DNA of 64,000 bases from Pontivivens nitratireducens (GTDB lineage: Bacteria; Pseudomonadota; Alphaproteobacteria; Rhodobacterales; Rhodobacteraceae), in contig NZ_JACJUQ010000001.1 in assembly GCF_014235845.1 (NCBI RefSeq), forward strand, positions 310,001-374,000, given 5' to 3'. The translations under genes were made by a program, and so were the position numbers. Under the pieces are notes generated by a model. It searched no databases and was not told the DNA's origin. It saw only the letters and a program-made list of their open reading frames with translations. Positions within the stretch are counted from its first letter, which is position 1, and each line of letters opens with the position of its first letter. This document shows positions 1 to 64,000 of the stretch, piece after piece.

Positions 1-1083
1 GCGGTCGCTCGCCAGGAACATGACGGGGTTCGAGACGGCCATCGGTTTCTTGCTGCGCACATGATGCACCTTCATCCCGCGTTTGAAGTGGCCGGAGCAC
101 AGGCGGACGAAGGCCACGCGGTCGCGGTGCTTGGGGTCCATGTTGGCCTGAACCTTGAACACGAAACCCGCGACCTTGTTCTCATCCGGTGAAACGGCGC
201 GCGGCTCTGCCGGACGAACCTGCGGCTCCGGTCCGAAATCGCCGATCCCCCGCATCAGTTCGCGCACACCGAAGGAGTTGATGGCGGAGCCGAACCAGAT
301 CGGGGTCAAAGTCCCGTCGAGGAAATTCTGGCGGTCAAAGGCCGGCAGCAACTCGCGCGCCATCTCCACGTCCTCGCGCAGCTTCTCCAACAGGTCGGCG
401 GGGATGTGCTGTTCCAGTTTTGGATCGTCCAGCCCTTCGATGGAAATGCTTTTCGCCACCGTGTTGCGATCGGCGCGGTCCATCAGTTCAAGCCGATCGT
501 TGAGCATGTCGTAACAGCCCAGGAAATCGCGCCCGACGCCGATTGGCCAACTGGCGGGTGTCACGTCGATGGCGAGGTTTTCCTGAATCTCGTCGATGAT
601 CTCGAACGTATCGCGGCTTTCCCGGTCCATCTTGTTACAGAAGGTCAGGATCGGCAGATCGCGCAGGCGGCACACCTCGAACAGTTTCTGGGTCTGGCTT
701 TCCACGCCCTTGGCCCCGTCGATCACCATCACGGCGGCATCCACGGCGGTCAGCGTGCGATAGGTATCCTCCGAGAAGTCGGAGTGGCCCGGGGTATCGA
801 CCAGATTGAACCAGAACGTCCCGAACTCGAACGACATGGCGGAGGCGGAGACGGAAATGCCCCGGTCCTTTTCCATCTGCATGAAGTCGGACCGCGTGCG
901 CCGCGCCTCACCCTTCGCCCGGACCTGTCCGGCCATCTGGATCGCGCCGCCATACAGCAGGAACTTCTCCGTCAGGGTCGTCTTTCCCGCATCGGGGTGC
1001 GAGATGATGGCAAAGGTCCGCCGCCGGGCAATCTCGGCAGGCAAATCAGGTTTGTTATGGGCGCGATCCAACATGACCGGCAT
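1..1083 (-). CDS. prfC: peptide chain release factor 3 (RF3), N-terminal part, cut by window edge
   Basis: RF3 is a translational GTPase that removes RF1 or RF2 from the ribosome after peptide release. The minus strand is open from about 1083 to the window edge, giving some 361 residues of a protein usually near 530. Near the N-terminus I read RRRTFAIISHPDAGKTTLTEK, a G1 P-loop characteristic of RF3, and the visible end reads NPVMFLASDR, as in the middle domain of RF3. Start choice is between ATG 1083 (MPVMLDRAH) and ATG 1074 (MLDRAHNKPDLP); neither has a strong Shine-Dalgarno sequence. It is the last gene of a minus-strand run with ccmAB and the methyltransferase. Identity is secure; the exact start is not. 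Confidence 0.93.
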   Translation of the reverse strand, partial: MPVMLDRAHNKPDLPAEIARRRTFAIISHPDAGKTTLTEKFLLYGGAIQMAGQVRAKGEARRTRSDFMQMEKDRGISVSASAMSFEFGTFWFNLVDTPGHSDFSEDTYRTLTAVDAAVMVIDGAKGVESQTQKLFEVCRLRDLPILTFCNKMDRESRDTFEIIDEIQENLAIDVTPASWPIGVGRDFLGCYDMLNDRLELMDRADRNTVAKSISIEGLDDPKLEQHIPADLLEKLREDVEMARELLPAFDRQNFLDGTLTPIWFGSAINSFGVRELMRGIGDFGPEPQVRPAEPRAVSPDENKVAGFVFKVQANMDPKHRDRVAFVRLCSGHFKRGMKVHHVRSKKPMAVSNPVMFLASDR

Positions 1084-1190
1084 ATAGCGCCGCGCGGGTG
1101 CGGGCGCAATCGGCGGGTTCGGGCCTTCGACGCATATGGCAATCGGCTGTCAGTGATCCTGGATCAGGCCGAACCTCAGCCGCCGACCGG

Positions 1191-1658
1191 TCACAGCCAG
1201 CGGCGCGTCTTGTCGAGGTATTCGGCATAGGGTGCGCCGAATTTCGCGGTCAGATACGCTTCTTCGCGCAGAACGACGCCATAGTGCAGCGCCGCCAGCA
1301 CCAGCGGTGCAATAATGACGGACCAGTCGAGCGAGGCCGCCAGTCCAAGGCCCAGTTGGAAGAGCGCAATTCCCAGATACATCGGGTTGCGGGTGAACCT
1401 GTACGGCCCATTGGTGACCACGATCAGCGCGGAGGCGTGCGGGCTGACATTCGTGCCCGCCCGCTTGAACGCAACGATCCCCCACAGGCCGAGGGTCATC
1501 GCCACGATCAGGATCACGAAGCCGGCGGCGATCTGAATCGGCCCCTTGCCCAGGATGTCGAGCGGTATGATCCAGTCCAGTATCATCGCCGCGATAGGCG
1601 CGCCCGCGAACAGCACCGGCGGATAGAATGCGACATCGGGGGCATCGTGACGGGGCAT
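1191..1658 (-). CDS. isoprenylcysteine carboxyl methyltransferase-family membrane protein
   Basis: A 155-residue integral membrane protein of the ICMT/phospholipid methyltransferase-like (PEMT) superfamily. The C-terminal half carries the family signature: NGPYRFTRNPMYLG, then two hydrophobic helices, then RREEAYLTAKFG-like REEAYL and YAEY segments, which form the SAM-binding face in related enzymes. About four transmembrane helices are visible. The start ATG follows AGGAG at good spacing and lies 10 bases after the ccmB stop, so it is probably co-transcribed with ccmAB. The substrate is unknown: bacterial members methylate varied lipids or small molecules, and no prenylated protein is implied. 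It occupies the position where ccmC is often found. Confidence 0.8.
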   Translation of the reverse strand: MPRHDAPDVAFYPPVLFAGAPIAAMILDWIIPLDILGKGPIQIAAGFVILIVAMTLGLWGIVAFKRAGTNVSPHASALIVVTNGPYRFTRNPMYLGIALFQLGLGLAASLDWSVIIAPLVLAALHYGVVLREEAYLTAKFGAPYAEYLDKTRRWL

Positions 1659-1668
1659 CGCAGCACTC

Positions 1669-2334
1669 CTATCTGAGGTTCACGCGCAGCGCGGCGGCTG
1701 CGACGAAGGGGCCTGCGGACAGGCTGAGCAAAGATATTCCGGCAAGGAACGGCAGGGAGGCACCTGCCTCCAGCCCATCACCTGCCCGGCTGGCGATTTG
1801 CGCACCGAAGATCAGCGTGGGAACATAGAGCGGAAGTACCAGCAGCGACAGCAGCAACCCCCCCCGCCGCAGACCTACGGTAATCGCGGCGCCCACCGCG
1901 CCGATTGCGGACAGCGCCGGCGTGCCGATGGCAAGCCCGAGGATCAGCATCGGCTGGGCCGCTTCGGGCATGTTCAGCGTCAGGGCCAGCACGGGCGCGG
2001 CGATCACCAGCGGCAGGCCGGTTGTCACCCAATGCGCCATCATCTTGACGGCTACGATTCCCTCCAGCGGCAGGGGGGACAGGGCGAGGATGTCCAGCGT
2101 CCCGTCCTCATGATCCGCCTGAAACAGACGGTCGAGCGACAGCAGGCACGCCAGCAGCGCCGCAACCCACAGCAGGCCGGGGGCCACCTGCGCCAGCAGC
2201 GTCTGATCCGGCCCGATGCCGAGGGGCGCCAGCAGCGTCACGATCAGAAAGAAGGCGAGGCCCAGCCCCGCGCCACCACCGGCCCGGACCGCCAGCCGGA
2301 CCTCTCTCTCCAGCAAGGCGCGAAGCGGGCTCAC
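1669..2334 (-). CDS. ccmB: heme exporter protein CcmB (cytochrome c maturation permease)
   Basis: A 221-residue polytopic membrane protein of normal CcmB length. CcmB is a membrane subunit of the CcmABCD complex, which releases holo-CcmE heme chaperone during cytochrome c maturation in the periplasm. The N-terminal MSPLRALLEREVRLAVRAGG is typical, followed by about six hydrophobic helices and the conserved HWVTTGLPLVIAAPVLALTL-type core. The start overlaps the ccmA stop by 4 bases, so the two genes are translationally coupled. What is unusual is downstream: the usual ccmC, ccmD and ccmG do not follow; an ICMT-family gene comes next. Confidence 0.92.
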   Translation of the reverse strand: MSPLRALLEREVRLAVRAGGGAGLGLAFFLIVTLLAPLGIGPDQTLLAQVAPGLLWVAALLACLLSLDRLFQADHEDGTLDILALSPLPLEGIVAVKMMAHWVTTGLPLVIAAPVLALTLNMPEAAQPMLILGLAIGTPALSAIGAVGAAITVGLRRGGLLLSLLVLPLYVPTLIFGAQIASRAGDGLEAGASLPFLAGISLLSLSAGPFVAAAALRVNLR

Positions 2335-2972
2335 AGATAGTCACCCGTCAGGAATGGATCGGACACATCCTCGGGCGCAGTCGAGGGCGGCGTCAGGACA
2401 TGTGGGCGCAGCGCAAGGCCCAGGTCGATATGCGTGGCAACGATGGCCAGACCGCCGGCGTCCAGATGAGTTGAGAGAATATCCCCGAATATCCGCGTAT
2501 GTTCGGCATCCAGCGAAACCGTCGGCTCATCCAGCAACCATAACGGACGTGGGGACAGGACCAGCCGCGCCAGTCCCAGCCTGCGCTTTTGTCCCGCGGA
2601 ACACAGGCCCGCAGGCCGGTCCGCGATCGGCATCAGGTCGAACCGGTCGAGGGCGGCATTCGCGTCACCGCCATGGAGCGCCGCCCAGAAGCGCAGATTC
2701 TCCCCCACGGTGAGCACCGATTTGATGGCGTCACGATGCCCTGTGTACGCGATCAGATCGGTCCATTCGTCGGAGCCGAGCTTCCTGCCGTCCAACTCCG
2801 CCCGTCCCGTCACGGGAAGCAGACCGCACAGGGCACGGATCAGCGTCGATTTTCCCACACCGTTCGGCCCGCGCAGCGCGATGCCCTGACCTGCCTGCAA
2901 CGTCAGGGACACGTCGTCCAGCACACGCCGCCCGCCGCGCTCACATCCAATTCGATCCACGATCAGTTCCAT
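2331..2972 (-). CDS. ccmA: heme exporter ATP-binding protein CcmA
   Basis: The ABC ATPase of the cytochrome c maturation system, 213 residues, close to the usual size. Visible motifs are Walker A GPNGVGKST (about residue 35), the signature region SAGQKRRLGLARL (about 127), Walker B LWLLDEPTVSLD, and the switch H in VATHIDLGL. It pairs with CcmB and uses ATP hydrolysis to free heme-loaded CcmE. The gene is first of the minus-strand unit ccmA-ccmB-ICMT-prfC and is divergent from acnA, with about 210 bases between them that must hold both promoters. The signature reads SAGQ rather than LSGGQ, which is common in CcmA. Confidence 0.93.
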   Translation of the reverse strand: MELIVDRIGCERGGRRVLDDVSLTLQAGQGIALRGPNGVGKSTLIRALCGLLPVTGRAELDGRKLGSDEWTDLIAYTGHRDAIKSVLTVGENLRFWAALHGGDANAALDRFDLMPIADRPAGLCSAGQKRRLGLARLVLSPRPLWLLDEPTVSLDAEHTRIFGDILSTHLDAGGLAIVATHIDLGLALRPHVLTPPSTAPEDVSDPFLTGDYL

Positions 2973-3183
2973 GCGCTATCGCTACCTGACGGGAGACGGG
3001 TTCGGAAGGGGAGTTGTGCGGTATGCAATTGCACACAATCTTCTTGCACCGCAAGGCGAACTGGGGCAATAGGGCGGCGAGCGCGCGGAACCCCTGCTGG
3101 CAGACATGCCGTTCCGTGCTAGATTCAGGACGTGAAAGCGGTGCGACAACCGTTCCCGTCAAACCAGCAAGGAAGAGGTTCCC

Positions 3184-5952
3184 ATGCCCATTACAGTCGG
3201 TCAGGACAGCAACAACACGCGCCGGACGCTCAAATCCGGCGGCACATCCTTCGCCTACTATTCCATTCCCGCAGCTGAGGAAGCCGGTCTCGGCGATTTC
3301 TCGCGCCTTCCATCGGTTCTGAAGGTGGTGCTTGAGAACATGCTGCGCTTCGAGGACGGCAAGACCGTCTCGACCGATGATATCAAGGCCTTCGCCGATT
3401 GGGCGAAGATGGGCGGCAAGAACCCGCGTGAAATCGCCTACCGTCCCGCGCGCGTGCTGATGCAGGATTTCACTGGCGTGCCAGCAGTCGTGGACCTTGC
3501 CGCGATGCGCGACGGGATCGTGGCGCTGGGCGGCGACGCGCAGAAGATCAACCCGCTCAACCCTGTCGATCTGGTCATCGACCACTCCGTCATGATCGAT
3601 GAGTTCGGCAATCCGCGTGCGTTCCAGATGAACGTTGATCGTGAATATGAGCGGAACATGGAGCGGTATCAGTTCCTGAAATGGGGACAAAAGGCGTTCG
3701 ACAACTTCCGCGTCGTGCCGCCGGGCACCGGCATCTGCCACCAGGTGAACCTGGAATATCTGGCCAAGACGGTCTGGTCCGACAAGGATCAGAACGGTGA
3801 GGTTGTGGCCTATCCCGACACGCTGGTCGGCACCGACAGCCACACCACCATGGTCAACGGCGCGGCTGTTCTGGGCTGGGGCGTCGGCGGGATCGAGGCG
3901 GAGGCCGCGATGCTGGGTCAGCCGATTTCGATGCTGATCCCCGAGGTCATCGGCTTCAAGCTGACCGGTGCCATGCCCGAGGGCACGACAGCGACCGACC
4001 TCGTGCTCAAGGTCGTGGAATTGCTGCGCGCCAAGGGCGTGGTCTCCAAGTTCGTCGAATTCTACGGCGACGGTCTGGACAACGTGCCGCTGGCTGACCG
4101 CGCGACCATCGGCAACATGGCGCCGGAATATGGCGCCACTTGCGGATTCTTCCCCATTGACGCGGAAACCATCCGCTATCTGACCCAGACCGGCCGGGAC
4201 GAGGCGACCATCGAACTGGTCGAGGCCTATGCCAAGGCGAACGGCATGTGGCGCGATCCGGGTTATGAGCCGGTTTATACCGACACCCTGGAACTGGACA
4301 TGAGCACGGTGGTTCCCGCAATCTCCGGTCCGAAGCGGCCGCAGGACCACATCCCCCTGACCAAGGCGGCATCGGAGTTCGGAGCCTACGTCAAGGGCCA
4401 GCGCCCCGACATCCACGACAAGGCGGAGATCCGCTGGGAGGGTGAGGGCGGCCAGCCCGAGCCGCAGGACATTCCCGGTGATGAGGGCCACCACAACCGT
4501 GGCTACGTCAGAACGGACGAGCATGGATATCAGATGCATGATGGCTCTATCGTCATTGCGTCCATCACGTCGTGCACCAACACATCCAACCCTTACGTCA
4601 TGATCGGCGCGGGGCTGGTGGCGCGCAAGGCACGTGAACTGGGCCTGAACCGCAAACCGTGGGTGAAAACATCGCTCGCCCCCGGATCGCAGGTCGTGTC
4701 CGCCTATCTGGAGGCCGCGAACCTTCAGGAAGACCTCGATGCGATCGGTTTCAACCTGGTCGGGTATGGCTGCACGACCTGCATCGGCAACTCCGGTCCG
4801 CTGGAGCCCGAAATCTCGAAGTGCATCAACGATGCCGATCTGATCGGCGTGTCCGTCCTGTCGGGCAACCGCAACTTCGAAGGGCGCATCAGCCCTGACG
4901 TGCGCGCCAACTACCTCGCCTCGCCACCGCTGGTCGTGGCCTATGCGCTGGTCGGTGACATGAACGTGGACATCACCACCGCCAGCCTGGGCAAGGACAA
5001 GAACGGCAACGATGTCTACCTCAAGGATATCTGGCCCTCGCAATCCGAAATCGCGGAACTGGTCGAGGCGACCGTGACCCGTGAGGCGTTCCAGTCGAAA
5101 TATGCCGACGTCTTCAAAGGCGATGAGAAGTGGCAGGCCGTTGAGACCACCGACAGTGAAACCTATAACTGGCCGGCGCAGTCCACCTATGTCCAGAACC
5201 CGCCCTACTTCCGCGATATGGCGAAGGAAGCGGGCACGATCTCGGACATCAAGGACGCCAAGATCCTGGCCATTCTGGGCGATATGGTCACGACCGACCA
5301 CATCTCTCCCGCCGGTTCGTTCAAGGAGACGACACCTGCCGGTCAGTATCTGGTCGAGCGTCAGGTGCCGGTGCGGGAGTTCAACTCCTACGGCTCGCGT
5401 CGCGGCAACCACGAGGTGATGATGCGTGGCACCTTCGCCAACATCCGCATCCGCAACGAGATGCTGGATGGCGTCGAGGGCGGCTATACGCTGTCGCCCA
5501 AGGGGGAGCAGACCTCGATCTTCGATGCCGCGATGGAGTATCAGGAGCAGGGCACCCCGCTGGTGATCTTCGGTGGTGAGCAGTACGGTGCCGGGTCCTC
5601 CCGCGATTGGGCGGCCAAGGGTACCAACCTGCTGGGCGTCAAGGCTGTGATCGCTGAGAATTTCGAGCGTATCCACCGCTCGAACCTGGTGGGAATGGGC
5701 GTGATCCCGTTTGAATTCACCGGCGGCGACACGCGCAAGACGCTGGGCCTGAAAGGCGACGAAACCGTCTCCATCACCGGGTTGGAGGGCGATCTGAAGC
5801 CGCTGTCGCAGGTCCCCGCGACCATCACCTATGGTGACGGAACGGTGAAGGAAATCATGCTGAAGTGCCGGATCGATACCGAGGTTGAGATCGAGTATGT
5901 CGAGAATGGCGGCGTTCTGCACTACGTGCTGCGCAACTTGGCCGTCGCCTGA
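3184..5952 (+). CDS. acnA: aconitate hydratase (aconitase A)
   Basis: A 922-residue aconitase of the AcnA/IRP1 type that interconverts citrate and isocitrate in the TCA cycle. Fe-S ligands are visible as SCTNTSNP (first Cys) and CTTCIGNSGPL (second and third Cys). Other family blocks are TDSHTTMVNG, GVGGIEAEAAMLGQP and, in the swivel domain, YGAGSSRDWAAKG with the catalytic Ser-Arg. The start ATG is preceded by an AGAGG-type ribosome site 5 bases upstream. A strong intrinsic terminator follows 20 bases after the stop. It is divergent from ccmA; an acnA/ccmA neighbourhood is familiar from Rhodobacteraceae. Confidence 0.97.
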   Translation: MPITVGQDSNNTRRTLKSGGTSFAYYSIPAAEEAGLGDFSRLPSVLKVVLENMLRFEDGKTVSTDDIKAFADWAKMGGKNPREIAYRPARVLMQDFTGVPAVVDLAAMRDGIVALGGDAQKINPLNPVDLVIDHSVMIDEFGNPRAFQMNVDREYERNMERYQFLKWGQKAFDNFRVVPPGTGICHQVNLEYLAKTVWSDKDQNGEVVAYPDTLVGTDSHTTMVNGAAVLGWGVGGIEAEAAMLGQPISMLIPEVIGFKLTGAMPEGTTATDLVLKVVELLRAKGVVSKFVEFYGDGLDNVPLADRATIGNMAPEYGATCGFFPIDAETIRYLTQTGRDEATIELVEAYAKANGMWRDPGYEPVYTDTLELDMSTVVPAISGPKRPQDHIPLTKAASEFGAYVKGQRPDIHDKAEIRWEGEGGQPEPQDIPGDEGHHNRGYVRTDEHGYQMHDGSIVIASITSCTNTSNPYVMIGAGLVARKARELGLNRKPWVKTSLAPGSQVVSAYLEAANLQEDLDAIGFNLVGYGCTTCIGNSGPLEPEISKCINDADLIGVSVLSGNRNFEGRISPDVRANYLASPPLVVAYALVGDMNVDITTASLGKDKNGNDVYLKDIWPSQSEIAELVEATVTREAFQSKYADVFKGDEKWQAVETTDSETYNWPAQSTYVQNPPYFRDMAKEAGTISDIKDAKILAILGDMVTTDHISPAGSFKETTPAGQYLVERQVPVREFNSYGSRRGNHEVMMRGTFANIRIRNEMLDGVEGGYTLSPKGEQTSIFDAAMEYQEQGTPLVIFGGEQYGAGSSRDWAAKGTNLLGVKAVIAENFERIHRSNLVGMGVIPFEFTGGDTRKTLGLKGDETVSITGLEGDLKPLSQVPATITYGDGTVKEIMLKCRIDTEVEIEYVENGGVLHYVLRNLAVA

Positions 5953-5972
5953 TCCAGACAGGATAGAATGCG

Positions 5973-5997
5973 AAAGGGGCGCTGCGGCGCCCCTTTT
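5973..5997 (+). terminator. intrinsic terminator of acnA
   Basis: A 10-bp GC-rich stem (AAAGGGGCGC paired with GCGCCCCTTT) with a 4-base loop, ending in TTTT, 20 bases after the acnA stop. This is a textbook rho-independent terminator. Confidence 0.85.
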
Positions 5998-6119
5998 CAT
6001 GTCTGCATGTCGGCCACGACGTCCCCCATCGGTTGCCACGCACTCCCGAACACTTGATTGGACCCTGCAGAATGCGGCATCTAGCTATGAGTGAGAATTC
6101 CCGGGCGAGAGGTCACCGA

Positions 6120-6821
6120 ATGTTTCTACGCAAGGCTGCATTGATCGCCACGATGGTATTCGCCCTGGCTGGCGGTGCGCGTGCGCAAACCAATCCGGTC
6201 GTGGTGGAGCTGTTCACGGCACAGGGATGTTCGTCCTGCCCGCCGGCGGATGCCTTTCTGGCGGATCTGGCGGATCGGGACGATGTGATCGCCTTGTCGC
6301 TGCATGTGGACTATTGGGACTATCTGGGGTGGAGCGATCCGTTCGCCTCGCCCGAAATGACGGCGCGTCAGCGCGGATATGCCGGCTATCAGAACGTGCG
6401 ATCCGTGTTCACCCCCCAGATGATCGTGCAGGGTGTCACGTCTGAGGTCGGTCACAGGCGGGCGGCGGTTCTGGATGCCATCGCGCTTGCAAAAGCTGCC
6501 CCCGCAGCTGCCCGGGTCGAATTGCAGCAGGAGGCAGGCCGGTTGCGCGTGACGATCATTCCATTGCGTCCGGGCCTGAGCGGGATCGTTCACATGGTCA
6601 GTTACGACGTGCCGCAGGTCCAGCAAATCCCGAGCGGCGAAAATATCGGTCAGACGCTGACTTACGTGAATGTGGTGACCGGCTGGATGCGCCTGGGAAC
6701 CTGGAACGGTGAGCGGATGGAGCTGACCGCGCCTGTGCCCACCATGGGCAAGGGGGTTGCCGTTCTGGTTCAGGAAGACACGGTAGGTCCGATTTTCGCA
6801 GCCGCCCGAATGGAGCGGTGA
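6120..6821 (+). CDS. DUF1223 secreted thioredoxin-like protein
   Basis: A protein of about 233 residues with a clear signal peptide (MFLRKAALIATMVFALAGGARAQ). The mature part opens with VVELFTAQGCSSCPPADAFLADL, the DUF1223 hallmark: a thioredoxin-like fold with a CxxC-type Cys-Ser-Ser-Cys site. HVDYWDYLGWSDPF follows, also conserved in the family. The function is unestablished; a periplasmic redox role is inferred from the fold and signal peptide. I chose ATG 6120 because GAGAGG sits 7 bases upstream and the signal peptide begins there; an upstream in-frame ATG at 6033 would add 29 residues unlike a signal sequence. It converges on the acyltransferase gene with a 3-base gap. Confidence 0.85.
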   Translation: MFLRKAALIATMVFALAGGARAQTNPVVVELFTAQGCSSCPPADAFLADLADRDDVIALSLHVDYWDYLGWSDPFASPEMTARQRGYAGYQNVRSVFTPQMIVQGVTSEVGHRRAAVLDAIALAKAAPAAARVELQQEAGRLRVTIIPLRPGLSGIVHMVSYDVPQVQQIPSGENIGQTLTYVNVVTGWMRLGTWNGERMELTAPVPTMGKGVAVLVQEDTVGPIFAAARMER

Positions 6822-6824
6822 GCG

Positions 6825-7697
6825 TCACCGCCAGCGCCGGTGAAACCAGAACCACTGTTCCGGCTTTTGCGCAATCCAGGTGCTCAGTTGGTCATTGACG
6901 GCCCGCATCATGGTCTCTTGATCGGTATGAGGAACGGGCTCCGCGAAAACGCTGTCGAAACTTTCACCATCATTGGCGCGAAAGCTGATGACCGGGATCA
7001 GCGGAATGTCCATGCTCAGCGCCAGTTTCGCTGCTGTCAGGGTGGTTTCCGCAGGATGACCGAGGAATTCGATCAGGGGTGCACCGGTCTGTTTCTGATC
7101 GACGAGGATCTCCGCCACGCCACCTGAGCGCAGATGCCGGACCAGTTCGCGTGTACCCTGCCGCCCCTTTGAAAACGCATCGGGCCCCAGTGTCCTGAGC
7201 GCGGCGACGAAATCGGCGTTGTAATAGGGATTGTTATGCGTGCGGTAGACGCCAGCAATCTGCAAACCATGGGCAAGTGCCGAGGCGCGCGCCCCCTCCC
7301 AATTGCCATAGTGAGCGGAGACGAGGATCGCGCCCCGCCCCTCGGCCTGAGCGGATATCAGAGCCTCCAGCCCGGCACCGGTCGCGCGAAATCGCGAGGG
7401 GTCCGCGATCACGTCCGCCATCATCATTTCCTCGACCATGACGCGCCCGAAATTGTCGCCGACGCCCTGAAAAAGGCGGTCGCGATCAGCGTCACTCATA
7501 TCCGGGAATATGAGGTTTAGGTTGGCCTGAACACGCTGTCGTGCCGAAGGCAACCGCATCATCAGGTTGCGCCCGATCCATGACCCCACACGAAGCCGTC
7601 GGGAATAAGGCAGGATGCGCAGCACTGCGCCCAGTACGCGCAATACGCCATTGGACAGATAGTGGCCTATATCCGTCAGACGTTCACGAGGTGTCAT
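6825..7697 (-). CDS. lysophospholipid / lipid A lauroyl acyltransferase family protein
   Basis: A 290-residue member of the LpxL/HtrB (LABLAT) family. These inner-membrane enzymes move acyl chains from acyl-ACP to lipid A precursors at the cytoplasmic face. The catalytic HxxxxE block is visible as SAHYGNWEGA near residue 127, with QKQTGAPLIEFLG and a WFWFHRRW C-terminus, both typical. The N-terminal hydrophobic stretch serves as a membrane anchor. The gene lies about 90 bases downstream of infC on the same strand, but a terminator sits between them. Whether it acts on lipid A or on an ornithine or other lipid cannot be told from sequence; no lipid A gene is nearby. Confidence 0.86.
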   Translation of the reverse strand: MTPRERLTDIGHYLSNGVLRVLGAVLRILPYSRRLRVGSWIGRNLMMRLPSARQRVQANLNLIFPDMSDADRDRLFQGVGDNFGRVMVEEMMMADVIADPSRFRATGAGLEALISAQAEGRGAILVSAHYGNWEGARASALAHGLQIAGVYRTHNNPYYNADFVAALRTLGPDAFSKGRQGTRELVRHLRSGGVAEILVDQKQTGAPLIEFLGHPAETTLTAAKLALSMDIPLIPVISFRANDGESFDSVFAEPVPHTDQETMMRAVNDQLSTWIAQKPEQWFWFHRRWR

Positions 7698-7732
7698 GCT
7701 GCTGCTTCCTCATCATCCATGCCAGTAAGAAG

Positions 7733-7758
7733 AAAGGCGGCGCATATGCACCGCCTTT
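7733..7758 (-). terminator. intrinsic terminator downstream of infC
   Basis: An 8-bp stem AAAGGCGG/CCGCCTTT around a 10-base loop containing ATAT, followed on the minus strand by TTCTTCTT. It lies about 30 bases after the infC stop and before the acyltransferase start. Confidence 0.7.
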
Positions 7759-7787
7759 CACAAATCGTCATCATGCGGGGCAGGATG

Positions 7788-8333
7788 TCAGTTTTTCACG
7801 GGTGAGATCATCATGACCATCTGCCGACCTTCGACGCGGGGCATATTGTCGATCTTCCCAGTGCCTTCGACATCGTCGGCAACACGATTGAGAAGGATAC
7901 GGCCCAGATCCTGGTGCGCCATTTCGCGACCCCGGAACCGGAGCGTGACCTTGACCTTGTCCCCACCTTCGAGGAACTTCATCACATTGCGCATCTTGAC
8001 GTCGTAATCGTGCGTATCGGTGTTGGGTCGGAATTTCACCTCCTTCACCTCGATCGTCTTCTGCTTTTTGCGGGCCTCGGATTCACGCTTTTGCTGTTCA
8101 TATTTGAACTTGCCGAAATCCATGATCTTGCAAACAGGCGGTTCGGCATTCGGTGAGATCTCGACCAGGTCGAGTCCTGCTTCCTCAGCAAGCTCGATTC
8201 CACGGCGAGGGGTGACAACACCGACCTGTTCGCCGTCGGCGCCGATCAGGCGAATCTCGTTCGAGCGAATACGATCATTGACACGGGGACCCGTGTCGCG
8301 GGTTGGGGGCGCATTGTGCGGTCTTCTGGCTAT
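7788..8333 (-). CDS. infC: translation initiation factor IF-3, non-AUG start
   Basis: IF-3 binds the 30S subunit, blocks premature 50S joining and proofreads start-codon choice. Blocks seen are [17 protein letters not shown] (N domain), [21 protein letters not shown] (linker) and [13 protein letters not shown] with [14 protein letters not shown] (C domain). The only ATG (8123) is inside the domain linker and would remove 70 essential residues. The frame stays open upstream, and the conserved [11 protein letters not shown]-terminus begins with ATA at 8331-8333, with AAGGA 10 bases upstream on the minus strand, so I place an ATA start there (181 residues). Non-AUG starts in infC underlie IF-3 autoregulation in E. 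coli (AUU); the same is inferred here. Confidence 0.93.
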
Positions 8334-8466
8334 GGTCTTCTCGTCCTTCTGTGGTGACAGTTCATATATAACATTTTCGACCCAAGCGCGCAGGCTTGAC
8401 GCGCATACGCAAAACTGGGCAACAGAGAACTTAAGTGGAGCCTGATGGGCATTTGGTCAATAGTGT

Positions 8467-9144
8467 ATGTGGCCTCTGTCAGGCTTGTCGGGGGCACAGG
8501 GTATCTTTCAAATCGCTTTGATCGCAATTTCCGTGCTGTGCGCGCTGGCATATCTGGTGAAATACCGGCTATCGCCACCGTCACGCACGCGCACCCTGAT
8601 CAAGGCAACATCCGCCGGGGCCTTGGCACTCGGCACCATCTTCGGGGCTGGACCAGTGGCATTGATCTTCTTCTTTGCCACGGCAGCGGTCGCGGATGCA
8701 TTTCTGGCCCGCGAGGACGAATATGGGTTCTATGCCGCCATGGCGACCGCCCTGCTGTCGCAGATTTTCCTGTGTCTGAGCCTGTTTTCCGCCTGGACGG
8801 GAGTTGATGCGCCCCTCATCGCCGTATTGGGCCTTTCGGGCATATGGATCGGATATTTCATGCTGATCTGGGGCGCGCTGGAGCGTATGCGCCTGATCAT
8901 CGTCTGCTATTCGGTGGGAACCCTGGTGGCGACATATCTGGCGCTCGGCTCAACGACCTATGGTCAGTTCGCGGTTGTCGGAATGTTGTTCTACGTGTTG
9001 TCGCAGATTTTCATGTCGCTGGAATTCTTTGTCCTGCAACCGTATTCGTTGGAGGTGAGACTGGGGGGACATGCGATCTGGCTGTTCTACTACACGTCAC
9101 TGCTGCTGTTTTTTGCGGCGTTTCACTGTTCATATGTAGCGTAG
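8467..9144 (+). CDS. YhhN-like multi-pass membrane protein, copy A
   Basis: A 225-residue hydrophobic protein with about eight transmembrane helices, resembling the YhhN/TMEM86 (lysoplasmalogenase-like) family. Shared family features are a basic residue block RTLIKAT (about 42-48), a helix with AAVADAFL carrying Asp77, and a C-terminal pair of helices, LSQIFMSLEFF then WLFYY. In many YhhN proteins the C-terminal motif is Ser-Asp or Ser-Asn; here it is Ser179-Gln180, with a Glu at 186. It is the first of three tandem paralogues, 27 bases from copy B. A stop codon lies 6 bases before the ATG in frame, which fixes the start. Enzyme activity is unproven. Confidence 0.75.
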   Translation: MWPLSGLSGAQGIFQIALIAISVLCALAYLVKYRLSPPSRTRTLIKATSAGALALGTIFGAGPVALIFFFATAAVADAFLAREDEYGFYAAMATALLSQIFLCLSLFSAWTGVDAPLIAVLGLSGIWIGYFMLIWGALERMRLIIVCYSVGTLVATYLALGSTTYGQFAVVGMLFYVLSQIFMSLEFFVLQPYSLEVRLGGHAIWLFYYTSLLLFFAAFHCSYVA

Positions 9145-9171
9145 TTACGCGGCAGGACGCATAAGGTACAT

Positions 9172-9819
9172 ATGTTCGAATACACGCCTCTCGCTGACGC
9201 GGCGCTCGCAATCTCCGTGGTCAGCTCACTGCTATATGTGGTTTACTACCAACTGCGCGCGGTGACGATACAAAGAGCCTTGAGCAAGACGGTGGCCACC
9301 GGGGCGCTGGTCGTCGCCGCATGGGCCGGCGGCGTATCGCTGCTATATGTCGGGGCGCTGATTCTCGCGGTGATTGGCGATTACATGAAGAGTTTGCGCA
9401 CCGAGCGATCCCTCGGATTTGCGATAGCTGCCACGGTCGGGATGCAGGTGCTGCTCTGCTTCTGGTTCGCTCAGGTGCTCTGGATAGGGATCGAGGCACC
9501 GCTGGTGGCGGTCGTCGGTATTTTGGGCATTTTCGGCGGGGGTTTTGTTCTTATCTGGCCCAGGCTTGGAGCGCGCAAGTCGATGATGGTGTCCTTTGCC
9601 GTAACCTCGATTGTCATGTTGACGCTGGGGCTGGGGGCCTCTCCGGGCAGGCCCGAACTGATCCTGGGGGTGATCTTTTACTTGCTTTCCTTGATATTAA
9701 TCGGCTTCGAGCTGGTATTTTTCAGCGATCGTTATAGCTTTCTTCGTATTTCAGGCCCTATTGTATGGATGCTTTACTATAGTGGGCTTATCCTGATGAT
9801 GATCGGGGGGGCAGGATAG
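9172..9819 (+). CDS. YhhN-like multi-pass membrane protein, copy B
   Basis: A 215-residue protein paralogous to its two neighbours, with the same order of features: QRALSKTVATGAL (about 34-46), ILAVIGDYMKSLR with Asp70, then FYLLSLILIGFELVFF with Ser173 and Glu180, and a final GPIVWMLYYSGLILM helix. About eight transmembrane segments. Glycine-Asp (GD) in the first half matches classical YhhN proteins best of the three. The Ser-Asp/Asn position of the second half is Ser-Leu here. Codon use is less GC-rich than in nearby thrS. It probably forms one transcript with copies A and C; the gap to C is 11 bases. Confidence 0.75.
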   Translation: MFEYTPLADAALAISVVSSLLYVVYYQLRAVTIQRALSKTVATGALVVAAWAGGVSLLYVGALILAVIGDYMKSLRTERSLGFAIAATVGMQVLLCFWFAQVLWIGIEAPLVAVVGILGIFGGGFVLIWPRLGARKSMMVSFAVTSIVMLTLGLGASPGRPELILGVIFYLLSLILIGFELVFFSDRYSFLRISGPIVWMLYYSGLILMMIGGAG

Positions 9820-9830
9820 GCGAGGTTGAG

Positions 9831-10472
9831 ATGGAGCTGCTGTTCGTCATAATCGCGATCGGTGCCGGCCTGGATTACGGCCTTTTCAAATCCTGGGGAC
9901 AGCCGAGCTGGAGCCGTACCCTGACCAAGACAACGGCAATCCTGTCGCTTATCATCTGGGCGATCCTGATCGACACGCCAAATCTGATCGTCATCGCGTT
10001 GGGCTTTGCGGCCATAAGCGATTTTGCGAGAAGCCGGGGCGATCTGAAATGGATGACAGTCAGCCGCACGGCCTTCTTTTCGTTTCATGCGTTGTATCTG
10101 ATAGAATACGCACACCTGATCGATCGACCGCTTGTCGAGGCAGGGCCGGCGGTCATTTTGGCCGTGTTTTGTACGATTATGACAATCGCATTGTGTTGGA
10201 GGGCGTTCGAGGCACTCTGGCTGCTGGCTCTTTTGCATTCAGCCGTCCTGGTTTTCCAGTTTTCCGTGGGGCAACTGGTCGGCGGCGAGTACATCCTCAT
10301 CAGCTATACGACGACGCTGTTTTTCCTGTCTACATTGATGCTGGGGATCGAGACATTCCTGCTTGAGGAAGGTACGGGGCTGCGCAAAGTGAGCGGCGCT
10401 GCAATCTGGTTCACGTACCTCGCCGGCCAGATCGGGACGGTGATTGTGTTGACCGAAGCCTATTCAACGTAG
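9831..10472 (+). CDS. YhhN-like multi-pass membrane protein, copy C
   Basis: A 213-residue membrane protein, the most divergent member of the tandem trio. Landmarks align with the others: SRTLTKTTA (about 28-36), AAISDFARSRG with Asp64, FFLSTLMLGIETFLLEE with Ser167 and Glu174, and GAAIWFTYLAGQ at the end. A ribosome site GAGG precedes the ATG. It converges on thrS with a 44-base gap and no obvious terminator. Family assignment rests on its similarity to copies A and B more than on any direct YhhN motif. The function is unknown; a lipid-related membrane role is inferred only from the family. Confidence 0.68.
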   Translation: MELLFVIIAIGAGLDYGLFKSWGQPSWSRTLTKTTAILSLIIWAILIDTPNLIVIALGFAAISDFARSRGDLKWMTVSRTAFFSFHALYLIEYAHLIDRPLVEAGPAVILAVFCTIMTIALCWRAFEALWLLALLHSAVLVFQFSVGQLVGGEYILISYTTTLFFLSTLMLGIETFLLEEGTGLRKVSGAAIWFTYLAGQIGTVIVLTEAYST

Positions 10473-10516
10473 CGGACGATGGATCGCGGCGCTTCCGCCC
10501 CGCGACCCCACTGTTT

Positions 10517-12469
10517 TCACGAAGTGGTCAGATCAGGGGCTAAAGCCTCGGTCGCCAGAGAGGTGATCGCCTCGTCGCGCGACAGGACGGCCGATTGCTT
10601 CTCACCCAGACGGCGCATGGAGACGGTGCCGTTTTCGACCTCCTGTCGCCCGACGACGAGGATGACCGGCACCTTGCCCAGCGAATGCTCACGGACCTTG
10701 TAGTTGATCTTCTCGTTGCGAATGTCCGCCTCGGCGCGAATGCCCTGCTTGCGCAGCATATCGACCGTTTCAGATACGAACTCGTCCGCATCCGACACGA
10801 TCGACGCAACCACGACCTGACGCGGGGCCAGCCAGAAGGGCAGCTTGCCTGCGTAGTTTTCGATCAGGATGCCGATGAACCGCTCGAAGGAGCCGAGAAC
10901 GGCACGGTGCAGCATGAAGGGGCGGTGCTTGTCGCTGTCCTCCCCCACATATTCCGCGCCCAGACGGTCGGGCAACTGGCTGTCCACCTGGAACGTGCCG
11001 CATTGCCATTCGCGCCCGATTGCATCTGTCAGCTTGAAGTCGAGCTTCGGGCCATAGAACGCACCCTCACCGGGATCGACCTCATAGTCCATGCCTATGG
11101 ATTTGATCGCAGCCTCCAGCGCGCCCTCGGTCAGATCCCATTCCGCATCGGTGCCAATACGCTTTTCCGGTCGGGTGGAGAACATGATCCGGAAATCATC
11201 GAAGCCCAGATCCTTGTAAACCCGGCTGAGCAACTGGATGAACTTGGCACATTCTGCCTCGATCTGCTCCTCGGTGCAGAAGATGTGCGCGTCGTCCTGA
11301 ACGAAACCGCGTACCCGCATCAGCCCGTGCATCGCGCCCGACGCCTCGTAGCGGTGGCACGAGCCGAATTCCGCCAGCCGCAGCGGCAGGTCGCGATAGG
11401 ATTTCAGACCCTGATTGTAGATCTGCACGTGGCAGGGGCAGTTCATCGGCTTGAGCGCATTGACCCGTTTCTCATTCGCATGTTCCTCATCTATCTCGGT
11501 GATGAACATGTTCTCACGGTATTTGTCCCAGTGGCCGGAGGCCTCCCACAGCTTGCGATCCACGATCTGCGGTGTGCGGATTTCCTTGTAACCATCCTCG
11601 GTCTGCCGGCGGCGCATGTAGTCTTCCAAAGCGCGGTAAACCGTCCAGCCGTTGGGGTGCCAGAACACCATGCCGGGCGCTTCTTCCTGAAAGTGGAACA
11701 GGTCCATTTCCCGGGCCAGACGCCGGTGGTCGCGTTTTGCGGCCTCCTCGACCTGTTGCAGATGAGCCTTCAACTCCTGCCGCGTGCGGAAGGCGACGCC
11801 ATAGATGCGCTGCAACTGCTTGTTCTTCGCATCGCCACGCCAATAGGCCCCGGACACGCGGGTCAGCTTGAAGGCATCGGCGGGAACCTGGCCGGTATGG
11901 ACCAGATGCGGGCCCCGGCACAGATCCTGCCAGTCGCCATGCCAGTACATCCGCAGATCCTCGCCTTCGGGAATGGCGTGGATCAGTTCGACCTTGAACG
12001 GCTCGTCCGCGGCCTCGTAATGCGCGATGGCGCGGTCGCGTTCCCAGGTTTCGGTGCGAACCGGATCGCGAAGCGCGATGATGTCGCGCATCTTTTTCTC
12101 GATCGCATCAAGGTCCTCGGGGGTGAAGGGTTCGTCGCGGTCAAAATCGTAGTACCAGCCGTTCGCGATGACAGGTCCGATGGTGACCTTCACATCGGGC
12201 CAGATTTCCTGCACCGCACGGGCCATGATGTGCGCCGCGTCGTGACGGATCAGTTCGAGTGCCTGCGCCTCGTCTTTCATGGTATGGATCGCGAGGGAGG
12301 CATCGGCGTCAATCGGTCGGCTCAGGTCACGGAACTGGCCGTCGACGGTGCACGCGATTGCCTGCTTGCCCAGCGATTTCGAGATGTCGGCAGCGACTTC
12401 GCCCCCGGTGATGCCCGCCTCATATTCGCGTTGTGCGCCATCGGGCAGGGTGATCGTGATCTGGGCCAT
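10517..12469 (-). CDS. thrS: threonyl-tRNA synthetase
   Basis: A class II synthetase of 650 residues, full length, charging tRNA-Thr. Domain order is a TGS domain (1-60), the editing/SAD domain with [10 protein letters not shown] (HxxxH zinc-type editing site), and the catalytic core with [20 protein letters not shown] (motif 1 region), [30 protein letters not shown] (motif 2) and motif 3 near the [21 protein letters not shown] stretch, followed by an anticodon-binding domain. In many bacteria thrS and infC are adjacent; here both are on minus but are separated by the plus-strand YhhN trio. A good promoter lies 61-89 bases upstream of the start. Confidence 0.97.
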
Positions 12470-12529
12470 CAGGGGGCCTCCTCGGTTCGGCGCCTACGAG
12501 TGCGCCCGGTTGCAGGTATGTGTCCGGGA

Positions 12530-12558
12530 GGTATGGAGGAGGGGGCCTAGGGGGTCAA
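12530..12558 (-). promoter_or_regulatory. predicted sigma-70-type promoter of thrS
   Basis: On the minus strand TTGACC (12558-12553), a 17-base spacer, then CATACC (12535-12530), about 60 bases before the thrS start. The -35 and spacing are good; the -10 is weaker. No threonine-rich leader peptide was found between it and thrS. Confidence 0.5.
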
Positions 12559-12606
12559 GGCAATCACCCCTGTAGTTCGAGAAAACGCGACCAGCACGCC
12601 CAGCCA

Positions 12607-13788
12607 TCAGCCCCCCTCATAGACCGCCAATGTCGCCTGCTGCATCATTTCCACCGTGAAGCGGGACCGGATGCGGGCGCGGGCGGCGAGGCCCATATGC
12701 GCGCGCGCGCTGTCGTCCAGCGACAGGGCGGCTTGAACGGCATCGGCCAGCGCCTCGACATCGCCAGGGGGATACAGCCAGCCGGTGACGCCGTCCTCCA
12801 CCGTTTCCAGTGACCCGCCATGGGCGGTGGCGATGACGGGGCGGCCCATGGCCTGCGCCTCGACCGCGACACGACCGAAGGCCTCAGGTTCACGGCTGGC
12901 ACTGACGACGACGGCGGCCAGCTTGTAGGCGGCCTCCATGTCGGCACAATGTCCGACCATCCGCACGGAACCTGCCAGATCGGCATTGCGCACGGCATGC
13001 TCCAGCGTGCCACGATAGCCGGACCCGGCGTCGTCACCGACCAGAACGATCTGCATGTCGAACCCGGCATCACGCTTTTTCAGCAGGGCTGCGGCGGCGA
13101 TCAGATCTTCCGCACCCTTCCACCGTGTCAGACGACCGGGCAGCATCACGATAGGGCGGGCATCGTCGATGACACCCCACGCCTGGGCGAGACTTACTGT
13201 CCGCTCACTGGTCACGGCCTCCTCAGCGAAGCTGTGGATGTCGGCACCACGCGGGATGGTCACGATCCGCGATGCGTCGATGCCGTGGCGCTGCTGCACG
13301 ACCTGCGCGACATGCCCGGACACGGCGATGACCGGATTGCCACGTGCCATGACCGAGTTGTACCAGCGTTTGAACGGCAGATCGCCCTCGTTATAGACGC
13401 CGTGATACGTCGTGACGAAGCGTGTTCCCGTCGCCTTCGCCGCCCTCCACCCGGCCCAGGCCGGCGCGCGGGAGCGGGCGTGAACGATATCGACGCCCTG
13501 TTCCTCGATGATGTGCTGCAGGGCGCGGGCGTTCTGCCAGATCGTCAGGGGATTCTTCGATCCGATATCCATCTTGATGAACTCCCCCCCCGCGCGGCGC
13601 AATTGCGGCTCCATCCGTCCACCGGCGCTGACGACGAGCGCGCGATGACCTGCCGCGCTGAGCGCCTTGACGATTTCGATGGCGCCACGCTCCACCCCGC
13701 CCGATTCCAGCGTCGGAACCAGTTGCAGTACGGTCAACGGGCGGGCAGTATCGGGGCCCAAATCATTCATCTGATCGGAAGTTGTCAT
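12607..13788 (-). CDS. glycosyltransferase family 4 protein
   Basis: A GT-B-fold glycosyltransferase of about 393 residues that transfers a sugar from a nucleotide donor, probably at the cytoplasmic membrane face. N-terminal VLQLVPTLESGGVERGAIEIVKAL is the acceptor-side GGVE motif. MLPGRLTRWKGAEDLIAAAALL opens the donor domain, and EPEAFGRVAVEAQAMGRPVIAT is the EX7E motif. Start ATG 13788 has GAAGGA just upstream and shares bases with the start codon of the divergent hydrolase; ATG 13770 is an alternative with no ribosome site. A further upstream in-frame start at 13827 looks unlikely. No polysaccharide locus is adjacent, so the product is unknown. Confidence 0.85.
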   Translation of the reverse strand: MTTSDQMNDLGPDTARPLTVLQLVPTLESGGVERGAIEIVKALSAAGHRALVVSAGGRMEPQLRRAGGEFIKMDIGSKNPLTIWQNARALQHIIEEQGVDIVHARSRAPAWAGWRAAKATGTRFVTTYHGVYNEGDLPFKRWYNSVMARGNPVIAVSGHVAQVVQQRHGIDASRIVTIPRGADIHSFAEEAVTSERTVSLAQAWGVIDDARPIVMLPGRLTRWKGAEDLIAAAALLKKRDAGFDMQIVLVGDDAGSGYRGTLEHAVRNADLAGSVRMVGHCADMEAAYKLAAVVVSASREPEAFGRVAVEAQAMGRPVIATAHGGSLETVEDGVTGWLYPPGDVEALADAVQAALSLDDSARAHMGLAARARIRSRFTVEMMQQATLAVYEGG

Positions 13789-14545
13789 GGCGTCCTTCGA
13801 GGTATTCGCACCGGATGAGCGGCGCAATATCGCCTATCATCTCACAATGGCCGAGGGCGCGGAAGCGGACAAGCCCGGTATCGTGTTTCTGGGCGGTTTC
13901 CGCTCCGACATGGGAGGAAACAAGGCCGTCGCGCTGGAGGCATTCGCGAAGTCGCAGGGCCGCGCATTCCTGCGATTCGACTATACCGGGCACGGCGACA
14001 GCTCCGGCGATTTCGAGCTTGGCTGCATCGGTGACTGGGCGCGGGACGCAACCGATGCGATCACCGCACTGACCCAAGGGCCACAGGTGCTGGTCGGCTC
14101 CTCCATGGGCGGTTGGATATCGCTGCTCGTGGCCAGAAACATGCCGGAACGCATCGCGGGTTTCGTCGGCATCGCAGCCGCGCCCGATTTTACCGAAGAT
14201 TCGATGTGGGCGGGCTTCGATGAGGCGCAGCGAGAGGCTCTGATCCAGACAGGCAGGGTGGAATTGCCAAGCGAGTATGATGACGGCCCCTATGTCATCA
14301 CACGCCGATTGATCGAGGATGGGCGCACCCATCTGGTGTTGCGTGATCCGCTGCCCTTGCCTTTTCCGGTGCGGTTGTTGCATGGCACGGCTGATGTGGA
14401 CGTGGATATGTCCCGCCCGCTGAAGCTGATGGAACACGCGACCTGCGAGGATCTGCGCCTGACCTTCGTCAAGGGCGCGGATCACCGGTTCAGCACACCG
14501 GAATGCCTCGCATTGATCGAGCGGACCGTGGCGCAGATCGCCTAG
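13787..14545 (+). CDS. alpha/beta hydrolase, ABHD10-like
   Basis: A 252-residue serine hydrolase. The nucleophile elbow is GSSMGG (about residue 105), the acid is probably in LLHGTADVDVD, and the base is His in KGADHRFSTPE. The opening GGFRSDMGGNKAVALEAFAK and RFDYTGHGDSSGDF match the ABHD10/palmitoyl-protein thioesterase-like branch. These proteins are mitochondrial in eukaryotes and common in alphaproteobacteria; the substrate here is unknown. GGAAG lies 5 bases before the ATG. Its start codon overlaps that of the divergent glycosyltransferase (CATG), and its stop overlaps that of the convergent SDR gene (CTAG). Confidence 0.85.
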   Translation: MASFEVFAPDERRNIAYHLTMAEGAEADKPGIVFLGGFRSDMGGNKAVALEAFAKSQGRAFLRFDYTGHGDSSGDFELGCIGDWARDATDAITALTQGPQVLVGSSMGGWISLLVARNMPERIAGFVGIAAAPDFTEDSMWAGFDEAQREALIQTGRVELPSEYDDGPYVITRRLIEDGRTHLVLRDPLPLPFPVRLLHGTADVDVDMSRPLKLMEHATCEDLRLTFVKGADHRFSTPECLALIERTVAQIA

Positions 14546-15213
14546 GCGGGGAGATCCTTGCCGTCCCAGGTGCGGAAACAACCGGTCCGCGCCATCGTCA
14601 GGGCGTTGAATTCCGACAGCAGGCCTGCAGCGCTGTCCTGGGCGGTGACAGCTGCCGATGCGCCCCCCATGTCCGTCTGGACCCAGCCCGGATGCCATGC
14701 GCCGATCGCGATGCCTTCGGGTTTCAGATCGGCGGCAAGGTTGAATACCAGATTGGAGGCCGCCGCCTTGGACGCGCGATACGCATAATGCTGGCCTGAC
14801 GCCTGTTCGCTCGATGCCATTTGCGAGGAGATGACGGCGATCTTGCCGGCCTCGGCGGCGCGCAGGTTCGGCAGGAACGTGCGGATGGTGAAAAACACCC
14901 CGGCCACATTCGTCATCAGCGTATTTTCCCACGCGGCGAAATCCAGACCGGAATCGTCGATGCCGCCCCGGCCCTGAAAGACCCCTGCATTGCAGATCAG
15001 CAGGTCGATGGGTCGGTTCCCCAGCTCCATTGCAAGCTGCAACTGGCCCGCCTCGGATTTCACGTCGAGCCTGTGACGCTCGATCCCATCGGGCAGGTCG
15101 GCGGTAGCAGGCTCGCGCATGGTGGCAATCACATCGTCGCCACGCGCCGCCGCCTGAATCGCCATTTGCGCGCCGATACCACGGCTTGCGCCGGTAATCA
15201 GAATAGTTGACAT
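14542..15213 (-). CDS. short-chain dehydrogenase/reductase (SDR)
   Basis: A classical SDR oxidoreductase of about 223 residues. The cofactor site is TGASRGIG at the N-terminus, with NAG in LLICNAGVF, the catalytic Ser in ISSQMAS and the YxxxK pair in YAYRASK. Rossmann fold; NAD(P) preference is uncertain because no clear acidic or basic discriminator follows beta-2. Start ATG 15213 (MSTILITG) is preferred over 15225 because it places the nucleotide-binding strand at the N-terminus, as usual. It faces the ABHD10-like gene end to end, with overlapping stop codons. The substrate is unknown. Confidence 0.88.
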   Translation of the reverse strand: MSTILITGASRGIGAQMAIQAAARGDDVIATMREPATADLPDGIERHRLDVKSEAGQLQLAMELGNRPIDLLICNAGVFQGRGGIDDSGLDFAAWENTLMTNVAGVFFTIRTFLPNLRAAEAGKIAVISSQMASSEQASGQHYAYRASKAAASNLVFNLAADLKPEGIAIGAWHPGWVQTDMGGASAAVTAQDSAAGLLSEFNALTMARTGCFRTWDGKDLPA

Positions 15214-15262
15214 ACGGTCCCCCAAAACAACCGCATGACGCGGTGATATTCAACAATCGGCT

Positions 15263-15290
15263 TTGATTGCTGATGTGGCCTGTCTAGGCT
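15263..15290 (+). promoter_or_regulatory. possible promoter for the secreted hydrolase gene
   Basis: TTGATT (15263-15268), a 16-base spacer and TAGGCT (15285-15290), 30 bases before the ATG at 15320. It fits the sigma-70 consensus moderately; no other evidence. Confidence 0.4.
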
Positions 15291-15319
15291 CCGCGTCAAA
15301 AGAAACCAAGGGGACAGAC

Positions 15320-16294
15320 ATGCGTATCTTCGCCGCAATCTTCATCGTGCTGGCATTGTCGATAACGGGGCTGCTGCTGTTCGCCCCGAGGGAGCCGGTG
15401 ACAGGTCCGCTTACATTCGCGCAGGACAGGCTGGGCGAAGACCTCGACCTGTATTTGGCCGCAGAGGAGGCCGAATACGACGACATCGTTCCGGGCACGC
15501 AAAAGCGGATCGTCTGGGCGGGTGAGGCAGGGGTGCGCACGACCTATTCGATTGTCTACATCCACGGGTTTTCCGCCACCTCCGAAGAGATCCGCCCCGT
15601 TCCCGACAACGTGGCGGAGGCACTGGGCGCCAACCTCTACTACACGCGCCTTGCAGGGCACGGCCGGGGGGCGGAGGCCATGCTTGACGGGTCGGTTCCG
15701 CGCTGGATTGACGATTACGCGCAGGCCGTGGCCATCGGTGCCCGTCTCGGTGAGCGGGTGATCGTCATGGGCACCTCGACCGGCGGCACGATTGCAACCT
15801 TGGGTCTGTTCGATACGCGCATCCAGCAGGATGTCGCCGGTCTGATCCTGGTGTCCCCCAATTTCAGGATCGCCAGTGCTGGGGAAAGCGTGCTGACATT
15901 GCCATTGGCACGATACTGGGTGCCCCGCCTCGCTGGCACGGAACGGTCCGTCGAGGTTGCCAATGCGGATCACGCGGCATTCTGGACGACACGCTATTCG
16001 ACCCTCGCGCTGTTGCCGATGGCCGCATCGGTACAGGCGACGGGTCTGTTGCCCTATGAGGAGACGGAGGTTCCCGCGCTGTTCATCTTCTCGGACGAGG
16101 ATCAGGTGGTCGACCACTCCGTCACCCGCGAAATCGCGGAGGCATGGGGGGCACCGGTCCAGATCATCAATCCCGATCTGAACGAAGGTGACGACCCCGA
16201 CGCGCATGTCATCGCGGGCGATATCATGTCACCGTCACAGACCGATCCGATTTCCGAGCAGATGATCCGCTGGATCGCGACCATGCTCAACTAG
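15320..16294 (+). CDS. membrane-anchored alpha/beta hydrolase (lysophospholipase-like)
   Basis: A 324-residue serine hydrolase with an N-terminal hydrophobic segment (MRIFAAIFIVLALSITGLLLF) acting as signal or anchor, so the enzyme domain is expected in the periplasm. The catalytic pattern is VYIHGFSAT (oxyanion region), GTSTGG nucleophile elbow, FSDEDQVVDH (acid) and a late His in DPDAHVIAGD. Start ATG 15320 follows AGGGG with 7-base spacing; an upstream in-frame start at 15263 lacks a ribosome site and would bury the signal sequence. It stands alone, divergent from the SDR gene. The substrate is unknown. Confidence 0.82.
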   Translation: MRIFAAIFIVLALSITGLLLFAPREPVTGPLTFAQDRLGEDLDLYLAAEEAEYDDIVPGTQKRIVWAGEAGVRTTYSIVYIHGFSATSEEIRPVPDNVAEALGANLYYTRLAGHGRGAEAMLDGSVPRWIDDYAQAVAIGARLGERVIVMGTSTGGTIATLGLFDTRIQQDVAGLILVSPNFRIASAGESVLTLPLARYWVPRLAGTERSVEVANADHAAFWTTRYSTLALLPMAASVQATGLLPYEETEVPALFIFSDEDQVVDHSVTREIAEAWGAPVQIINPDLNEGDDPDAHVIAGDIMSPSQTDPISEQMIRWIATMLN

Positions 16295-16306
16295 ATCACA
16301 CCGGAA

Positions 16307-16519
16307 TCAAAGCAGCAGACCGGCCACAACCATGCCCAATCCGATGAATGCGACGCCGACGGCGGCCATGTTCACGGCGACCAGCGCGCGAAGTTTCGCA
16401 GCGGATTGTTCGGCGGGGATGCCGCCCTTGCGGATGCGCACGGCCTCGCGGATGCAATACCCCAGACCCGCCAGGCCCAAAGCGGCTGTTACGGCACCGA
16501 TGATGATCAGGATGGTCAT
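16307..16519 (-). CDS. small two-helix membrane protein
   Basis: A 70-residue protein made of two hydrophobic helices (about 2-22 and 45-69) joined by a basic cytoplasmic-type loop (EAVRIRKGGIPAEQSAAKLR). GAGGG sits 7 bases before the ATG, which supports real translation. I do not recognise a family. It converges on the hydrolase gene with a 12-base gap and is divergent from gapR. Confidence 0.6.
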   Translation of the reverse strand: MTILIIIGAVTAALGLAGLGYCIREAVRIRKGGIPAEQSAAKLRALVAVNMAAVGVAFIGLGMVVAGLLL

Positions 16520-16651
16520 GGGATGTCCCTCGCTACTCGACGTTGCGCCCGGGCGTAAGGCCTTCGCCCGAATGGCGCAAGTGCGCTGGACGAAGGGCCG
16601 CCGCGTGCGTATGGTCCGCGCGTTTCCCCTGATAGATTGCGAGGACCGATT

Positions 16652-16921
16652 ATGGACGTGACCGACGACGACAACAGCCCCGCCTCCCAGTACCGGATTA
16701 CGGTTGGGGAACTGCGCTCATTCGTGGAAAGGATGGAGCGGTTGAACGAGGAAAAGAAGGTCGTCGCGGACCAGCAGAAGGAAATCATGGCTGAGGCGAA
16801 GGGACGTGGTTACGACGTAAAGGCACTGCGCAAGCTGATCGCCCTTCGCGCGAAAGACCCGCAGGAAATCAGCGAGGAAGAAGCTGTTCTGCAACTTTAT
16901 CGCGAAGCATTGGACATGTGA
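16652..16921 (+). CDS. gapR: GapR-family (DUF2312) DNA-binding protein
   Basis: An 89-residue protein matching DUF2312, the family of Caulobacter GapR, which binds overtwisted AT-rich DNA ahead of replication and transcription forks. Conserved features are LRSFVERMERLNEEKK, KEIMAEAKGRGYDVKALRKLI and the acidic end EEAVLQLYREALDM. The first half is predicted coiled coil, consistent with GapR multimers. ATG 16652 has GAGGA 6 bases upstream and is preferred over an in-frame TTG at 16637. The family is essentially alphaproteobacterial, which supports the host assignment. Confidence 0.88.
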   Translation: MDVTDDDNSPASQYRITVGELRSFVERMERLNEEKKVVADQQKEIMAEAKGRGYDVKALRKLIALRAKDPQEISEEEAVLQLYREALDM

Positions 16922-17038
16922 GCGGGCGATAGGCCCGACCCACGAACGCCATCCGGGCGTCAGATTCGTTTCCGGGGCAATCACAGACCGCAGATCGCCC
17001 CGGTCACTCCTCGACCCCATATTGGTGCCACAGCCATA

Positions 17039-18148
17039 TCAGGCGATGCGGGCTTCGGTTTTCGGATCGAAGGCAACGGCCTTTTCCATGTTGATCGCGA
17101 AGGGGAACCGGTCGCCCGCCTTGACCTGAACGTCGGCGCGGAACCGTGCGGTGATGTCCTTGCCGCCCATATTGGTCGCGACAAAGGTGTCGGATCCGGC
17201 CGGTTCGGTCAGCTCCACCGGTGCCTCGACGATATGGATCGCGCTGGAATTCCGGTCGGCGCCGTCACGATCCGTGATGGCCTCGGGGCGGATACCCAGA
17301 ACGATCTCCCGACCTTCATGAGCGGCCATCGTGCCGGATACGAACGGAAGCCGTGCCTGCGTGCCATCGCTCAGCCGGACCTCGGCGGCGATCGTACCGT
17401 CATGGTTGGTCACTCGCGCCGGGAACAGGTTCATGGAGGGCGACCCCATGAAACCGGCCACGAACATGTTGGCCGGATTGTCGTAAACCTCCTTCGGCGT
17501 GCCGAGCTGCTGTACATAGCCGCCATACATCACCGCGATGCGGGTCGAGAGGGTCAGCGCCTCGATCTGATCGTGCGTGACGTAGACGATGGTGGTGCCC
17601 AGCTTCTGATGCAGCTTCTTGATCTCGGTCCGCATGTCCACGCGCAGTTTCGCGTCCAGGTTCGACAGCGGTTCGTCGAACAGGAACACGTCCGGGTCGC
17701 GGGTCAGGGCACGGCCCATCGCCACACGCTGCCGCTGACCGCCCGAAAGCTGGCCCGGCTTGCGGTCGAGCAAGGGCTGGATTTGCAGCAGCTCCGCCAC
17801 CTCGTCGATCTTGCGCTCACGCTCGGGCTTGGCGATGCCGTGCATTTCCATGCCGAAGCTGATGTTGCCGCGCACGGTCATGTTGGGGTAGAGAGCGTAG
17901 CTCTGAAACACCATCGCGATGTTGCGCTCTGCCGGTTTGACGCCGATCATGCTGCGCCCCTTGATCGCGATATCGCCCGAGGTGACGTCCTCCAGCCCGG
18001 CGATCATGTTGAGCAACGTGGATTTGCCACAGCCGGACGGCCCGACCAGAACCAGAAACTCACCCTCCTCGACCGAAATGTCGGTCTCGTACAGAACCTT
18101 GACCGCGCCGTAGGATTTGGTCGCGTTTTTGATGTCGAGAAAACCCAT
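17039..18148 (-). CDS. sugar ABC transporter ATP-binding protein (UgpC/MsmK type)
   Basis: A 369-residue ATPase of a carbohydrate importer. The nucleotide-binding domain shows GPSGCGKST (Walker A), LSGGQRQRVAMGRAL (signature), VFLFDEPLSNLDAKLR (Walker B and D-loop) and VTHDQIEA (switch). A C-terminal TOBE/MalK-like regulatory domain of about 130 residues follows. It is the last gene of the minus-strand operon, 4 bases after the second permease. ATPases of this class often serve several importers, so its partner set may be wider than the operon. Confidence 0.93.
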   Translation of the reverse strand: MGFLDIKNATKSYGAVKVLYETDISVEEGEFLVLVGPSGCGKSTLLNMIAGLEDVTSGDIAIKGRSMIGVKPAERNIAMVFQSYALYPNMTVRGNISFGMEMHGIAKPERERKIDEVAELLQIQPLLDRKPGQLSGGQRQRVAMGRALTRDPDVFLFDEPLSNLDAKLRVDMRTEIKKLHQKLGTTIVYVTHDQIEALTLSTRIAVMYGGYVQQLGTPKEVYDNPANMFVAGFMGSPSMNLFPARVTNHDGTIAAEVRLSDGTQARLPFVSGTMAAHEGREIVLGIRPEAITDRDGADRNSSAIHIVEAPVELTEPAGSDTFVATNMGGKDITARFRADVQVKAGDRFPFAINMEKAVAFDPKTEARIA

Positions 18149-18152
18149 TGGA

Positions 18153-19076
18153 TCAGCCTTTCACGGAGCCGGCCATCAGACCGCGGACGAAATAGCGACC
18201 CGCGACGATGTAGACGAGAAGAGTGGGCAGCGCGGCCATGATCGCGCCTGCAAAGTGAACGTTGTATTCCTTCACCCCGGTCGAGGATTGCACGAGGTTG
18301 TTCAGCGCGACGGTCATCGGCTGGCTGTCGAAATCCGAGAATGAGGCCCCGAACAGGAAGTCGTTCCAGATATTCGTGAACAGCCAGATGATGCAGACCA
18401 CTGCGATGGGGCCTGAGGATGGCAACAGAATTCGCCGGAAGATCGTGAAGAAGCCCGCCCCGTCGATCTGCGCCGCACGTACCAGTTCCGTGGGGAAGGC
18501 CGCGTAGTAATTGCGGAAATACAGGGTTGAGAACCCTATGCCGTAGACCAGATGCACGAAGATCAGGCCCGAAACCGATCCGGCCAGCCCCATCAGCCCC
18601 AGCATCCGCGCCATCGGGATCAGCACCATCTGGAACGGGATGAAGCACCCGAACAGCAGCAGGCCGAAGATGAGCGTCGATCCGCGAAAGCTCCACTTGG
18701 TCAGGACATACCCGTTCAGTGCGCCCAGGATCGTGGTGATCGCCACCGCAGGCACCACCATCATCAGCGAGTTGAGGAAATAGGGCCGCAGGCCCGTCGC
18801 CTCCACCCCGACCTGTGCCGTGGACCAGGCGCTGCCCCATGGCTCGATCGTCCAGTCCGAGGGCAGGGACATCATTCCGCCCGATGTAATCTCGGACAGG
18901 GGTTTCAGCGAATTCACCACCATCACGTAAAGCGGCAGCAGGTAGTAGATGCAGAACAGCGCCAGAATGATGTAAAGTACGACGCGCGGCAAATGGGTGC
19001 GCAGGGCGGATCGTCCCGGCGGGGCAGGGGTGCCGGTGGCAGGTGTGATTACCTCGGATGTCGGAGCGGTGGCCAT
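18153..19076 (-). CDS. sugar ABC transporter permease, MalG type
   Basis: A 307-residue inner-membrane permease with six transmembrane helices and the EAA loop, here ELVRAAQIDGAGFFTIFRRILLPSSGP, which docks on the ATPase. An N-terminal Pro/Thr-rich stretch of about 25 residues precedes helix 1. Start ATG 19076 overlaps the stop of the upstream permease (TGATG), so translation is coupled. The sequence style (LPLYVMVVNSLKPLSEI, IWNDFLFGASFSD) resembles glucose/mannose-type importers. Confidence 0.91.
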   Translation of the reverse strand: MATAPTSEVITPATGTPAPPGRSALRTHLPRVVLYIILALFCIYYLLPLYVMVVNSLKPLSEITSGGMMSLPSDWTIEPWGSAWSTAQVGVEATGLRPYFLNSLMMVVPAVAITTILGALNGYVLTKWSFRGSTLIFGLLLFGCFIPFQMVLIPMARMLGLMGLAGSVSGLIFVHLVYGIGFSTLYFRNYYAAFPTELVRAAQIDGAGFFTIFRRILLPSSGPIAVVCIIWLFTNIWNDFLFGASFSDFDSQPMTVALNNLVQSSTGVKEYNVHFAGAIMAALPTLLVYIVAGRYFVRGLMAGSVKG

Positions 19077-19978
19077 CACTTTTTCTCCCGCAGTTCGGAC
19101 CAGAGATAGGGCACGATGATCGCCGCTATGGTCATCAGCATGATGACGGCGGAGGACGCACCGATGCCCATCTGATTCCGTGTGAAGGTGTACGAATACA
19201 TGAACGTCGCGGGCACTTCGGTCGCCGTGCCGGGGCCACCATTGGTCAGCGCGATGACCAGATCGTAGGACTTGATTGCCATATGCGCGAGCACGACGAA
19301 GGCCGACATGAAGGCGGGGCGCAGTTGCGGGATCACGATCCGCCGGTACAGCGCGAAGGTTGAGGCGCCGTCGATCTGGGCGGCCTTGAGCATCTCACCG
19401 TCGATGCCGCGCAGGCCCGCCAGAAACATCGCCATGACGAATCCCGAGGTCTGCCAGACGGCGGCGATGACGATGGTATAGATCGCCATGTCGCTGTCCT
19501 TGATCCAGTCGAAGCGGAAGCTCTCCCACCCCCATCCCTGTACCACGGCCTCCAGCCCGATGCCGGGATCGAGAAACCATTTCCAGGCGATGCCGGTCAC
19601 GATGAAGGACAGCGCCATGGGGTAGAGGTAGACGGTGCGTATGAACCCCTCCGCCCGGATTTTCTGATCCAGCAGGATCGCCAGAAGCAGCCCCAGCAGA
19701 CAACAGATCGAAATGTACAACACGCCGAAGATTGCGAGGTTCGTGACGGCCGTATCCCATGCGCGTATCCGAAACAGGTTCGTGTAGTTCTGCCAGCCGA
19801 CCCAGCCAAAGGACGGCAGGATGCGACTGTCGGTGAACGACAGGTAAACTGTAAACGCAATGAAGCCGTAAACGAAGATCGCGACCAGAACGATCGATGG
19901 GCTGAGAACGAGTTTGGGCAAGGCATCGCGCAGCCAATCGACGGATCTGGACCTGCGCGGCGTATCGGCATGTGACAT
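19076..19978 (-). CDS. sugar ABC transporter permease, MalF type
   Basis: A 300-residue permease with about six transmembrane helices. The EAA loop reads EMLKAAQIDGASTFALYRRIVIPQLRPA. The block TVYLYPMALSFIVTGIAWKWFLDPGIG matches the GtsB-like glucose/mannose importer permeases. Start ATG 19978 follows AAGGAG at 7 bases, an excellent ribosome site; an upstream in-frame ATG at 20095 would add 39 arginine-rich residues and has no such site. It sits between the binding protein and the second permease. Confidence 0.92.
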   Translation of the reverse strand: MSHADTPRRSRSVDWLRDALPKLVLSPSIVLVAIFVYGFIAFTVYLSFTDSRILPSFGWVGWQNYTNLFRIRAWDTAVTNLAIFGVLYISICCLLGLLLAILLDQKIRAEGFIRTVYLYPMALSFIVTGIAWKWFLDPGIGLEAVVQGWGWESFRFDWIKDSDMAIYTIVIAAVWQTSGFVMAMFLAGLRGIDGEMLKAAQIDGASTFALYRRIVIPQLRPAFMSAFVVLAHMAIKSYDLVIALTNGGPGTATEVPATFMYSYTFTRNQMGIGASSAVIMLMTIAAIIVPYLWSELREKK

Positions 19979-20033
19979 ATCGAGGCTCCTTGATAGTCGC
20001 CGAGGGGCGGCGTACCGCCCCCCGTATCGCGGA

Positions 20034-21278
20034 TCACATGTTGATCTGAACCGCGGTGACCAGCTCTTCGACTGCTGTCTCGCTGTCGTACTCACCGTTG
20101 AAATGCGCCGTGATCACGTCATACATCGCGTTCTTAACGGATGCCGGATTGCCGTAGCCATGCGCGAAGGAGCCGAGCAGGTTGTCGCTTTGCCCCGCTG
20201 CAATGTACTCTTCATAGCCCTGCTGACCGCAGGCATCCAATTCGGACGCATCCAGATCGGTCCGCGCGGGAACCGAACCCTTCACCTTGTTGAAGGCGAT
20301 CTGGAACTCGGGGCTGAGGATCGCCTCGGCCAGGGCGGATTGCGCGTTGGAGACCTCATCACCCTGATTGAACAGCGCGAACTGGTCGGAGTTGTACATC
20401 ACCTGATCCTGCGTTCCGGGGAAGCGGAAGCAGAGGAAATCCTCACCCGGCACCTGACCGGCATTGAGGAACTCACCCTTCGCCCAGTCACCCATCAGCT
20501 GAAAGACAGCCTCGTCGTTGATGAGCATCGCGGTGGCAAGGTTCCAGTCACGGCCCGAGAAGTTGTCGTCCACGAAACCGCGCAGCGTGCCCATGCGGTC
20601 GAAGACCTCCTTCATGGTGTCCGACCCCAGGGCTTCCTCGTCCAGTTCAATGAACGCGGAGCGATAGAAATCGGGACCGCCGGTCGCCATCGCGACAGCT
20701 TCGAAGATCGTCGCGTCCTGCCACGCCTGCCCACCATGAGCCAGCGCGGTATAGCCCGCGTCCTTCGCGGTCTGAAGCGCGGCGACGAATTCGTCCCAGG
20801 TGGACGGTTGCGCGATGCCAAGCTCATCCAGAATGGACTTGTCCGCCCAGACCCAGTTCGTCGAATGCACGTTCACCGGAACCGCGACCCATTCCCCGTC
20901 ATAGACCGAGAATTGCTGAAGCGCGGCGGGAATCACATCGTTCCAGCCCTGCTCCTCCGCGATGCTGTTGAGGTTGGCCAGCGCGCCCTCCTTGGCCCAA
21001 TCCGTGATGTCGAAGCCGAGCATCTGGACGGCGGTCGGTGCGTTGCCCGAGGTAACCCGCGCGCGCAGCACAGTCATCGCCTGGGTTCCGCCGCCGCCCG
21101 CGACGGGCATGTCCTGCCAGCCGATGTCATCTTCGGCCAGCCCTTCCTTGAGCACGTTGAGCGCGGCCGCCTCGCCACCGGCGGTCCACCAGTGCAGAAC
21201 CTCGACATCCTCGGCCTGCGCGGTTCCCGCGATCGCCAAAGCCGCGACCGCTGTGAAAGTCTTTGTAAAACGACGCAT
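20034..21278 (-). CDS. sugar ABC transporter substrate-binding protein (glucose/mannose type)
   Basis: A 414-residue periplasmic binding protein with signal peptide [22 protein letters not shown]. The mature protein starts [22 protein letters not shown] and contains [38 protein letters not shown] and [13 protein letters not shown]. This run of blocks matches Pseudomonas GtsA-type glucose/mannose binding proteins, so an aldohexose is the likely ligand. The ligand itself cannot be proven from sequence. The gene lies between a decayed aldehyde dehydrogenase tail and the permeases. Confidence 0.9.
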
Positions 21279-21312
21279 GGTTTCCTCCCGTTTGCGTTAT
21301 TTGTGGCCAAAG

Positions 21313-21504
21313 TCAGCGTGGCCCCGCCTTCACCCAAGGTGCCAATGTGCGACGGATGCGCATCACCAGCGATTTCACCTCGAGGAATTCCTCGGATCCG
21401 ATACGACCGATTTCACGGCCTTGCCCGGAATGCCTATCGCCACCAAACGCGATTCCCGCGAAGCCGTCCATGCATTTGAGGCGGAATTGGGAGGATTTTG
21501 CCGC
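21313..21504 (-). pseudogene. aldehyde dehydrogenase C-terminal remnant
   Basis: Reading the minus strand in the same frame as the upstream oxidoreductase, the 63 codons after its TAG stop encode a relic ending in TGA. It contains IAFGGDRHSGQGREIGRIG followed by SEEFLEVKSLVMRI. Aldehyde dehydrogenases end with a similar block, such as PFGG-x-K-x-SG-x-GRE-x-G followed by EF-x-EVKS and a short tail. The rest of the gene (about 430 codons, with the catalytic Cys and Glu) is absent and there is no start codon of its own, so this is a deletion scar rather than a small gene. It lies inside the sugar transporter operon. Confidence 0.72.
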
Positions 21505-22512
21505 CTATTGCGGCACGCCTGAATAATCGACGGTCCGGGTCCGGCCCGTTTGCGCAGCCTCACGCACTGCCAGCGCCACCGCCAGCGATTTGACGCCGTC
21601 GATGCCATCGGCCGAGGGCGCGCCGTGCCCCAGCGTGGCCTCGGTGAATCTGTGCAGGGCGCGGTGATACATATTGTGCGTGTCGAACGCGATCTCATGT
21701 TCACCCTGCATATCAATCAAGGTGACCGACCCGCCGGGCTCTTGCCGCATGATATTCTGCGCGTAGATCGAGCCATCGGTTCCGTGGATCTCGATGCCGG
21801 TGCGGGCGAAACTGTGGGTGAAGCTCTCATGGCTTTGCACCATTGTCCCCGATGCCATGGTCCATACGGACATGACGCTGTCCTCGACGCCTTCTCCCAG
21901 ACCGGATGTCGTGGATTTCGCGATCACATCCACAGGGTCCTCGCCCAGCAGGAACCTGACCGTATCGACATTGTGCACGGTAATGTCCGGAATGACGCCA
22001 CCCCCGGCAAAGGCATCGTTTATCCGCCAGCCACGAAGCTGTTCCGGCAGGCTGACGGCATGATAGACGCGAACGCTCAACACCTTGCCGATGCGGCCCG
22101 TCGCGATCAGGTCGCGCATGGCTATATGGGCGCCGCCATTGCGCAGATGGTGGTTGGTGCCGAAAACAACGCGCCGCTTCGCGGCCTGCGTGACCATCTC
22201 GACAGCATCGGTGGTGGAGGTCGCCAGGGGCTTTTCACACAGGACATGCTTGCCCGCGGCGATTGCCTTCATTGCCTGCGGGTGGTGTTTCTCGTTCGTG
22301 GTCGAGATGTAGACAGCATCGCAATCAGATTGCGCAAGCAAGGTGTCGAGATCGGTAAAATGCTGGGGAATCCCGTGCGTGGCGGCGTAGGATTCCGCCC
22401 TTTGCGCGTCCGCGCTCAGCACGGATACGATCTGCGCGTCCGGCTGGCCTCTGATCGCGTCAATCATGTGGTTCGAAGCGATTCTGCTCGCTCCGATCAA
22501 AGCCCATTGCAT
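21505..22512 (-). CDS. Gfo/Idh/MocA-family oxidoreductase
   Basis: A 335-residue NAD(P)-dependent sugar or cyclitol dehydrogenase-like protein. The N-terminal Rossmann domain opens with WALIGASRIASNHMIDAI. The conserved EKPLATS block contains the catalytic-type Lys (CEKP), and the GFO_IDH_MocA C-terminal domain includes GGGVIPDITVHNVDTVRFLLGEDP. Start ATG 22512 has GAGG at 6 bases; a GTG at 22524 is less likely. It is probably the first gene of the sugar importer operon, so it may act on the imported compound. The stop codon is directly abutted by an in-frame aldehyde dehydrogenase remnant. Confidence 0.9.
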   Translation of the reverse strand: MQWALIGASRIASNHMIDAIRGQPDAQIVSVLSADAQRAESYAATHGIPQHFTDLDTLLAQSDCDAVYISTTNEKHHPQAMKAIAAGKHVLCEKPLATSTTDAVEMVTQAAKRRVVFGTNHHLRNGGAHIAMRDLIATGRIGKVLSVRVYHAVSLPEQLRGWRINDAFAGGGVIPDITVHNVDTVRFLLGEDPVDVIAKSTTSGLGEGVEDSVMSVWTMASGTMVQSHESFTHSFARTGIEIHGTDGSIYAQNIMRQEPGGSVTLIDMQGEHEIAFDTHNMYHRALHRFTEATLGHGAPSADGIDGVKSLAVALAVREAAQTGRTRTVDYSGVPQ

Positions 22513-22731
22513 ACCAGCCCTCACTTTTTGGGAACGCTGTTCAGATGCTAGTGAAGCGGTCGAAGTGGGGCAAGTTTCGATTGTATCGCCGTATGGCGTG
22601 CAAATCGGTCACAATGGAACTTCGCTCACCTTGTGGTTGTTTACCCATCATGCGAAGGCGAAACCTCTTCGTTCCATATGGAGTCATCATGCAGATCGTT
22701 CTACGCATATTCGCCGAAACGGGCGCATCCG

Positions 22732-23697
22732 ATGCATGATTCCGGCGCGACTCCGAACGGAACTGAAACGACGCCGCAAACCGGGCGCAGGAACATCTGC
22801 ATCGTCATGAATTCCGGGTCAGGCAAGAAGGACACCTCCCAGATACCCGACCGGATCGCGGCGGCATTTGGCCGGACGGATGTGTCGTACAGGCTCGACA
22901 TCGTGAAGTCGGGTACGGATATTGCCGATACGGCGCAGCGGGCCGTTGAGGAGGGGTTCTCGACGATTGTCGCGGCCGGTGGGGACGGCACGATTTGTGC
23001 TGTCGCATCGGTGGTGCGAAATTCCGGGCGCAAGATGGGGATCATACCGCTCGGCACATTCAATTACTTCGCACGATCGCTCGACATTCCGGTGGAGGTA
23101 GAAGACGCGGTTGATGTTATCGTCGGGGGCAGTGAGAGGCACGTTCCGATCGCGACCATCAACGATCGGGTCTTTCTCAACAATTCCAGTCTCGGGGCCT
23201 ACCCGGAGATTCTCAAGAACCGCGAGGAGATCTATGCGCGCTGGGGGCGCAGCCGCGTCGCGGCCTATTGGTCGGTCTTCAAGACGCTGGTCATGCTGCG
23301 CCGTCCCTTGAAATTGCAGATCGTCACGCAGGGCGAAACGCGGGATGTGACCACTCCGCTGGTTTTTGCTGTCAACAACGCGTTCCAACTGGAACAGATC
23401 GGACTGGCCGGGCGTGAGGAGGTGGCGCAGGGCAAGCTGGTCCTGTTCATCGCGCCGAATTCGGGGCGATTGGGAATGCTCCGTCACGCTCTGGCTTTGA
23501 TCGCGGGCAATGCCACACAGGATCGGAATTTCGAAATCATGGCCGCCGATCATATTCGGATCGAAACGCGGCGCGGCGCACGCATGGTCGCCTGCGACGG
23601 GGAGCGGACGCGGATGAAAAGCCCGTTCGAGTTGCAAGTGCACCCCCGCGAGCTGTCCGTGACGGTGCCGAATGCGCGCCGGGAGGGGGTACGGTGA
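22732..23697 (+). CDS. diacylglycerol kinase-family lipid kinase (YegS-like)
   Basis: A 321-residue protein with the DAGK catalytic domain. Blocks are CIVMNSGSGKKD (nucleotide loop), VAAGGDGTICAVAS (the GGDGT motif that defines the family) and IIPLGTFNYFARSLDIP, with a C-terminal lobe ending in the ACDGE pattern. Such enzymes phosphorylate diacylglycerol or related lipids with ATP. ATG 22732 (MHDSG) is chosen because residues further upstream look non-coding; the ribosome site is weak. The 219 bases to the divergent oxidoreductase hold both promoters but show no clear motif. The stop overlaps the next gene by 4 bases. Confidence 0.88.
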   Translation: MHDSGATPNGTETTPQTGRRNICIVMNSGSGKKDTSQIPDRIAAAFGRTDVSYRLDIVKSGTDIADTAQRAVEEGFSTIVAAGGDGTICAVASVVRNSGRKMGIIPLGTFNYFARSLDIPVEVEDAVDVIVGGSERHVPIATINDRVFLNNSSLGAYPEILKNREEIYARWGRSRVAAYWSVFKTLVMLRRPLKLQIVTQGETRDVTTPLVFAVNNAFQLEQIGLAGREEVAQGKLVLFIAPNSGRLGMLRHALALIAGNATQDRNFEIMAADHIRIETRRGARMVACDGERTRMKSPFELQVHPRELSVTVPNARREGVR

Positions 23698-24515
23698 GAA
23701 GGCTGGTTCACCTCTCGGATCTGCATTTCGGACGTGATCGTCCTGAATTGTTGGACCCTCTGATCGCGGCGATTAATGATCTTTCGCCCGATCTGGTGGC
23801 GATCTCAGGCGATCTGACCCAACGCGCACGCCCCGCGCAGTTCCAGGAGGCAAAGGATTTCATCGCGCGCCTGACGCCGCCGGTGATGGTCGTTCCGGGC
23901 AATCACGACGTGCCCCTTCACAATCTGTTCATGCGGCTGTTCATGCCGTGGCGCAATTACCGGAAGTGGATTTCGAAGGAACTTGAACCCTTCGTCGAGG
24001 ATGAGGAAATGATCGTCGTCGGGGTCAATACGGTCGATCCGTTGAGCTGGCAGCGCGGCTGGTTCTCCCGCCGTGCCATTGCGCGGGTCTGCGGGGCCTT
24101 TCAGGAAACACGGGGGAGGCGCGCGCGTCTGGTCGTGGCGCATCACCCGATGGAGCATTTGCCCGGTCAGAAGAAGAAGTTGATGCGCGGGGCCGAACGC
24201 GCCATCGACGAGCTGTCCGAATGCAACGCCGACATCATCCTGTCAGGTCATCTGCACACTTGGCGTGCCACCACCTTTGCGGAGCGGACGGGACGGAATG
24301 CGATTCTTCAGATACATGCGGGAACCGGGCTTTCGACGCGAGTGCGTGGGGAGCCGAACGATTTCAACCTGATCGGTATCGACGGCAACAAAGTCAGCGT
24401 GCACCGCTACGCGGTCGAGGGCGAGGACACGACCTTCGCACAGACGGAAATGCGTGAATTTGTTCTGCATCCCGGTGGCTGGACCGCCCAGCAGGGCTAT
24501 GAAACACCCGCCTGA
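23694..24515 (+). CDS. calcineurin-like metallophosphoesterase
   Basis: A 273-residue metal-dependent phosphoesterase. All five family motifs are visible: LSDLHFG (D-x-H), SGDLTQ (GD), VPGNHDVP (GNHD), VAHHP (H) and SGHLHTW (GHxH), expected to bind two metal ions. It starts at GTG 23694, inside the lipid kinase stop (GTGA), so the two are translationally coupled; a shared role in lipid or nucleotide turnover is inferred. It is like CpdA and other class III phosphodiesterases, but the substrate is unknown. Confidence 0.9.
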   Translation: MRRLVHLSDLHFGRDRPELLDPLIAAINDLSPDLVAISGDLTQRARPAQFQEAKDFIARLTPPVMVVPGNHDVPLHNLFMRLFMPWRNYRKWISKELEPFVEDEEMIVVGVNTVDPLSWQRGWFSRRAIARVCGAFQETRGRRARLVVAHHPMEHLPGQKKKLMRGAERAIDELSECNADIILSGHLHTWRATTFAERTGRNAILQIHAGTGLSTRVRGEPNDFNLIGIDGNKVSVHRYAVEGEDTTFAQTEMREFVLHPGGWTAQQGYETPA

Positions 24516-24549
24516 ACGCGACTTATGCAAAATACGGCAAGGCAAATGC

Positions 24550-24579
24550 AAAACGGCGGCCAGTTTCCTGACCGCCGTT
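24550..24579 (-). terminator. intrinsic terminator of the cold-shock gene
   Basis: Stem of about 12 bp with one mismatch (AACGGCGG-x-CAG paired with CTG-x-CCGCCGTT) and a TTTC-type loop, followed by TTTT on the minus strand, about 35 bases after the csp stop. It may also serve the convergent phosphoesterase gene. Confidence 0.75.
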
Positions 24580-24611
24580 CGTAATTTCAAATGTCGAAAA
24601 GCTGCGAGAGC

Positions 24612-24818
24612 TTACTCGACGGACAGCGAGCCTGCGCTCTGCTTGCCATCACGGCCGGTTTCCAGCTCGTAGGAGATCTTCTGGTTCTCGTCGAGGCCGG
24701 ACAGGCCTGCACGCTCAACAGCGGAGATGTGAACGAAAACGTCCTTGCCGCCGTCAGAAGGTTGAATGAAGCCGAAGCCTTTGGTGGAATTGAACCATTT
24801 CACGGTGCCGTTAGCCAT
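24612..24818 (-). CDS. cold-shock domain protein (CspA family)
   Basis: A 68-residue single cold-shock domain that binds single-stranded nucleic acid. RNP1 is KGFGFIQP and RNP2 is DVFVHISAV; the protein starts [10 protein letters not shown], as is standard. AGGAA lies 7 bases before ATG 24818; a longer reading frame upstream (to 24881) is not protein-like and is probably the 5' leader. The 228-base region up to the divergent-facing regulator gene could hold a long structured leader as in cspA genes, but I could not identify a cold-box. Confidence 0.93.
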
Positions 24819-25046
24819 CCGAGTATTCCTCATAGTGTGGCCCGCACGACATGTGCGGGCAATAACGCAATGCAATCCCAAATCGAAGTACTGCGGCTGC
24901 TATGAGTCGAAGAATTCGGAGTAGATAACCTTACACCCAACCACCTAGGGCCGACGCATATGGAAAGCAAGCCTTATCGTGTGAACAATCCGTGTCACAG
25001 GCAATGTCATAGGGGCGCATGATTGCGTCTGCATGACATTCGTCCC

Positions 25047-26015
25047 TCAAACCACGGCTTGTGTCCCGCGTTCACGGTAGGGGGTCGTCGAAAAGTGTGC
25101 CCGATAGCATTTCGAGAAATGCGACGGCGACGTAAATCCGCAGGCAAGTGCCACATTGATGACCGTCATATCCGTTTGCATCAGCAGGTTCTTGGCCTTT
25201 TGCAGCCGCAATTCCATGTAATACCGCTTGGGGGAGCGGTTGAGGTAGCGGCGAAACAGTCTTTCCAGCTGGCGTGTGCTCATTCCGACATCCGCAGCCA
25301 ACAGGGAGGGGCTGACGGGTTCCTCGATATTTTCCTCCATCATGCGGATGACATTGGCAAGCTTGGGGTGACGCACGCCGATCCGGGTGGGGATCGACAG
25401 GCGCTGCTCATCGCGGTCACTGCGGATGGTGGTATAGATCATCTGATCCGCGACCCGGTTCGCCAGTTCCGGCCCGTGACGATCCGAAATCAGCTTGAGC
25501 ATCAGATCAGCGGAGGCCGATCCCCCCGCAGAGGTATAACGGTTGCCATCTATCGTGTAGATCGTGTGGCTCAGATCTATATCCGGAAAATCCTCCAGAA
25601 AGCTGTCGCGGTTGTCCCAGTGGATCGTGCAGCGCTTCCCCTCCAGCAGACCGGCGCGCGCCATGATATAGGTGGCGTTGCACAGGCCGCCGATGGCAAT
25701 CCCGCGCCGCGCCTCGCGCCGTATGTAGTGCAACAGGTTCCTGGTCGTGGCGTTCTTGACATGTGTGCCCGAGCAGATCAGCAACACCTCGTCGCGCCCG
25801 ATCTCCTCGAACCCCATATCGACCAGCGTGCGTTGCCCGTTCGAGCATTCGGCAAACTCACCGCCATCGGCGCTCAACCGCCAGCGATAAAGCTCCTGCC
25901 CCGTCGCCCAATTGGCCAGGCGCAGCGGTTCGACCGCGCAGGCATAGGACATTAGCGAATAATTCTCGGTCAGCAGAAAGACGAATGTCTGTGTCTTGCT
26001 CTCGAAGGGTGCCAT
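25047..26015 (-). CDS. GlxA-family AraC-type transcriptional regulator (GbdR-like)
   Basis: A 322-residue regulator: an N-terminal DJ-1/PfpI-like amidotransferase domain (FVFLLTENYSLMSYACAVEPLRLAN, then LICSGTHVKN and GIAIGGLCNATYIMARAGLL) followed by an AraC double helix-turn-helix (EPVSPSLLAADVGMSTRQLERLFRRYL; VINVALACGFTSPSHFSKCYR). This layout and the MSYACAVEPLR block match GbdR/CdhR-type activators of choline, betaine or carnitine catabolism; no such catabolic gene is in this window. The amidotransferase domain probably senses ligand. ATG 26015 has GGAGA 8 bases upstream. It is divergent from the DAHP synthase gene across about 254 bases. Confidence 0.88.
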   Translation of the reverse strand: MAPFESKTQTFVFLLTENYSLMSYACAVEPLRLANWATGQELYRWRLSADGGEFAECSNGQRTLVDMGFEEIGRDEVLLICSGTHVKNATTRNLLHYIRREARRGIAIGGLCNATYIMARAGLLEGKRCTIHWDNRDSFLEDFPDIDLSHTIYTIDGNRYTSAGGSASADLMLKLISDRHGPELANRVADQMIYTTIRSDRDEQRLSIPTRIGVRHPKLANVIRMMEENIEEPVSPSLLAADVGMSTRQLERLFRRYLNRSPKRYYMELRLQKAKNLLMQTDMTVINVALACGFTSPSHFSKCYRAHFSTTPYRERGTQAVV

Positions 26016-26269
26016 TCGCCTGTCTCCACTGAAACGTCGCCCCAGTTCGTCGCAATCAAGGGGAGGCGTCAAGCGTCTGAAAGCGACGTGCCGGCGTCGC
26101 ATCTGTGGTCATCGCGGCTCAGCTTCATAGCCTGCACCGGGCGAAGTCGAAGATTCGGGCCGATCCGGCGGGCAAATCCGGCCTCGGCGCATCTATCCGG
26201 GTGGTCAGCGCCCGAAATCCCATGCTACACAGACTCTCCAAAACCTATATCGTTACAGGAGTGACGCAA

Positions 26270-27637
26270 ATGTCCCCGACCTGGACCAAAGCCGGATGGC
26301 GTGCGAAACCGCGCATCCAGATGCCCGACTACCTCGATGCGGAGGCGCTGTCCTCCGTCGAGAGCCGCCTTGCATCCTATCCGCCGCTGGTCTTTGCGGG
26401 GGAGGCGCGCGCTCTGCGCAAGCAACTCGCCCAGGTCTCCGAAGGTCGTGCATTTCTGTTGCAGGGGGGCGATTGCGCGGAAAGTTTCGGTGAATTCTCC
26501 GCCGACAACATTCGCGACACGTACCGGGTGCTGCTCCAGATGGCGATGGTCCTGACCTATGGTGCGAAGCTGCCCGTGGTGAAGGTCAGCCGCATGGCGG
26601 GTCAGTTCGCCAAGCCGCGTTCGGCAGGGACGGAGGTAAAGGACGGGGTGGAACTGCCCAGTTATCGTGGTGACATCATCAACGATATCGACTTCACCCC
26701 GGAGGCGCGGATCCCCAACCCGGACCGGATGTTGCAGGCCTATACCCAATCCGCGGCGACGCTGAACCTGCTGCGCGCGTTTTCGCAGGGCGGTTTCGCG
26801 GATATGCACCGGGTGCACGAATGGACGCTGGGGTTCGCGGATGCGGCCGCGACCACGTCATACCGCGATCTTGCCAACCGGATTTCCGAAAGCCTTGCCT
26901 TCATGGAGGCTGCGGGCATCAACTCCGGCAATACGGACACCCTGGGCCGTGTCGATTTCTACACATCGCACGAGGCGCTGTTGCTGGAATACGAGGAAGC
27001 GCTGGCCCGCGTCGATTCCACCACGGGGCAGGTCGTCGCCGGGTCCGGCCACATGATCTGGATCGGCGACCGGACACGACAGCCCGACGGCGCGCATGTC
27101 GAATTCTGCCGTGGTGTCATAAACCCGATCGGCCTGAAATGCGGGCCGTCGCTGCAACCTGATGAGCTGATCGACCTGATCGACCGCTTGAATCCCGGCA
27201 ACGAGGCGGGCCGTCTGACCCTGATCGCACGGTTCGGCGCGGGCAAGGTTGGCGATCATCTGCCCGCACTGATTCGCGCGGTGGAGCGTGAGGGTCGCAA
27301 GGTCGTCTGGTCCTGCGATCCGATGCACGGCAACACGATCAAATCCGATTCCGGCTACAAGACACGCCCGTTCGAGAGCGTTCTTGCCGAGGTTCAGCAG
27401 TTCTTCGAGATCCACAAGGCCGAGGGCACCTATGCCGGCGGCGTGCATTTCGAGATGACCGGTCAGGACGTGACGGAATGCACCGGTGGCGTGCGCGCTG
27501 TAACGGATCAGAACCTGTCTGACCGCTATCACACGGCATGTGACCCGCGTCTGAACGCCAGCCAGGCACTGGAACTGGCGTTCCTCGTGGCGGAGGAACT
27601 GGACAAGGCACCGCTGGCGCATCGCGCCGCCGTCTGA
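26270..27637 (+). CDS. aroG: class II 3-deoxy-7-phosphoheptulonate (DAHP) synthase
   Basis: A 455-residue class II (plant/AroA-II type) DAHP synthase, the first step of the shikimate pathway, condensing phosphoenolpyruvate with erythrose 4-phosphate. Signature blocks are [12 protein letters not shown] (metal Cys), [68 protein letters not shown] and [21 protein letters not shown] 26270 has AGGAG 8 bases upstream; an upstream in-frame start at 26105 lacks conservation-like sequence. This form is usually feedback-sensitive to aromatic amino acids; that is inferred. Symbol usage varies (aroG/aroF/aroA). Confidence 0.94.
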
Positions 27638-27692
27638 TCCCCTGATCCCGACGTCCAGCCCCACGGGGCTGGACCGTACGGGCGGAGAATAC

Positions 27693-28544
27693 ATGCAGAA
27701 TTTTGCCATACTGACCGCTGCGGCCGGAGTGTCCGACGCGCAGGTTTCTCAGGTCCTGTCCGAACTGGTGCAACCGGGCGATCCGGTGCGCCTTGCCGCA
27801 TCGGCGGTTGAGATCGCCTGCGCTTCGCTGGGCAGCGCTGTTGCGCCGCAGGGATGCGACCTCAACCTCGTCCCCACGCAGGGCCGCCGAAAGAAAATGC
27901 TGATCGCGGACATGGACAGCACGATGATTCCGGTGGAATGCATCGACGAACTTGCCGATTTCGCAGGCGTGAAGGATCGCGTTGCGGATATCACCGAACG
28001 GGCGATGCGCGGCGAGTTGGATTTCGAGGCGGCCCTGAGGGAGCGTGTCGGACTGGTCGCGGGCTTGCCGCGCAGCGCACTCGATGAATGCTACACGCAG
28101 CGCATATGGCTCAATCCCGGTGCGCGGACCCTGGTGCGGACGATGGCGCATCTGGGGGCGCAGACGGCGCTGGTTTCGGGTGGATTCACCTACTTTACCG
28201 CGCGCGTGGCGCAGGCGGCGGGCTTTGCCGTCAATCGGGCCAACACGCTGCTGTTCCACGAAGATCGGCTGACGGGCAAGGTTTCCGACCCGATCCTGGG
28301 CCGGCAGGCGAAGCTCGATTCCCTGCGCGAACTGGCTCAGGCAGGTGGCTTCGGCGCGGGCGACGTTATCGCGGTCGGGGACGGCGCGAACGATCTGGCG
28401 ATGGTCGAGGCGGCAGGGCTGGGCGTGGCGTACAAGGCCAAGCAGGCGCTGCGAGTCGGGGCGGATGCCGTGCTCGATCATTCGGATCTGACCGCACTTC
28501 TCGCGCTGCAGGGCATTCCTCAGGAGGAGTGGGTTCAGGACTGA
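27693..28544 (+). CDS. serB: phosphoserine phosphatase
   Basis: A 283-residue HAD phosphatase that makes L-serine from phosphoserine, the last step of serine synthesis. Motif I is DMDSTMI (nucleophile Asp and acid Asp), motif II Ser is in VSGGFTYF, motif III is a Lys in the GRQAKLDSL area, and motif IV is GDGANDLAM. The first 75 or so residues form an ACT-like N-terminal domain. It lies 55 bases after the DAHP synthase on the same strand, so co-transcription is possible. Confidence 0.93.
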   Translation: MQNFAILTAAAGVSDAQVSQVLSELVQPGDPVRLAASAVEIACASLGSAVAPQGCDLNLVPTQGRRKKMLIADMDSTMIPVECIDELADFAGVKDRVADITERAMRGELDFEAALRERVGLVAGLPRSALDECYTQRIWLNPGARTLVRTMAHLGAQTALVSGGFTYFTARVAQAAGFAVNRANTLLFHEDRLTGKVSDPILGRQAKLDSLRELAQAGGFGAGDVIAVGDGANDLAMVEAAGLGVAYKAKQALRVGADAVLDHSDLTALLALQGIPQEEWVQD

Positions 28545-28553
28545 TCCCGCCCC

Positions 28554-29186
28554 TCAATCGTTGGAACTGACAACGCGCAGATGTGAACGGGTCAAGGGCT
28601 GGCGGGGCGCGCGGGCACTGCCGGACACACTGCGAAGATGCGGGCTGTCGAAGGCGGCCTGCGCCTCCGCGAAACCGGCGGGCGCGGCCGATTTGGGCTT
28701 CTGACGCAGCGTGTGGATGAGCACGGTATCAATGGTGATCGCGATGTCCGTCTCATAGCGGGGGGCGTCGATGACCAGGCATCCCAGTACACGCGTGATT
28801 GCACCCAGATCATCGAAAAGCGGGCGCAACATCATGCTGCCCTGATACTGCGCCGCCTCACCGGACAGGCCGGTCAGATCCATGTCGATACAGGCGGGAT
28901 GGCGAACAACCTCGCTGAACAGATCGTCCGCTCGCATCTGATCCGGGATCGCGAACATCGCGCGGGCAGGCATTCCGCGCGCCTCCATCCCCATCATGTC
29001 ACACAGGCGCGACCCGGCAAGTCGGATGCGCAGCGGTCCATCCTCGACGGTTTCAAGGATGAACATATGCTCCAACGCCGCGCCGAACCGGTTGGGATTC
29101 AGGTCGGACCGGCGGGGTGCCAGCCTGTTGCCGCGCACCTCCTCCCAATATTCCGACAGATCGCCGAGTATGTCCTGCCTGTTCAT
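28554..29186 (-). CDS. PAS-domain protein (PAS_5/DUF1457 type)
   Basis: A protein of about 210 residues with one PAS-like fold in its first 160 residues: LGDLSEYWEEVRGNRLAPRRSDLNP, then LEDGPLRIRLAGSRLCDMMGMEARGMP-like text and RPLFDDLGAITRVLGCLVID. This matches the PAS_5 family found widely in alphaproteobacteria, where it occurs without an output domain. The last 50 residues are basic and low in structure. ATG 29186 follows GGTGAG; a GTG at 29204 is an alternative. It is convergent with serB. The signal sensed is unknown. Confidence 0.78.
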   Translation of the reverse strand: MNRQDILGDLSEYWEEVRGNRLAPRRSDLNPNRFGAALEHMFILETVEDGPLRIRLAGSRLCDMMGMEARGMPARAMFAIPDQMRADDLFSEVVRHPACIDMDLTGLSGEAAQYQGSMMLRPLFDDLGAITRVLGCLVIDAPRYETDIAITIDTVLIHTLRQKPKSAAPAGFAEAQAAFDSPHLRSVSGSARAPRQPLTRSHLRVVSSND

Positions 29187-29407
29187 CTTGCTCACCCTGG
29201 CCACGCCATTCGCCCATGGTTACGCGGACGTTAAGAGAATGATAGCATTTGAGTAGCATTTTAAACGATCTTTCCGCCTAAAAGGTTAACAGCCGGTGAA
29301 CGGCGGCGCGAGATGCCGTCCATGACACGGTTCATAGGGATAGACGGAATGATCTGGGCTGGGGCGTCTGCGTGAATGCCCGGGGCGCAATCAGTCAGAC
29401 AGGCTGA

Positions 29408-29503
29408 CCGCGAAATTCGGCTCACGCGGCGTTAACCGGTGTCGAAATCGATATGAAAGTGGTAATCGACCAGATGCGAGAACAAGTCCAGAATGTCGAG
29501 TGA
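29408..29503 (+). pseudogene. yicC: yicC 3' remnant upstream of gmk
   Basis: Thirty-one codons ending in TGA at 29501-29503, preceded in frame by a TGA at 29405. The text AALTGVEIDMKVVIDQMREQ followed by VQNVE matches the C-terminal end of YicC (endoribonuclease-like stress protein), which normally ends in IDQMREQVQNVE and lies just before gmk. The other 250 or more codons are missing, and the 220 bases before it show no YicC coding. The stop overlaps the gmk ribosome site (GTGAGG), which may explain why only this tail was kept. Confidence 0.78.
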
Positions 29504-29510
29504 GGCCGCT

Positions 29511-30170
29511 ATGACCCCCGAACGCCCCGAGATCAGCCGTCGTGGAATGCTGGTCATCCTGTCCTCGCCTTCGGGTGCGGGAAAATCCACGCTGTCGCGC
29601 CGCCTGCTGGCCGATGATCCGCAGATCTCATTCTCCGTTTCCGCGACCACCCGTCCGCCGCGCGCGGGGGAGGTCGAGGGACGTGAATATTTCTTTCGTG
29701 AACGTCCCGAGTTCGAACGCATGGTCGCCGAGGGGGAGATGCTGGAACATGCGGAGGTCTTCGGAAACCTCTACGGCACACCCATCGGGCCGGTTCGCAG
29801 ATCCTGTGCACAGGGTTCGGACGTTCTGTTCGACGTCGATTGGCAGGGGGGGCAACAGATCCGCAACTCCGAAATGGGGCGCGATGCGATTTCCATCTTC
29901 ATCCTTCCCCCCTCCATCGAGGAGTTGGAGCGTCGTCTGCATGCGCGCGCTCAGGATGCAACGGACGTGATCGAGCGCCGGATGCGCGAAGCCCGGCGTG
30001 AGATGAGCCATTGGGCTGAATATCGCTACATCCTGATCAACGACGATCTGGAAATCTGTTATTCCGAACTGCGTGCGATCCTGACGGCGGAACGGCTGCG
30101 TCGCGACCGCAGACCTGATATTGCACGTCGTGCCCGCATCATGTCGGGCGAAATAAAGGAGATTGCATGA
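29511..30170 (+). CDS. gmk: guanylate kinase
   Basis: A 219-residue enzyme that phosphorylates GMP to GDP. P-loop [11 protein letters not shown], the GMP-binding [17 protein letters not shown] segment and [13 protein letters not shown] are all clear, as is the LID with [30 protein letters not shown] 29511 is preferred: GAGG lies 5 bases upstream, inside the stop region of the yicC remnant; an in-frame ATG at 29493 lies inside the remnant and has no site. The stop overlaps the next gene by 4 bases. Confidence 0.95.
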
Positions 30171-30694
30171 TGCCGCTTTATACCCTTGGCGAATTGACGC
30201 CGGACTGCGACGCGGATGTCTGGATCGCTCCCGGAGCGCACGTGATCGGGGCTGTCCACCTCTCGGCCGGGGTAGGAATCTGGTTCAACTGTACCTTGCG
30301 CGGTGACAACGAATTGCTCAGCATCGGGGCGAATTCCAATGTGCAGGAAAACTGTGTCTTTCATACCGACCCCGGCTATCCGCTGACCATTGGCGCGGGC
30401 TGCACCATCGGGCACAAGGCGATGCTGCATGGCTGCACCATTGGCGACAACTCCCTCATCGGGATGGGCGCGACTGTCCTGAACGGGGCCACGATCGGGC
30501 GCAATTGCCTGATCGGAGCAGGCGCCTTGATTACCGAGGGAAAGGTGATCCCCGACAATTCGCTGGTGATGGGTGCGCCGGGCAAGGTCGTGCGACAGAT
30601 CGACGATGCGGGCGTCAGAATGCTTGAATCCTCGGCCCGGCGTTATGTCGAGAACATGCAGCGGTTCCGGGACGGATTGCGCGTCGTTTCCTGA
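30167..30694 (+). CDS. gamma carbonic anhydrase-family protein
   Basis: A 175-residue left-handed beta-helix (hexapeptide repeat) protein. The three metal-binding His are visible in NCVFH and [10 protein letters not shown], and the start of the repeats includes [12 protein letters not shown]. The members closest in length are YrdA/PaaY-type. Many lack carbonic anhydrase activity, so the reaction is uncertain. Its ATG overlaps the gmk stop (ATGA). Confidence 0.88.
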
Positions 30695-30716
30695 GGGGCG
30701 CGACCGGGGCTGCGGG

Positions 30717-31370
30717 TCAGCCCAGAACCCGCTTGATCCACCGCTGACCTTCGCCCCAGTCCAGCGCCAGGGTTTCTGCCGCATCCGTCCGGGGAAGGGC
30801 AGGGGCGGCGTAATCGCATCCGATCAGCTGCATGCGGCGCACATGCGGTGCCTCCTTCGCGGCACTCTCGATCTGGGCGGCGCTGTCGTCGATGAACAGG
30901 ACCGGGCCATCGACCCGCGTGGCCAGTTCGGCCAAGGCGAAGCCCTTGCCGCCGGTGTTGGTGACGACCGGGTAGGGAATGCCATGCCCGCCGAGATTCG
31001 CGATGCGTCCGTCGCGCGCGGCATGGGGCAGGTTGGTCAGTACGACGATCTGCGCGCTGAGACTTGCCTCCTTCAGACTGGATGCGGCCCAATCTATGGC
31101 GATCTGGTTGTGAACTTCCGCCTGAAAGAAGGCGTCAATCAGGCCCAGGCCGGTCGCCATGTCGGCAATCGAGCCGTCTTCGATATGGGTCAGCGCCTGA
31201 TCCAGACGGCCTGCCCCAGGATTCAGCCGCCAGGATTTTTCGGCACTGAAATCGCGAAAGTGCCGCATGAAGTAAACGAGAACCTCATCCGCATCGACTG
31301 CGATCAGGGGCGAGTCGGGCACCAGATCCAGCATTTCGATCTGTGCGCGGGTAATGTCGGTCAGTGCCAT
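30717..31370 (-). CDS. HAD-family hydrolase-like protein
   Basis: A 217-residue HAD-like protein. Motif I reads IAVDADEVLVYF (Asp-Ala-Asp), motif II is VVLTNLPH (Thr), a Lys in TGGKGFAL can serve as motif III, and motif IV is FIDDSAAQIESA. It lacks the usual cap-1 size and is not an obvious known phosphatase. ATG 31370 lies 1 base after the DUF3572 stop, so the two are one transcript; the substrate is unknown. An in-frame start at 31397 is inside the neighbour. Confidence 0.78.
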   Translation of the reverse strand: MALTDITRAQIEMLDLVPDSPLIAVDADEVLVYFMRHFRDFSAEKSWRLNPGAGRLDQALTHIEDGSIADMATGLGLIDAFFQAEVHNQIAIDWAASSLKEASLSAQIVVLTNLPHAARDGRIANLGGHGIPYPVVTNTGGKGFALAELATRVDGPVLFIDDSAAQIESAAKEAPHVRRMQLIGCDYAAPALPRTDAAETLALDWGEGQRWIKRVLG

Positions 31371-31371
31371 A

Positions 31372-31650
31372 TCAGGTCCAGTTCGGCAAATCGCCACCGG
31401 GAAGCAGCAATCGCGCCCGTTGCGGTGCGTCGTAGGGGGTGTTCGTGCGGTCGCAAAATTCGATCAGGGCCTGCTCATCCTGCAACAGAAAATCGATGAG
31501 AAAGCCCAGGAACTGCGGATCATTCGCCCGATGGCGAAGATCGCCTACCTCCGCCCCGGTCATGCCCAGAAACGACATGAGTCTTTCATCATCACCTGCC
31601 AGCCAGCCCAGAACTTGCGCCGCCAGGGCCTCCGCTGATGTTTTGTTCAT
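31372..31650 (-). CDS. DUF3572 protein
   Basis: A 92-residue, all-helical protein of DUF3572, found almost only in alphaproteobacteria, where it commonly sits beside divK and pleD. Conserved text is ALAAQVLGWLAGDDERLMSFLGMTG and DPQFLGFLIDFLLQDEQALIEFC. The function is unknown. It is divergent from pleD across 237 bases; no divK is present between them. Confidence 0.82.
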   Translation of the reverse strand: MNKTSAEALAAQVLGWLAGDDERLMSFLGMTGAEVGDLRHRANDPQFLGFLIDFLLQDEQALIEFCDRTNTPYDAPQRARLLLPGGDLPNWT

Positions 31651-31887
31651 ACTTTTCCCCTAGGCAATACTGACGTCATACAGGTCGCTCTCATGCTTGC
31701 CCATCACTTTTCTGAAATCCCTTTTGGAGGACATTCCCACGACATAATTGGCAGTTTTATGAGAATTTCACATGTTTCGTAAGGTTTGGTCGGGTTGTTC
31801 AGCTAGCTTACGGGCCACTCATAACGTATGGTCTGCCGGTTTGTGGGCGCTATCAGGTGGTGGTGTAGTTGGGGTCGTGAGGGGCTA

Positions 31888-33273
31888 ATGTCAGGACGCA
31901 TCCTTCTGGTAGATGACATAGCCGCCAATCGCGTGATGATCCGCGCAAAACTTGCGTCGGCTTATTACGATGTTCTTGTAGCCGAAACGGCCGAGGATGT
32001 GCATCGCCTTGTTCGCGCAGAGCAGCCATCGGTTGTTCTGATAAATGTCACCATGCCGACCCTGGATGCGTTCGGGCTGTGCCACGATCTGAAATCCAGC
32101 TGGGAAACGGCATTGACCCCGATCGTGATGATGACCTCCGTCGATGATGCCGAGGACAGGTTGCGCGCTCTGGAGGTCGGGGCGGACGATTTTCTGGTCA
32201 AGCCGATTCACGATCTGGCCTTGTTCGCACGGGTTCGCAATCTGATGCGAATGAAGTTTGTCACGGACGAGTTGCAGTTGCGGGCAGAAACGACACGCGA
32301 ACTGGGCCTGGATTCCGCCCCGGCGGGCATCGACGACATCGTTCTGACGCCGGCACATTCCGTGTTGATCGCGGCCCCGGATCATTTGAGCGGTGCCGCA
32401 TGGGTCAAGGCGATACGGGACAAGCTGGCGGTACAGGTCGATTTCGTCACAAACGAGGCAGACATGGCCAATCGTATCGCGGCGGATGTGCCCGATGCGT
32501 TCGTCGTGCATCAGACCCTTGCGGATTCCGGGGACGGCTTGCGCCTGATCTCGACGATTGCGCGGCGGCAGCCGACACGTCATTCTGCCTTGCTGTTCCT
32601 AGTGTCTGACAATGATATGTCCACGGCGGCGAAGGCCTTGGATCTGGGCGCGTGGGATTACGTGATGCCGCCGCATGACCTTACAGAACTGGCGGTCAGG
32701 CTGCGATCCCAACTGCGACGCAAGCTCTACTCGGACATGCTGCGCACCAATCTGCGTGACGGGTTGAGGTTGGCCGCGATCGACCCTTTGACCGGTTTGT
32801 ACAACCGCCGGTATGCCGATCATCATCTGGTCAACATGCTGACGCAGGCCCGGTCGGAGGGCAGCGATCTGGCTCTTCTGATCTTTGATCTCGACCGTTT
32901 CAAATCTGTAAACGACAGCTATGGCCACGATGCGGGGGATGAGGTTCTGCGACAGGTCGCGCGCCGCCTGCAGGAAACTGTCAGGGGTGTGGATGTCGTC
33001 GTGCGGCTGGGGGGGGAGGAGTTTTGCGTGGCTCTACCCGGTACGAGCCGCAAGGGGGCCTTGCAAGTGGCCGAACGTATTCGTCGCGCCATCGCGGATC
33101 AGAAATTCGAGATCGGAACGCGTGATCCCATCGTTTGTACGGCCAGTTTCGGCGTGGCCGTCTCGATCGCGGGTGCGGACAACGTGCAGCAACTTCTGAC
33201 CGCTGCGGACCGTGCATTGTACAAGGCGAAGGCCGGCGGGCGCGACAGGATCGCGACAGCCTGGGACGACTGA
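31888..33273 (+). CDS. pleD: PleD-like two-receiver diguanylate cyclase, REC1 phosphoacceptor replaced
   Basis: A 461-residue protein with the PleD architecture REC-REC-GGDEF (about 1-120, 150-290, 300-460), a diguanylate cyclase that makes cyclic di-GMP. The active loop is RLGGEEFCVALPG and an inhibitory I-site RxxD is present as RGVD five residues before it. The acidic pair of REC1 (LLVDDIAAN, D9-D10) is intact, but the phosphorylated Asp is Asn53 in VVLINVTMP. The second receiver is degenerate, as in Caulobacter PleD. ATG 31888 follows GAGGGG. With an Asn acceptor the usual phosphorylation switch should not work; the cyclase may be constitutive or differently controlled. Confidence 0.9.
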   Translation: MSGRILLVDDIAANRVMIRAKLASAYYDVLVAETAEDVHRLVRAEQPSVVLINVTMPTLDAFGLCHDLKSSWETALTPIVMMTSVDDAEDRLRALEVGADDFLVKPIHDLALFARVRNLMRMKFVTDELQLRAETTRELGLDSAPAGIDDIVLTPAHSVLIAAPDHLSGAAWVKAIRDKLAVQVDFVTNEADMANRIAADVPDAFVVHQTLADSGDGLRLISTIARRQPTRHSALLFLVSDNDMSTAAKALDLGAWDYVMPPHDLTELAVRLRSQLRRKLYSDMLRTNLRDGLRLAAIDPLTGLYNRRYADHHLVNMLTQARSEGSDLALLIFDLDRFKSVNDSYGHDAGDEVLRQVARRLQETVRGVDVVVRLGGEEFCVALPGTSRKGALQVAERIRRAIADQKFEIGTRDPIVCTASFGVAVSIAGADNVQQLLTAADRALYKAKAGGRDRIATAWDD

Positions 33274-33786
33274 TCAGTCGCGGGGCGCCCTGTCAGCCGG
33301 CCGGCTTTCACCTGAAGGGGTGTTGTCGGAGCGGGCGCGCGCCCCGGACTGACGCATCCTTTCCAGAAAGGCGATGCGATTGTCCTGCGGCATCGTTTCG
33401 AGTGTATCGAGCAGGACATCCACCGCGGCCAGTCTGAGGCGTTCACCGTCATCGGCGCGGCTGGCGAAGATCGTTTCGATCGTCTGGCGGTCCATGGGTT
33501 GCGCGCGGATCGCAGATGCGAACAACTGCTCGCTGCGCAACCGCTCGACACGGTCGCCCCGCTCGTTCGGCATTGCCTCGCGCAGCGCATCGCGCACCCG
33601 ATCACGGTCCGTTTTCGGCAAGGCGGAAATCGCAGCCCTCAAATCCGGTGTCACACGCAATCTGACAGGATGCCCCTCATCGCGCAGCATCGCACCGGCG
33701 AGGGTTCCCGCTACGATGAGGTTGATGCCGAGCGATATGACGAGTGCGATGGTAATCCCCCGACGCTTGCGTCCTTCTACGGTCAT
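33274..33786 (-). CDS. periplasmic heavy-metal sensor-like (CnrX-like) protein
   Basis: A 170-residue protein with one transmembrane helix (about 10-32) and a helical periplasmic part (LRAAISALPKTDRDRVRDALREAM, IETIFASRADDGERLRLAAVDVLLDTLETM) typical of the CnrX/heavy-metal resistance fold. In CnrX metal is held by several His and a Met. This one has a single His (DEGHP), right after the membrane helix, so metal sensing in the CnrX way is unlikely. Its start overlaps the stop of the anti-sigma-like gene (4 bases), so it belongs to the ECF sigma operon. Confidence 0.72.
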   Translation of the reverse strand: MTVEGRKRRGITIALVISLGINLIVAGTLAGAMLRDEGHPVRLRVTPDLRAAISALPKTDRDRVRDALREAMPNERGDRVERLRSEQLFASAIRAQPMDRQTIETIFASRADDGERLRLAAVDVLLDTLETMPQDNRIAFLERMRQSGARARSDNTPSGESRPADRAPRD

Positions 33787-34202
33787 GCCCCGTCCTCCGT
33801 GCTGAGATAGTATACGTCTTCATCGAACACGCCGCTGTCCAACGTGACGATGCCTTGCCCTTGGATCAATTCCAGACCGGCCAGCAGTGGCAGATCGCCC
33901 AGCCCGGCATAGCCGATCAGAACCCCTCCCAGTGCGCATGTCGTCAGAGAGGCGACGCCCGGCATTCCCCCGGGCACCAGGTCAGCAATGCCCCGGCGAA
34001 GCCTGTGCCACATAGAGGCGCGAGGTGTTGGTGCGGGGGTCGTGACCACAGTCAGATCCGCAGCATCGCCCAGAATGCGCGCCATCAGGTCAGCATCGGG
34101 GACAGGTTTGGCCGCGCGTGCCGCCATGAACAGATCATCGAGCACGGGTTCCATCGATTGGGGGTTCATCCGGGTCGGGTCCACAGGGGGATGGTCGGTC
34201 AT
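33783..34202 (-). CDS. putative membrane anti-sigma-like protein
   Basis: A 139-residue protein with a soluble N-terminus (LDDLFMAARAAKPVPDADLMARIL), one transmembrane helix (about 82-100, GVASLTTCALGGVLIGYAG) and a short acidic outer tail (FDEDVYYLSTEDGA). Position and topology match CnrY-like single-pass anti-sigma proteins: its ATG overlaps the sigma factor stop (ATGA) and it precedes the CnrX-like gene. I do not see a recognised anti-sigma domain, so the role is inferred from context only. Confidence 0.62.
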   Translation of the reverse strand: MTDHPPVDPTRMNPQSMEPVLDDLFMAARAAKPVPDADLMARILGDAADLTVVTTPAPTPRASMWHRLRRGIADLVPGGMPGVASLTTCALGGVLIGYAGLGDLPLLAGLELIQGQGIVTLDSGVFDEDVYYLSTEDGA

Positions 34203-34774
34203 GTCACAGGCTCCAGATCTTCGCGATGTCGTGCCAGCAGGGTCGTCAGAGTTCGGCGGCCGCGTGACAGCAGGCTTTCCACGGCATCGACGCTGGTTCC
34301 CAATATGGTCGCGATATCGGGGTTCGAAAGCTCCTCGATATGCCGCAATGTGATGGCGAGGCGCTGCCTCTCCGGCAATTGCCCGATGGCGTCGTGCAAC
34401 AGTCGGACACGGTCGTCCGCTTCCATTTGCTGAGGGGCCGTCAGCGCCGTGTCCGCAGGTTCGTTCACCTCGTCCAATGGATCGGTGCCGCCGCGACGGG
34501 CACGCAACCGGTCTATGCACAGGTTCGAGACGACGCGATACAGCCAGGTGCTGAGCTTCGCGCGATCCGCCTGCCAATCGGGGGCAATCCTGAACATTCT
34601 GATCATCGCCTCCTGCGTGATATCCTGTGCTTCGACCGCGTCGCCCAGCATCCTCGTCGCGACAGACAGGGCGCGGGGGGCGTGGCGGGCGGCCAGCAGA
34701 CGCGCCGCCGACTGATCGCCCTGCGCGAAGCGTGCCAGCAGGGCCGCGTCAGTATCGTGCGCATCTTCGGGCAT
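34199..34774 (-). CDS. ECF-type RNA polymerase sigma factor
   Basis: A 191-residue sigma factor with region 2 (LSVATRMLGDAVEAQDITQEAMIRMF, then TWLYRVVSNLCIDRLRARR) and region 4 (LPERQRLAITLRHIEELSNPDIATILGTSVDAVESLLSRGRRTL). No region 3, so extracytoplasmic-function type. ATG 34774 (MPEDAHD) is chosen; longer in-frame text upstream runs into the EF-hand gene in another frame and is not sigma-like. It is followed by overlapping genes for a single-pass membrane protein and a CnrX-like protein, an arrangement seen in envelope or metal stress systems. No target genes are in the window. Confidence 0.9.
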   Translation of the reverse strand: MPEDAHDTDAALLARFAQGDQSAARLLAARHAPRALSVATRMLGDAVEAQDITQEAMIRMFRIAPDWQADRAKLSTWLYRVVSNLCIDRLRARRGGTDPLDEVNEPADTALTAPQQMEADDRVRLLHDAIGQLPERQRLAITLRHIEELSNPDIATILGTSVDAVESLLSRGRRTLTTLLARHREDLEPVT

Positions 34775-34850
34775 GGGCGTTTGGGGCACTTTCAGGTTAG
34801 CTCCGGCCCGCAGCGTTCCAGCCGCGGACCGGAAAGTCCAGCCGAAGGGC

Positions 34851-35345
34851 TCAATCGTGCGAGCGACGACCATGTTCACGGTTGCCATCACGATCATCGC
34901 CGCGACGGTCGCGCATGTGTTCGCGGGCCGCGTCGATCTCCTCCTGACTGATGGCGCCATTGCCGTCGGTATCCATACGCTCGAACATGTCGCCGCCACG
35001 GGGCTGCGGTTGCAGTTCTTCCTGCGTCAGGACGCCGTCGCCGTCAGCGTCGGATCGTTCGATCATGCGCTCGGCGCGTTGGGTGTCGCGGGCTTGCCGC
35101 CGGGCCTCGGCTGCAGCGATCAGCTCGGCCTGATCCACGATGCCGTTCCCATCCGTGTCGATGTCGGCGAACCGGGCTGCGCGGTGGGCGTCAACCTCGG
35201 CGCGGGTCACTTCCCCGTCGCCGTTCGTGTCAATCGCGGCGAAGTCGAAGCCCCGGCTCTGGCCCTGCGCGGACACAGACGTCGCGCCTGCGAGAAGAGC
35301 GAGAACCAGCGTTACGCCGAGTGCAGTCTTGGAGGTGGAGGTCAT
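34851..35345 (-). CDS. secreted EF-hand calcium-binding protein
   Basis: A 164-residue protein with a signal peptide (MTSTSKTALGVTLVLALLAGATSVSAQ) and four EF-hand loops: DTNGDGEVTRAE, DTDGNGIVDQAE, DADGDGVLTQEE and DTDGNGAISQEE. All have Asp/Asn at the chelating positions and Glu at position 12. The C-terminus is a charged RDRRGDDRDGNRE stretch. ATG 35345 has AAGGA 8 bases upstream. It lies 76 bases upstream of the sigma factor on the same strand, so it may be co-transcribed with, or a target of, that sigma factor. Confidence 0.86.
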   Translation of the reverse strand: MTSTSKTALGVTLVLALLAGATSVSAQGQSRGFDFAAIDTNGDGEVTRAEVDAHRAARFADIDTDGNGIVDQAELIAAAEARRQARDTQRAERMIERSDADGDGVLTQEELQPQPRGGDMFERMDTDGNGAISQEEIDAAREHMRDRRGDDRDGNREHGRRSHD

Positions 35346-35538
35346 ATTGCCGTCCTTCGTTGGTATCAGTTTCTCCGAACGTGGCCTCGTGCCGTCGTTC
35401 TGCATCTGATACGGGTGCGCGCCATCTGTTCCGTCGCAGAAATCTGCGAAAACTTCGGAAACCGGTCACGGGGGGAGCGACATCCCGACGCGGGGGCGTT
35501 CTGACCACGTGCAAAGCCCTCAGGCATGGAGTATCGAG

Positions 35539-35952
35539 ATGCCTATGAAAGATATCCAGCATATACCGGCCACATCTCAGGACGAACGCGATCTGAAACC
35601 TGCCCTGCGGCGCGGGTGGAAGGGACGATGCCCCAATTGCGGATCCGGGCCGATCTTCGACGGCTATCTGAAGGTCCGTCACGATTGTCCCGTATGCAAT
35701 CAGGCGCTGTATCATCAGCGTGCCGATGATGGGCCTGCCTGGGCGACCATGTTGATCGCAGGCCATCTGATGGCGCCTATGATGATCATATTGTTCGAGT
35801 CGTTTCGCCTCAATCCTCTCGCGATGATTGCCGTGATCGTGATTCCGTTCGTGTTGCTCTGCCTGTGGTTGCTGCCGCGAATAAAGGGGGCGTTCATCGC
35901 CTTTCAATGGGCCAAGCGGATGCACGGATTCGGCGGCTCCAGCGAATATTAG
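35539..35952 (+). CDS. DUF983 zinc-ribbon membrane protein
   Basis: A 137-residue protein: a zinc ribbon with two CxxC pairs (CPNCGSG and CPVCNQA) near residues 31-58, then two transmembrane helices (about 70-88 and 95-115). DUF983 proteins are common beside NUDIX genes in alphaproteobacteria. ATG 35539 has GGAG 7 bases upstream; an in-frame start at 35509 would add 10 residues. The function is unknown. It precedes the NUDIX gene by 47 bases. Confidence 0.82.
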   Translation: MPMKDIQHIPATSQDERDLKPALRRGWKGRCPNCGSGPIFDGYLKVRHDCPVCNQALYHQRADDGPAWATMLIAGHLMAPMMIILFESFRLNPLAMIAVIVIPFVLLCLWLLPRIKGAFIAFQWAKRMHGFGGSSEY

Positions 35953-35999
35953 GCTCACGATCTCTGGACGCATCGCCCCGGCTGATCCATAGTCCGCGC

Positions 36000-36665
36000 A
36001 TGACCGATATACCTATCCGCGACGCGGCGACGATCATCCTTATTCGACATACGACCGATGGACCGATGGTCCTGATGGGGCAGCGCGGATCCGCAGCTGT
36101 GTTCATGCCGAACAAGTTCGTATTCCCGGGGGGCGCGCTCGACCCGTCCGACCGGGCCGATCTCAGCCATGCGACCGAGCTTCCCGATGCTGTTCGGGAG
36201 CGGTTGAACAAGCACTCCGATCCGGAGCTGGCGGTTCCGCTGGCCCGTGCCGCGATCCGCGAACTGTTCGAGGAAACCGGACAGGCGCTGGGGCGGCCCG
36301 GCACACATGCAGGCGACATACCCGCCGATTGGCAGGCGTTCTACGATCTCGGCCTTGCGCCGCATCTGGCCGGTCTGGAATTCGTGTTTCGCGCGATCAC
36401 GCCGATGGGGCAACCCCGCCGGTTCGACGCGCGGTTTTTCATCGCGGACGCGGCGGACCTGGCCAGCGATCCCGATGATTTCTCATCCGCATGTGACGAG
36501 CTTTCGCATCTGCACTGGGTGTCACTGCCCCAGGCGCGCAAGCTGGAATTGCCATTCATAACCGAGGTCGTGCTGGCCGAAATCGATTCCCGGCTGGAAA
36601 ACGGCCCCCGCCCTGTGCCGTTCTTTTCGCATAAAGGGGACCGCTCGCACTTCCGAGTGCTCTGA
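36000..36665 (+). CDS. NUDIX hydrolase
   Basis: A 221-residue NUDIX protein. The box is partly stretched: GGALDPSDRADLSHA, then an insertion of about 35 residues before AAIRELFEETGQALG, giving RExxEETG with the metal-binding Glu. This long-insert form is like the NUDT8/NUDT19-type (acyl-CoA) branch. Substrates of that branch include CoA derivatives, but none is shown here. ATG 36000 was chosen because upstream in-frame text lies inside the DUF983 gene. Confidence 0.82.
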   Translation: MTDIPIRDAATIILIRHTTDGPMVLMGQRGSAAVFMPNKFVFPGGALDPSDRADLSHATELPDAVRERLNKHSDPELAVPLARAAIRELFEETGQALGRPGTHAGDIPADWQAFYDLGLAPHLAGLEFVFRAITPMGQPRRFDARFFIADAADLASDPDDFSSACDELSHLHWVSLPQARKLELPFITEVVLAEIDSRLENGPRPVPFFSHKGDRSHFRVL

Positions 36666-36670
36666 ACCGC

Positions 36671-36698
36671 TTGACATCACAAGGGGAGGGTGTAGGAA
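36671..36698 (+). promoter_or_regulatory. predicted promoter of rpmG
   Basis: A perfect -35 TTGACA (36671-36676), a 16-base spacer and TAGGAA (36693-36698), about 75 bases before rpmG and just after the NUDIX stop. Confidence 0.55.
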
Positions 36699-36773
36699 AC
36701 GGGTTCAAGATTTGGGCGGTTTCTGCCGCTCACCAACTGTATGGGGCCGGGCCCCGTTTTTAGGAGATGGATC

Positions 36774-36941
36774 ATGGCGAAGCCAACGACGATCAAGATC
36801 CGCCTGAACTCCACTGCGGGAACGGGCCACTTTTACGTCACGAAGAAGAACAGCCGGACGATGACGGAAAAGATGTCCGTCAACAAGTACGACCCGGTGG
36901 TGCGCAAGCATGTCGAGTACAAGGAAGGCAAGATCAAGTGA
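36774..36941 (+). CDS. rpmG: 50S ribosomal protein L33
   Basis: A 55-residue ribosomal protein ([28 protein letters not shown]...). It is the Cys-free form of L33, with no zinc-ribbon Cys residues, as is common in proteobacteria. An AGGAG-type site lies just upstream of ATG 36774. It has its own promoter and a strong terminator. In many alphaproteobacteria rpmG follows pleD closely; here 3.5 kb separates them. Confidence 0.95.
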
Positions 36942-36964
36942 TCTTCCGCTTCTGAGCGTTTTTC

Positions 36965-36993
36965 AAAGGGTCGCACCACGGTGCGGCCCTTTT
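36965..36993 (+). terminator. intrinsic terminator of rpmG
   Basis: Stem AAAGGG-x-CGCACC / GGTGCG-x-CCCTTT with a 3-base loop and TTTT tail, 24 bases after the rpmG stop. Confidence 0.85.
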
Positions 36994-37031
36994 GCGTTTC
37001 GGGCCTATTGTCTGATCTGTTCGGCCCCAAG

Positions 37032-37060
37032 AAAAAGGGCCGGAGGTTTCCCCCCGGCCC
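37032..37060 (-). terminator. intrinsic terminator of the BAX inhibitor-1 gene
   Basis: On the minus strand, a GGGCCGG/CCGGCCC stem (with further partial pairing) followed by TTTTT, 24 bases after the stop of the BAX inhibitor-1 gene. Confidence 0.8.
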
Positions 37061-37083
37061 CTGATCCAGTTCTGTATGCGAGA

Positions 37084-37869
37084 TTACTCGCGGTTGCCGA
37101 ACAGCGACAGCAACATCATGAACATGTTGATGAAGTTGAGGTACAGGCTCAGCGCGCCGAGGATGGCGGATTTGCCGAGCATTTCACCCGCGCCGGGATG
37201 CGTCGCATAGGTCACATACTCGTTCTTCAACCGCTGCGTGTCATACGCGGTCAGACCCGCGAACACCAACACACCGATCGCAGAGATGCCGAACGCCAGC
37301 GCGGAGGATGCGAGGAAGATGTTCACGATCGAGGCGATGACCAAACCGATCACGCCCATGATCAGGAACGATCCCCAACCGCTGATATCGCTCTTCGTGG
37401 TATAGCCGTACAGTGACAGACCGGCGAAGGCGGCCGCGGTGATGAAGAAGACCTGCACGATGCTCTCACCCGTGAAGACCAGGAAGATCGAGCTGATCGA
37501 CGCGCCCATCACGGCGGCAAACGCGTAGAAGACCAGTTGCAGCGTCGGTGCGGACATCCGGTTCACGCCGGCGGAAATGCCGAAGACGAAGGCCAGCGGC
37601 GCGAACATCAGCACCCATTTCAGCGGGGAGGCGTATAGCGCATAACCCAGATCCGTCAGATACGTTCCCTCACGCAAGGCGGCGGTCGCGTTGCTCGGGT
37701 CGGAGGTCACGGCGAGTGCCGCCAGCGCCCACGCGACCAGACCGGTCACGACCAGTCCTACGGACATCGTGCCGTAGATCTTGTTCATATGCGCGCGCAG
37801 GCCCGCGTCGATTTCCGCCGGGCGCGCACCGGCCGCGGTTTGCTGCCGGAGGTAATCGGATTGTGCCAT
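37084..37869 (-). CDS. BAX inhibitor-1/YccA-family membrane protein
   Basis: A 261-residue protein with seven transmembrane helices and the family end pattern (GVLVFAGLTAYDTQRLKNEYV and ALSLYLNFINMFMMLLSLFG). In E. coli relatives YccA modulates FtsH and YbhL is BI-1-like; some members leak calcium with a di-Asp sensor. ATG 37869 (MAQSDYLRQQ) has AGGAG at 7 bases; the in-frame start at 37902 is less likely. It stands alone with its own terminator. Confidence 0.9.
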   Translation of the reverse strand: MAQSDYLRQQTAAGARPAEIDAGLRAHMNKIYGTMSVGLVVTGLVAWALAALAVTSDPSNATAALREGTYLTDLGYALYASPLKWVLMFAPLAFVFGISAGVNRMSAPTLQLVFYAFAAVMGASISSIFLVFTGESIVQVFFITAAAFAGLSLYGYTTKSDISGWGSFLIMGVIGLVIASIVNIFLASSALAFGISAIGVLVFAGLTAYDTQRLKNEYVTYATHPGAGEMLGKSAILGALSLYLNFINMFMMLLSLFGNRE

Positions 37870-37974
37870 TGCTGACTCCTGTAATTGGGTGGTGCGAAAC
37901 ATTCTCGCACCATTCTAGGATAATATCGGCAACTCACGTTGTGGTTTCAAGACAAACCGGCCAATAGCTGTCGA

Positions 37975-40488
37975 TCAATCGCGTGACCGCAGCACACGGG
38001 CGGGCCGCGCGGCCAAAGGTGCCCATGCAAAGGCCAGTCCGGCCAGCAGGCTGGCCACCGCGCCACCGCTCACGATGGTTAGTGCGGATATGACCTGAAA
38101 GCTGTAATCGGCCTCCATCACGAAGGTCATGACCGCCCAGCCTGCCAGAGCGCCCCCCAGAATGGCGACCAATCCGGCCATCGCGCCCAGAATGGCACTG
38201 CGCAAAGCAAAACTGGCCAGAATGCGGCCCCGGGTGGCGCCCACGGTCTTCAGCACGGCTGCTTCGAACACGCGCCGCCGTGTCCCTGCCGCCGCTGCCC
38301 CGATCAGAACGACGAAACCGGTCACAAGGGTCGCCGCCGCGCCATAGGACGTGGCCGCCGCAAGCCCGCCCAATGCCTCACTGACGCGCGTGATCGCATC
38401 GCGAACCCCGATCGCCGTCACATTCGGAAAGGCGCGCGAGAGGGTGCGTAGCAGCGGCCCCTCCGCTGCTTCCTCGGCGTAGAGGGTGGCGATATGCGTG
38501 TGCGGCGCACCGGCGAGCGCGGCCTCGTTCAGGATCATCACAAAGTTGATGCCCATGTCGCCGAACTCCACAACGCGGAAGTTTGCGATTTCGACCTCAA
38601 TATCGCGGCCAAGGACATTCACGGTCAGCTTGTCGCCCAGCGACAGGCCAAGTTCGGCCCCTTCCTCGGCGGCGAAACTCACGAGAGGGGGGCCGGTATA
38701 GTCGTCGGGCCACCAAGTGCCTTGGGTCAGTTCGGCTGACTCAGGTTGACTGGCCGCGTATGTCACACCCCGGTCACCGCGCAGAATCCAGTGATCCCCC
38801 GCCACGTCACGCGCGGTCTGGCCGTTGATCCGGGTCACTATACCGCGCAGCATCGGGGCGGTGTCAATGCGACCGACGCCATCCTGCGCGTGCGCGATTT
38901 CCAGAAAGTCGGGCAACTGATCGTTCTGAATGTCGAGGAAGAAGTAAGCCGGCGCCACCTCGGGCAAGTCCTGCGAGATTGCGTTGCGGGTGTTCATCTC
39001 GATCTGTCCGACAGTGGCCAGCACGGTCAGACCCAGTCCCAGCGACAGGATCACGGAAGCGGTCTCCCCCCCCGGTCCGCCCACAGCACCTAGGGCCAAC
39101 CGCAACGCGGGACGCCCCCGCACCACGCGGGATCGGGCCAAGCGCCGCGCACTGATCCGCACCAATCCCGCCATGATCGCGAGGATCGCCAGCGCCGCAA
39201 TAATGCCGCCTGCCGCCCCCAGTGACAGCGCCCACGCGCCCGAGAACAGGACCGCGAGCGCGATCAGCACCGCAGACAAAGCCGCGATCACGAGGAGGAA
39301 AGGCCAGCGTGGCAAGCTCATGCCGCCGCCCGCGATGTCGCGGAACAGTCCTGCGGCGCGAATGTCCTGCGCACGCGCCAGCGGCCAGATCACGAAGATC
39401 GCCGCCGTCAGCAGGCCATAAATCGCCGCCTCGACCAACGGGCCGGGATACAGCGTGAATACGGCGGGCACCGGCAATTGCGCCTCGATGACCGGACCCA
39501 GAGCCAGCGGCAGCAGCGCGCCCAGCAGCAGGCCCAGACCCACGCCGATCAGGCTCAGGATGCCGACCTGAATGAAATATACGGTGAAGATGACCCGACC
39601 GGTTGCGCCCAGAGTCTTTAACGTCGCGATCGTGTCCAGTTTTCCTTCGAGATAGGACCGCACCGCCGCACTGACGCCCAGACCCCCGACCGCCAGGCCG
39701 GACAGCCCGACCAGCACCAGAAACGCGCCCAGACGATCCACGAACCGCGCGATGCCCGGTGCGCCGTTGCGGCTGTCCTGCCAGCGCAGGCCGGACTCCG
39801 CGAAACGGGTTTCCGCCGCATTCTCCAACGCCTCCAGATCCGTGCCCGCAGGCAGCCGCAAACGATATTGAGTGTCGTACAGCGTTCCGGCAGTGATCAG
39901 CCCGGATTCCTGCAATCCTTCGAGTGTGACAAGCGTGCGCGGGCCGAGGCCAAAGCCTGCCCCGGCACTGTCCGGCTCCCGCTCCAGCAGGGCGCGCAAC
40001 TCGAACTGTTGGGTGCCCAGCGTGAAGGTATCGCCCACCCTCAGCCCCAACCGCGCGGCGAGGACCGGTTGCATCACACCCCCCGGCAGGGCGCGACGCT
40101 CCAACGCCGAGGCGATATCCATCGGCGGGTCCAGCACCACCTCACCATAGAGAGGATAGAGGTCATCGACCCCGCGGACCTGCGTCAGCCCACGTTCATT
40201 TCCCGCCACAGCCATTGAGCGGAAATCCACGGTTTCGCTGACCTCCTCCGCGACGGATTCGAGCCATGATCGTTCCTCCTCCGTGGCGAAGCGATAGGTG
40301 AACTCCGCCTGCGCATCGCCACCCAGAATTGCCGCGCCTTCGCGTGCCAGACCGGCCTCGATCCCCGCGCGGACGGAACCGACGGCAGCAATCGCGGCGA
40401 CACCCAGGGCCAGACAGATCAGAAAGATGTAGAACCCGCGCAGGCCGCCCCGCAGCTCCCGACGCGCAATGCGCCAGGCGGCGCTCAT
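37975..40488 (-). CDS. FtsX-domain ABC permease (YbbP-like)
   Basis: An 837-residue permease with the MacB/FtsX double layout: an N-terminal helix and large periplasmic domain, three helices (about 255-380), a middle soluble part, and a C-terminal FtsX block of three helices. The N-terminus AWRIARRELRGGLRGFYIFLICLALGVAAIAAVGS is typical of YbbP. It pairs with the overlapping ATPase gene and sits beside a TesA-like esterase, as ybbA-ybbP sits beside tesA in E. coli. The substrate is unknown; a lipid or hydrophobic compound is inferred. Confidence 0.9.
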   Translation of the reverse strand: MSAAWRIARRELRGGLRGFYIFLICLALGVAAIAAVGSVRAGIEAGLAREGAAILGGDAQAEFTYRFATEEERSWLESVAEEVSETVDFRSMAVAGNERGLTQVRGVDDLYPLYGEVVLDPPMDIASALERRALPGGVMQPVLAARLGLRVGDTFTLGTQQFELRALLEREPDSAGAGFGLGPRTLVTLEGLQESGLITAGTLYDTQYRLRLPAGTDLEALENAAETRFAESGLRWQDSRNGAPGIARFVDRLGAFLVLVGLSGLAVGGLGVSAAVRSYLEGKLDTIATLKTLGATGRVIFTVYFIQVGILSLIGVGLGLLLGALLPLALGPVIEAQLPVPAVFTLYPGPLVEAAIYGLLTAAIFVIWPLARAQDIRAAGLFRDIAGGGMSLPRWPFLLVIAALSAVLIALAVLFSGAWALSLGAAGGIIAALAILAIMAGLVRISARRLARSRVVRGRPALRLALGAVGGPGGETASVILSLGLGLTVLATVGQIEMNTRNAISQDLPEVAPAYFFLDIQNDQLPDFLEIAHAQDGVGRIDTAPMLRGIVTRINGQTARDVAGDHWILRGDRGVTYAASQPESAELTQGTWWPDDYTGPPLVSFAAEEGAELGLSLGDKLTVNVLGRDIEVEIANFRVVEFGDMGINFVMILNEAALAGAPHTHIATLYAEEAAEGPLLRTLSRAFPNVTAIGVRDAITRVSEALGGLAAATSYGAAATLVTGFVVLIGAAAAGTRRRVFEAAVLKTVGATRGRILASFALRSAILGAMAGLVAILGGALAGWAVMTFVMEADYSFQVISALTIVSGGAVASLLAGLAFAWAPLAARPARVLRSRD

Positions 40489-41174
40489 TCCGCAGCCTCG
40501 GACAGCGTGTCCAGCCGGCCGTCGCGCAACCTGATCTGCCGATCGCAGCGCGCGGCAAGTTCGGGGGCGTGGGTTACCAGAACCAGCGTCGCACCATGTC
40601 TGTCGCGCAGGCCGAACAGCATGTCCATGATCGCCTCACCGGTCGGACCGTCCAGATTTCCGGTCGGTTCATCCGCCAGCAGGATCGCGGGTCGCGGTGC
40701 GGCGGCGCGGGCCAGTGCGACGCGCTGCTGCTCACCACCAGAGAGCTGCGAGGGATAGTGATCCAGTCTGTGGGACAGGCCTACGGCGGTCAGTTCCGCT
40801 TCCGCCCGGTCGAACGCATCGGCGGCTCCGGCCAATTCCAGCGGGGTCGCGACGTTTTCCAATGCCGTCATCGTGGGGATAAGGTGGAAGGACTGGAACA
40901 CGACCCCCATATGTTTCAGGCGGAACCGGGCGAGGGCGTCCTCCCCCAGTGCCGTCAAATCGTGGCCGAGGGCCATTACCGTGCCGCCGGTGGCCCGTTC
41001 CAGCCCGCCCATGATCATGAGGAGAGAAGATTTGCCAGAACCGCTCGGACCCGTCAGCCCCACTGTCTCACCCGCCCGGATATCCAGATCGATCCCGTGC
41101 AGGATCTCGACCCGCCCGGCGTTGGCGTCCAGCGCCAGTTTCGCGTCGCGGAGGGAAAGAACGGGGTCGATCAT
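40485..41174 (-). CDS. ABC transporter ATP-binding protein (YbbA/LolD-like)
   Basis: A 229-residue ATPase of the MacB/LolD type. Walker A is GPSGSGKSS, signature LSGGEQQRVALARA, Walker B AILLADEPTGNLD, and the switch is VTHAPELA. The stop overlaps the permease start (ATGA). ATG 41174 (MIDPVLSL) is used; the in-frame start at 41243 would add arginine-rich text. The partner permease is the YbbP-like gene. Confidence 0.91.
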   Translation of the reverse strand: MIDPVLSLRDAKLALDANAGRVEILHGIDLDIRAGETVGLTGPSGSGKSSLLMIMGGLERATGGTVMALGHDLTALGEDALARFRLKHMGVVFQSFHLIPTMTALENVATPLELAGAADAFDRAEAELTAVGLSHRLDHYPSQLSGGEQQRVALARAAAPRPAILLADEPTGNLDGPTGEAIMDMLFGLRDRHGATLVLVTHAPELAARCDRQIRLRDGRLDTLSEAAE

Positions 41175-41235
41175 GCGGCGGCTCCTGTCGGGTCTCAACC
41201 TGAGTGGTTGCCTTCGATATGTGGTCGCGCGGCGA

Positions 41236-41868
41236 ATGCGCAATGCAGGGGTGGCGGTTTTGATGCTGCTTGCATCCGCAACGGGCGCGTGTGCTCAGCA
41301 GATGACGATCGCGGCGCTGGGCGACAGTCTGACACAGGGATATGGGCTGCCGCCGCAGGATGGGCTGGTGCCGCAGCTTCAGGAGTGGTTGCAGGCACAG
41401 GGGCAGGACGTGACGGTGCTGAATGCCGGGGTGTCCGGCGATACGACGGCGGGCGGCTTGTCGCGGATCGACTGGACCCTGACGCCTGATGTGGACGCGC
41501 TGATCGTGGCCTTGGGCGGGAACGACCTGTTGCGGGGCATTGATCCCAAATCCTCACGCGCCAATCTGGACGGGATCCTGACCCGCGCGCAGGACGTGCC
41601 GGTTCTGCTGATCGGAATGCAGGCGCCCGGCAATTTCGGCCCGCAATTCAAGGCCGATTTCGATTCCATGTATCCCGAACTGGCCGCAGAGCACAATGCG
41701 ATCCTCGTCGAGAGCTTTTTCGAAGGGTTCGGGGTGGAGGGGCAGGACATCGCCGCCGCCGGCGATCTGATGCAGGCGGACGGCATACATCCCAACGCGC
41801 AGGGCGTCGCGCTGATCGTCGAGGCGCTGGGCCCCCGTGTGATGGACCTGATCTCAAGGATCGAGTGA
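41236..41868 (+). CDS. SGNH arylesterase / lysophospholipase (TesA-like)
   Basis: A secreted GDSL esterase of about 210 residues. Signal peptide MRNAGVAVLMLLASATGACAQ; block I IAALGDSLTQGYG, block II-like AGVSGDTTAGG, block III GGND and the catalytic pair in DGIHPNAQG. It hydrolyses aryl or lysophospholipid esters in relatives. I prefer ATG 41236, which begins the signal peptide; ATG 41173 is in frame and overlaps the start of the divergent ATPase, and would give a 30-residue n-region. Neither has a strong ribosome site. It is next to the YbbAP-like exporter. Confidence 0.88.
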   Translation: MRNAGVAVLMLLASATGACAQQMTIAALGDSLTQGYGLPPQDGLVPQLQEWLQAQGQDVTVLNAGVSGDTTAGGLSRIDWTLTPDVDALIVALGGNDLLRGIDPKSSRANLDGILTRAQDVPVLLIGMQAPGNFGPQFKADFDSMYPELAAEHNAILVESFFEGFGVEGQDIAAAGDLMQADGIHPNAQGVALIVEALGPRVMDLISRIE

Positions 41869-42401
41869 TGCGTATTTTCGTTGCATTGCCGCTGGCCGAG
41901 GATGCAGCGAGTGCGCTGGATCAGATCGCGCAGACGCTGCCCGCAGGCGATCCGGTGCCGGAGGAAAACTGGCACATTACCCTGGCCTTCGCGGCGGATG
42001 TTGCTGAGGATACGGTGGAGGAGTTCGGGCTGAACCTCTCCGGCATCGCGGTGCCCCGGTTCGCATGGCAGATTGACGGGTTCGGTGTCTTCGGCGCTGC
42101 GAAACCGCGTCAGATCCATGCGCTGGTCGCGGAAAATTCCGCTTTGACGGAGCTGCATCATCAGGTTCGCAGGGCCGCGCGAAATGCCGGGCTGATCCTG
42201 CGGCACAGGCGCTTCGTGCCCCATGTCACAATATCGCGCCTTCGCCGCGCGCCCTTGGATATTCGTGCGGCCGACTGGTTGGCCGAAAACGCGACGCGCA
42301 GTCTGGGGCCCTTTGTCGCGCGGGAGTTTACGCTCTTCGAATCCGAGTTGCACCCCGACGGCCCGCGCTACAATCCGCTGCTGACCCTTTCGTTGCTTTG
42401 A
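41868..42401 (+). CDS. thpR: RNA 2',3'-cyclic phosphodiesterase (LigT/ThpR)
   Basis: A 177-residue 2H phosphoesterase. The two catalytic HxTx motifs are visible as WHITLAF (about residue 37) and HVTISRL (about 117). In relatives it opens 2',3'-cyclic phosphates on RNA or works on tRNA halves; the true substrate is open. ATG 41868 overlaps the arylesterase stop (TGATG), with AAGGA upstream. The stop lies inside a tandem 15-bp duplication. Confidence 0.9.
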   Translation: MRIFVALPLAEDAASALDQIAQTLPAGDPVPEENWHITLAFAADVAEDTVEEFGLNLSGIAVPRFAWQIDGFGVFGAAKPRQIHALVAENSALTELHHQVRRAARNAGLILRHRRFVPHVTISRLRRAPLDIRAADWLAENATRSLGPFVAREFTLFESELHPDGPRYNPLLTLSLL

Positions 42402-42426
42402 TCAGGCCCAGTTTGATCAGGCCCAG
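42397..42426. repeat. tandem 15-bp duplication over two stop codons
   Basis: TTTGATCAGGCCCAG occurs twice in a row (42397-42411, 42412-42426). The first copy contains the thpR TGA (42399-42401); the second contains the DUF1127 stop on the minus strand (42417-42419). TGATCA carries a stop on either strand. Confidence 0.9.
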
Positions 42427-42614
42427 AAGGGCTTGGCGCACTCACGACGAACTTCGTCGCGGGTCAGACCCAGATCGGCCAGCAATGTGTCGTCCAGCCG
42501 GGACAAGTGAACGCGCGAACGGGCGCAGGCGTGCCATCCGGCGAGACGGGCCAGAAGAGGAAGGGAGCGGACTGCGCGGGGCAGGGTGGCGGTCATATAC
42601 ATCGTATTTTCCAT
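42417..42614 (-). CDS. DUF1127 small protein
   Basis: A 65-residue protein with the DUF1127 pattern near the C-terminus (HLSRLDDTLLADLGLTRDEVRREC), an Arg-rich helix-turn-like segment. The first 30 residues are hydrophobic and basic. DUF1127 proteins are small, stress-linked and RNA-associated in Rhodobacter relatives. It is divergent from the LysR gene. Confidence 0.8.
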   Translation of the reverse strand: MENTMYMTATLPRAVRSLPLLARLAGWHACARSRVHLSRLDDTLLADLGLTRDEVRRECAKPFWA

Positions 42615-42723
42615 TCGGACATTTGATCGTTACGGGTCGAATTATTTGTTTCGGTGATTGATCTAGTGTTCGAGTCGGCGTAACACAAACGAATGAATGT
42701 GAACTGTTTCATCACGGAGATTG

Positions 42724-43599
42724 ATGGTGCCCAGAAATATAGACATGACCGCCCTGCGCTCCTTCGTCACCGTGGCCGAATGCGGTGGAGTGACCCGTGC
42801 AGCCGGTCAACTTAACCTGACGCAATCGGCAGTTTCCATGCAAATCAAGAGGTTGGAGGAATCTCTGGGTCAACCGTTGCTGGATCGTTCGGGACGTGGC
42901 GTCACATTGAGCGCGCAGGGCGAACAGTTGCTGGGATACGGTCGGCGTATCCTGCGTCTGAACGATGAAGTCTGGAGCCGGATGACGCACCATGCCTACG
43001 AGGGCGAAATCGTCTTCGGGGTTCCCCACGATATCGTCTACCCACATGTGCCAATGATTCTCCAACGGTTCGGCGTCGATTTCCCCCGGGTTAAGGTTCA
43101 ACTCGTGTCGTCATACACGCGCGGGCTCAAATCGCAGATGGCGCGGGGTGAGATCGACATCATCCTGACAACCGAGGCGGATGTGGATGCGGGGGGGGAG
43201 ACGCTGGCGACCCATACGCTTGAGTGGGTGGGTGCGCCGAACGGCCAAACCTGGAAGCAGCGGCCCCTGCGGTTGGCGTTCGAATATGCCTGCATCTTTC
43301 GCGCGGGCGTTCAGGCCGCGTTGGACCGCGAGGATATCGCCTGGGAAATGGCGGTGGAGAGTGACTCCACCCGTACGGTCGAGGCTTCGGTCAGTGCCGA
43401 TCTGGCGATTCACGCGGTCGTTTCCGGTTCGACCCCGCCCTATATGGAAACGATCAAGCACGGCGGTGCCTTGCCCCAGCTGCCGCAGGTCAACATCAAC
43501 ATGTATGTCGCCCCCGGCGCCAATGCCGAACTCGCAGGTAAGCTTGCGAGTTCGGTTCGCGCCGCCTATGGGGCGCCTGCGGTGATGGCTGCGGAATAA
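42724..43599 (+). CDS. LysR-family transcriptional regulator
   Basis: A 291-residue regulator with N-terminal helix-turn-helix (ALRSFVTVAECGGVTRAAGQLNLTQSAVSMQIKRLEESLG) and a periplasmic-binding-like effector domain. ATG 42724 follows GGAG at 5 bases; TTG 42721 is directly before it. It stands between DUF1127 (divergent) and quinone reductase (convergent); the target and inducer are unknown. The HTH resembles the IciA/NodD-type broad family rather than a named member. Confidence 0.88.
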   Translation: MVPRNIDMTALRSFVTVAECGGVTRAAGQLNLTQSAVSMQIKRLEESLGQPLLDRSGRGVTLSAQGEQLLGYGRRILRLNDEVWSRMTHHAYEGEIVFGVPHDIVYPHVPMILQRFGVDFPRVKVQLVSSYTRGLKSQMARGEIDIILTTEADVDAGGETLATHTLEWVGAPNGQTWKQRPLRLAFEYACIFRAGVQAALDREDIAWEMAVESDSTRTVEASVSADLAIHAVVSGSTPPYMETIKHGGALPQLPQVNINMYVAPGANAELAGKLASSVRAAYGAPAVMAAE

Positions 43600-43640
43600 G
43601 CCGGTTTGCTCCGTGTCGATCACCCGCGAAAGGAAGGACG

Positions 43641-44600
43641 TCAGATCGTGACGACGACCTTGCCTGTCGCCTTTCGCTGGATCAACAGGTCGTGCGCCTC
43701 GGACGCGCGCTCCAGCGGCACCTCGTGGCTGACATGTGGTTTCAGCTTTCCGTCCAGATACCACTCGATCAGTTTCTGTCCGCTGTTCAGGAGCACTTCA
43801 GGTCTGAACCTGGAATACGCACCCCAATAGACGCCCAGCACGCTCAGGTTCTTGACCAGCAGGATATTCGCCGGAATCTGCGGGATGTCGCCTGACGCAA
43901 AGCCGAGGGGAATCAACCGTGCCTCGGGGTTGCATGCACGCATCGCCTGCTTGAACAAATCCCCCCCGACGGGATCGTAGACCACATCCGCGCCGCCCAG
44001 TTTCTTGACCTGTTCGCGCAGGTGGCCGTCATCGGAATCGATGAGGTGGTCCGCTCCGGCCTGTTTCGCGATCTCCAGCTTGGCCGCGCCCCGCGCGCAG
44101 GCGATGACGTTCGCGCCCATCAGCTTTCCGATTTCGATGGCAGTCAGGCCGACACCTCCCGCCGCGCCGAGCACCAGCAGGTTTTCCCCCGGCTGCAACC
44201 GCGCCCGGTGGTCCAGTGCCACGTGGCTGGTGCCGTAGACGATGGTAAAGGCCGCCGCATGTGCATCCGACATCGCGTCGGGCACCGGAATGCAGGACCA
44301 CGCATCCGCCAGCGCCACCTCAGCGAAGCCGCCGGAGCCGATCAGCGCTGACACCCGCATACCCGTGCGCAGATGCTCGACGCCCGCGCCAACCTCACGA
44401 ACCCGGCCGCTGATTTCCATACCCGGCGCAAAGGGCAGGTCCGGCTTCTCCTGATACTTTCCTTGCACGATCAGCGTGTCGGCAAAGTTGACGCCGCAGG
44501 CCGCCACGTCGATCGACACCTGTTTCGGTCCGGGCTTCGGAATTTCCACATCGTCCATCTGCATGGGCTGGCCGAGTTCGTGGACACGCATCGCTTTCAT
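43641..44600 (-). CDS. NADPH:quinone oxidoreductase-family zinc-independent dehydrogenase
   Basis: A 319-residue MDR-type oxidoreductase. The Rossmann block is LVLGAAGGVGLTAIEIGKLMGANVIACARG, with the QOR-like VYDPVGGDLFKQAMRA and the N-terminal ACGVNFADTLIVQGKYQEKPDLPF. No structural zinc Cys cluster is visible, so it belongs with the quinone reductase branch. Relatives reduce quinones or enones with NADPH. It is divergent from the DUF2332 gene. Confidence 0.9.
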   Translation of the reverse strand: MKAMRVHELGQPMQMDDVEIPKPGPKQVSIDVAACGVNFADTLIVQGKYQEKPDLPFAPGMEISGRVREVGAGVEHLRTGMRVSALIGSGGFAEVALADAWSCIPVPDAMSDAHAAAFTIVYGTSHVALDHRARLQPGENLLVLGAAGGVGLTAIEIGKLMGANVIACARGAAKLEIAKQAGADHLIDSDDGHLREQVKKLGGADVVYDPVGGDLFKQAMRACNPEARLIPLGFASGDIPQIPANILLVKNLSVLGVYWGAYSRFRPEVLLNSGQKLIEWYLDGKLKPHVSHEVPLERASEAHDLLIQRKATGKVVVTI

Positions 44601-44650
44601 GGTAACCTCCCCTTTGGATTTTCCGGCAGGATAGGGGGTGGCCGCATAGA

Positions 44651-45679
44651 ATGCCCAGCAAGAACGCCACGTCAGATGCTGTCAGAGCACATTTTCGGTC
44701 GCAGGGGCAGGCTTGCGCACGGCTGGGGTCGCCCTTTACGGCGCGTTTATGCGCGGTTCTGGCGGATGTCCTCACGCCCGAGACTCCGCTGGGCGCGCGG
44801 GTGCTGACCTGGCCCGGTGATCCGACCGGGGACGCGTTGGCGCTGCGCGTGTGCGGCGGCTTTCAGGCGCTGAGTTGGGAGGATGCGACTCTCGCCGCGC
44901 TCTATCCTCCGGCGGAAATCAGCGACCAGTTCTTCACTGCGGGTCTGGCGGAGTGGATGAAGCAGAATGATGCACGGCTTGTTCCATGGCTGGCCGGTCC
45001 ACCGCAGACCAACGAAGTGTCGCGGTGCAGTGCCCTGCTGGGCGGCTTGCTGCACATCGGCGGCGAAATCGAGCTGTTGGAGGTTGGAGCCTCCGCCGGA
45101 TTGAACCTCTATCCGGATCGATATGCCTACGATCTGGGTGAGGGCGTCCAGTATGGCGATGGTCCGGTTCGGATCGTGACCGAATGGTCGGGCCAGTGCC
45201 CGCCGCTCGACCAGCCACTACGCATCGTGTCGCGTGTCGGCTGCGATGTTGCGCCGATCCATGTCGCGGATGATGCGGCGCGGCGTCGCCTGCGCGCCTA
45301 TGTCTGGCCGGATCAACCCGCGCGGATCGCCCGGTTCGAGGGGGCCGTGGCGATGGTCGCGGACGCGCAGCCTGATATTCGCAAGCAGGGTGCCGCCGAG
45401 TTTCTGCGCGAAACACTGGCCCCACCCGTTCCCGAAGGGCGCATCCGTGTCGTCCAGCACTCGATCATGTGGCAATACATGCCGGTTGACGAGCAGGAGC
45501 AGGCGGAGCACGCAATCCGGTCCGCCGGTGCGCGTGACGGTGCGCGACTGGCGTGGTTGAGGCTGGAAGCGGACGACACACCCGGCAGTGCCGCGATCCT
45601 GCTGACCCGCTTTCCCGATGGTCGGACGGTCGAACTGGGGCGCGGCGATTTTCACGGGCGCTGGGTGCGGTGGCATTAG
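44651..45679 (+). CDS. DUF2332 protein
   Basis: A 342-residue protein of DUF2332. Conserved text is GSPFTARLCAVLADVL, TNEVSRCSALLGGLLHIGG, LLEVGASAGLNLYPDRY and VVQHSIMWQYMPVDEQ. The GASAGLNL run looks like a SAM-binding-type glycine loop, which suggests a methyltransferase-like fold, but no activity is known. The stop sits in an imperfect tandem duplication that also holds the stop of the convergent gene. Confidence 0.8.
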   Translation: MPSKNATSDAVRAHFRSQGQACARLGSPFTARLCAVLADVLTPETPLGARVLTWPGDPTGDALALRVCGGFQALSWEDATLAALYPPAEISDQFFTAGLAEWMKQNDARLVPWLAGPPQTNEVSRCSALLGGLLHIGGEIELLEVGASAGLNLYPDRYAYDLGEGVQYGDGPVRIVTEWSGQCPPLDQPLRIVSRVGCDVAPIHVADDAARRRLRAYVWPDQPARIARFEGAVAMVADAQPDIRKQGAAEFLRETLAPPVPEGRIRVVQHSIMWQYMPVDEQEQAEHAIRSAGARDGARLAWLRLEADDTPGSAAILLTRFPDGRTVELGRGDFHGRWVRWH

Positions 45680-45697
45680 CTGGGTGCAGTGGCGTTA
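45660..45697. repeat. imperfect 19-bp tandem duplication over two stop codons
   Basis: GCTGGGTGCGGTGGCATTA (45660-45678) is followed directly by GCTGGGTGCAGTGGCGTTA (45679-45697), 17 of 19 identical. The DUF2332 TAG lies at 45677-45679 and the stop of the convergent glycosyltransferase at 45695-45697 on minus. Confidence 0.85.
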
Positions 45698-46267
45698 AAG
45701 GTCGGCGGCGGTGTCCACATCGCGCAGAATGGCCACTTCCGCGATGGTATGATCGCGTAGGGTGGCGCGGCTGTCGGCGAGAGCATGCTCGCTCGACCAG
45801 CGCACCCTGTCGAACAGGGTCGGCGGGATCGCGCGGGTCCGCTTCAATCCGATCAGCCAGTAGCCACCGTCCGGGGCGGGGCCGAAAACGGCATCATGCG
45901 CCCCCAGTGCGTCGAACGCACGCGCGACATGGGCCGGAGTGATACCGGGAATATCCGCCCCGATGATGATGGCCGGGCCGGGGGGCATTACGCGCAGCGC
46001 GCGGGCCATCCGCTGGCCCAGATTGCCGCTGCCCTGCGGGTGGCGCGGCAGATGGCGCGGCCAGATGCGGCTTTCAAGCCCCATCCGATCCGGTGCGACC
46101 GCGATCACGGTCTGCCAGCGCGGATCGCGCGACATGGTGCGGATCAGGCGCCGTGACTGATGCCGGAACCACCATGCGGCGGGCACCAGCCCGATATCCG
46201 CACCCAGCCGGGTCTTGACCCGGCCCGGACGCGGTTCCTTGACGAAGATCACCAGATGCGGCCTCAT
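45695..46267 (-). CDS. TIGR04282/DUF2064-family glycosyltransferase-like protein
   Basis: A 190-residue GT-A-like protein. MRPHLVIFVKEPRPGRVKTRLGADIG opens as in DUF2064, with GADIPGITPAHV (DxD-like Asp) and GPAPDGGYWLIGLK. Members usually lie beside a TIGR04283 glycosyltransferase, as here, where the two overlap by 4 bases (ATGA). Their joint product is not known. The stop lies in a tandem duplication shared with the convergent gene. Confidence 0.85.
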   Translation of the reverse strand: MRPHLVIFVKEPRPGRVKTRLGADIGLVPAAWWFRHQSRRLIRTMSRDPRWQTVIAVAPDRMGLESRIWPRHLPRHPQGSGNLGQRMARALRVMPPGPAIIIGADIPGITPAHVARAFDALGAHDAVFGPAPDGGYWLIGLKRTRAIPPTLFDRVRWSSEHALADSRATLRDHTIAEVAILRDVDTAADL

Positions 46268-46947
46268 CGCCCTCTCGCGTAGCGTTCGGCCAGGCGGTGC
46301 GGTGAAACACCCGCGAAATAGAGCGCAAGTGTGCCGAGGTTGCGCCAGCCACGGCGCAGCCACCCTTGCCGACGATACCGTTCGGCGGAGGTCGTGGCCG
46401 TCGCGTCCAGCGGGCTGAGGGGGAGGCGGCGGACCAGGGCCACATCCTCCATCAGCGGAATGTCGGGGTAGCCGCCGTTGGTGCGGTACAGATGCGCCGG
46501 GATCAGCAATCCCTGATCGCCATAGGGCAGGCCGAACCAGCGGGCGCGCAAATTTGCCCATCCCGCCACGATGCGCGCCTGGGGCGTGGAACTGTCGAAG
46601 CGCAATCGGAACCAACCGGCACGGTCGGCCCTGTCGTTCATGTGGTCGCGCACGGCCCCGGTCCATTCCCGGGACAGCGTGGTGTCGCTGTGCAGGACCA
46701 GCAACCATTCCCCTCGCGCTGCGGCACATCCGGCGGCCAGCTGTGATCCCCGGCCCTTCGGCGCGGAAATCAGACGCGCGCCCGCCGCATCCGCCACGGC
46801 CTCGATATCGTCGGTGGAGCCGCCGTCAGCCAAGATCAGCTCTGCAATCAGCCCCTCGAACACACCGTCGGACAGGGATGCGAGGCACGGCCCCAGCACC
46901 GCCGCGCTGTCGAGTGTGGGAATGATGATGCTGATCGGTGCGGGCAT
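46264..46947 (-). CDS. TIGR04283-family glycosyltransferase (GT2)
   Basis: A 227-residue GT-A glycosyltransferase. MPAPISIIIPTLDSAAVLGPCLASL, then ADGGSTDDIEAVA (nucleotide-binding), LVLHSDTTLS (the DxD-like HSDT) and a C-terminal RRQGWLRRGWRNLGTL. ATG 46947 is preferred; upstream in-frame text to 47031 overlaps the ygfZ side. Coupled to the TIGR04282 partner. Divergent from ygfZ with 66 bases between. Confidence 0.87.
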   Translation of the reverse strand: MPAPISIIIPTLDSAAVLGPCLASLSDGVFEGLIAELILADGGSTDDIEAVADAAGARLISAPKGRGSQLAAGCAAARGEWLLVLHSDTTLSREWTGAVRDHMNDRADRAGWFRLRFDSSTPQARIVAGWANLRARWFGLPYGDQGLLIPAHLYRTNGGYPDIPLMEDVALVRRLPLSPLDATATTSAERYRRQGWLRRGWRNLGTLALYFAGVSPHRLAERYARGR

Positions 46948-47013
46948 GTCGCCTCTGACTATTGCGATGGCATACCCTATATGCGTGATTGACGCTGCGC
47001 GAAAGGAAACAAG

Positions 47014-47763
47014 ATGACAGATGCATTGCATGACCGCCGGATACTCCGCCTTTCAGGGGCGGATACACGCGATTTTCTGCAAGGGCTGATCTCCAACGAC
47101 ATCGCGAAGGCGGATGACGGTTTGATCTATGCGGCCTTGCTGAACCCGCAGGGGAAATATCTGGCGGATTTCTTCGTGCTGCGTGACGGGGAGGATTACC
47201 TGCTGGACGTGGCAGGGGACCTCAGCCGGGGATTGATGCAACGCCTCGGCATGTACCGCCTGCGCGCTGATGTGCAGATCGAGGACACGGACATATCCGT
47301 CGCGGCCTTGGCCGAAGCGGTGGACGGGGCCTATCCCGATCCACGGGATGCCGGCATGGGCTGGCGGCTCTACGGGGGCGACACGCCCGGTATGGACCGT
47401 TCGGAATACGACGCCCGTCGCGTCGCGCATCTGGTTCCCGAATCCGGCGTCGAGCTGATCCCGAACGACAGCTATCTGCTTGAGGTCGGGTTCGAGCGGC
47501 TGTCCGGCGTCGATTTTCGCAAGGGTTGCTATGTCGGGCAGGAAGTCACCGCGCGCATGAAGCACAAGACGGAGCTGCGCAAGGGATTGGCGCGTGTCGC
47601 GGTCGAGGGGCCGGTTCCGGAGGTCGGAACGCCGATCAATGCGGACACACGGCAGGCCGGCAAACTGTTTACCGTCGCTGCGGGGCAGGGCATCGCCTAT
47701 CTGCGCTATGACCGGGCGGAGGGTGAGATGCAGGCAGGGCAGGCGACCGTACGCCGCCTGTGA
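47014..47763 (+). CDS. ygfZ: folate-binding YgfZ-like Fe-S repair protein
   Basis: A 249-residue YgfZ/IBA57-like protein that helps maintain Fe-S enzymes with tetrahydrofolate. The signature is FRKGCYVGQEVTARMKHK, with the essential Cys, and the N-terminus IRLSGADTRDFLQGLISNDI-like LSGADTRDFLQGLISND. GAAAGGAAAC lies just before ATG 47014. It stands divergent from the glycosyltransferase pair and convergent with the VasI-like gene. Several Fe-S or heme genes are scattered in the window. Confidence 0.93.
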   Translation: MTDALHDRRILRLSGADTRDFLQGLISNDIAKADDGLIYAALLNPQGKYLADFFVLRDGEDYLLDVAGDLSRGLMQRLGMYRLRADVQIEDTDISVAALAEAVDGAYPDPRDAGMGWRLYGGDTPGMDRSEYDARRVAHLVPESGVELIPNDSYLLEVGFERLSGVDFRKGCYVGQEVTARMKHKTELRKGLARVAVEGPVPEVGTPINADTRQAGKLFTVAAGQGIAYLRYDRAEGEMQAGQATVRRL

Positions 47764-47774
47764 GGCTGACGCGC

Positions 47775-48392
47775 TTATAGCTGCCAGTTGCAGGCGGTGG
47801 TCAGCGGTTCCAGCGCCTGCGAAAGACCGCGCACGTCGAAGGTCGCGACGATCTCCCGCTCATCATAGGGCGTGACGCGGGCGGTCAGGCGGTCCGCCCC
47901 GGCCAATCGGCGCAGCAGGGTGCCGCCCCATTCGGGCGTGAATGTTCCCTCGACATCGTCAGAGACGAGCCAGCGGCCTTGCTCCACCGGGCCATCGTCC
48001 AGCGACAGCGAAACGATCTTGACCGGGTCGGTCCCGTCGCTGCCGTCCGCCCCCAGATATTCGTGCCAGCGGATGAAGACTTCGGTCGTGTTGGCCCGGC
48101 ATCTGGCGATCAGTTCGACCGGCTCACCGAAACCCGACGTGCCCGTAAGGGCCTGTAGAGTCAGTGCGACGACCGCAGGCCCGTCCGAGGTGTCGGGGCG
48201 GATGTCCAGCGCCCAGGTTCCGGCCTGCGTCGTGGCGATGCCGAAATCGGGCGCAATCGCATCGAAGCAATCCAGCCGGTCGAGCCGAGAGTTGATCCCG
48301 GCGCACCGTCCGATGGCAAGCTCCAGCGGGGCCACTTGCTGCGCAGCCGCGCCGGATGCGCAGAGGAACAGGACAGCGGCGGCGCGGATCAT
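47775..48392 (-). CDS. secreted VasI/TagO-like protein of unknown function
   Basis: A 205-residue protein with a signal peptide (MIRAAAVLFLCASGAAAQ) and a CxxI...LDCFD pattern (GRCAGINSRLDRLDCFDAIAP) like VasI/TagO proteins linked to type VI secretion. The second half is beta-rich with Cys in IARC and TACNWQL, suggesting disulfides. No type VI gene is nearby, so the link is weak. ATG 48392 overlaps the suhB-like stop (ATGA); the longer upstream frame is inside that gene. Confidence 0.68.
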   Translation of the reverse strand: MIRAAAVLFLCASGAAAQQVAPLELAIGRCAGINSRLDRLDCFDAIAPDFGIATTQAGTWALDIRPDTSDGPAVVALTLQALTGTSGFGEPVELIARCRANTTEVFIRWHEYLGADGSDGTDPVKIVSLSLDDGPVEQGRWLVSDDVEGTFTPEWGGTLLRRLAGADRLTARVTPYDEREIVATFDVRGLSQALEPLTTACNWQL

Positions 48393-49180
48393 TCGTTGCG
48401 GATCAGCTTCACGAAACGGTCGAAGACCGGTTCGTTCGCGGCGATGATCGAGCCGCTTTCGACGATGCTCTCGTCTGGCTCCATCGGTCCGACCAGACCG
48501 CCCGCTTCCTTGACCAGCAGCAGACCCGCCGCGATATCCCAGGAATTCAGGTTCCGCTCCCAATAGCCATCATAACGACCGGCGGCGACATAAGCGAGGT
48601 CGAGCGCGGCCGAGCCCCAGCGGCGCACACCGGCGCAGACCGGCATGATCCGACCCAGATCGCGCAGGGTTTCAGGCAGATCGCCCTTGTTCGCGAAGGG
48701 GATGCCGGTGGCAAAGACCATCTCGATCATCTCGCGCCGCCCCGACACGCGCAGACGGCGGTCGTTCATCCATGCGCCGCCGCCCTTTTCAGCCACGAAC
48801 ATCTCATCCTTGACCGGATCGTAGACGACACCGGCGACAATTTCGCCCTTGTGCTCCAACGCGATGGAAATCGCCCAGTGCGGGATGCCGTGCAGAAAGT
48901 TCGTGGTGCCATCCAGCGGATCGACGATCCAGCGGCGGGTGGGATCGGATCCCTTGAACGCCTTGGATTCCTCACCGACCCAACCGTAATTGGGGCGCGC
49001 GTCCATAAGCTCGTTCTGAATGGTCTCCTCGGCCTTGAAGTCGGCCTTGCTGACGAAATCGCCTGCGCCCTTCATGGAGACCTGAAGGTTTTCGACCTCT
49101 CCGAAATCCCGGATGAGTTGGCGCGCGGCCTTGCGCGCAGCCTTGATCATGATGTTGACGTTGGCGGAAGCGACGGACAT
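48389..49180 (-). CDS. suhB: inositol monophosphatase-family protein (SuhB-like)
   Basis: A 263-residue Mg-dependent phosphatase. Metal motifs are VGEES (E), WIVDPLDGTTNFLHGIPHWAIS (DPLDGT) and NSWDIAAGLLLVKEAGG (WD). Like SuhB it may also act as a transcription antitermination factor; that is not shown. ATG 49180 (MSVASANVN) is preferred over 49207. It precedes the VasI-like gene with a 4-base overlap. Confidence 0.92.
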   Translation of the reverse strand: MSVASANVNIMIKAARKAARQLIRDFGEVENLQVSMKGAGDFVSKADFKAEETIQNELMDARPNYGWVGEESKAFKGSDPTRRWIVDPLDGTTNFLHGIPHWAISIALEHKGEIVAGVVYDPVKDEMFVAEKGGGAWMNDRRLRVSGRREMIEMVFATGIPFANKGDLPETLRDLGRIMPVCAGVRRWGSAALDLAYVAAGRYDGYWERNLNSWDIAAGLLLVKEAGGLVGPMEPDESIVESGSIIAANEPVFDRFVKLIRNE

Positions 49181-49229
49181 GGGGCACCTGACGGACGAAT
49201 GGAACAAGGCGGCGGGGTAACTCGGTCCG

Positions 49230-49265
49230 GCGGGTTATGCAAGGGCTGTGCCCGGCATAACCCGC
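49230..49265 (-). terminator. GC-rich stem-loop, probable terminator of a small gene
   Basis: An 11-bp perfect stem (GCGGGTTATGC/GCATAACCCGC) with a 14-base loop, between the small membrane gene and suhB, both on minus. No T tract follows, so it could be a processing or rho-dependent element. Confidence 0.5.
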
Positions 49266-49332
49266 TCTGGACCTTCGATCTGCGTCCTGCCCCCGACAGT
49301 CGCAGAGCGCCCCCAGATCGGCGGACGAAGGC

Positions 49333-49536
49333 TCAGTGCCTCTCGTCGGCGCCGGTTTTGGTTCGTGCGTCGGTCAGCGCGTCGGTCGTGACGCTCATCA
49401 TCAGCGAGGATGGCCGCTGGGGTAGAGTGATCGCGGCGGTGATGCAGGTGATCATCAGCAAAACGGCCGCCACGCCCATCAAGATACGCTCCAATGATGT
49501 CAGACTTGTCGCGCTTTCGATCTGGCCTTCGGTCAT
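49333..49536 (-). CDS. small single-helix membrane protein
   Basis: A 67-residue protein with one transmembrane helix (about 19-39, LMGVAAVLLMITCITAAITL) and a Thr/Asp-rich tail. A GAGGAGAAGAG ribosome site lies 3 to 8 bases before the ATG, which supports it. No family recognised. It sits upstream of suhB on the same strand. Confidence 0.6.
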   Translation of the reverse strand: MTEGQIESATSLTSLERILMGVAAVLLMITCITAAITLPQRPSSLMMSVTTDALTDARTKTGADERH

Positions 49537-49838
49537 GCTCTTCTCCTCATCCGTAACGAAGGTACGCAGGGATGATGAAGAAGGTTTCAGCTTCGGGGGT
49601 GGAAAATCCGGAAATTTTTAGGGACACGTTTTGACGCGGCGCATGGCGGTAGGTGCCGCGTTAAAGACGCGCTATAACTCATTGAAAAATTATAAAATTT
49701 TTAGGCTGGCATCCGCAATGCGCATAATCGGCTCGCTATGCTCAGCGCATGACGAACTGCAAATAATGCGGTTCATAGCTGCCACGCGTTCTTCCGGCAT
49801 CGTGCGACACCGATCCGACTACACGTTCCGCAGTCATT
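49537..49838. other. AT-rich intergenic stretch with no convincing gene
   Basis: About 300 bases between the small membrane gene and the efp hairpin. It contains an AT-rich inverted repeat (AAAAATTATAAAATTTTT, 49684-49701) and an open frame of 69 codons (49631-49840) with poor codon character and no ribosome site, which I do not call. A promoter for the minus-strand gene is likely here. Confidence 0.5.
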
Positions 49839-49875
49839 GAGGCCCCGCTGCGGATTACCCTCGCAGCGGGGCCTC
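49839..49875 (-). terminator. perfect 14-bp hairpin after efp
   Basis: GAGGCCCCGCTGCG paired with CGCAGCGGGGCCTC around a 9-base loop, 4 bases after the efp stop. Very stable, but with no T tract on the minus strand; probable terminator or 3' stabiliser. Confidence 0.6.
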
Positions 49876-49879
49876 ACGT

Positions 49880-50443
49880 TCAGGCGCGTTCGACGTATTC
49901 CATCGTTTCGGTGGAAACCACGATGGCCTCGTCCTGTCCGACGAAGGGCGGGACCATGACGCGCACGCCATTGTCCAGCACGGCAGGCTTGAATGAGTTC
50001 GCGGCCGTCTGACCCTTCACCACCGGCTCCGTCTCCACGATGGTGCAGGTCACACGCTCGGGCAGGGACGCGTTCAGCGCCTCGGCCTCGTGATATTCCA
50101 CCTGAATGGTCATGCCGTCCTGCAGAAAGGGGCGGCGCTCACCCAGGATATCCGCCGGGATCTGAATCTGTTCGAAGGTTTCCGCGTCCATGAACACCAG
50201 CATGCCGTCGTCCTCGTAGAGGAACTGCTGGTCCTTCTGTTCCAGTCGGATGCGTTCCACCTTGTCAGCGGACCGGAAACGTTCGTTCAGTTTCGAGCCG
50301 TTGCGCAGGTTCTTCATCTCGACCTGGGCGAAGGCGCCGCCCTTGCCGGGCTTCACATGCCCGACCTTGACCGCGACCCACAGGCCACCGTTATGTTCCA
50401 GCGTATAGCCGGGGCGAATCTCGTTTCCGTTGATTTTGGCCAT
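49880..50443 (-). CDS. efp: elongation factor P
   Basis: A 187-residue EF-P, which relieves ribosome stalling at polyproline. Three OB-like domains; the loop carrying the modified Lys reads [10 protein letters not shown] (Lys at about 34). The N-terminal [30 protein letters not shown] is typical. No lysyl-modification genes (epmA/B) are in the window. A stable hairpin follows. Confidence 0.95.
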
Positions 50444-50526
50444 GTCCGGCGTCCTTCAGCTCAATTGGGGTGCGCATGCGTTAGCAAGGGGCCAGACCCA
50501 GCGCAAGTGGGCTGCATCGCGCGGGA

Positions 50527-52233
50527 TCATGCCGCGTAACTGCGCAGAAGGCTTTCCATCACACGCGGTGTCAGCGGCTTTATCAGCACGTCGCGCGCAC
50601 CCAGGCTGCGTGCGCGGTCCATCTCCGCCTCGGTCGCGCCGGCGGTTATCATCACGATAGGGGGCGGTTTCCGGCGGAAGGAGTGGACTTTCTCCAGCAC
50701 CCAAAGCCCGTTCATATCGGGCATATGCAGGTCGAGCAGTACGAGGTCGAATACCTGATTGCGCATCAGTTCCACAGCCTGAGTGCCGCTCGTCGCCTCA
50801 TCCACCTGCGCGCCCAGCACCCGCATATATGTCGCGGCGATCATCAGGTTCGTCGGAATGTCGTCCACGACCAGCACCCGCAATCCGTTCGCGGGATGCG
50901 GGTCGCGGGGAATGCGTGTGGCCTCCGTCTCCAGCGCTTTCACACCGATGCTCAGGGTAAAGATCGTGCCCTCACCGGCGATGGATTTGAATGTCAGGTC
51001 GCCGTTCATCATGCGCGACAACTGACGTGTGATGGTCAGGCCGAGACCGGAGCCTCCGAAAGCCCCCATGATCGAATCGTCCGCCTGCCCGAACGGATCG
51101 AAAATGCGGCTTGCCGCATCGACCGACATGCCGATGCCGCTGTCTTGCACATCCACCACCAACCGCGTGGGGGAGCCGACGCGATCGTCCCAGCGCGCGG
51201 CGACGCGAATGAAACCTTCAGGCGTGAACTTGATCGCATTTGACAGGAGGTTGTTCATGCACTGGCGAAACCGCTGCGCGTCGATCTCGATCGCTTCGGG
51301 CATGTTCGCGTCGAAATCGATCAGGAACCGCAGGTTCTTGTCCTCGGCAATCGGCCCCCACAGACGTTCGACCCCTGCGAACAGGTCGGAACTGTCCTGG
51401 CGCGCGGGCGATATCGGCATCCGGTCCGCTTCGAGGCGTGAGATGTCCAGAATGTCATTGAGCATTTCCAGCAGCGTCGCGCCACTTTCGGAGATGGTTT
51501 CGACCTTGCGCCGCTGATCCTCGTTCAGATCGGAGCTTCGCAGAATTTCGGCCATGCCCAGAATGGCGTTCAGCGGCGTGCGAACCTCATGGCTGACATT
51601 GGCGAGAAACGCGGCCTTGCTTTCCGCCGCTCGACGGGCCTGATCGCGTGCGGTGCGCAGACGCTCCAGCATGGTTTCGAACAGACCCATCGCCACAATG
51701 ACAAGCACGGCGGAAAAGATGACAGCTATGCTGTGACGCATCGAGATCGTTACGATGGAGCCGGGCCCCTCTATCGTGCGCTGGATCGGCAGACGAGTCA
51801 TGTCCCCGACGGCAACCAGCGCGATCACGACCAGGCTGATCAGGGTCAGGATGATGATGCCCTTTTTCTGGTACAACATGCCCGCGATGCAGATGAAAAT
51901 CGGCAGATAGGTCACAAAGCCGAAGACGATCCCCTCCTGCGGGGTCAGGCCGATCACCAGGACCACCGCGATGGTCACGACGAAAAACAAGTCTCGTGCC
52001 AAACCCAGACGCATTCCAAGGTGCAGCATGAACGGGATGGCAAGGTATGTCAGCGATCCCAGCATGATGGGCAGCACCACGGCGGATTGCTCCCCCAGGG
52101 CGAAGACCAGCATCAGGCAGACGACGGAGGTGCTGATGGAAATCGTGATGGACGCCAGAATCAGAATGCGACGCGCAAACCCCAGTCGTTCATCGTCCTC
52201 CGGCGGGCGCGGTTTGTTATGCATCTGTACCAT
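50527..52233 (-). CDS. membrane hybrid histidine kinase with C-terminal receiver
   Basis: A 568-residue sensor kinase. Six N-terminal transmembrane helices (about 20-190) form the input; then the H-box NVSHEVRTPLNAILGMAEIL, N-box NNLLSNAIKFTPEG, G1 VQDSGIGMS, F-box FDPFGQAD and G2 GGSGLGLTI. A C-terminal receiver has VVDDIPTN, LLDLHMPD (phosphoacceptor Asp) and IKPLTP (Lys). The signal is unknown. ATG 52233 (MVQMHNKP) or 52224 could be the start; no ribosome site decides between them. No response regulator is adjacent; it is the second gene after apbC on minus. Confidence 0.92.
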   Translation of the reverse strand: MVQMHNKPRPPEDDERLGFARRILILASITISISTSVVCLMLVFALGEQSAVVLPIMLGSLTYLAIPFMLHLGMRLGLARDLFFVVTIAVVLVIGLTPQEGIVFGFVTYLPIFICIAGMLYQKKGIIILTLISLVVIALVAVGDMTRLPIQRTIEGPGSIVTISMRHSIAVIFSAVLVIVAMGLFETMLERLRTARDQARRAAESKAAFLANVSHEVRTPLNAILGMAEILRSSDLNEDQRRKVETISESGATLLEMLNDILDISRLEADRMPISPARQDSSDLFAGVERLWGPIAEDKNLRFLIDFDANMPEAIEIDAQRFRQCMNNLLSNAIKFTPEGFIRVAARWDDRVGSPTRLVVDVQDSGIGMSVDAASRIFDPFGQADDSIMGAFGGSGLGLTITRQLSRMMNGDLTFKSIAGEGTIFTLSIGVKALETEATRIPRDPHPANGLRVLVVDDIPTNLMIAATYMRVLGAQVDEATSGTQAVELMRNQVFDLVLLDLHMPDMNGLWVLEKVHSFRRKPPPIVMITAGATEAEMDRARSLGARDVLIKPLTPRVMESLLRSYAA

Positions 52234-52300
52234 AGTGGAAATATGCAATTCGATCTGGGCCGTATTGCGGCGAGAATTGGGGCAAATCAGGCAACCTCTG

Positions 52301-52334
52301 GTTGTCTGCCGGTGTCAGTTGTCTGCCGGTGTCA
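52301..52334. repeat. tandem 17-bp duplication at apbC stop
   Basis: GTTGTCTGCCGGTGTCA occurs twice in a row (52301-52317, 52318-52334). On the minus strand each unit begins TGACACCGG; the apbC stop is the TGA at 52334-52332. Confidence 0.92.
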
Positions 52335-53420
52335 AATGAGGCCCCCGTCGATCAGGCGACGTGCGATCTGAGCGAAGGTCTTGCTCTCCGCGCTGTCGGG
52401 ACGGGACGCGACAATGGGCGCGCCACCATCACCGCCAAGGCGAATATCCATGTTGAGCGGAATTTCCCCGAGGAACGGAATGCCCAGCTTCTCCGCCTCC
52501 TCCCGCGCGCCGCCATGACCGAAGATCGAGGTTTCCTCGCCACATTTCGGGCATATGAAGGTGGACATGTTTTCGATCATGCCCAGAACCGGCGTCTTGG
52601 TCTTTCGGAACATGTCCAAGGCCTTGCGGGCATCCAGCAGCGCAATGTCCTGCGGCGTGCTGACAACGATGGCGCCGGTCAACTCGGCCTTTTGCGACAG
52701 AGTCAACTGAACGTCGCCTGTGCCCGGCGGCAGATCGACCAGCAGAACGTCCAACTCACCCCAGGCCACTTGGCCCAGAAATTGTTGCAAGGCGCCCATC
52801 AGCATCGGACCACGCCAGACCACGGCTTCATCTTCCTTCAGCATGAACCCGATGGACATCAGCGTGACGCCGTGCGCACGCAGCGGAATGATCGTCTTGC
52901 CGTCCTCGCCCGAGCCCGGCCGCCCGTTGATGCCGAACATGCGCGGTTGCGACGGGCCGTACACGTCGGCATCCAGCAAGCCCACGCGCTTGCCCTGTTG
53001 CGCCAGCGCAATGGCAAGGTTGGAGGAGACCGTGGACTTGCCCACGCCCCCCTTGCCCGAGGCGATGGCGATGATCCGGTTGATGCCCGTAATCTTGGCC
53101 GGGCCTGCCTGCGGGGTCGGATGGCGCCCGATCTTGAGATTGGGGGGCGGCGGCTTCGCGGCCTCACCCGGTGCCGCATGTGCGGTCAGAACGACGGAGA
53201 CCGCGCCTGCGCCGGGCAAGGCCGCGACGGCATTTTGCGCGGCCAATCGGACAGGTTCCGCGGTGCGGGCCAGCTCGACCGGCATTTCCAGCACGAACCG
53301 CACGTCGCCGTTCGTCACTCTCAACGCGCGCACCCGGTCCGCGCTGACCAGATCGCCCTGACCGGAGGGATCTGCGATGGTGGCAAGGGACTTGAGGATG
53401 CTGTCGCGGTCGAGGGTCAT
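52332..53420 (-). CDS. apbC: iron-sulfur carrier ATPase ApbC/Mrp
   Basis: A 362-residue P-loop ATPase that assembles or carries Fe-S clusters. The N-terminal MIP18-like (DUF59) domain spans about 1-90, followed by the deviant Walker [47 protein letters not shown] and CPKCGEE (the conserved CxxC). ATG 53420 (MTLDRDSIL) is chosen; an upstream start at 53522 adds Arg-rich text. A partial direct repeat covers the stop. Confidence 0.94.
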
Positions 53421-53557
53421 GATACGGTCCGGTCCTTGTGCGGTGAACAGAATGGCGTGAACACCCGCCATTGATCGTCCATACCGCGCACGCCCACAAC
53501 CCCGTTCGCTGCGACAGTTCACGCTTGCGTTCGCAGGTGCAGCGGCTTATGTGATCC

Positions 53558-53770
53558 CTACCGTAACGCGGACCCTGTGTCCGTGCCGTGGGTTCGGCTC
53601 CACGGATCGACCGAACGACCCACGCGATGGCTTAGCTGCCCGGACCGCCCTTTGTATCCCTTGAGGATGCAACCCGACATTCGTGCGGGGCGGCCAGATC
53701 CGAACATCGCTTCATCGATGGATTGCGCGATTTCGTGCAGTTCGACCGCGTGTTCGCGGTCGCTAGACAT
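53558..53770 (-). CDS. hypothetical short protein
   Basis: A 70-residue possible protein with an amphipathic opening (AVELHEIAQSIDEAMFGSG) and a basic second half rich in Gly, Arg and Ser. It is divergent from the helicase and fills an otherwise empty 379-base gap. No ribosome site is clear and I recognise no family, so it may be a shadow frame. The rest of the gap shows no other feature. Confidence 0.35.
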   Translation of the reverse strand: MSSDREHAVELHEIAQSIDEAMFGSGRPARMSGCILKGYKGRSGQLSHRVGRSVDPWSRTHGTDTGSALR

Positions 53771-53799
53771 GGCCGTATCGTGCGGCTTCAAGGATATAC

Positions 53800-55050
53800 A
53801 TGACCGACAAGACTTTTGCCGATTTCGACCTGGCCCAGCCGATCAAGGATGCGCTGGCGCGTGCGAAATTCGAAAAACCCACTGCAATTCAGGCGCAGGC
53901 GATCCAGCCACAGCTGGACGGCCGCGACATTCTGGGTCTGGCCCAGACCGGCACCGGCAAGACGGCGGCCTTCGCTCTGCCGATCCTGCATCACATCCTG
54001 CAAATGCCGGGACGTGCGGCACCGGGCACGGCGCGCGCGCTGATCCTGGCCCCGACGCGTGAGCTGGCGGTGCAGATCCTCGACGAATTCCGCCGGTTCG
54101 CGGGCGGCGCGCGCGTGTCCACCTGCCTCGTTCTGGGCGGCGTGTCGCGCAACGTGCAGATCCGCAATCTGGGCCGGGGCGTGGACGTTCTGGTCGCGAC
54201 GCCGGGCCGGTTGCTCGACCTGGTCGATGACCGCAAGGTGCGTCTGGACGAGGTCCGCTTCGTGGTTCTGGATGAGGCTGACCGGATGCTCGACATGGGC
54301 TTCGTACAGCCGGTGCGCCGCATCGTGTCCATGCTGCACCCCCGCCGCCAATCCGCGATGTTTTCCGCGACGATGCCGTCCGAGGTTTCGGGGCTGGCGG
54401 GCAGCTTCCTCAACAATCCTGTCCGGGTCGAGGTCGCGCCGCAATCCACCGTCGTGACGCGGATCGAGCAGACCGCCGAACTGATGGACGGCACCGCCAA
54501 GCGGTCGCGTCTGGCCCAGTTGATGAACGCGGAGGGAATGGAGCGTGCCATCGTCTTCGCCCGCACCAAGCGCGGGGCGGATCGTGTTGCGCAGAACCTT
54601 GAGAAAGACGGCATCAAGGCCGAGGCGATCCACGGCAACAAGGCGCAGAACGCGCGCCAACGTGCGCTCAACAACTTTCGCCACGGCACGGTCAAGGTGC
54701 TGGTCGCGACTGATATTGCTGCGCGTGGCATCGACGTTCCGGGGATCAGCCATGTCGTGAATTACGACCTGCCGGATGAGCCTGAGAACTACGTACACCG
54801 CATCGGGCGGACGGCGCGCAACGGCGCGGACGGCGTGGCAATCACCCTGTGCGCGCCCGATGAGGTCAAGAAGATGCGCGCGGTCGAGAAGATCACCGGT
54901 GAGCGTCTGCTGCCCGGCGGCACACCCGAGGGGGAGAGCAAGCCGCGCGGCAACCGTCGCGGTGGCGGTGGCGGCAAGCCCGGCGGCGCGCCCAAATCCG
55001 GCCGCCCCAACCGGCGGCGTCGCGGACCCTCGCGCGCCAACGCTGCATGA
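53800..55050 (+). CDS. DEAD-box RNA helicase (RhlE-like)
   Basis: A 416-residue RNA helicase. Motifs: Q-motif FEKPTAIQAQAI, I AQTGTGKT, Ia PTRELAVQI, Ib TPGRLLDL, II VLDEADRMLDMGF, III SATMPSEV, IV IVFARTKRGADRVA, V VATDIAARGIDVPG and VI HRIGRTAR. The last 50 residues are Gly/Arg/Lys-rich, typical of a nucleic-acid tail in RhlE/CsdA-like proteins. A likely terminator follows 23 bases after the stop. Confidence 0.92.
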   Translation: MTDKTFADFDLAQPIKDALARAKFEKPTAIQAQAIQPQLDGRDILGLAQTGTGKTAAFALPILHHILQMPGRAAPGTARALILAPTRELAVQILDEFRRFAGGARVSTCLVLGGVSRNVQIRNLGRGVDVLVATPGRLLDLVDDRKVRLDEVRFVVLDEADRMLDMGFVQPVRRIVSMLHPRRQSAMFSATMPSEVSGLAGSFLNNPVRVEVAPQSTVVTRIEQTAELMDGTAKRSRLAQLMNAEGMERAIVFARTKRGADRVAQNLEKDGIKAEAIHGNKAQNARQRALNNFRHGTVKVLVATDIAARGIDVPGISHVVNYDLPDEPENYVHRIGRTARNGADGVAITLCAPDEVKKMRAVEKITGERLLPGGTPEGESKPRGNRRGGGGGKPGGAPKSGRPNRRRRGPSRANAA

Positions 55051-55073
55051 TCTAGCGGTATATGACATGGAGA

Positions 55074-55100
55074 GGCCGGGACGTGTTCCCGGCCTTTTTT
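55074..55100 (+). terminator. intrinsic terminator of the helicase gene
   Basis: Stem GGCCGGGA paired with TTCCCGGCC (about 8 bp) around a CGTG-type loop, ending TTTTTT. Confidence 0.85.
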
Positions 55101-55130
55101 CGTGCCAAGCGCATCCTGCCGCGTAGGGGC

Positions 55131-55160
55131 TTGCGCCATTTCGGTTTGTGGGGCTACAGT
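55131..55160 (+). promoter_or_regulatory. predicted promoter of the cysS leader
   Basis: TTGCGC (55131-55136), an 18-base spacer and TACAGT (55155-55160). A start site 6-7 bases later would fall at about 55167, on the first base of an ATG, so the transcript may be leaderless at that ATG. It follows the helicase terminator, so cysS needs a promoter near here. Confidence 0.45.
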
Positions 55161-55166
55161 CAGCGC

Positions 55167-55211
55167 ATGACTAACCCAACGCCCCTCATTCGGTGCTGCA
55201 TTATCCGCTGA
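55167..55211 (+). CDS. possible 14-codon leader peptide with adjacent Cys codons
   Basis: ATG to TGA, 14 codons, reading MTNPTPLIRCCIIR. The two TGC codons are at positions 10-11. It begins where the predicted promoter would start transcription and ends 88 bases before cysS. Peptides like this with codons for the amino acid that the next gene handles are used in attenuation; that is inferred here. There is no Shine-Dalgarno, which fits only if the mRNA is leaderless. Confidence 0.4.
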   Translation: MTNPTPLIRCCIIR

Positions 55212-55219
55212 CATATCGT

Positions 55220-55273
55220 CCGCGCGGGGTTTCGTCGTTTTCTATCAGAACCTGACCTGTTAAGCCCGCGCGG
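55220..55273 (+). promoter_or_regulatory. possible leader stem before cysS
   Basis: CCGCGCGGG (55220-55228) can pair with CCCGCGCGG (55265-55273), 9 bp with a 36-base loop. It lies between the peptide stop and the cysS ribosome site (AAGG, 55289-55292). No U tract is present. Each arm is near-palindromic, so alternative local folds are likely. Confidence 0.4.
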
Positions 55274-55299
55274 GGTTCCCCTATCGCCAAGGCCTGAGC

Positions 55300-56664
55300 A
55301 TGACAGATATCGTCCTTCACGACACCAAGACCAAGCAAAAGAAGAAGCTGGAGCCCGTGGTTCCGGGGCAGGTGGGCATGTATGTCTGCGGGCCCACGGT
55401 TTATGACCGGGCGCATATCGGCAATGCCCGGCCTGTGGTGGTGTTCGATACGTTGTACCGCCTGCTGCGCCACGTCTACGGCGCGGACGCCGTGACCTAT
55501 GTGCGCAACTTCACCGACGTGGATGACAAGATCAACGCCCGCGCGGCCGAGAGTGGGCGCAGCATCGGTGACATCACGCAAGAAACGATCGGCTGGTATC
55601 TCGACGATATGGCGGCACTCGGCGCGCTGGAACCCGACCTGGCGCCGCGTGCCACGCAGAGCATCGACGCCATGATCGCCATGATCGCCGAACTGATCGA
55701 GAAGGGGCACGCCTACGCCGCCGAGGGGCATGTGCTGTTCTCGGTCGCGTCGGATCCGCAATATGGCTCGCTCAGCCATCGCAATGTCGATGACATGATT
55801 GCCGGCGCGCGGGTCGAGGTCGCGCCCTACAAGCGGGACGCGATGGACTTCGTGTTGTGGAAACCCTCGGACGAAGGCACCCCCGGTTGGGAGTCCCCGT
55901 GGGGCCGTGGTCGACCGGGTTGGCATATCGAATGCTCCGCCATGTCGCGCGAAGTCTTCGGGGAGCGGTTCGACGTTCACGGCGGCGGCAACGACCTGAT
56001 GTTTCCTCATCACGAGAATGAGGCCGCGCAAAGCCGCTGCGCCCATGGTCACGACGGCATGGCCTCGATCTGGATGCACAATGGCATGTTGCAGGTCGAG
56101 GGCGCGAAGATGTCCAAGTCGTTGGGCAATTTCTTCACGGTCAAGGACTTGCTGGATCAGGGCATACCGGGTGAGGTGATCCGCTTTGTCCTGCTGTCGA
56201 CGCATTACCGCGCCCCGCTGGATTGGACGGAGCGTGGCGTGGGCGAGGCGGAGAAGACGTTGCGCAAATGGCGAACGGCGACGGCGGGCATCGAACCCGC
56301 CGCCACCGTGCCCCCTGCCGTTGTCGCGGCCCTGTCCGACGACCTGAACACGCCGGGGGCGATTGCGGCGTTGCATGGCTTGTCCGAACCCGCGGAATTG
56401 CTGGCGGGGGCCGGACTGCTGGGTCTGCTGGATGCAAGCATGGGGGGCTGGGCCGCCGCGCCGGATGCGGGGGATGCCGCCACTTTAATTGAAAAACTGA
56501 TCGCGGCCCGCGCCGATGCCCGCGCCGTGAAGGATTTCGCACGCTCCGACGCCATCCGTGACGGCTTCGCCGCGGCTGGCGTGATCGTCAAGGACACCGC
56601 TGAGGGCGCGACGTGGGAGCTTTCCCCTACTTTCGATCACACGAAGCTGGAGGATCTGGCATGA
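55300..56664 (+). CDS. cysS: cysteinyl-tRNA synthetase
   Basis: A 454-residue class I synthetase. Zinc ligands are visible as the Cys of [16 protein letters not shown] (which also holds the HIGH-type motif), the Cys of HIECSAMS and the His/Glu of [18 protein letters not shown] is the KMSKS loop. AAGG lies 8 bases before ATG 55300. It is the first gene of an operon with cimA (4-base overlap). A short Cys-codon peptide and stem precede it. Confidence 0.96.
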
Positions 56665-58286
56665 CCCGCGAAAAACTTTCTCTGTTCGACACAACCCTGC
56701 GCGACGGGCAGCAAACGCATGGGGTGGACTTTTCACTGGACGACAAACGGCGGATCGCACGGGCGCTGGATGCGCTTGGTCTGGATTATGTCGAGGGGGG
56801 GTGGCCCGGTGCCAATCCGACCGACAGCGATTTCTTCGATGCGGCTCCCACGCTCGACCAGGCCACGTTTACCGCCTTCGGCATGACCAAGCGCGCTGGC
56901 CGATCCGCCGCCAATGACGAGGTTTTGGCCAGCGTCCTTAATGCCAACACCCCGGCGGTCTGTCTGGTGGGCAAGAGCCACGATTTCCACGTGACCACGG
57001 CGCTGAACATCACGCTGGACGAAAACCGCGAGAATATCCGCGAAAGCTTTGCCCATGTCGTCGCACAAGGCCGAGAGGCCCTGTTCGATGCGGAGCATTT
57101 CTTTGACGGGTACAAGGCGAACCGCGAATATGCGCTGGGTTGCCTGCACGACGCGTTGCAGGCCGGATGCCGCTGGGTGGTGTTGTGCGACACCAATGGC
57201 GGCACGCTGCCCGGCGAAATCGGCCGCATCGTGGGCGAGGTCATCGCCTCGGGTGTGCCGGGTGAGAAGCTGGGCATCCACACGCATAACGATACGGAAA
57301 CCGCTGTGGCAGGCGCGCTGGCTGCCGTCGATGCCGGTGCGCGCCAGATACAGGGCACGCTGAACGGGCTGGGTGAGCGCTGTGGCAATGCCAACCTGAT
57401 CTCATTGATCCCGACCTTGCTGCTGAAAGAACCCTATGCCAGCCAATTCGACATCGGCATTCCGTTAGAAAAGCTGGGCGACCTGACGCAGATCAGCCGA
57501 ATGCTCGACGATATTCTGAACCGCGTGCCGAACCGTCACGCGGCCTATGTCGGGGCGTCGGCCTTCACGCACAAGGCAGGGCTTCACGCCTCAGCTATCC
57601 TCAAGGACCCTACGACATATGAGCACGTCGTGCCCGAAACCGTCGGCAATGCCCGCGTGGTGCCCATGTCCAACCAGGCAGGGCAATCCAATCTGCGGCA
57701 AAGGCTGGAGGAGGCCGGAATCGCCGTGGAAAAGGGCGATGCGCGCCTGTCCGAAATCCTGAACGAAGTGAAGCGGCGCGAGGATCAGGGCTATGCCTAT
57801 GACAGTGCCAAGGGCTCGTTCGAGTTGGTCGCGCGCGGTATCCTCGGCCAGTTGCCCCGGTTCTTCGATGTCGAACGCTACCGCGTGATGGTTGAGAAGA
57901 GGCGCAACGCCAGAGGTGAGAAAATCACCGTCTCGGAGGCGGTCGTTGTGGTCAATATCGGGGGGGAGCGTATAATCTCCGCCGCGGACAGCTTCTTTGC
58001 CGAAAGCGAGGCGGATCAAGGGCCGGTCCACGCGCTTTCCGCTGCGCTGCGACGCGATCTGGGGCGTTATCAGAGCTTCATCAACGATATGAAGCTGGTG
58101 GATTTCAAGGTTCGCATCACGAATGGCGGCACCGAGGCCGTGACCCGTGTCCTGATCGACAGTGAGGACGGGCAGGGGCGGCGCTGGTCGACGGTCGGCG
58201 TGTCGGCAAACATCGTCGATGCCAGTTTTCAGGCGCTCAGCGATGCGGTGACGTGGAAACTGATCCGTGACGGCGCGACAGCATGA
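56661..58286 (+). CDS. cimA: citramalate synthase
   Basis: A 541-residue HMGL/LeuA-type synthase (TIGR00977 type) that condenses pyruvate with acetyl-CoA for isoleucine synthesis. Blocks: [79 protein letters not shown] and [12 protein letters not shown]; the C-terminal LeuA dimer/regulatory domain follows. ATG 56661 overlaps the cysS stop (ATGA). Confidence 0.93.
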
Positions 58287-58288
58287 AG

Positions 58289-58316
58289 AGCCTCCGGCGG
58301 GGATATTTGAAGAAAG
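58289..58316. other. possible junction element between cimA and methyltransferase
   Basis: The run CCTCCGGCGGGGATATTTGA (58291-58310) is a GC-rich half followed by an AT-rich half. From memory, similar strings recur at gene ends in Rhodobacteraceae; I could not check this. It lies between the cimA stop and the GTG of the next gene. Confidence 0.35.
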
Positions 58317-58323
58317 TGAAAGC

Positions 58324-59052
58324 GTGAGCGATCCGATATTCATCCTGCATCAGGGCCTGTTGAGGGAGGCGCCGGGATCAGATGCCACGACCTTGCGCGC
58401 GCTGACCCTGTCAGGCGTCCGCGGTCCGGCGCGAATCGCTGATATGGGGTGTGGACCCGGTGCCGCGACGATGGTCACGTTGCGCGCCCTGCCTGAGGCG
58501 CAGGTGATCGCGGTGGACCACCATGCGCCCTATCTCGATACATTGGAGCATCGCGCCCATGCTGCAGGACTGGCGCGCCGGTTGCAGACGCGGGTCGCGG
58601 ATATGCGGGCACCGGGATTTGCGAACGGCACGCTCGACCTGATCCTGTGCGAGGGGGCGATGTATTTCATGGGCATCGAGGCTGGCCTGCGCGCCTGGCG
58701 GCCCCTGCTGGCCCAGGGGGGACGGGTCGTGTTCTCCGAAGTGGTGTGGATCAAGCGCACCGTGCCTGAGGAGGCGCGCCTGTTCTGGATGGAATATCCC
58801 GAAATGACCAATCGCGACGGCGTGCGTGCGCGGGTCGAAGCGGCAGGCTGGCGCGTGATCGACGATTTCGTGCAGCCGAAGGAGGATTGGGAGGTCTATC
58901 TCGGCCCTCTGGGCGCGCGCGCGGATGCCTTGCGCCCCGAGGCGGATGAGACCTTGCGTGGTGTGCTCGATGGTGCGCGGCAGGAGGTCGAGCTGTTTGA
59001 GCGCCACTCCGACGCCTATGCCTACGCTGTTTTCGTGGTGGAACCGGCATGA
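58324..59052 (+). CDS. class I SAM-dependent methyltransferase
   Basis: A 242-residue methyltransferase. Motif I is IADMGCGPGAATMVTL, followed by VIAVDHHAPY (acidic end of beta-2) and LILCEGAMYFMGIEAGLRAW. GTG 58324 (VSDPIFIL) is chosen since upstream in-frame text lies within cimA; the ribosome site is weak. It lies 4 bases over the next gene. The substrate is unknown; ring or acid O-methylation are possible. Confidence 0.84.
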   Translation: MSDPIFILHQGLLREAPGSDATTLRALTLSGVRGPARIADMGCGPGAATMVTLRALPEAQVIAVDHHAPYLDTLEHRAHAAGLARRLQTRVADMRAPGFANGTLDLILCEGAMYFMGIEAGLRAWRPLLAQGGRVVFSEVVWIKRTVPEEARLFWMEYPEMTNRDGVRARVEAAGWRVIDDFVQPKEDWEVYLGPLGARADALRPEADETLRGVLDGARQEVELFERHSDAYAYAVFVVEPA

Positions 59053-59858
59053 ACTGGCAAGCCTGTGCAGCCATAGTGGAGAAGGCCGACCCCGACCGCT
59101 TCCTCAGCGCCATGACCGCGTCTGAGCAGGGGCGGGCGGTGCTGTTCCCCCTCTATGCCTTCAACGTCGAGGTCGCCCGCGCGCCCTGGGTTGTCTCCGA
59201 ACCGCAACTGGCGGAGATTCGGCTGCAATGGTGGCGCGATGCCATCGCGGAGATCTATGCTGGCGACCACCCTCGCAAGCATGAGGTCGTAGAGCCGCTG
59301 GCCCGGGTGATACGCGAGGCCGCGCTGCCGCGCTATCCGTTCGAGGCGCTGATCGACGCGCGATCATTCGATATCTATGCCGATGCCCATGCCGGACGGT
59401 CCGCCTTCGACGCCTATCTGGATGCGACGGGGGCAGGGTTGATGCGATTGGCCGTTGCCTCGTCCGGTGAGGATGCCGCGCAGATTGCGGGCCATGTCGG
59501 TTGGGCGCACGGAGCGGCAGGTTTGTTGCGTGCCCTACCGACGCTGTGGTCGGCCGGGCGCGATCCTTTGCCCGTTGATGGGGGATTGCCTCGCCAGCAG
59601 GTCTTGAACGGTGAGATGCCACCATCGGTGGCGGAGGCCGTGCGCGCGGTTGCCCGTGACGGGTTGGACAGATTGGCGCAGGCAAATCGGCCCGGTCTGA
59701 ACGACACCGCGAAGGCAGCCCTGCGCGCTGGATGGCGCAGCGAGGCCGTGCTGAAGGCTGTCGCCCGCGATCCCGCCGCGATCTTCACCGGGGTGGAGGT
59801 GTCGGATTTCCGGCGCAAGGGCAGCCTGCTGATACGGACCCTCGCCGGCCGCTGGTAA
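59049..59858 (+). CDS. squalene/phytoene synthase-like protein (NDUFAF6-like)
   Basis: A 269-residue all-helical protein of the squalene/phytoene synthase superfamily. The text FPLYAFNVEVARAPWVVSEPQ and LRLQWWRDAI-like IRLQWWRDAIAE matches the branch of NDUFAF6-type proteins. The first Asp-rich site (DDxxD in real synthases) is replaced by NVEVA, and the second is also missing, so prenyl synthesis is unlikely. In mitochondria NDUFAF6 assists complex I assembly; here the role is inferred only from the family. Overlaps the methyltransferase by 4 bases. Confidence 0.8.
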   Translation: MNWQACAAIVEKADPDRFLSAMTASEQGRAVLFPLYAFNVEVARAPWVVSEPQLAEIRLQWWRDAIAEIYAGDHPRKHEVVEPLARVIREAALPRYPFEALIDARSFDIYADAHAGRSAFDAYLDATGAGLMRLAVASSGEDAAQIAGHVGWAHGAAGLLRALPTLWSAGRDPLPVDGGLPRQQVLNGEMPPSVAEAVRAVARDGLDRLAQANRPGLNDTAKAALRAGWRSEAVLKAVARDPAAIFTGVEVSDFRRKGSLLIRTLAGRW

Positions 59859-59886
59859 ACAGTGGACCTTGGTAAGCCGTGGTAAG

Positions 59887-61122
59887 TCAGTCCATCCGAC
59901 GCCGCAGCGCATAGACCATCAGAACCCCGCCCGCTAGCACCAGAAACGGCACCATGGCGTAGTTCACGGCGGACCAGCCAACCAGCACATCGTCCGATCC
60001 GACGCCGTTCATCAGACCGCCCGAGGCAAAGCTGGCCACCGCGACCATGCCAAACACCAGGAAGTCGTTGAGACCCTGCACCTTCGCCCGCTCCGCCGGG
60101 GCGTGGGCCGAGGTCAGCATCGCCGTGGCACCGATAAAGCCGAAGTTCCAACCTAGGCCCAGCAATACCAGCGCCACGAAAAATCTGCTCAACTCCACAC
60201 CGGACAATGCGACCACTCCCGCGCCGAGCAGCAGGGCCAGACCGATGGCGATGATCTTCTCCGCCCCGTAGCGGGCAATCAGGTTGCCGGTAAAGAAGCT
60301 GGGCGCGAACATGGCGAGCACGTGGAACTGCACGACATGCGCCGCGTCCTCAGTCGAGAAGCCGCAGCCCACCACGGCCAGCGGCGTGGATGTCATCATC
60401 AGGTTCATCAATGCGTAGGAGACCATGGCGCAGATGATCGCGGTATAGACCCGAGGTTGCCGCAGGATTTCCATCAGGGGCCGACCGGTGCTGTCGCCGG
60501 GATTGCGCGCCGGGGGCCGGGGGGCGTCCAGAAAGAAGAACAGCACCACGCCGATCAGGTTCAATCCCACAATCGCGAGATATGCCCCCGCAAAGGGAAT
60601 GGGTGCCAGCGCACCGCCGAAGAACACCACCAATTGCGGGCCGATGATTGCGGACAGCAAGCCGCCCGCCATGACCCACGAAATTGCCTTGGGCCGCAGC
60701 TCGTCGCTGGCCACATCGGTGGCGGCGAACCGGTAAAAGCCCTGTGCGCTCATATAGATACCAGTCAGAGCATGGCCTGCCAGCAGCAGTCCGAAGCTGC
60801 CCTGATACAGCGCGAACACGCTGATCGCAGCCCCGATACCGCCTGCGCCGACCCCGGTCAGGAAACCGGCGCGGCGTCCGTATTTTCCCATCAGCATGGA
60901 CAGCAACGGGGCGCTGAACATCGACACCAGAACGATCACGCTGATCGGCAGGGTGGCGAACAGTTTGTTGGCGGCCAGCATCTGGCCCGCCAGCCCCCCC
61001 AGCACGAAGGTGATGGGCATCTGCGCACCCATAATACCCTGCGCCGCGACCAGAACGCGAACGTTGCGCATCGTGCGCTTATCATCGACAAGAGGGCGGG
61101 GTGGTTCGGTGATCGCTGTCAT
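59887..61122 (-). CDS. major facilitator superfamily transporter
   Basis: A 411-residue transporter with 12 transmembrane helices in two halves; the middle loop (DAPRPPARNPGDSTGRPL) is about 25 residues. Motif A-like text is SMLMGKYGRRAGFLTG (GRR) after helix 2. ATG 61122 (MTAITEPPR) is used; ATG 61146 is in frame just upstream. Substrate unknown. It converges on the phytoene synthase-like gene, with repeated TGGTAA strings between the stops, and is divergent from the HAD gene. Confidence 0.85.
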   Translation of the reverse strand: MTAITEPPRPLVDDKRTMRNVRVLVAAQGIMGAQMPITFVLGGLAGQMLAANKLFATLPISVIVLVSMFSAPLLSMLMGKYGRRAGFLTGVGAGGIGAAISVFALYQGSFGLLLAGHALTGIYMSAQGFYRFAATDVASDELRPKAISWVMAGGLLSAIIGPQLVVFFGGALAPIPFAGAYLAIVGLNLIGVVLFFFLDAPRPPARNPGDSTGRPLMEILRQPRVYTAIICAMVSYALMNLMMTSTPLAVVGCGFSTEDAAHVVQFHVLAMFAPSFFTGNLIARYGAEKIIAIGLALLLGAGVVALSGVELSRFFVALVLLGLGWNFGFIGATAMLTSAHAPAERAKVQGLNDFLVFGMVAVASFASGGLMNGVGSDDVLVGWSAVNYAMVPFLVLAGGVLMVYALRRRMD

Positions 61123-61192
61123 TCGGGCATTTTGAACCGGCGACATCCGAAGCGCAACGCATCTTGCGTATTGATACATTCCAGGAGGCCGC

Positions 61193-61834
61193 ATGATCCG
61201 CGCCGTGATTTTCGACTGTGACGGTGTGCTGGTGGACAGCGAGCAGCTGACGAACCGTGTGATCCGCGACAATCTGGCCCAACGCGGGCTGGACTGGCCG
61301 GTCGATAGGATCATGACCAGCTTCGTCGGCGGAACTGTGGCCGGTGTGGGTGAAGTCGCGCGGGCCAGTGGTGCCCGGATCGAGAGCGGTTGGCTCGATA
61401 CCATCTATGCCGAGATCTACGCCGTCCTCGAACAGGAGGTGACACCGATTCCGGGCGCGGTGGATGTGCTGGACTGGTTGGACGCGCGTGCAATTCCCTA
61501 TGCCATCGGATCGAACGGGCCGGAGCGAAAGATGCAAATCACGCTGGCGCGCTGCGGATTGGCGGATCGGTTGCAGGGAAGGGTGCTGTCCGCCGTGGCG
61601 CTGGGCGCACCCAAGCCCGCGCCGGATGTTTATCTGGCGGCGGCAAATTTGCTGGGCGTCGCGCCGGAACATGCCGTCGTGGTCGAGGACAGCGCGACCG
61701 GCGCCCGCGCGGCGCAGGCGGCAGGAATGGCATGTTACGGCTTCGCGCCTGACGATGACGGGGCGAAGCTGTCCGCAGTCGGCGCGATGCCATTTCACGC
61801 GATGCGTGATCTGCAACACCTGTTGCCGATATGA
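61193..61834 (+). CDS. HAD-IA hydrolase (beta-phosphoglucomutase/phosphoglycolate phosphatase-like)
   Basis: A 213-residue HAD subfamily IA protein. Motif I is FDCDGVLVDSE, motif II SNG in IGSNGPERK, motif III Lys in GAPKPAPDVY and motif IV VVEDSATGARAA. Cap-1 type. Substrate unknown; small sugar phosphates are likely. The stop overlaps the AlkA-type start (ATGA). Confidence 0.87.
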   Translation: MIRAVIFDCDGVLVDSEQLTNRVIRDNLAQRGLDWPVDRIMTSFVGGTVAGVGEVARASGARIESGWLDTIYAEIYAVLEQEVTPIPGAVDVLDWLDARAIPYAIGSNGPERKMQITLARCGLADRLQGRVLSAVALGAPKPAPDVYLAAANLLGVAPEHAVVVEDSATGARAAQAAGMACYGFAPDDDGAKLSAVGAMPFHAMRDLQHLLPI

Positions 61835-62463
61835 GTGTCGGCAGGATCATCGAGACGGATCAGGATGTTGCCGAGGGAGCCGCATGGCTTGCAGCCCATG
61901 ACGACCGGTTTGCCAAAGCGCTGGAGTTGACCGGACCGTTGCCCTTGCGCCGACGCGACGACGGGTATCCCGCGATGCTGTCCGCAATCGTCAGCCAGCA
62001 GCTTTCGGTCGCTGCGGCCCGGGGTATCTGGAACAGGCTGGAGGCGGCTGGCGCGCATACACTGCCCGGCTCGCACGCGATGAGTGATGATGAATTGCGG
62101 GCCTGCGGCCTGTCGCGTCCGAAGATAAAATACATACGCGGGCTGATCGAGGCCGATGTGGATTTCGAGGCGTTGCGCAATCTGCCGGATGATGAGGTCG
62201 TCAGCCGCTTGGTCGCGTTGAAGGGCGTCGGCGTCTGGACCGCTGAGATCTACGCGATGTTCTCGCTCGGTCGGGCGGATGTCTTTGCCCCGGGCGATCT
62301 GGCCTTGCAGGAGGCGGCGCGAATCCTGTTCGACTTGCCCGAGCGGCCGAAGGAAAAGGCCTTTCGCGATCTGGCTGCCCCCTGGTCGCCCTGGCGATCG
62401 GTGGCGGCCCGGTTGCTTTGGGCCTATTATCACGTGGTGAAATCCCGTGAGGGGATAACCTGA
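61831..62463 (+). CDS. DNA-3-methyladenine glycosylase II (AlkA-type)
   Basis: A 210-residue helix-hairpin-helix DNA glycosylase that removes alkylated bases. The HhH-GPD block is LKGVGVWTAEIYAMFSLGRADVFAPGD, with the catalytic Asp at its end, and IVSQQLSVAAARGIWNRLEA helps contact DNA. It lacks an N-terminal Ada-like part, so it is the short form. Overlaps the HAD gene. Confidence 0.9.
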   Translation: MSVGRIIETDQDVAEGAAWLAAHDDRFAKALELTGPLPLRRRDDGYPAMLSAIVSQQLSVAAARGIWNRLEAAGAHTLPGSHAMSDDELRACGLSRPKIKYIRGLIEADVDFEALRNLPDDEVVSRLVALKGVGVWTAEIYAMFSLGRADVFAPGDLALQEAARILFDLPERPKEKAFRDLAAPWSPWRSVAARLLWAYYHVVKSREGIT

Positions 62464-62484
62464 AAACATGAACGAAGGGTTCGT

Positions 62485-63132
62485 ATGACAATTTTGACTG
62501 GACCACGCCGCGATGCGGCCTCGGGCGCGGCGGACGCGCTCGTCATCTTGCTGCACGGCTTCGGTGCAGATGGAAACGACCTGATAGGGCTGGCCGATCC
62601 CCTGACGCCGCACTTGCCCAACGTGACATTCGTGGCGCCGAACGCCCCGCAGAAATGTTCTGTGAACCCAATGGGATACCAGTGGTTCCCGATCCCCTGG
62701 ATGGATGGGTCGAGCGAGGTCGAGATGGGGCAGGGATTTGCCGCCTCAACTGATATGCTCAACAGATATCTGGATGAAATGGCAAAGGAATTTCCCGCGG
62801 ACCGGACGGTTCTGGTGGGCTTTAGCCAGGGCACGATGATGTCCTTGCATGTCGGACCTCAACGTGGGCAGCAACTTGCCGGTATCGTTGGGTTTTCGGG
62901 CCGACTGATGCGACCCGAGAGCCTCGCCGATGCGGTCAGCAAGCCGCCGGTGCAACTGATTCACGGCGACAGCGACGAGGTGGTGCCGCCCGCCTCCATG
63001 CCCGAGGCGGAGAAAGCCCTGAAATCAGCGGGCTTCGATGTGCAAAGCCATGTCAGCCCCGGCGTCGGACACGGAATCGCCCCTGACGGCCTGTCCCTCG
63101 CCTTGCAGCGGATTCAGGGCTGGTTGTCCTGA
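62485..63132 (+). CDS. carboxylesterase/phospholipase family hydrolase
   Basis: A 215-residue alpha/beta hydrolase of the YpfH/EstB type. LLHGFGADGNDL (oxyanion), GFSQGTMMSL (nucleophile), HGDSDEVVPP (acid) and GVGHGIAPDG (base). AAGGG lies 8 bases before ATG 62485. A 21-base gap separates it from AlkA, so it may share its transcript. Substrate unknown. Confidence 0.88.
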   Translation: MTILTGPRRDAASGAADALVILLHGFGADGNDLIGLADPLTPHLPNVTFVAPNAPQKCSVNPMGYQWFPIPWMDGSSEVEMGQGFAASTDMLNRYLDEMAKEFPADRTVLVGFSQGTMMSLHVGPQRGQQLAGIVGFSGRLMRPESLADAVSKPPVQLIHGDSDEVVPPASMPEAEKALKSAGFDVQSHVSPGVGHGIAPDGLSLALQRIQGWLS

Positions 63133-63144
63133 ATAGGACCCGAT

Positions 63145-63174
63145 GCCACGGCGCGATTGTTATCGCGCCGTGGC
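63145..63174 (+). terminator. perfect 13-bp hairpin after the esterase gene
   Basis: GCCACGGCGCGAT paired with ATCGCGCCGTGGC around a TGTT loop, 12 bases after the stop. No T tract follows, so termination is probable but not certain. Confidence 0.65.
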
Positions 63175-63401
63175 TACGTGAAAAAACGTTCGTATATTTC
63201 TTATATAGGGAGATTGAAGGTGCGCGCGGTTGGGGGCCGCGCGTGACTCCTGTCAGCGTAATCGCGAAGGCCGCACGCAATGTCGCCACCACGATATAGA
63301 GGGTTGATCGGTTTGAAGCCGCAGATATAGTTCGAGTACTGGGACGGGCTTGTCCCGTCTCCGATGCCCTGAAGGGCGGGAAGGGACGGGAGCAGAGTCC
63401 T

Positions 63402-63989
63402 ATGATCGAGACCTCATTCGCGAACAATTTCGTACGTTCACCCGGCAATTTGCGAGAGCATCCTGCGTTGGTTCTCAACGCGGATTACCGCCCTCTCAGC
63501 TATTTTCCGCTGTCGCTGTGGCCCTGGCAGGAAGCGGTCAAGGCCGCCTTTCTGGACCGGGTGGACATCATCGCAGAATACGACGCGGTAGCCCATTCCC
63601 CTAGCGTTGATATGAAGCTGCCCTCGGTCGTCGTGCTCAAGGATTACGTGAAGCCGGCAAAAACGGTGGCTTTCACCCGGTTCAACCTGTTTCTGCGTGA
63701 CGGATTCACCTGCCAGTATTGTGGCAAGGAGGGGGAAATGACGTTCGATCATGTCATCCCCCGGGCGCGTGGGGGCCGCACGACATGGGAAAATGTCGTC
63801 GCCGCATGCGGCCCGTGCAATCTGCGCAAGGGGTCGAAATCGCTGGAGCGGGCAGGCATGAGCCTGAACCGATTGCCGCGACGGCCCAGCCCGGAACGCT
63901 TGCAAAATGTCGGGCGCAAGTTCCCTCCCAACTTCATGCACGAAAGCTGGGTCGATTTCCTGTACTGGGATGCGGAGCTGGACGCTTAG
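63402..63989 (+). CDS. HNH endonuclease
   Basis: A 195-residue HNH nuclease-like protein. CQYCGKEGEMTFDHVIPRARGGRTTWENVVAACGPCNLRKG holds two CxxC zinc pairs and the DHVIPRARGG and NVVAACGPCN catalytic parts. It resembles the widespread McrA-like HNH family found in most alphaproteobacteria, with no restriction partner. ATG 63402 is used. Upstream is a 269-base gap with an AT-rich stretch (63195-63211) and two short stem-loops (63343-63359, 63366-63378). Confidence 0.9.
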   Translation: MIETSFANNFVRSPGNLREHPALVLNADYRPLSYFPLSLWPWQEAVKAAFLDRVDIIAEYDAVAHSPSVDMKLPSVVVLKDYVKPAKTVAFTRFNLFLRDGFTCQYCGKEGEMTFDHVIPRARGGRTTWENVVAACGPCNLRKGSKSLERAGMSLNRLPRRPSPERLQNVGRKFPPNFMHESWVDFLYWDAELDA

Positions 63990-64000
63990 TCGTCGGAATT

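Follow-up and report, generated by a model that had tools for sequence, protein, structure and literature searches.

The region upstream of cysS in Pontivivens nitratireducens quite probably encodes a leader-peptide switch for the cysS-cimA operon, in which ribosomes would stall at codons for both cysteine and isoleucine. The DNA analyzed, referred to below as the window, is a whole stretch of 64,000 nucleotides. A conserved Cys leader before cysS has already been predicted in print, as uORFC-8-2; new here are the mixed block of Cys and Ile codons, its link to cimA with loss of the Ile codons, the members in Rhizobiaceae, and the two covarying partners of a single RNA segment, B.

The cysS upstream region in the window and in its relatives

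Direct reading of the window recovered the parts listed in a preliminary description of this sequence, namely a promoter-like pair, an ATG frame with adjacent TGC codons, an inverted pair and then cysS (Table 1). The terminator that it had placed behind the helicase gene is readable in the sequence, but was not listed in a scan of positions 54000–56500. Both strands of the 64 kb were scanned for ATG frames of 8–22 codons with a TA 11–13 nt upstream and at least five Cys or Ile (at least one of each) among the last eight residues, and the uORF before cysS was the single match; frames of that length and spacing numbered 21 on the + strand and 16 on the − strand. One strand was also shuffled 30 times by mononucleotides, and none of the 629 frames of the same length and spacing in these shuffles matched. 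No promoter was listed when 54000–56500 was scanned strictly for the sigma-70 consensus, and the leader RNA of the window was as stable as its shuffles (folding z −0.07). Rfam gave no match to the window at the gathering threshold, neither a T-box nor a known riboswitch, and nothing relevant in four relatives up to an E-value of 1. A match to the Rfam model PYLIS_3 (mttB), of 44.3 bits, was seen upstream of cysS at a Roseovarius locus (L005, 1444–1543, − strand). As the window alone, with no strict promoter and such a folding score, is unconvincing, conservation carries the case.

About 300 bases upstream of cysS were collected from 133 loci of the window's GTDB family (four of the genus and 129 others). 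Candidate uORFs, defined as ATG frames of 8–22 codons with Cys near the end and a stop 40–160 nt before cysS, were found at 119 of these loci, two of which (L190 and L199) look spurious; L180, one of the 14 loci without a candidate, has only 89 nt of upstream sequence. The same layout was seen in most of the further Rhodobacteraceae loci compared. Removal of L104, L190, L199, L086 and L088 left an alignment of 114 rows, and the structure tests were carried out on 107 loci, after seven without a located segment B or C had been set aside. The tallies of leaders and cimA exclude L190 and L199 as spurious and use, for L104 and L086, an in-frame or other uORF consistent with the pattern.

Leaders were also present in a Rhizobiaceae-like family (f151, 40 loci sampled), for example MKTVICIICRKIIR and MKTSFAICGICIIG, with the TA mostly 10–11 nt before the ATG. 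There, cimA was located 1.4–5.3 kb downstream of cysS at 30 of the 40 loci, and 29 of these 30 had a leader with Cys and Ile; as the choice of the uORF in this family scored Ile, the rejected loci were checked as well. Further alphaproteobacterial families yielded Cys/Ile-rich candidates upstream of cysS at L316 (MNGLLAICAICREITS), L317 (MSNAHTIFICPIICR), and L314 and L315 (MKTAATIWCICCTIIIS), all of which have cimA within 2 kb, and loci outside the Rhodobacterales and Rhizobiales were mostly without a leader candidate. A chance frame beside a chance GC-rich inverted pair, devoid of function, would be in keeping with the flat folding score and the missing consensus promoter of the window, but is refuted by conservation at most of the 133 family loci and in Rhizobiaceae; the empty shuffles also speak against it, and we regard it as hardly credible.

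The TA of TACAGT lies 12 nt before the ATG in the window, which places the predicted start site on the A of the ATG. Such a TA was found 9–15 nt before the ATG in 112 of the 119 family candidates, and exactly 12 or 13 nt before it in 95 of these 112, the family alignment following the pattern CTTG...GCTA...CATG. Shine-Dalgarno sequences showed no excess before the uORF (15 of 114 loci versus 20 in a control window) and were present before cysS in 103 of 114. The spacing of the TA together with the missing Shine-Dalgarno excess fits a leaderless start, in support of what had been proposed for this frame, and the transcript would then begin at the uORF AUG.

Table 1. Features of the cysS upstream region and the downstream genes, in window positions.
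Feature	Position	Strand	Basis or remark
DEAD-box helicase gene	before leader region		gene order in window
Helicase-gene terminator, GGCCGGGA ... TCCCGGCC, then six T	55074–55100		direct reading
Promoter-like pair, TTGCGC (55131–55136), 18 nt, TACAGT (55155–55160)	55131–55160	+	direct reading
Predicted leaderless uORF MTNPTPLIRCCIIR, 14 codons and TGA (ATG ACT AAC CCA ACG CCC CTC ATT CGG TGC TGC ATT ATC CGC TGA)	55167–55211	+	direct reading, family conservation, shuffle scan
uORF Cys codons 10–11, TGC TGC	55194–55199	+	direct reading
uORF Ile codons 8, 12 and 13	55188–55190, 55200–55205	+	direct reading
Segment A (CGC U GAC), last uORF codon and stop	55206–55212	+	5′ arm of hairpin A:B
Segment B, GUCCGCGCGGGG	55218–55229	+	partner A, or (55220–55228) partner C
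Inverted pair, CCGCGCGGG / CCCGCGCGG, 9 bp	55220–55228 / 55265–55273	+	arms lie within B and form C
T/C-rich spacer, TTTCGTCGTTTTC..., 3′ of B	55230–55257	+	in relatives 46% T, 33% C over 16 nt
TGTTAA, −10-like element of possible promoter P2	55258–55263	+	conserved TGnTA
Segment C, CCCGCGCGG, partner of B	55265–55273	+	B:C swap test, tree test
GGGGTTCCCC, end of C with D, possible C:D hairpin	55272–55281	+	weak swap test, ensemble folding
cysS Shine-Dalgarno, AAGG	55289–55292	+	shortly 3′ of possible C:D hairpin
cysS, cysteine--tRNA ligase	55300–56664	+	TIGR00435, 453.5 bits (cutoff 340)
cimA, citramalate synthase (isoleucine pathway)	56658–58286	+	TIGR00977, 591 bits (cutoff 450); overlaps cysS end

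Isoleucine codons and the presence of cimA

Counted back from the stop, codon −3 is Ile in 108 of the 114 aligned leaders, and codon −4 is either Cys (78) or Ile (32), which accounts for 110 of the 114. Cys and Ile were also found at codon −5 (73 and 25) and codon −6 (39 and 30), Ile at codons −7 (78) and −8 (68), and Cys, Arg or Gly at codon −1 (52, 34 and 13, respectively). Residues intermediate between Cys and Ile in the genetic code are almost absent at −4, where at least 27 changes between the two amino acids, each requiring at least two base changes, were counted over 103 rows on a CysS tree of 107 proteins; such changes occurred 20 times each at −5 and −6. Tandem Cys codons are present in 70 of the 114 leaders and absent from 44. 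By these sequence comparisons, the control block is one of Cys and Ile codons, interchangeable as control residues. The preliminary description had made its reading depend on conservation of the Cys codons and the stem in relatives, and both passed, the former with the counts at −4 and −5 and the latter with covariation of the arms of the inverted pair (narrow-arm test, see below). It had missed that the Ile codons are conserved as much as the Cys codons and tied to cimA, and also the Rhizobiaceae members and the published Cys part.

At codon −3, ATT is present in 101 of the 114 leaders, while the cysS ORFs use ATC 1530 times, ATT 341 times and ATA 72 times, which points to a base-level constraint superimposed at −3. 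Such a constraint would be expected if the Ile codons served RNA structure or nascent-chain stalling instead of isoleucine sensing, with shared ancestry behind the link to cimA, and the cimA losses that spared the leader, which amount to three lineages only, leave some room for this explanation. Ile, however, alternates with Cys at −4 and −5 through codons that share at most their last base, ATC and ATT each occur at −5, −6, −7 and −8, and Cys-only leaders retain the uORF without the Ile block, so that we consider a purely structural or stalling role quite unlikely.

The cimA gene is next to cysS, on the same strand, at 125 of the 129 family loci whose downstream sequence exceeds 2.2 kb. The two families together provide 142 leaders that are followed by cimA. 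Ile occurs in the final four codons of 139 of them, the exceptions being L087, L141 and L144, which have Ile further up, and 140 contain two or more Ile. Left out of this tally were L139, with an Ile-bearing leader and no cimA on a contig that ends 649 nt after cysS, and L135 and L191, which end too soon. The last 649 nt of L139, directly after cysS and up to the contig end, consist of a tandem array with a unit of ~170 nt.

Four leaders that passed the filter and had enough downstream sequence lack cimA. Three of them, L088 (MDWICCLCRA), L275 (MKTMICCCC) and L284 (MNTSLANCCRC), have no Ile in the last four codons and have kept Cys. The fourth, L312 (MLIDINCRFIKR), does have Ile in the last four codons; it comes from a 1.1-Mb genome, with a single Cys and 185 nt of upstream sequence, and is probably spurious. 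The association of Ile in the last four codons with cimA gave a Fisher p of 0.00015, in a set of related loci that are not independent. Whole-genome searches revealed no CimA ortholog in G556, G557 (the genome with MNTSLANCCRC) or G108, nor in the other two genomes of genus g106; all three g106 genomes hold only a 33–34% paralog, and their leaders are MDWICCLCRA or MEWICCPC. In genus g425, to which L275 belongs, a CimA ortholog is missing from 39 of 39 genomes, the best match reaching 71 bits and 29% identity, while true CimA orthologs score at least 656 bits. All 30 leaders examined, from 30 of these 39 genomes, are Cys-rich at the end and have no Ile in the last four codons (MKTTICTCC type), with one Ile further up in 25 of them and two in 5. 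To judge from these comparisons, the Ile block was lost along with cimA, and Cys retained, in three lineages, which form the whole basis for the loss of Ile.

The other seven cimA-less loci of the f151 sample have no leader that passed the filter, and neither do three loci of the window's family without adjacent cimA. Loci lacking both cimA and leader belong to genomes without the ortholog, except for G048 (L368 and L370), in which cimA has moved away from cysS and neither gene has a leader. The converse does not hold, as the leader is missing from 12 of the 124 family loci that have cimA, and at several loci of other orders cimA is present and the leader absent.

Pairing partners of segment B and the stretch before cysS

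As RNAalifold returned no structure for the full family alignment (energy 0.0), per-locus folds and tests in which arms were swapped between loci were used. At most loci the uORF end and stop form a hairpin, A:B, with a GCGGG-type segment B located 5–12 nt later and followed by a T/C-rich tract, with a mean z of −2.8 over 107 loci, 102 of which were below −1. Arm-swap tests with narrow arms, which ignore the relatedness of the loci, yielded z −8.4 for A:B and z −8.2 for B:C (0 of 400 permutations in both), z −1.2 for the control A:C (52 of 400), and a weak signal for C:D (z −2.2, 7 of 400). With broad arms no B:C covariation was detected (own −22.41, permuted −22.94). The outer B:C pair alternates between C-G and G-C and is paired in 75 of 114 loci versus 47.6 expected; of 8 independent comparisons made on the tree, 5.2 agree and 0.1 are opposite (median p 0.0625). 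Within the family, segment B is thus seen, in these alignments, to covary both with the uORF end and with the pre-cysS segment, partners that exclude each other. Among 35 Rhizobiaceae the A:B hairpin is nearly invariant, with six pairs that are present in all 35 or in 34 of them, and B and C are complementary but without covariation (z +0.9).

Ensemble folding of the 107 loci, with ribosome masks of our own choosing, predicted pairing of 0.43 for A:B, 0.13 for B:C and 0.57 for C:D in the free RNA, of 0.02, 0.43 and 0.30, respectively, with a ribosome stalled at the Cys/Ile block, and of 0.00, 0.14 and 0.57 with the ribosome at the stop. For the window's own leader, A:B is weak (−6.4 kcal/mol; ensemble pairing 0.03), B:C is formed already in the free RNA (0.79), and only a ribosome sited on the stop shifts the ensemble to C:D (0.66).

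The remark in the preliminary description that there is no U-run was borne out, as the longest T run between the uORF stop and cysS is 2–4 in 108 of 114 loci and 5 in six. An intrinsic terminator was considered and rejected, since strict terminators, by a simple rule, were found at 12 of 114 loci versus 6.2 in shuffles. Direct masking of the cysS Shine-Dalgarno was rejected as well, its predicted unpairing being nearly constant across states (0.42, 0.46 and 0.42). As a strict terminator is absent from most loci and Shine-Dalgarno unpairing is nearly constant, the output would be an effect on either termination or initiation. These results bear on the reading already published, a transcription attenuator in which stalling at Cys codons alone prevents formation of a stem and U-run terminator and Ile is incidental. 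It matches the available text on uORFC-8-2 (PMC8632094), the stop-codon hairpin that precedes the 46% T tract is real and covaries, and some loci combine an A:B of 7–9 bp with a T-rich tail. Nevertheless, the low count of strict terminators and the short T runs argue against it, and an incidental role for Ile fails on the nearly constant Ile at −3, the repeated Cys/Ile swaps and the loss of Ile with cimA, which makes a Cys-only attenuator distinctly improbable.

Before segment C, a TGnTA motif keeps its G, T and A in 106, 88 and 95 of 114 loci, respectively. Together with a G+C-rich discriminator, this motif suggests a putative second, basal promoter (P2) that would give cysS a short 5′ UTR, and the T/C-rich spacer may be a weak U tract, the −35 region of P2, or both. 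TGnTA was found 18–75 nt before cysS at 9 of 15 leader-lacking loci versus 9 of 114 control windows, and L146 retains GTTGCTAAGCCCGCCGCG without a uORF or B. Both observations favor an explanation in which the stretch before cysS serves chiefly as a second promoter (−35 TTTCC-like, −10 TGCTAAG, discriminator GCCCGC), its complementarity to B is secondary, and the transcript with the uORF acts separately, as a small regulator or a decoy. The B:C covariation within the family argues against it, as does the Rhizobiaceae alignment, in which no such promoter is evident, and we hold this explanation to be doubtful, albeit with some chance of being correct. In any case, a second promoter is compatible with a switch governed by Cys and Ile codons, in which it would act as the basal promoter.

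Proposed switch and related leader peptides

From the above comparisons we infer regulation of cysS-cimA by the leader, its start site, translation, stalling, direction of control and output step all being predicted. Transcription would start on or next to the uORF AUG, and the uORF would be translated as a leaderless mRNA. Its last codons, Cys and Ile, would stand for the amino acids of the genes behind, as CysS charges tRNA-Cys and CimA feeds isoleucine synthesis, and the leader probably senses how much of each is available. Under a shortage of charged tRNA-Cys or tRNA-Ile, the ribosome would stall shortly before the stop and cover A, leaving B to pair with C. When both are plentiful, it would reach the stop and leave, or sit there masking the start of B. 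With the ribosome past the block, A:B and/or C:D would form and cysS-cimA would be held down, through weak or rho-dependent termination or through access to the cysS start or its initiation, while P2 may provide a uORF-independent basal expression. The preliminary reading of a predicted leaderless Cys leader before cysS thus gains support from conservation, with its regulatory step still conjectural.

Sensing of a single amino acid by a leader peptide is textbook knowledge, and the thr operon leader of E. coli is said, in work attributed to Lynn in 1987 and cited in PMC7041290, to contain Thr and Ile codons. In both that leader and the one described here a single peptide reads, or would read, two amino acids relevant to the operon; the thr leader, however, is terminator-based and belongs to a biosynthetic operon of other genes, whereas here one codon type corresponds to a tRNA synthetase and the other to a biosynthetic enzyme. 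As in a bivalent leader, the control codons here represent two amino acids, each linked to a gene of the operon by sequence and by co-loss. Like a trp-type attenuator, the element has a leader peptide whose codons include those of the regulated amino acids, and exclusive pairings set by ribosome position emerge from comparative and computed evidence, weakly so in Rhizobiaceae; stalling at either codon type would free B for C. As no intrinsic terminator was found before the first gene at most loci, the element is described as working like an attenuator and not filed as a member of that class.

The uORFC-8-2 motif (PMC8632094, RNA Biol 2021) is, in the available text of that paper, a predicted Cys frame upstream of cysS found "exclusively" in Rhodobacterales, with its tandem Cys "usually" in positions 14 and 15, the Cys codons within the first of two prominent stems, and a 3′ U run as an intrinsic terminator. 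The window agrees with this text in its location upstream of cysS in Rhodobacterales (the best named matches of its CysS are from Rhodobacteraceae) and in an AUG uORF with TGC TGC, and a tandem-Cys uORF and predicted ribosome-mediated control are common to both, as two stems may be. In the same text the motif is restricted to Cys, to Rhodobacterales and to an intrinsic terminator, whereas the element here combines Cys with Ile, the cimA link, a predicted leaderless start, Rhizobiaceae members and mostly no strict terminator. By our numbering, which may not be that of the paper, the tandem Cys are at codons 10–11 in the window and mostly at 8–10 in the family, with one leader at 14. The stems seen here are A:B and B:C, with the tandem Cys of the window outside A:B, and B is followed by a T/C tract with T runs mostly of 3–4. 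"Isoleucine" and "leaderless" are absent from the searchable text of PMC8632094, which was the sole match to the name uORFC-8-2 in the open-access literature searched. The open-access papers searched on cysS or Cys leaders (Rhodobacter, Agrobacterium, Rhizobiales), or on cysS with citramalate synthase, yielded no test of the motif and no isoleucine.

Leaderless polycysteine short ORFs of mycobacteria have been tested by experiment (Canestrari 2020, as cited in the available text of PMC9031893). These ORFs and the Cys leader peptides of PMC1262725 resemble our element, in which both features are predicted, in a leaderless short Cys ORF and attenuation without an obvious terminator, but they have runs of Cys only, upstream of cys biosynthesis operons in Actinobacteria, unlike the Cys and Ile codons before cysS-cimA. 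Rhizobial trpL (rnTrpL), as described in the available text of PMC10117765, is a 14-codon leaderless leader peptide whose translation was shown by ribosome profiling. It resembles the window's uORF in its 14 codons, its alphaproteobacterial origin and its leaderless start, predicted in our case, and differs, according to the same text, in its Trp codons, its target trpE and an attenuator with a known sRNA product.

We think it reasonably likely that a bivalent Cys and Ile leader predates the split between Rhodobacterales and Rhizobiales and reads the charging of tRNA-Cys and tRNA-Ile jointly, with codons that follow the gene content of the operon (loss of cimA erases Ile and Cys stays), a leaderless start, one segment with two exclusive partners and no U-run terminator. 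If so, the scope of uORFC-8-2 would be corrected, to neither Cys alone nor Rhodobacterales alone, and the leader would couple two amino acids, one belonging to a tRNA synthetase and the other to an unrelated biosynthetic enzyme. That exactly the matching codons disappear along with the enzyme gene would be clean evidence, from evolution, of the purpose that control codons serve, and the dual and Cys-only leaders would form a natural series for experiments. Moreover, such a switch would explain why cysS and cimA have stayed together across two alphaproteobacterial orders.
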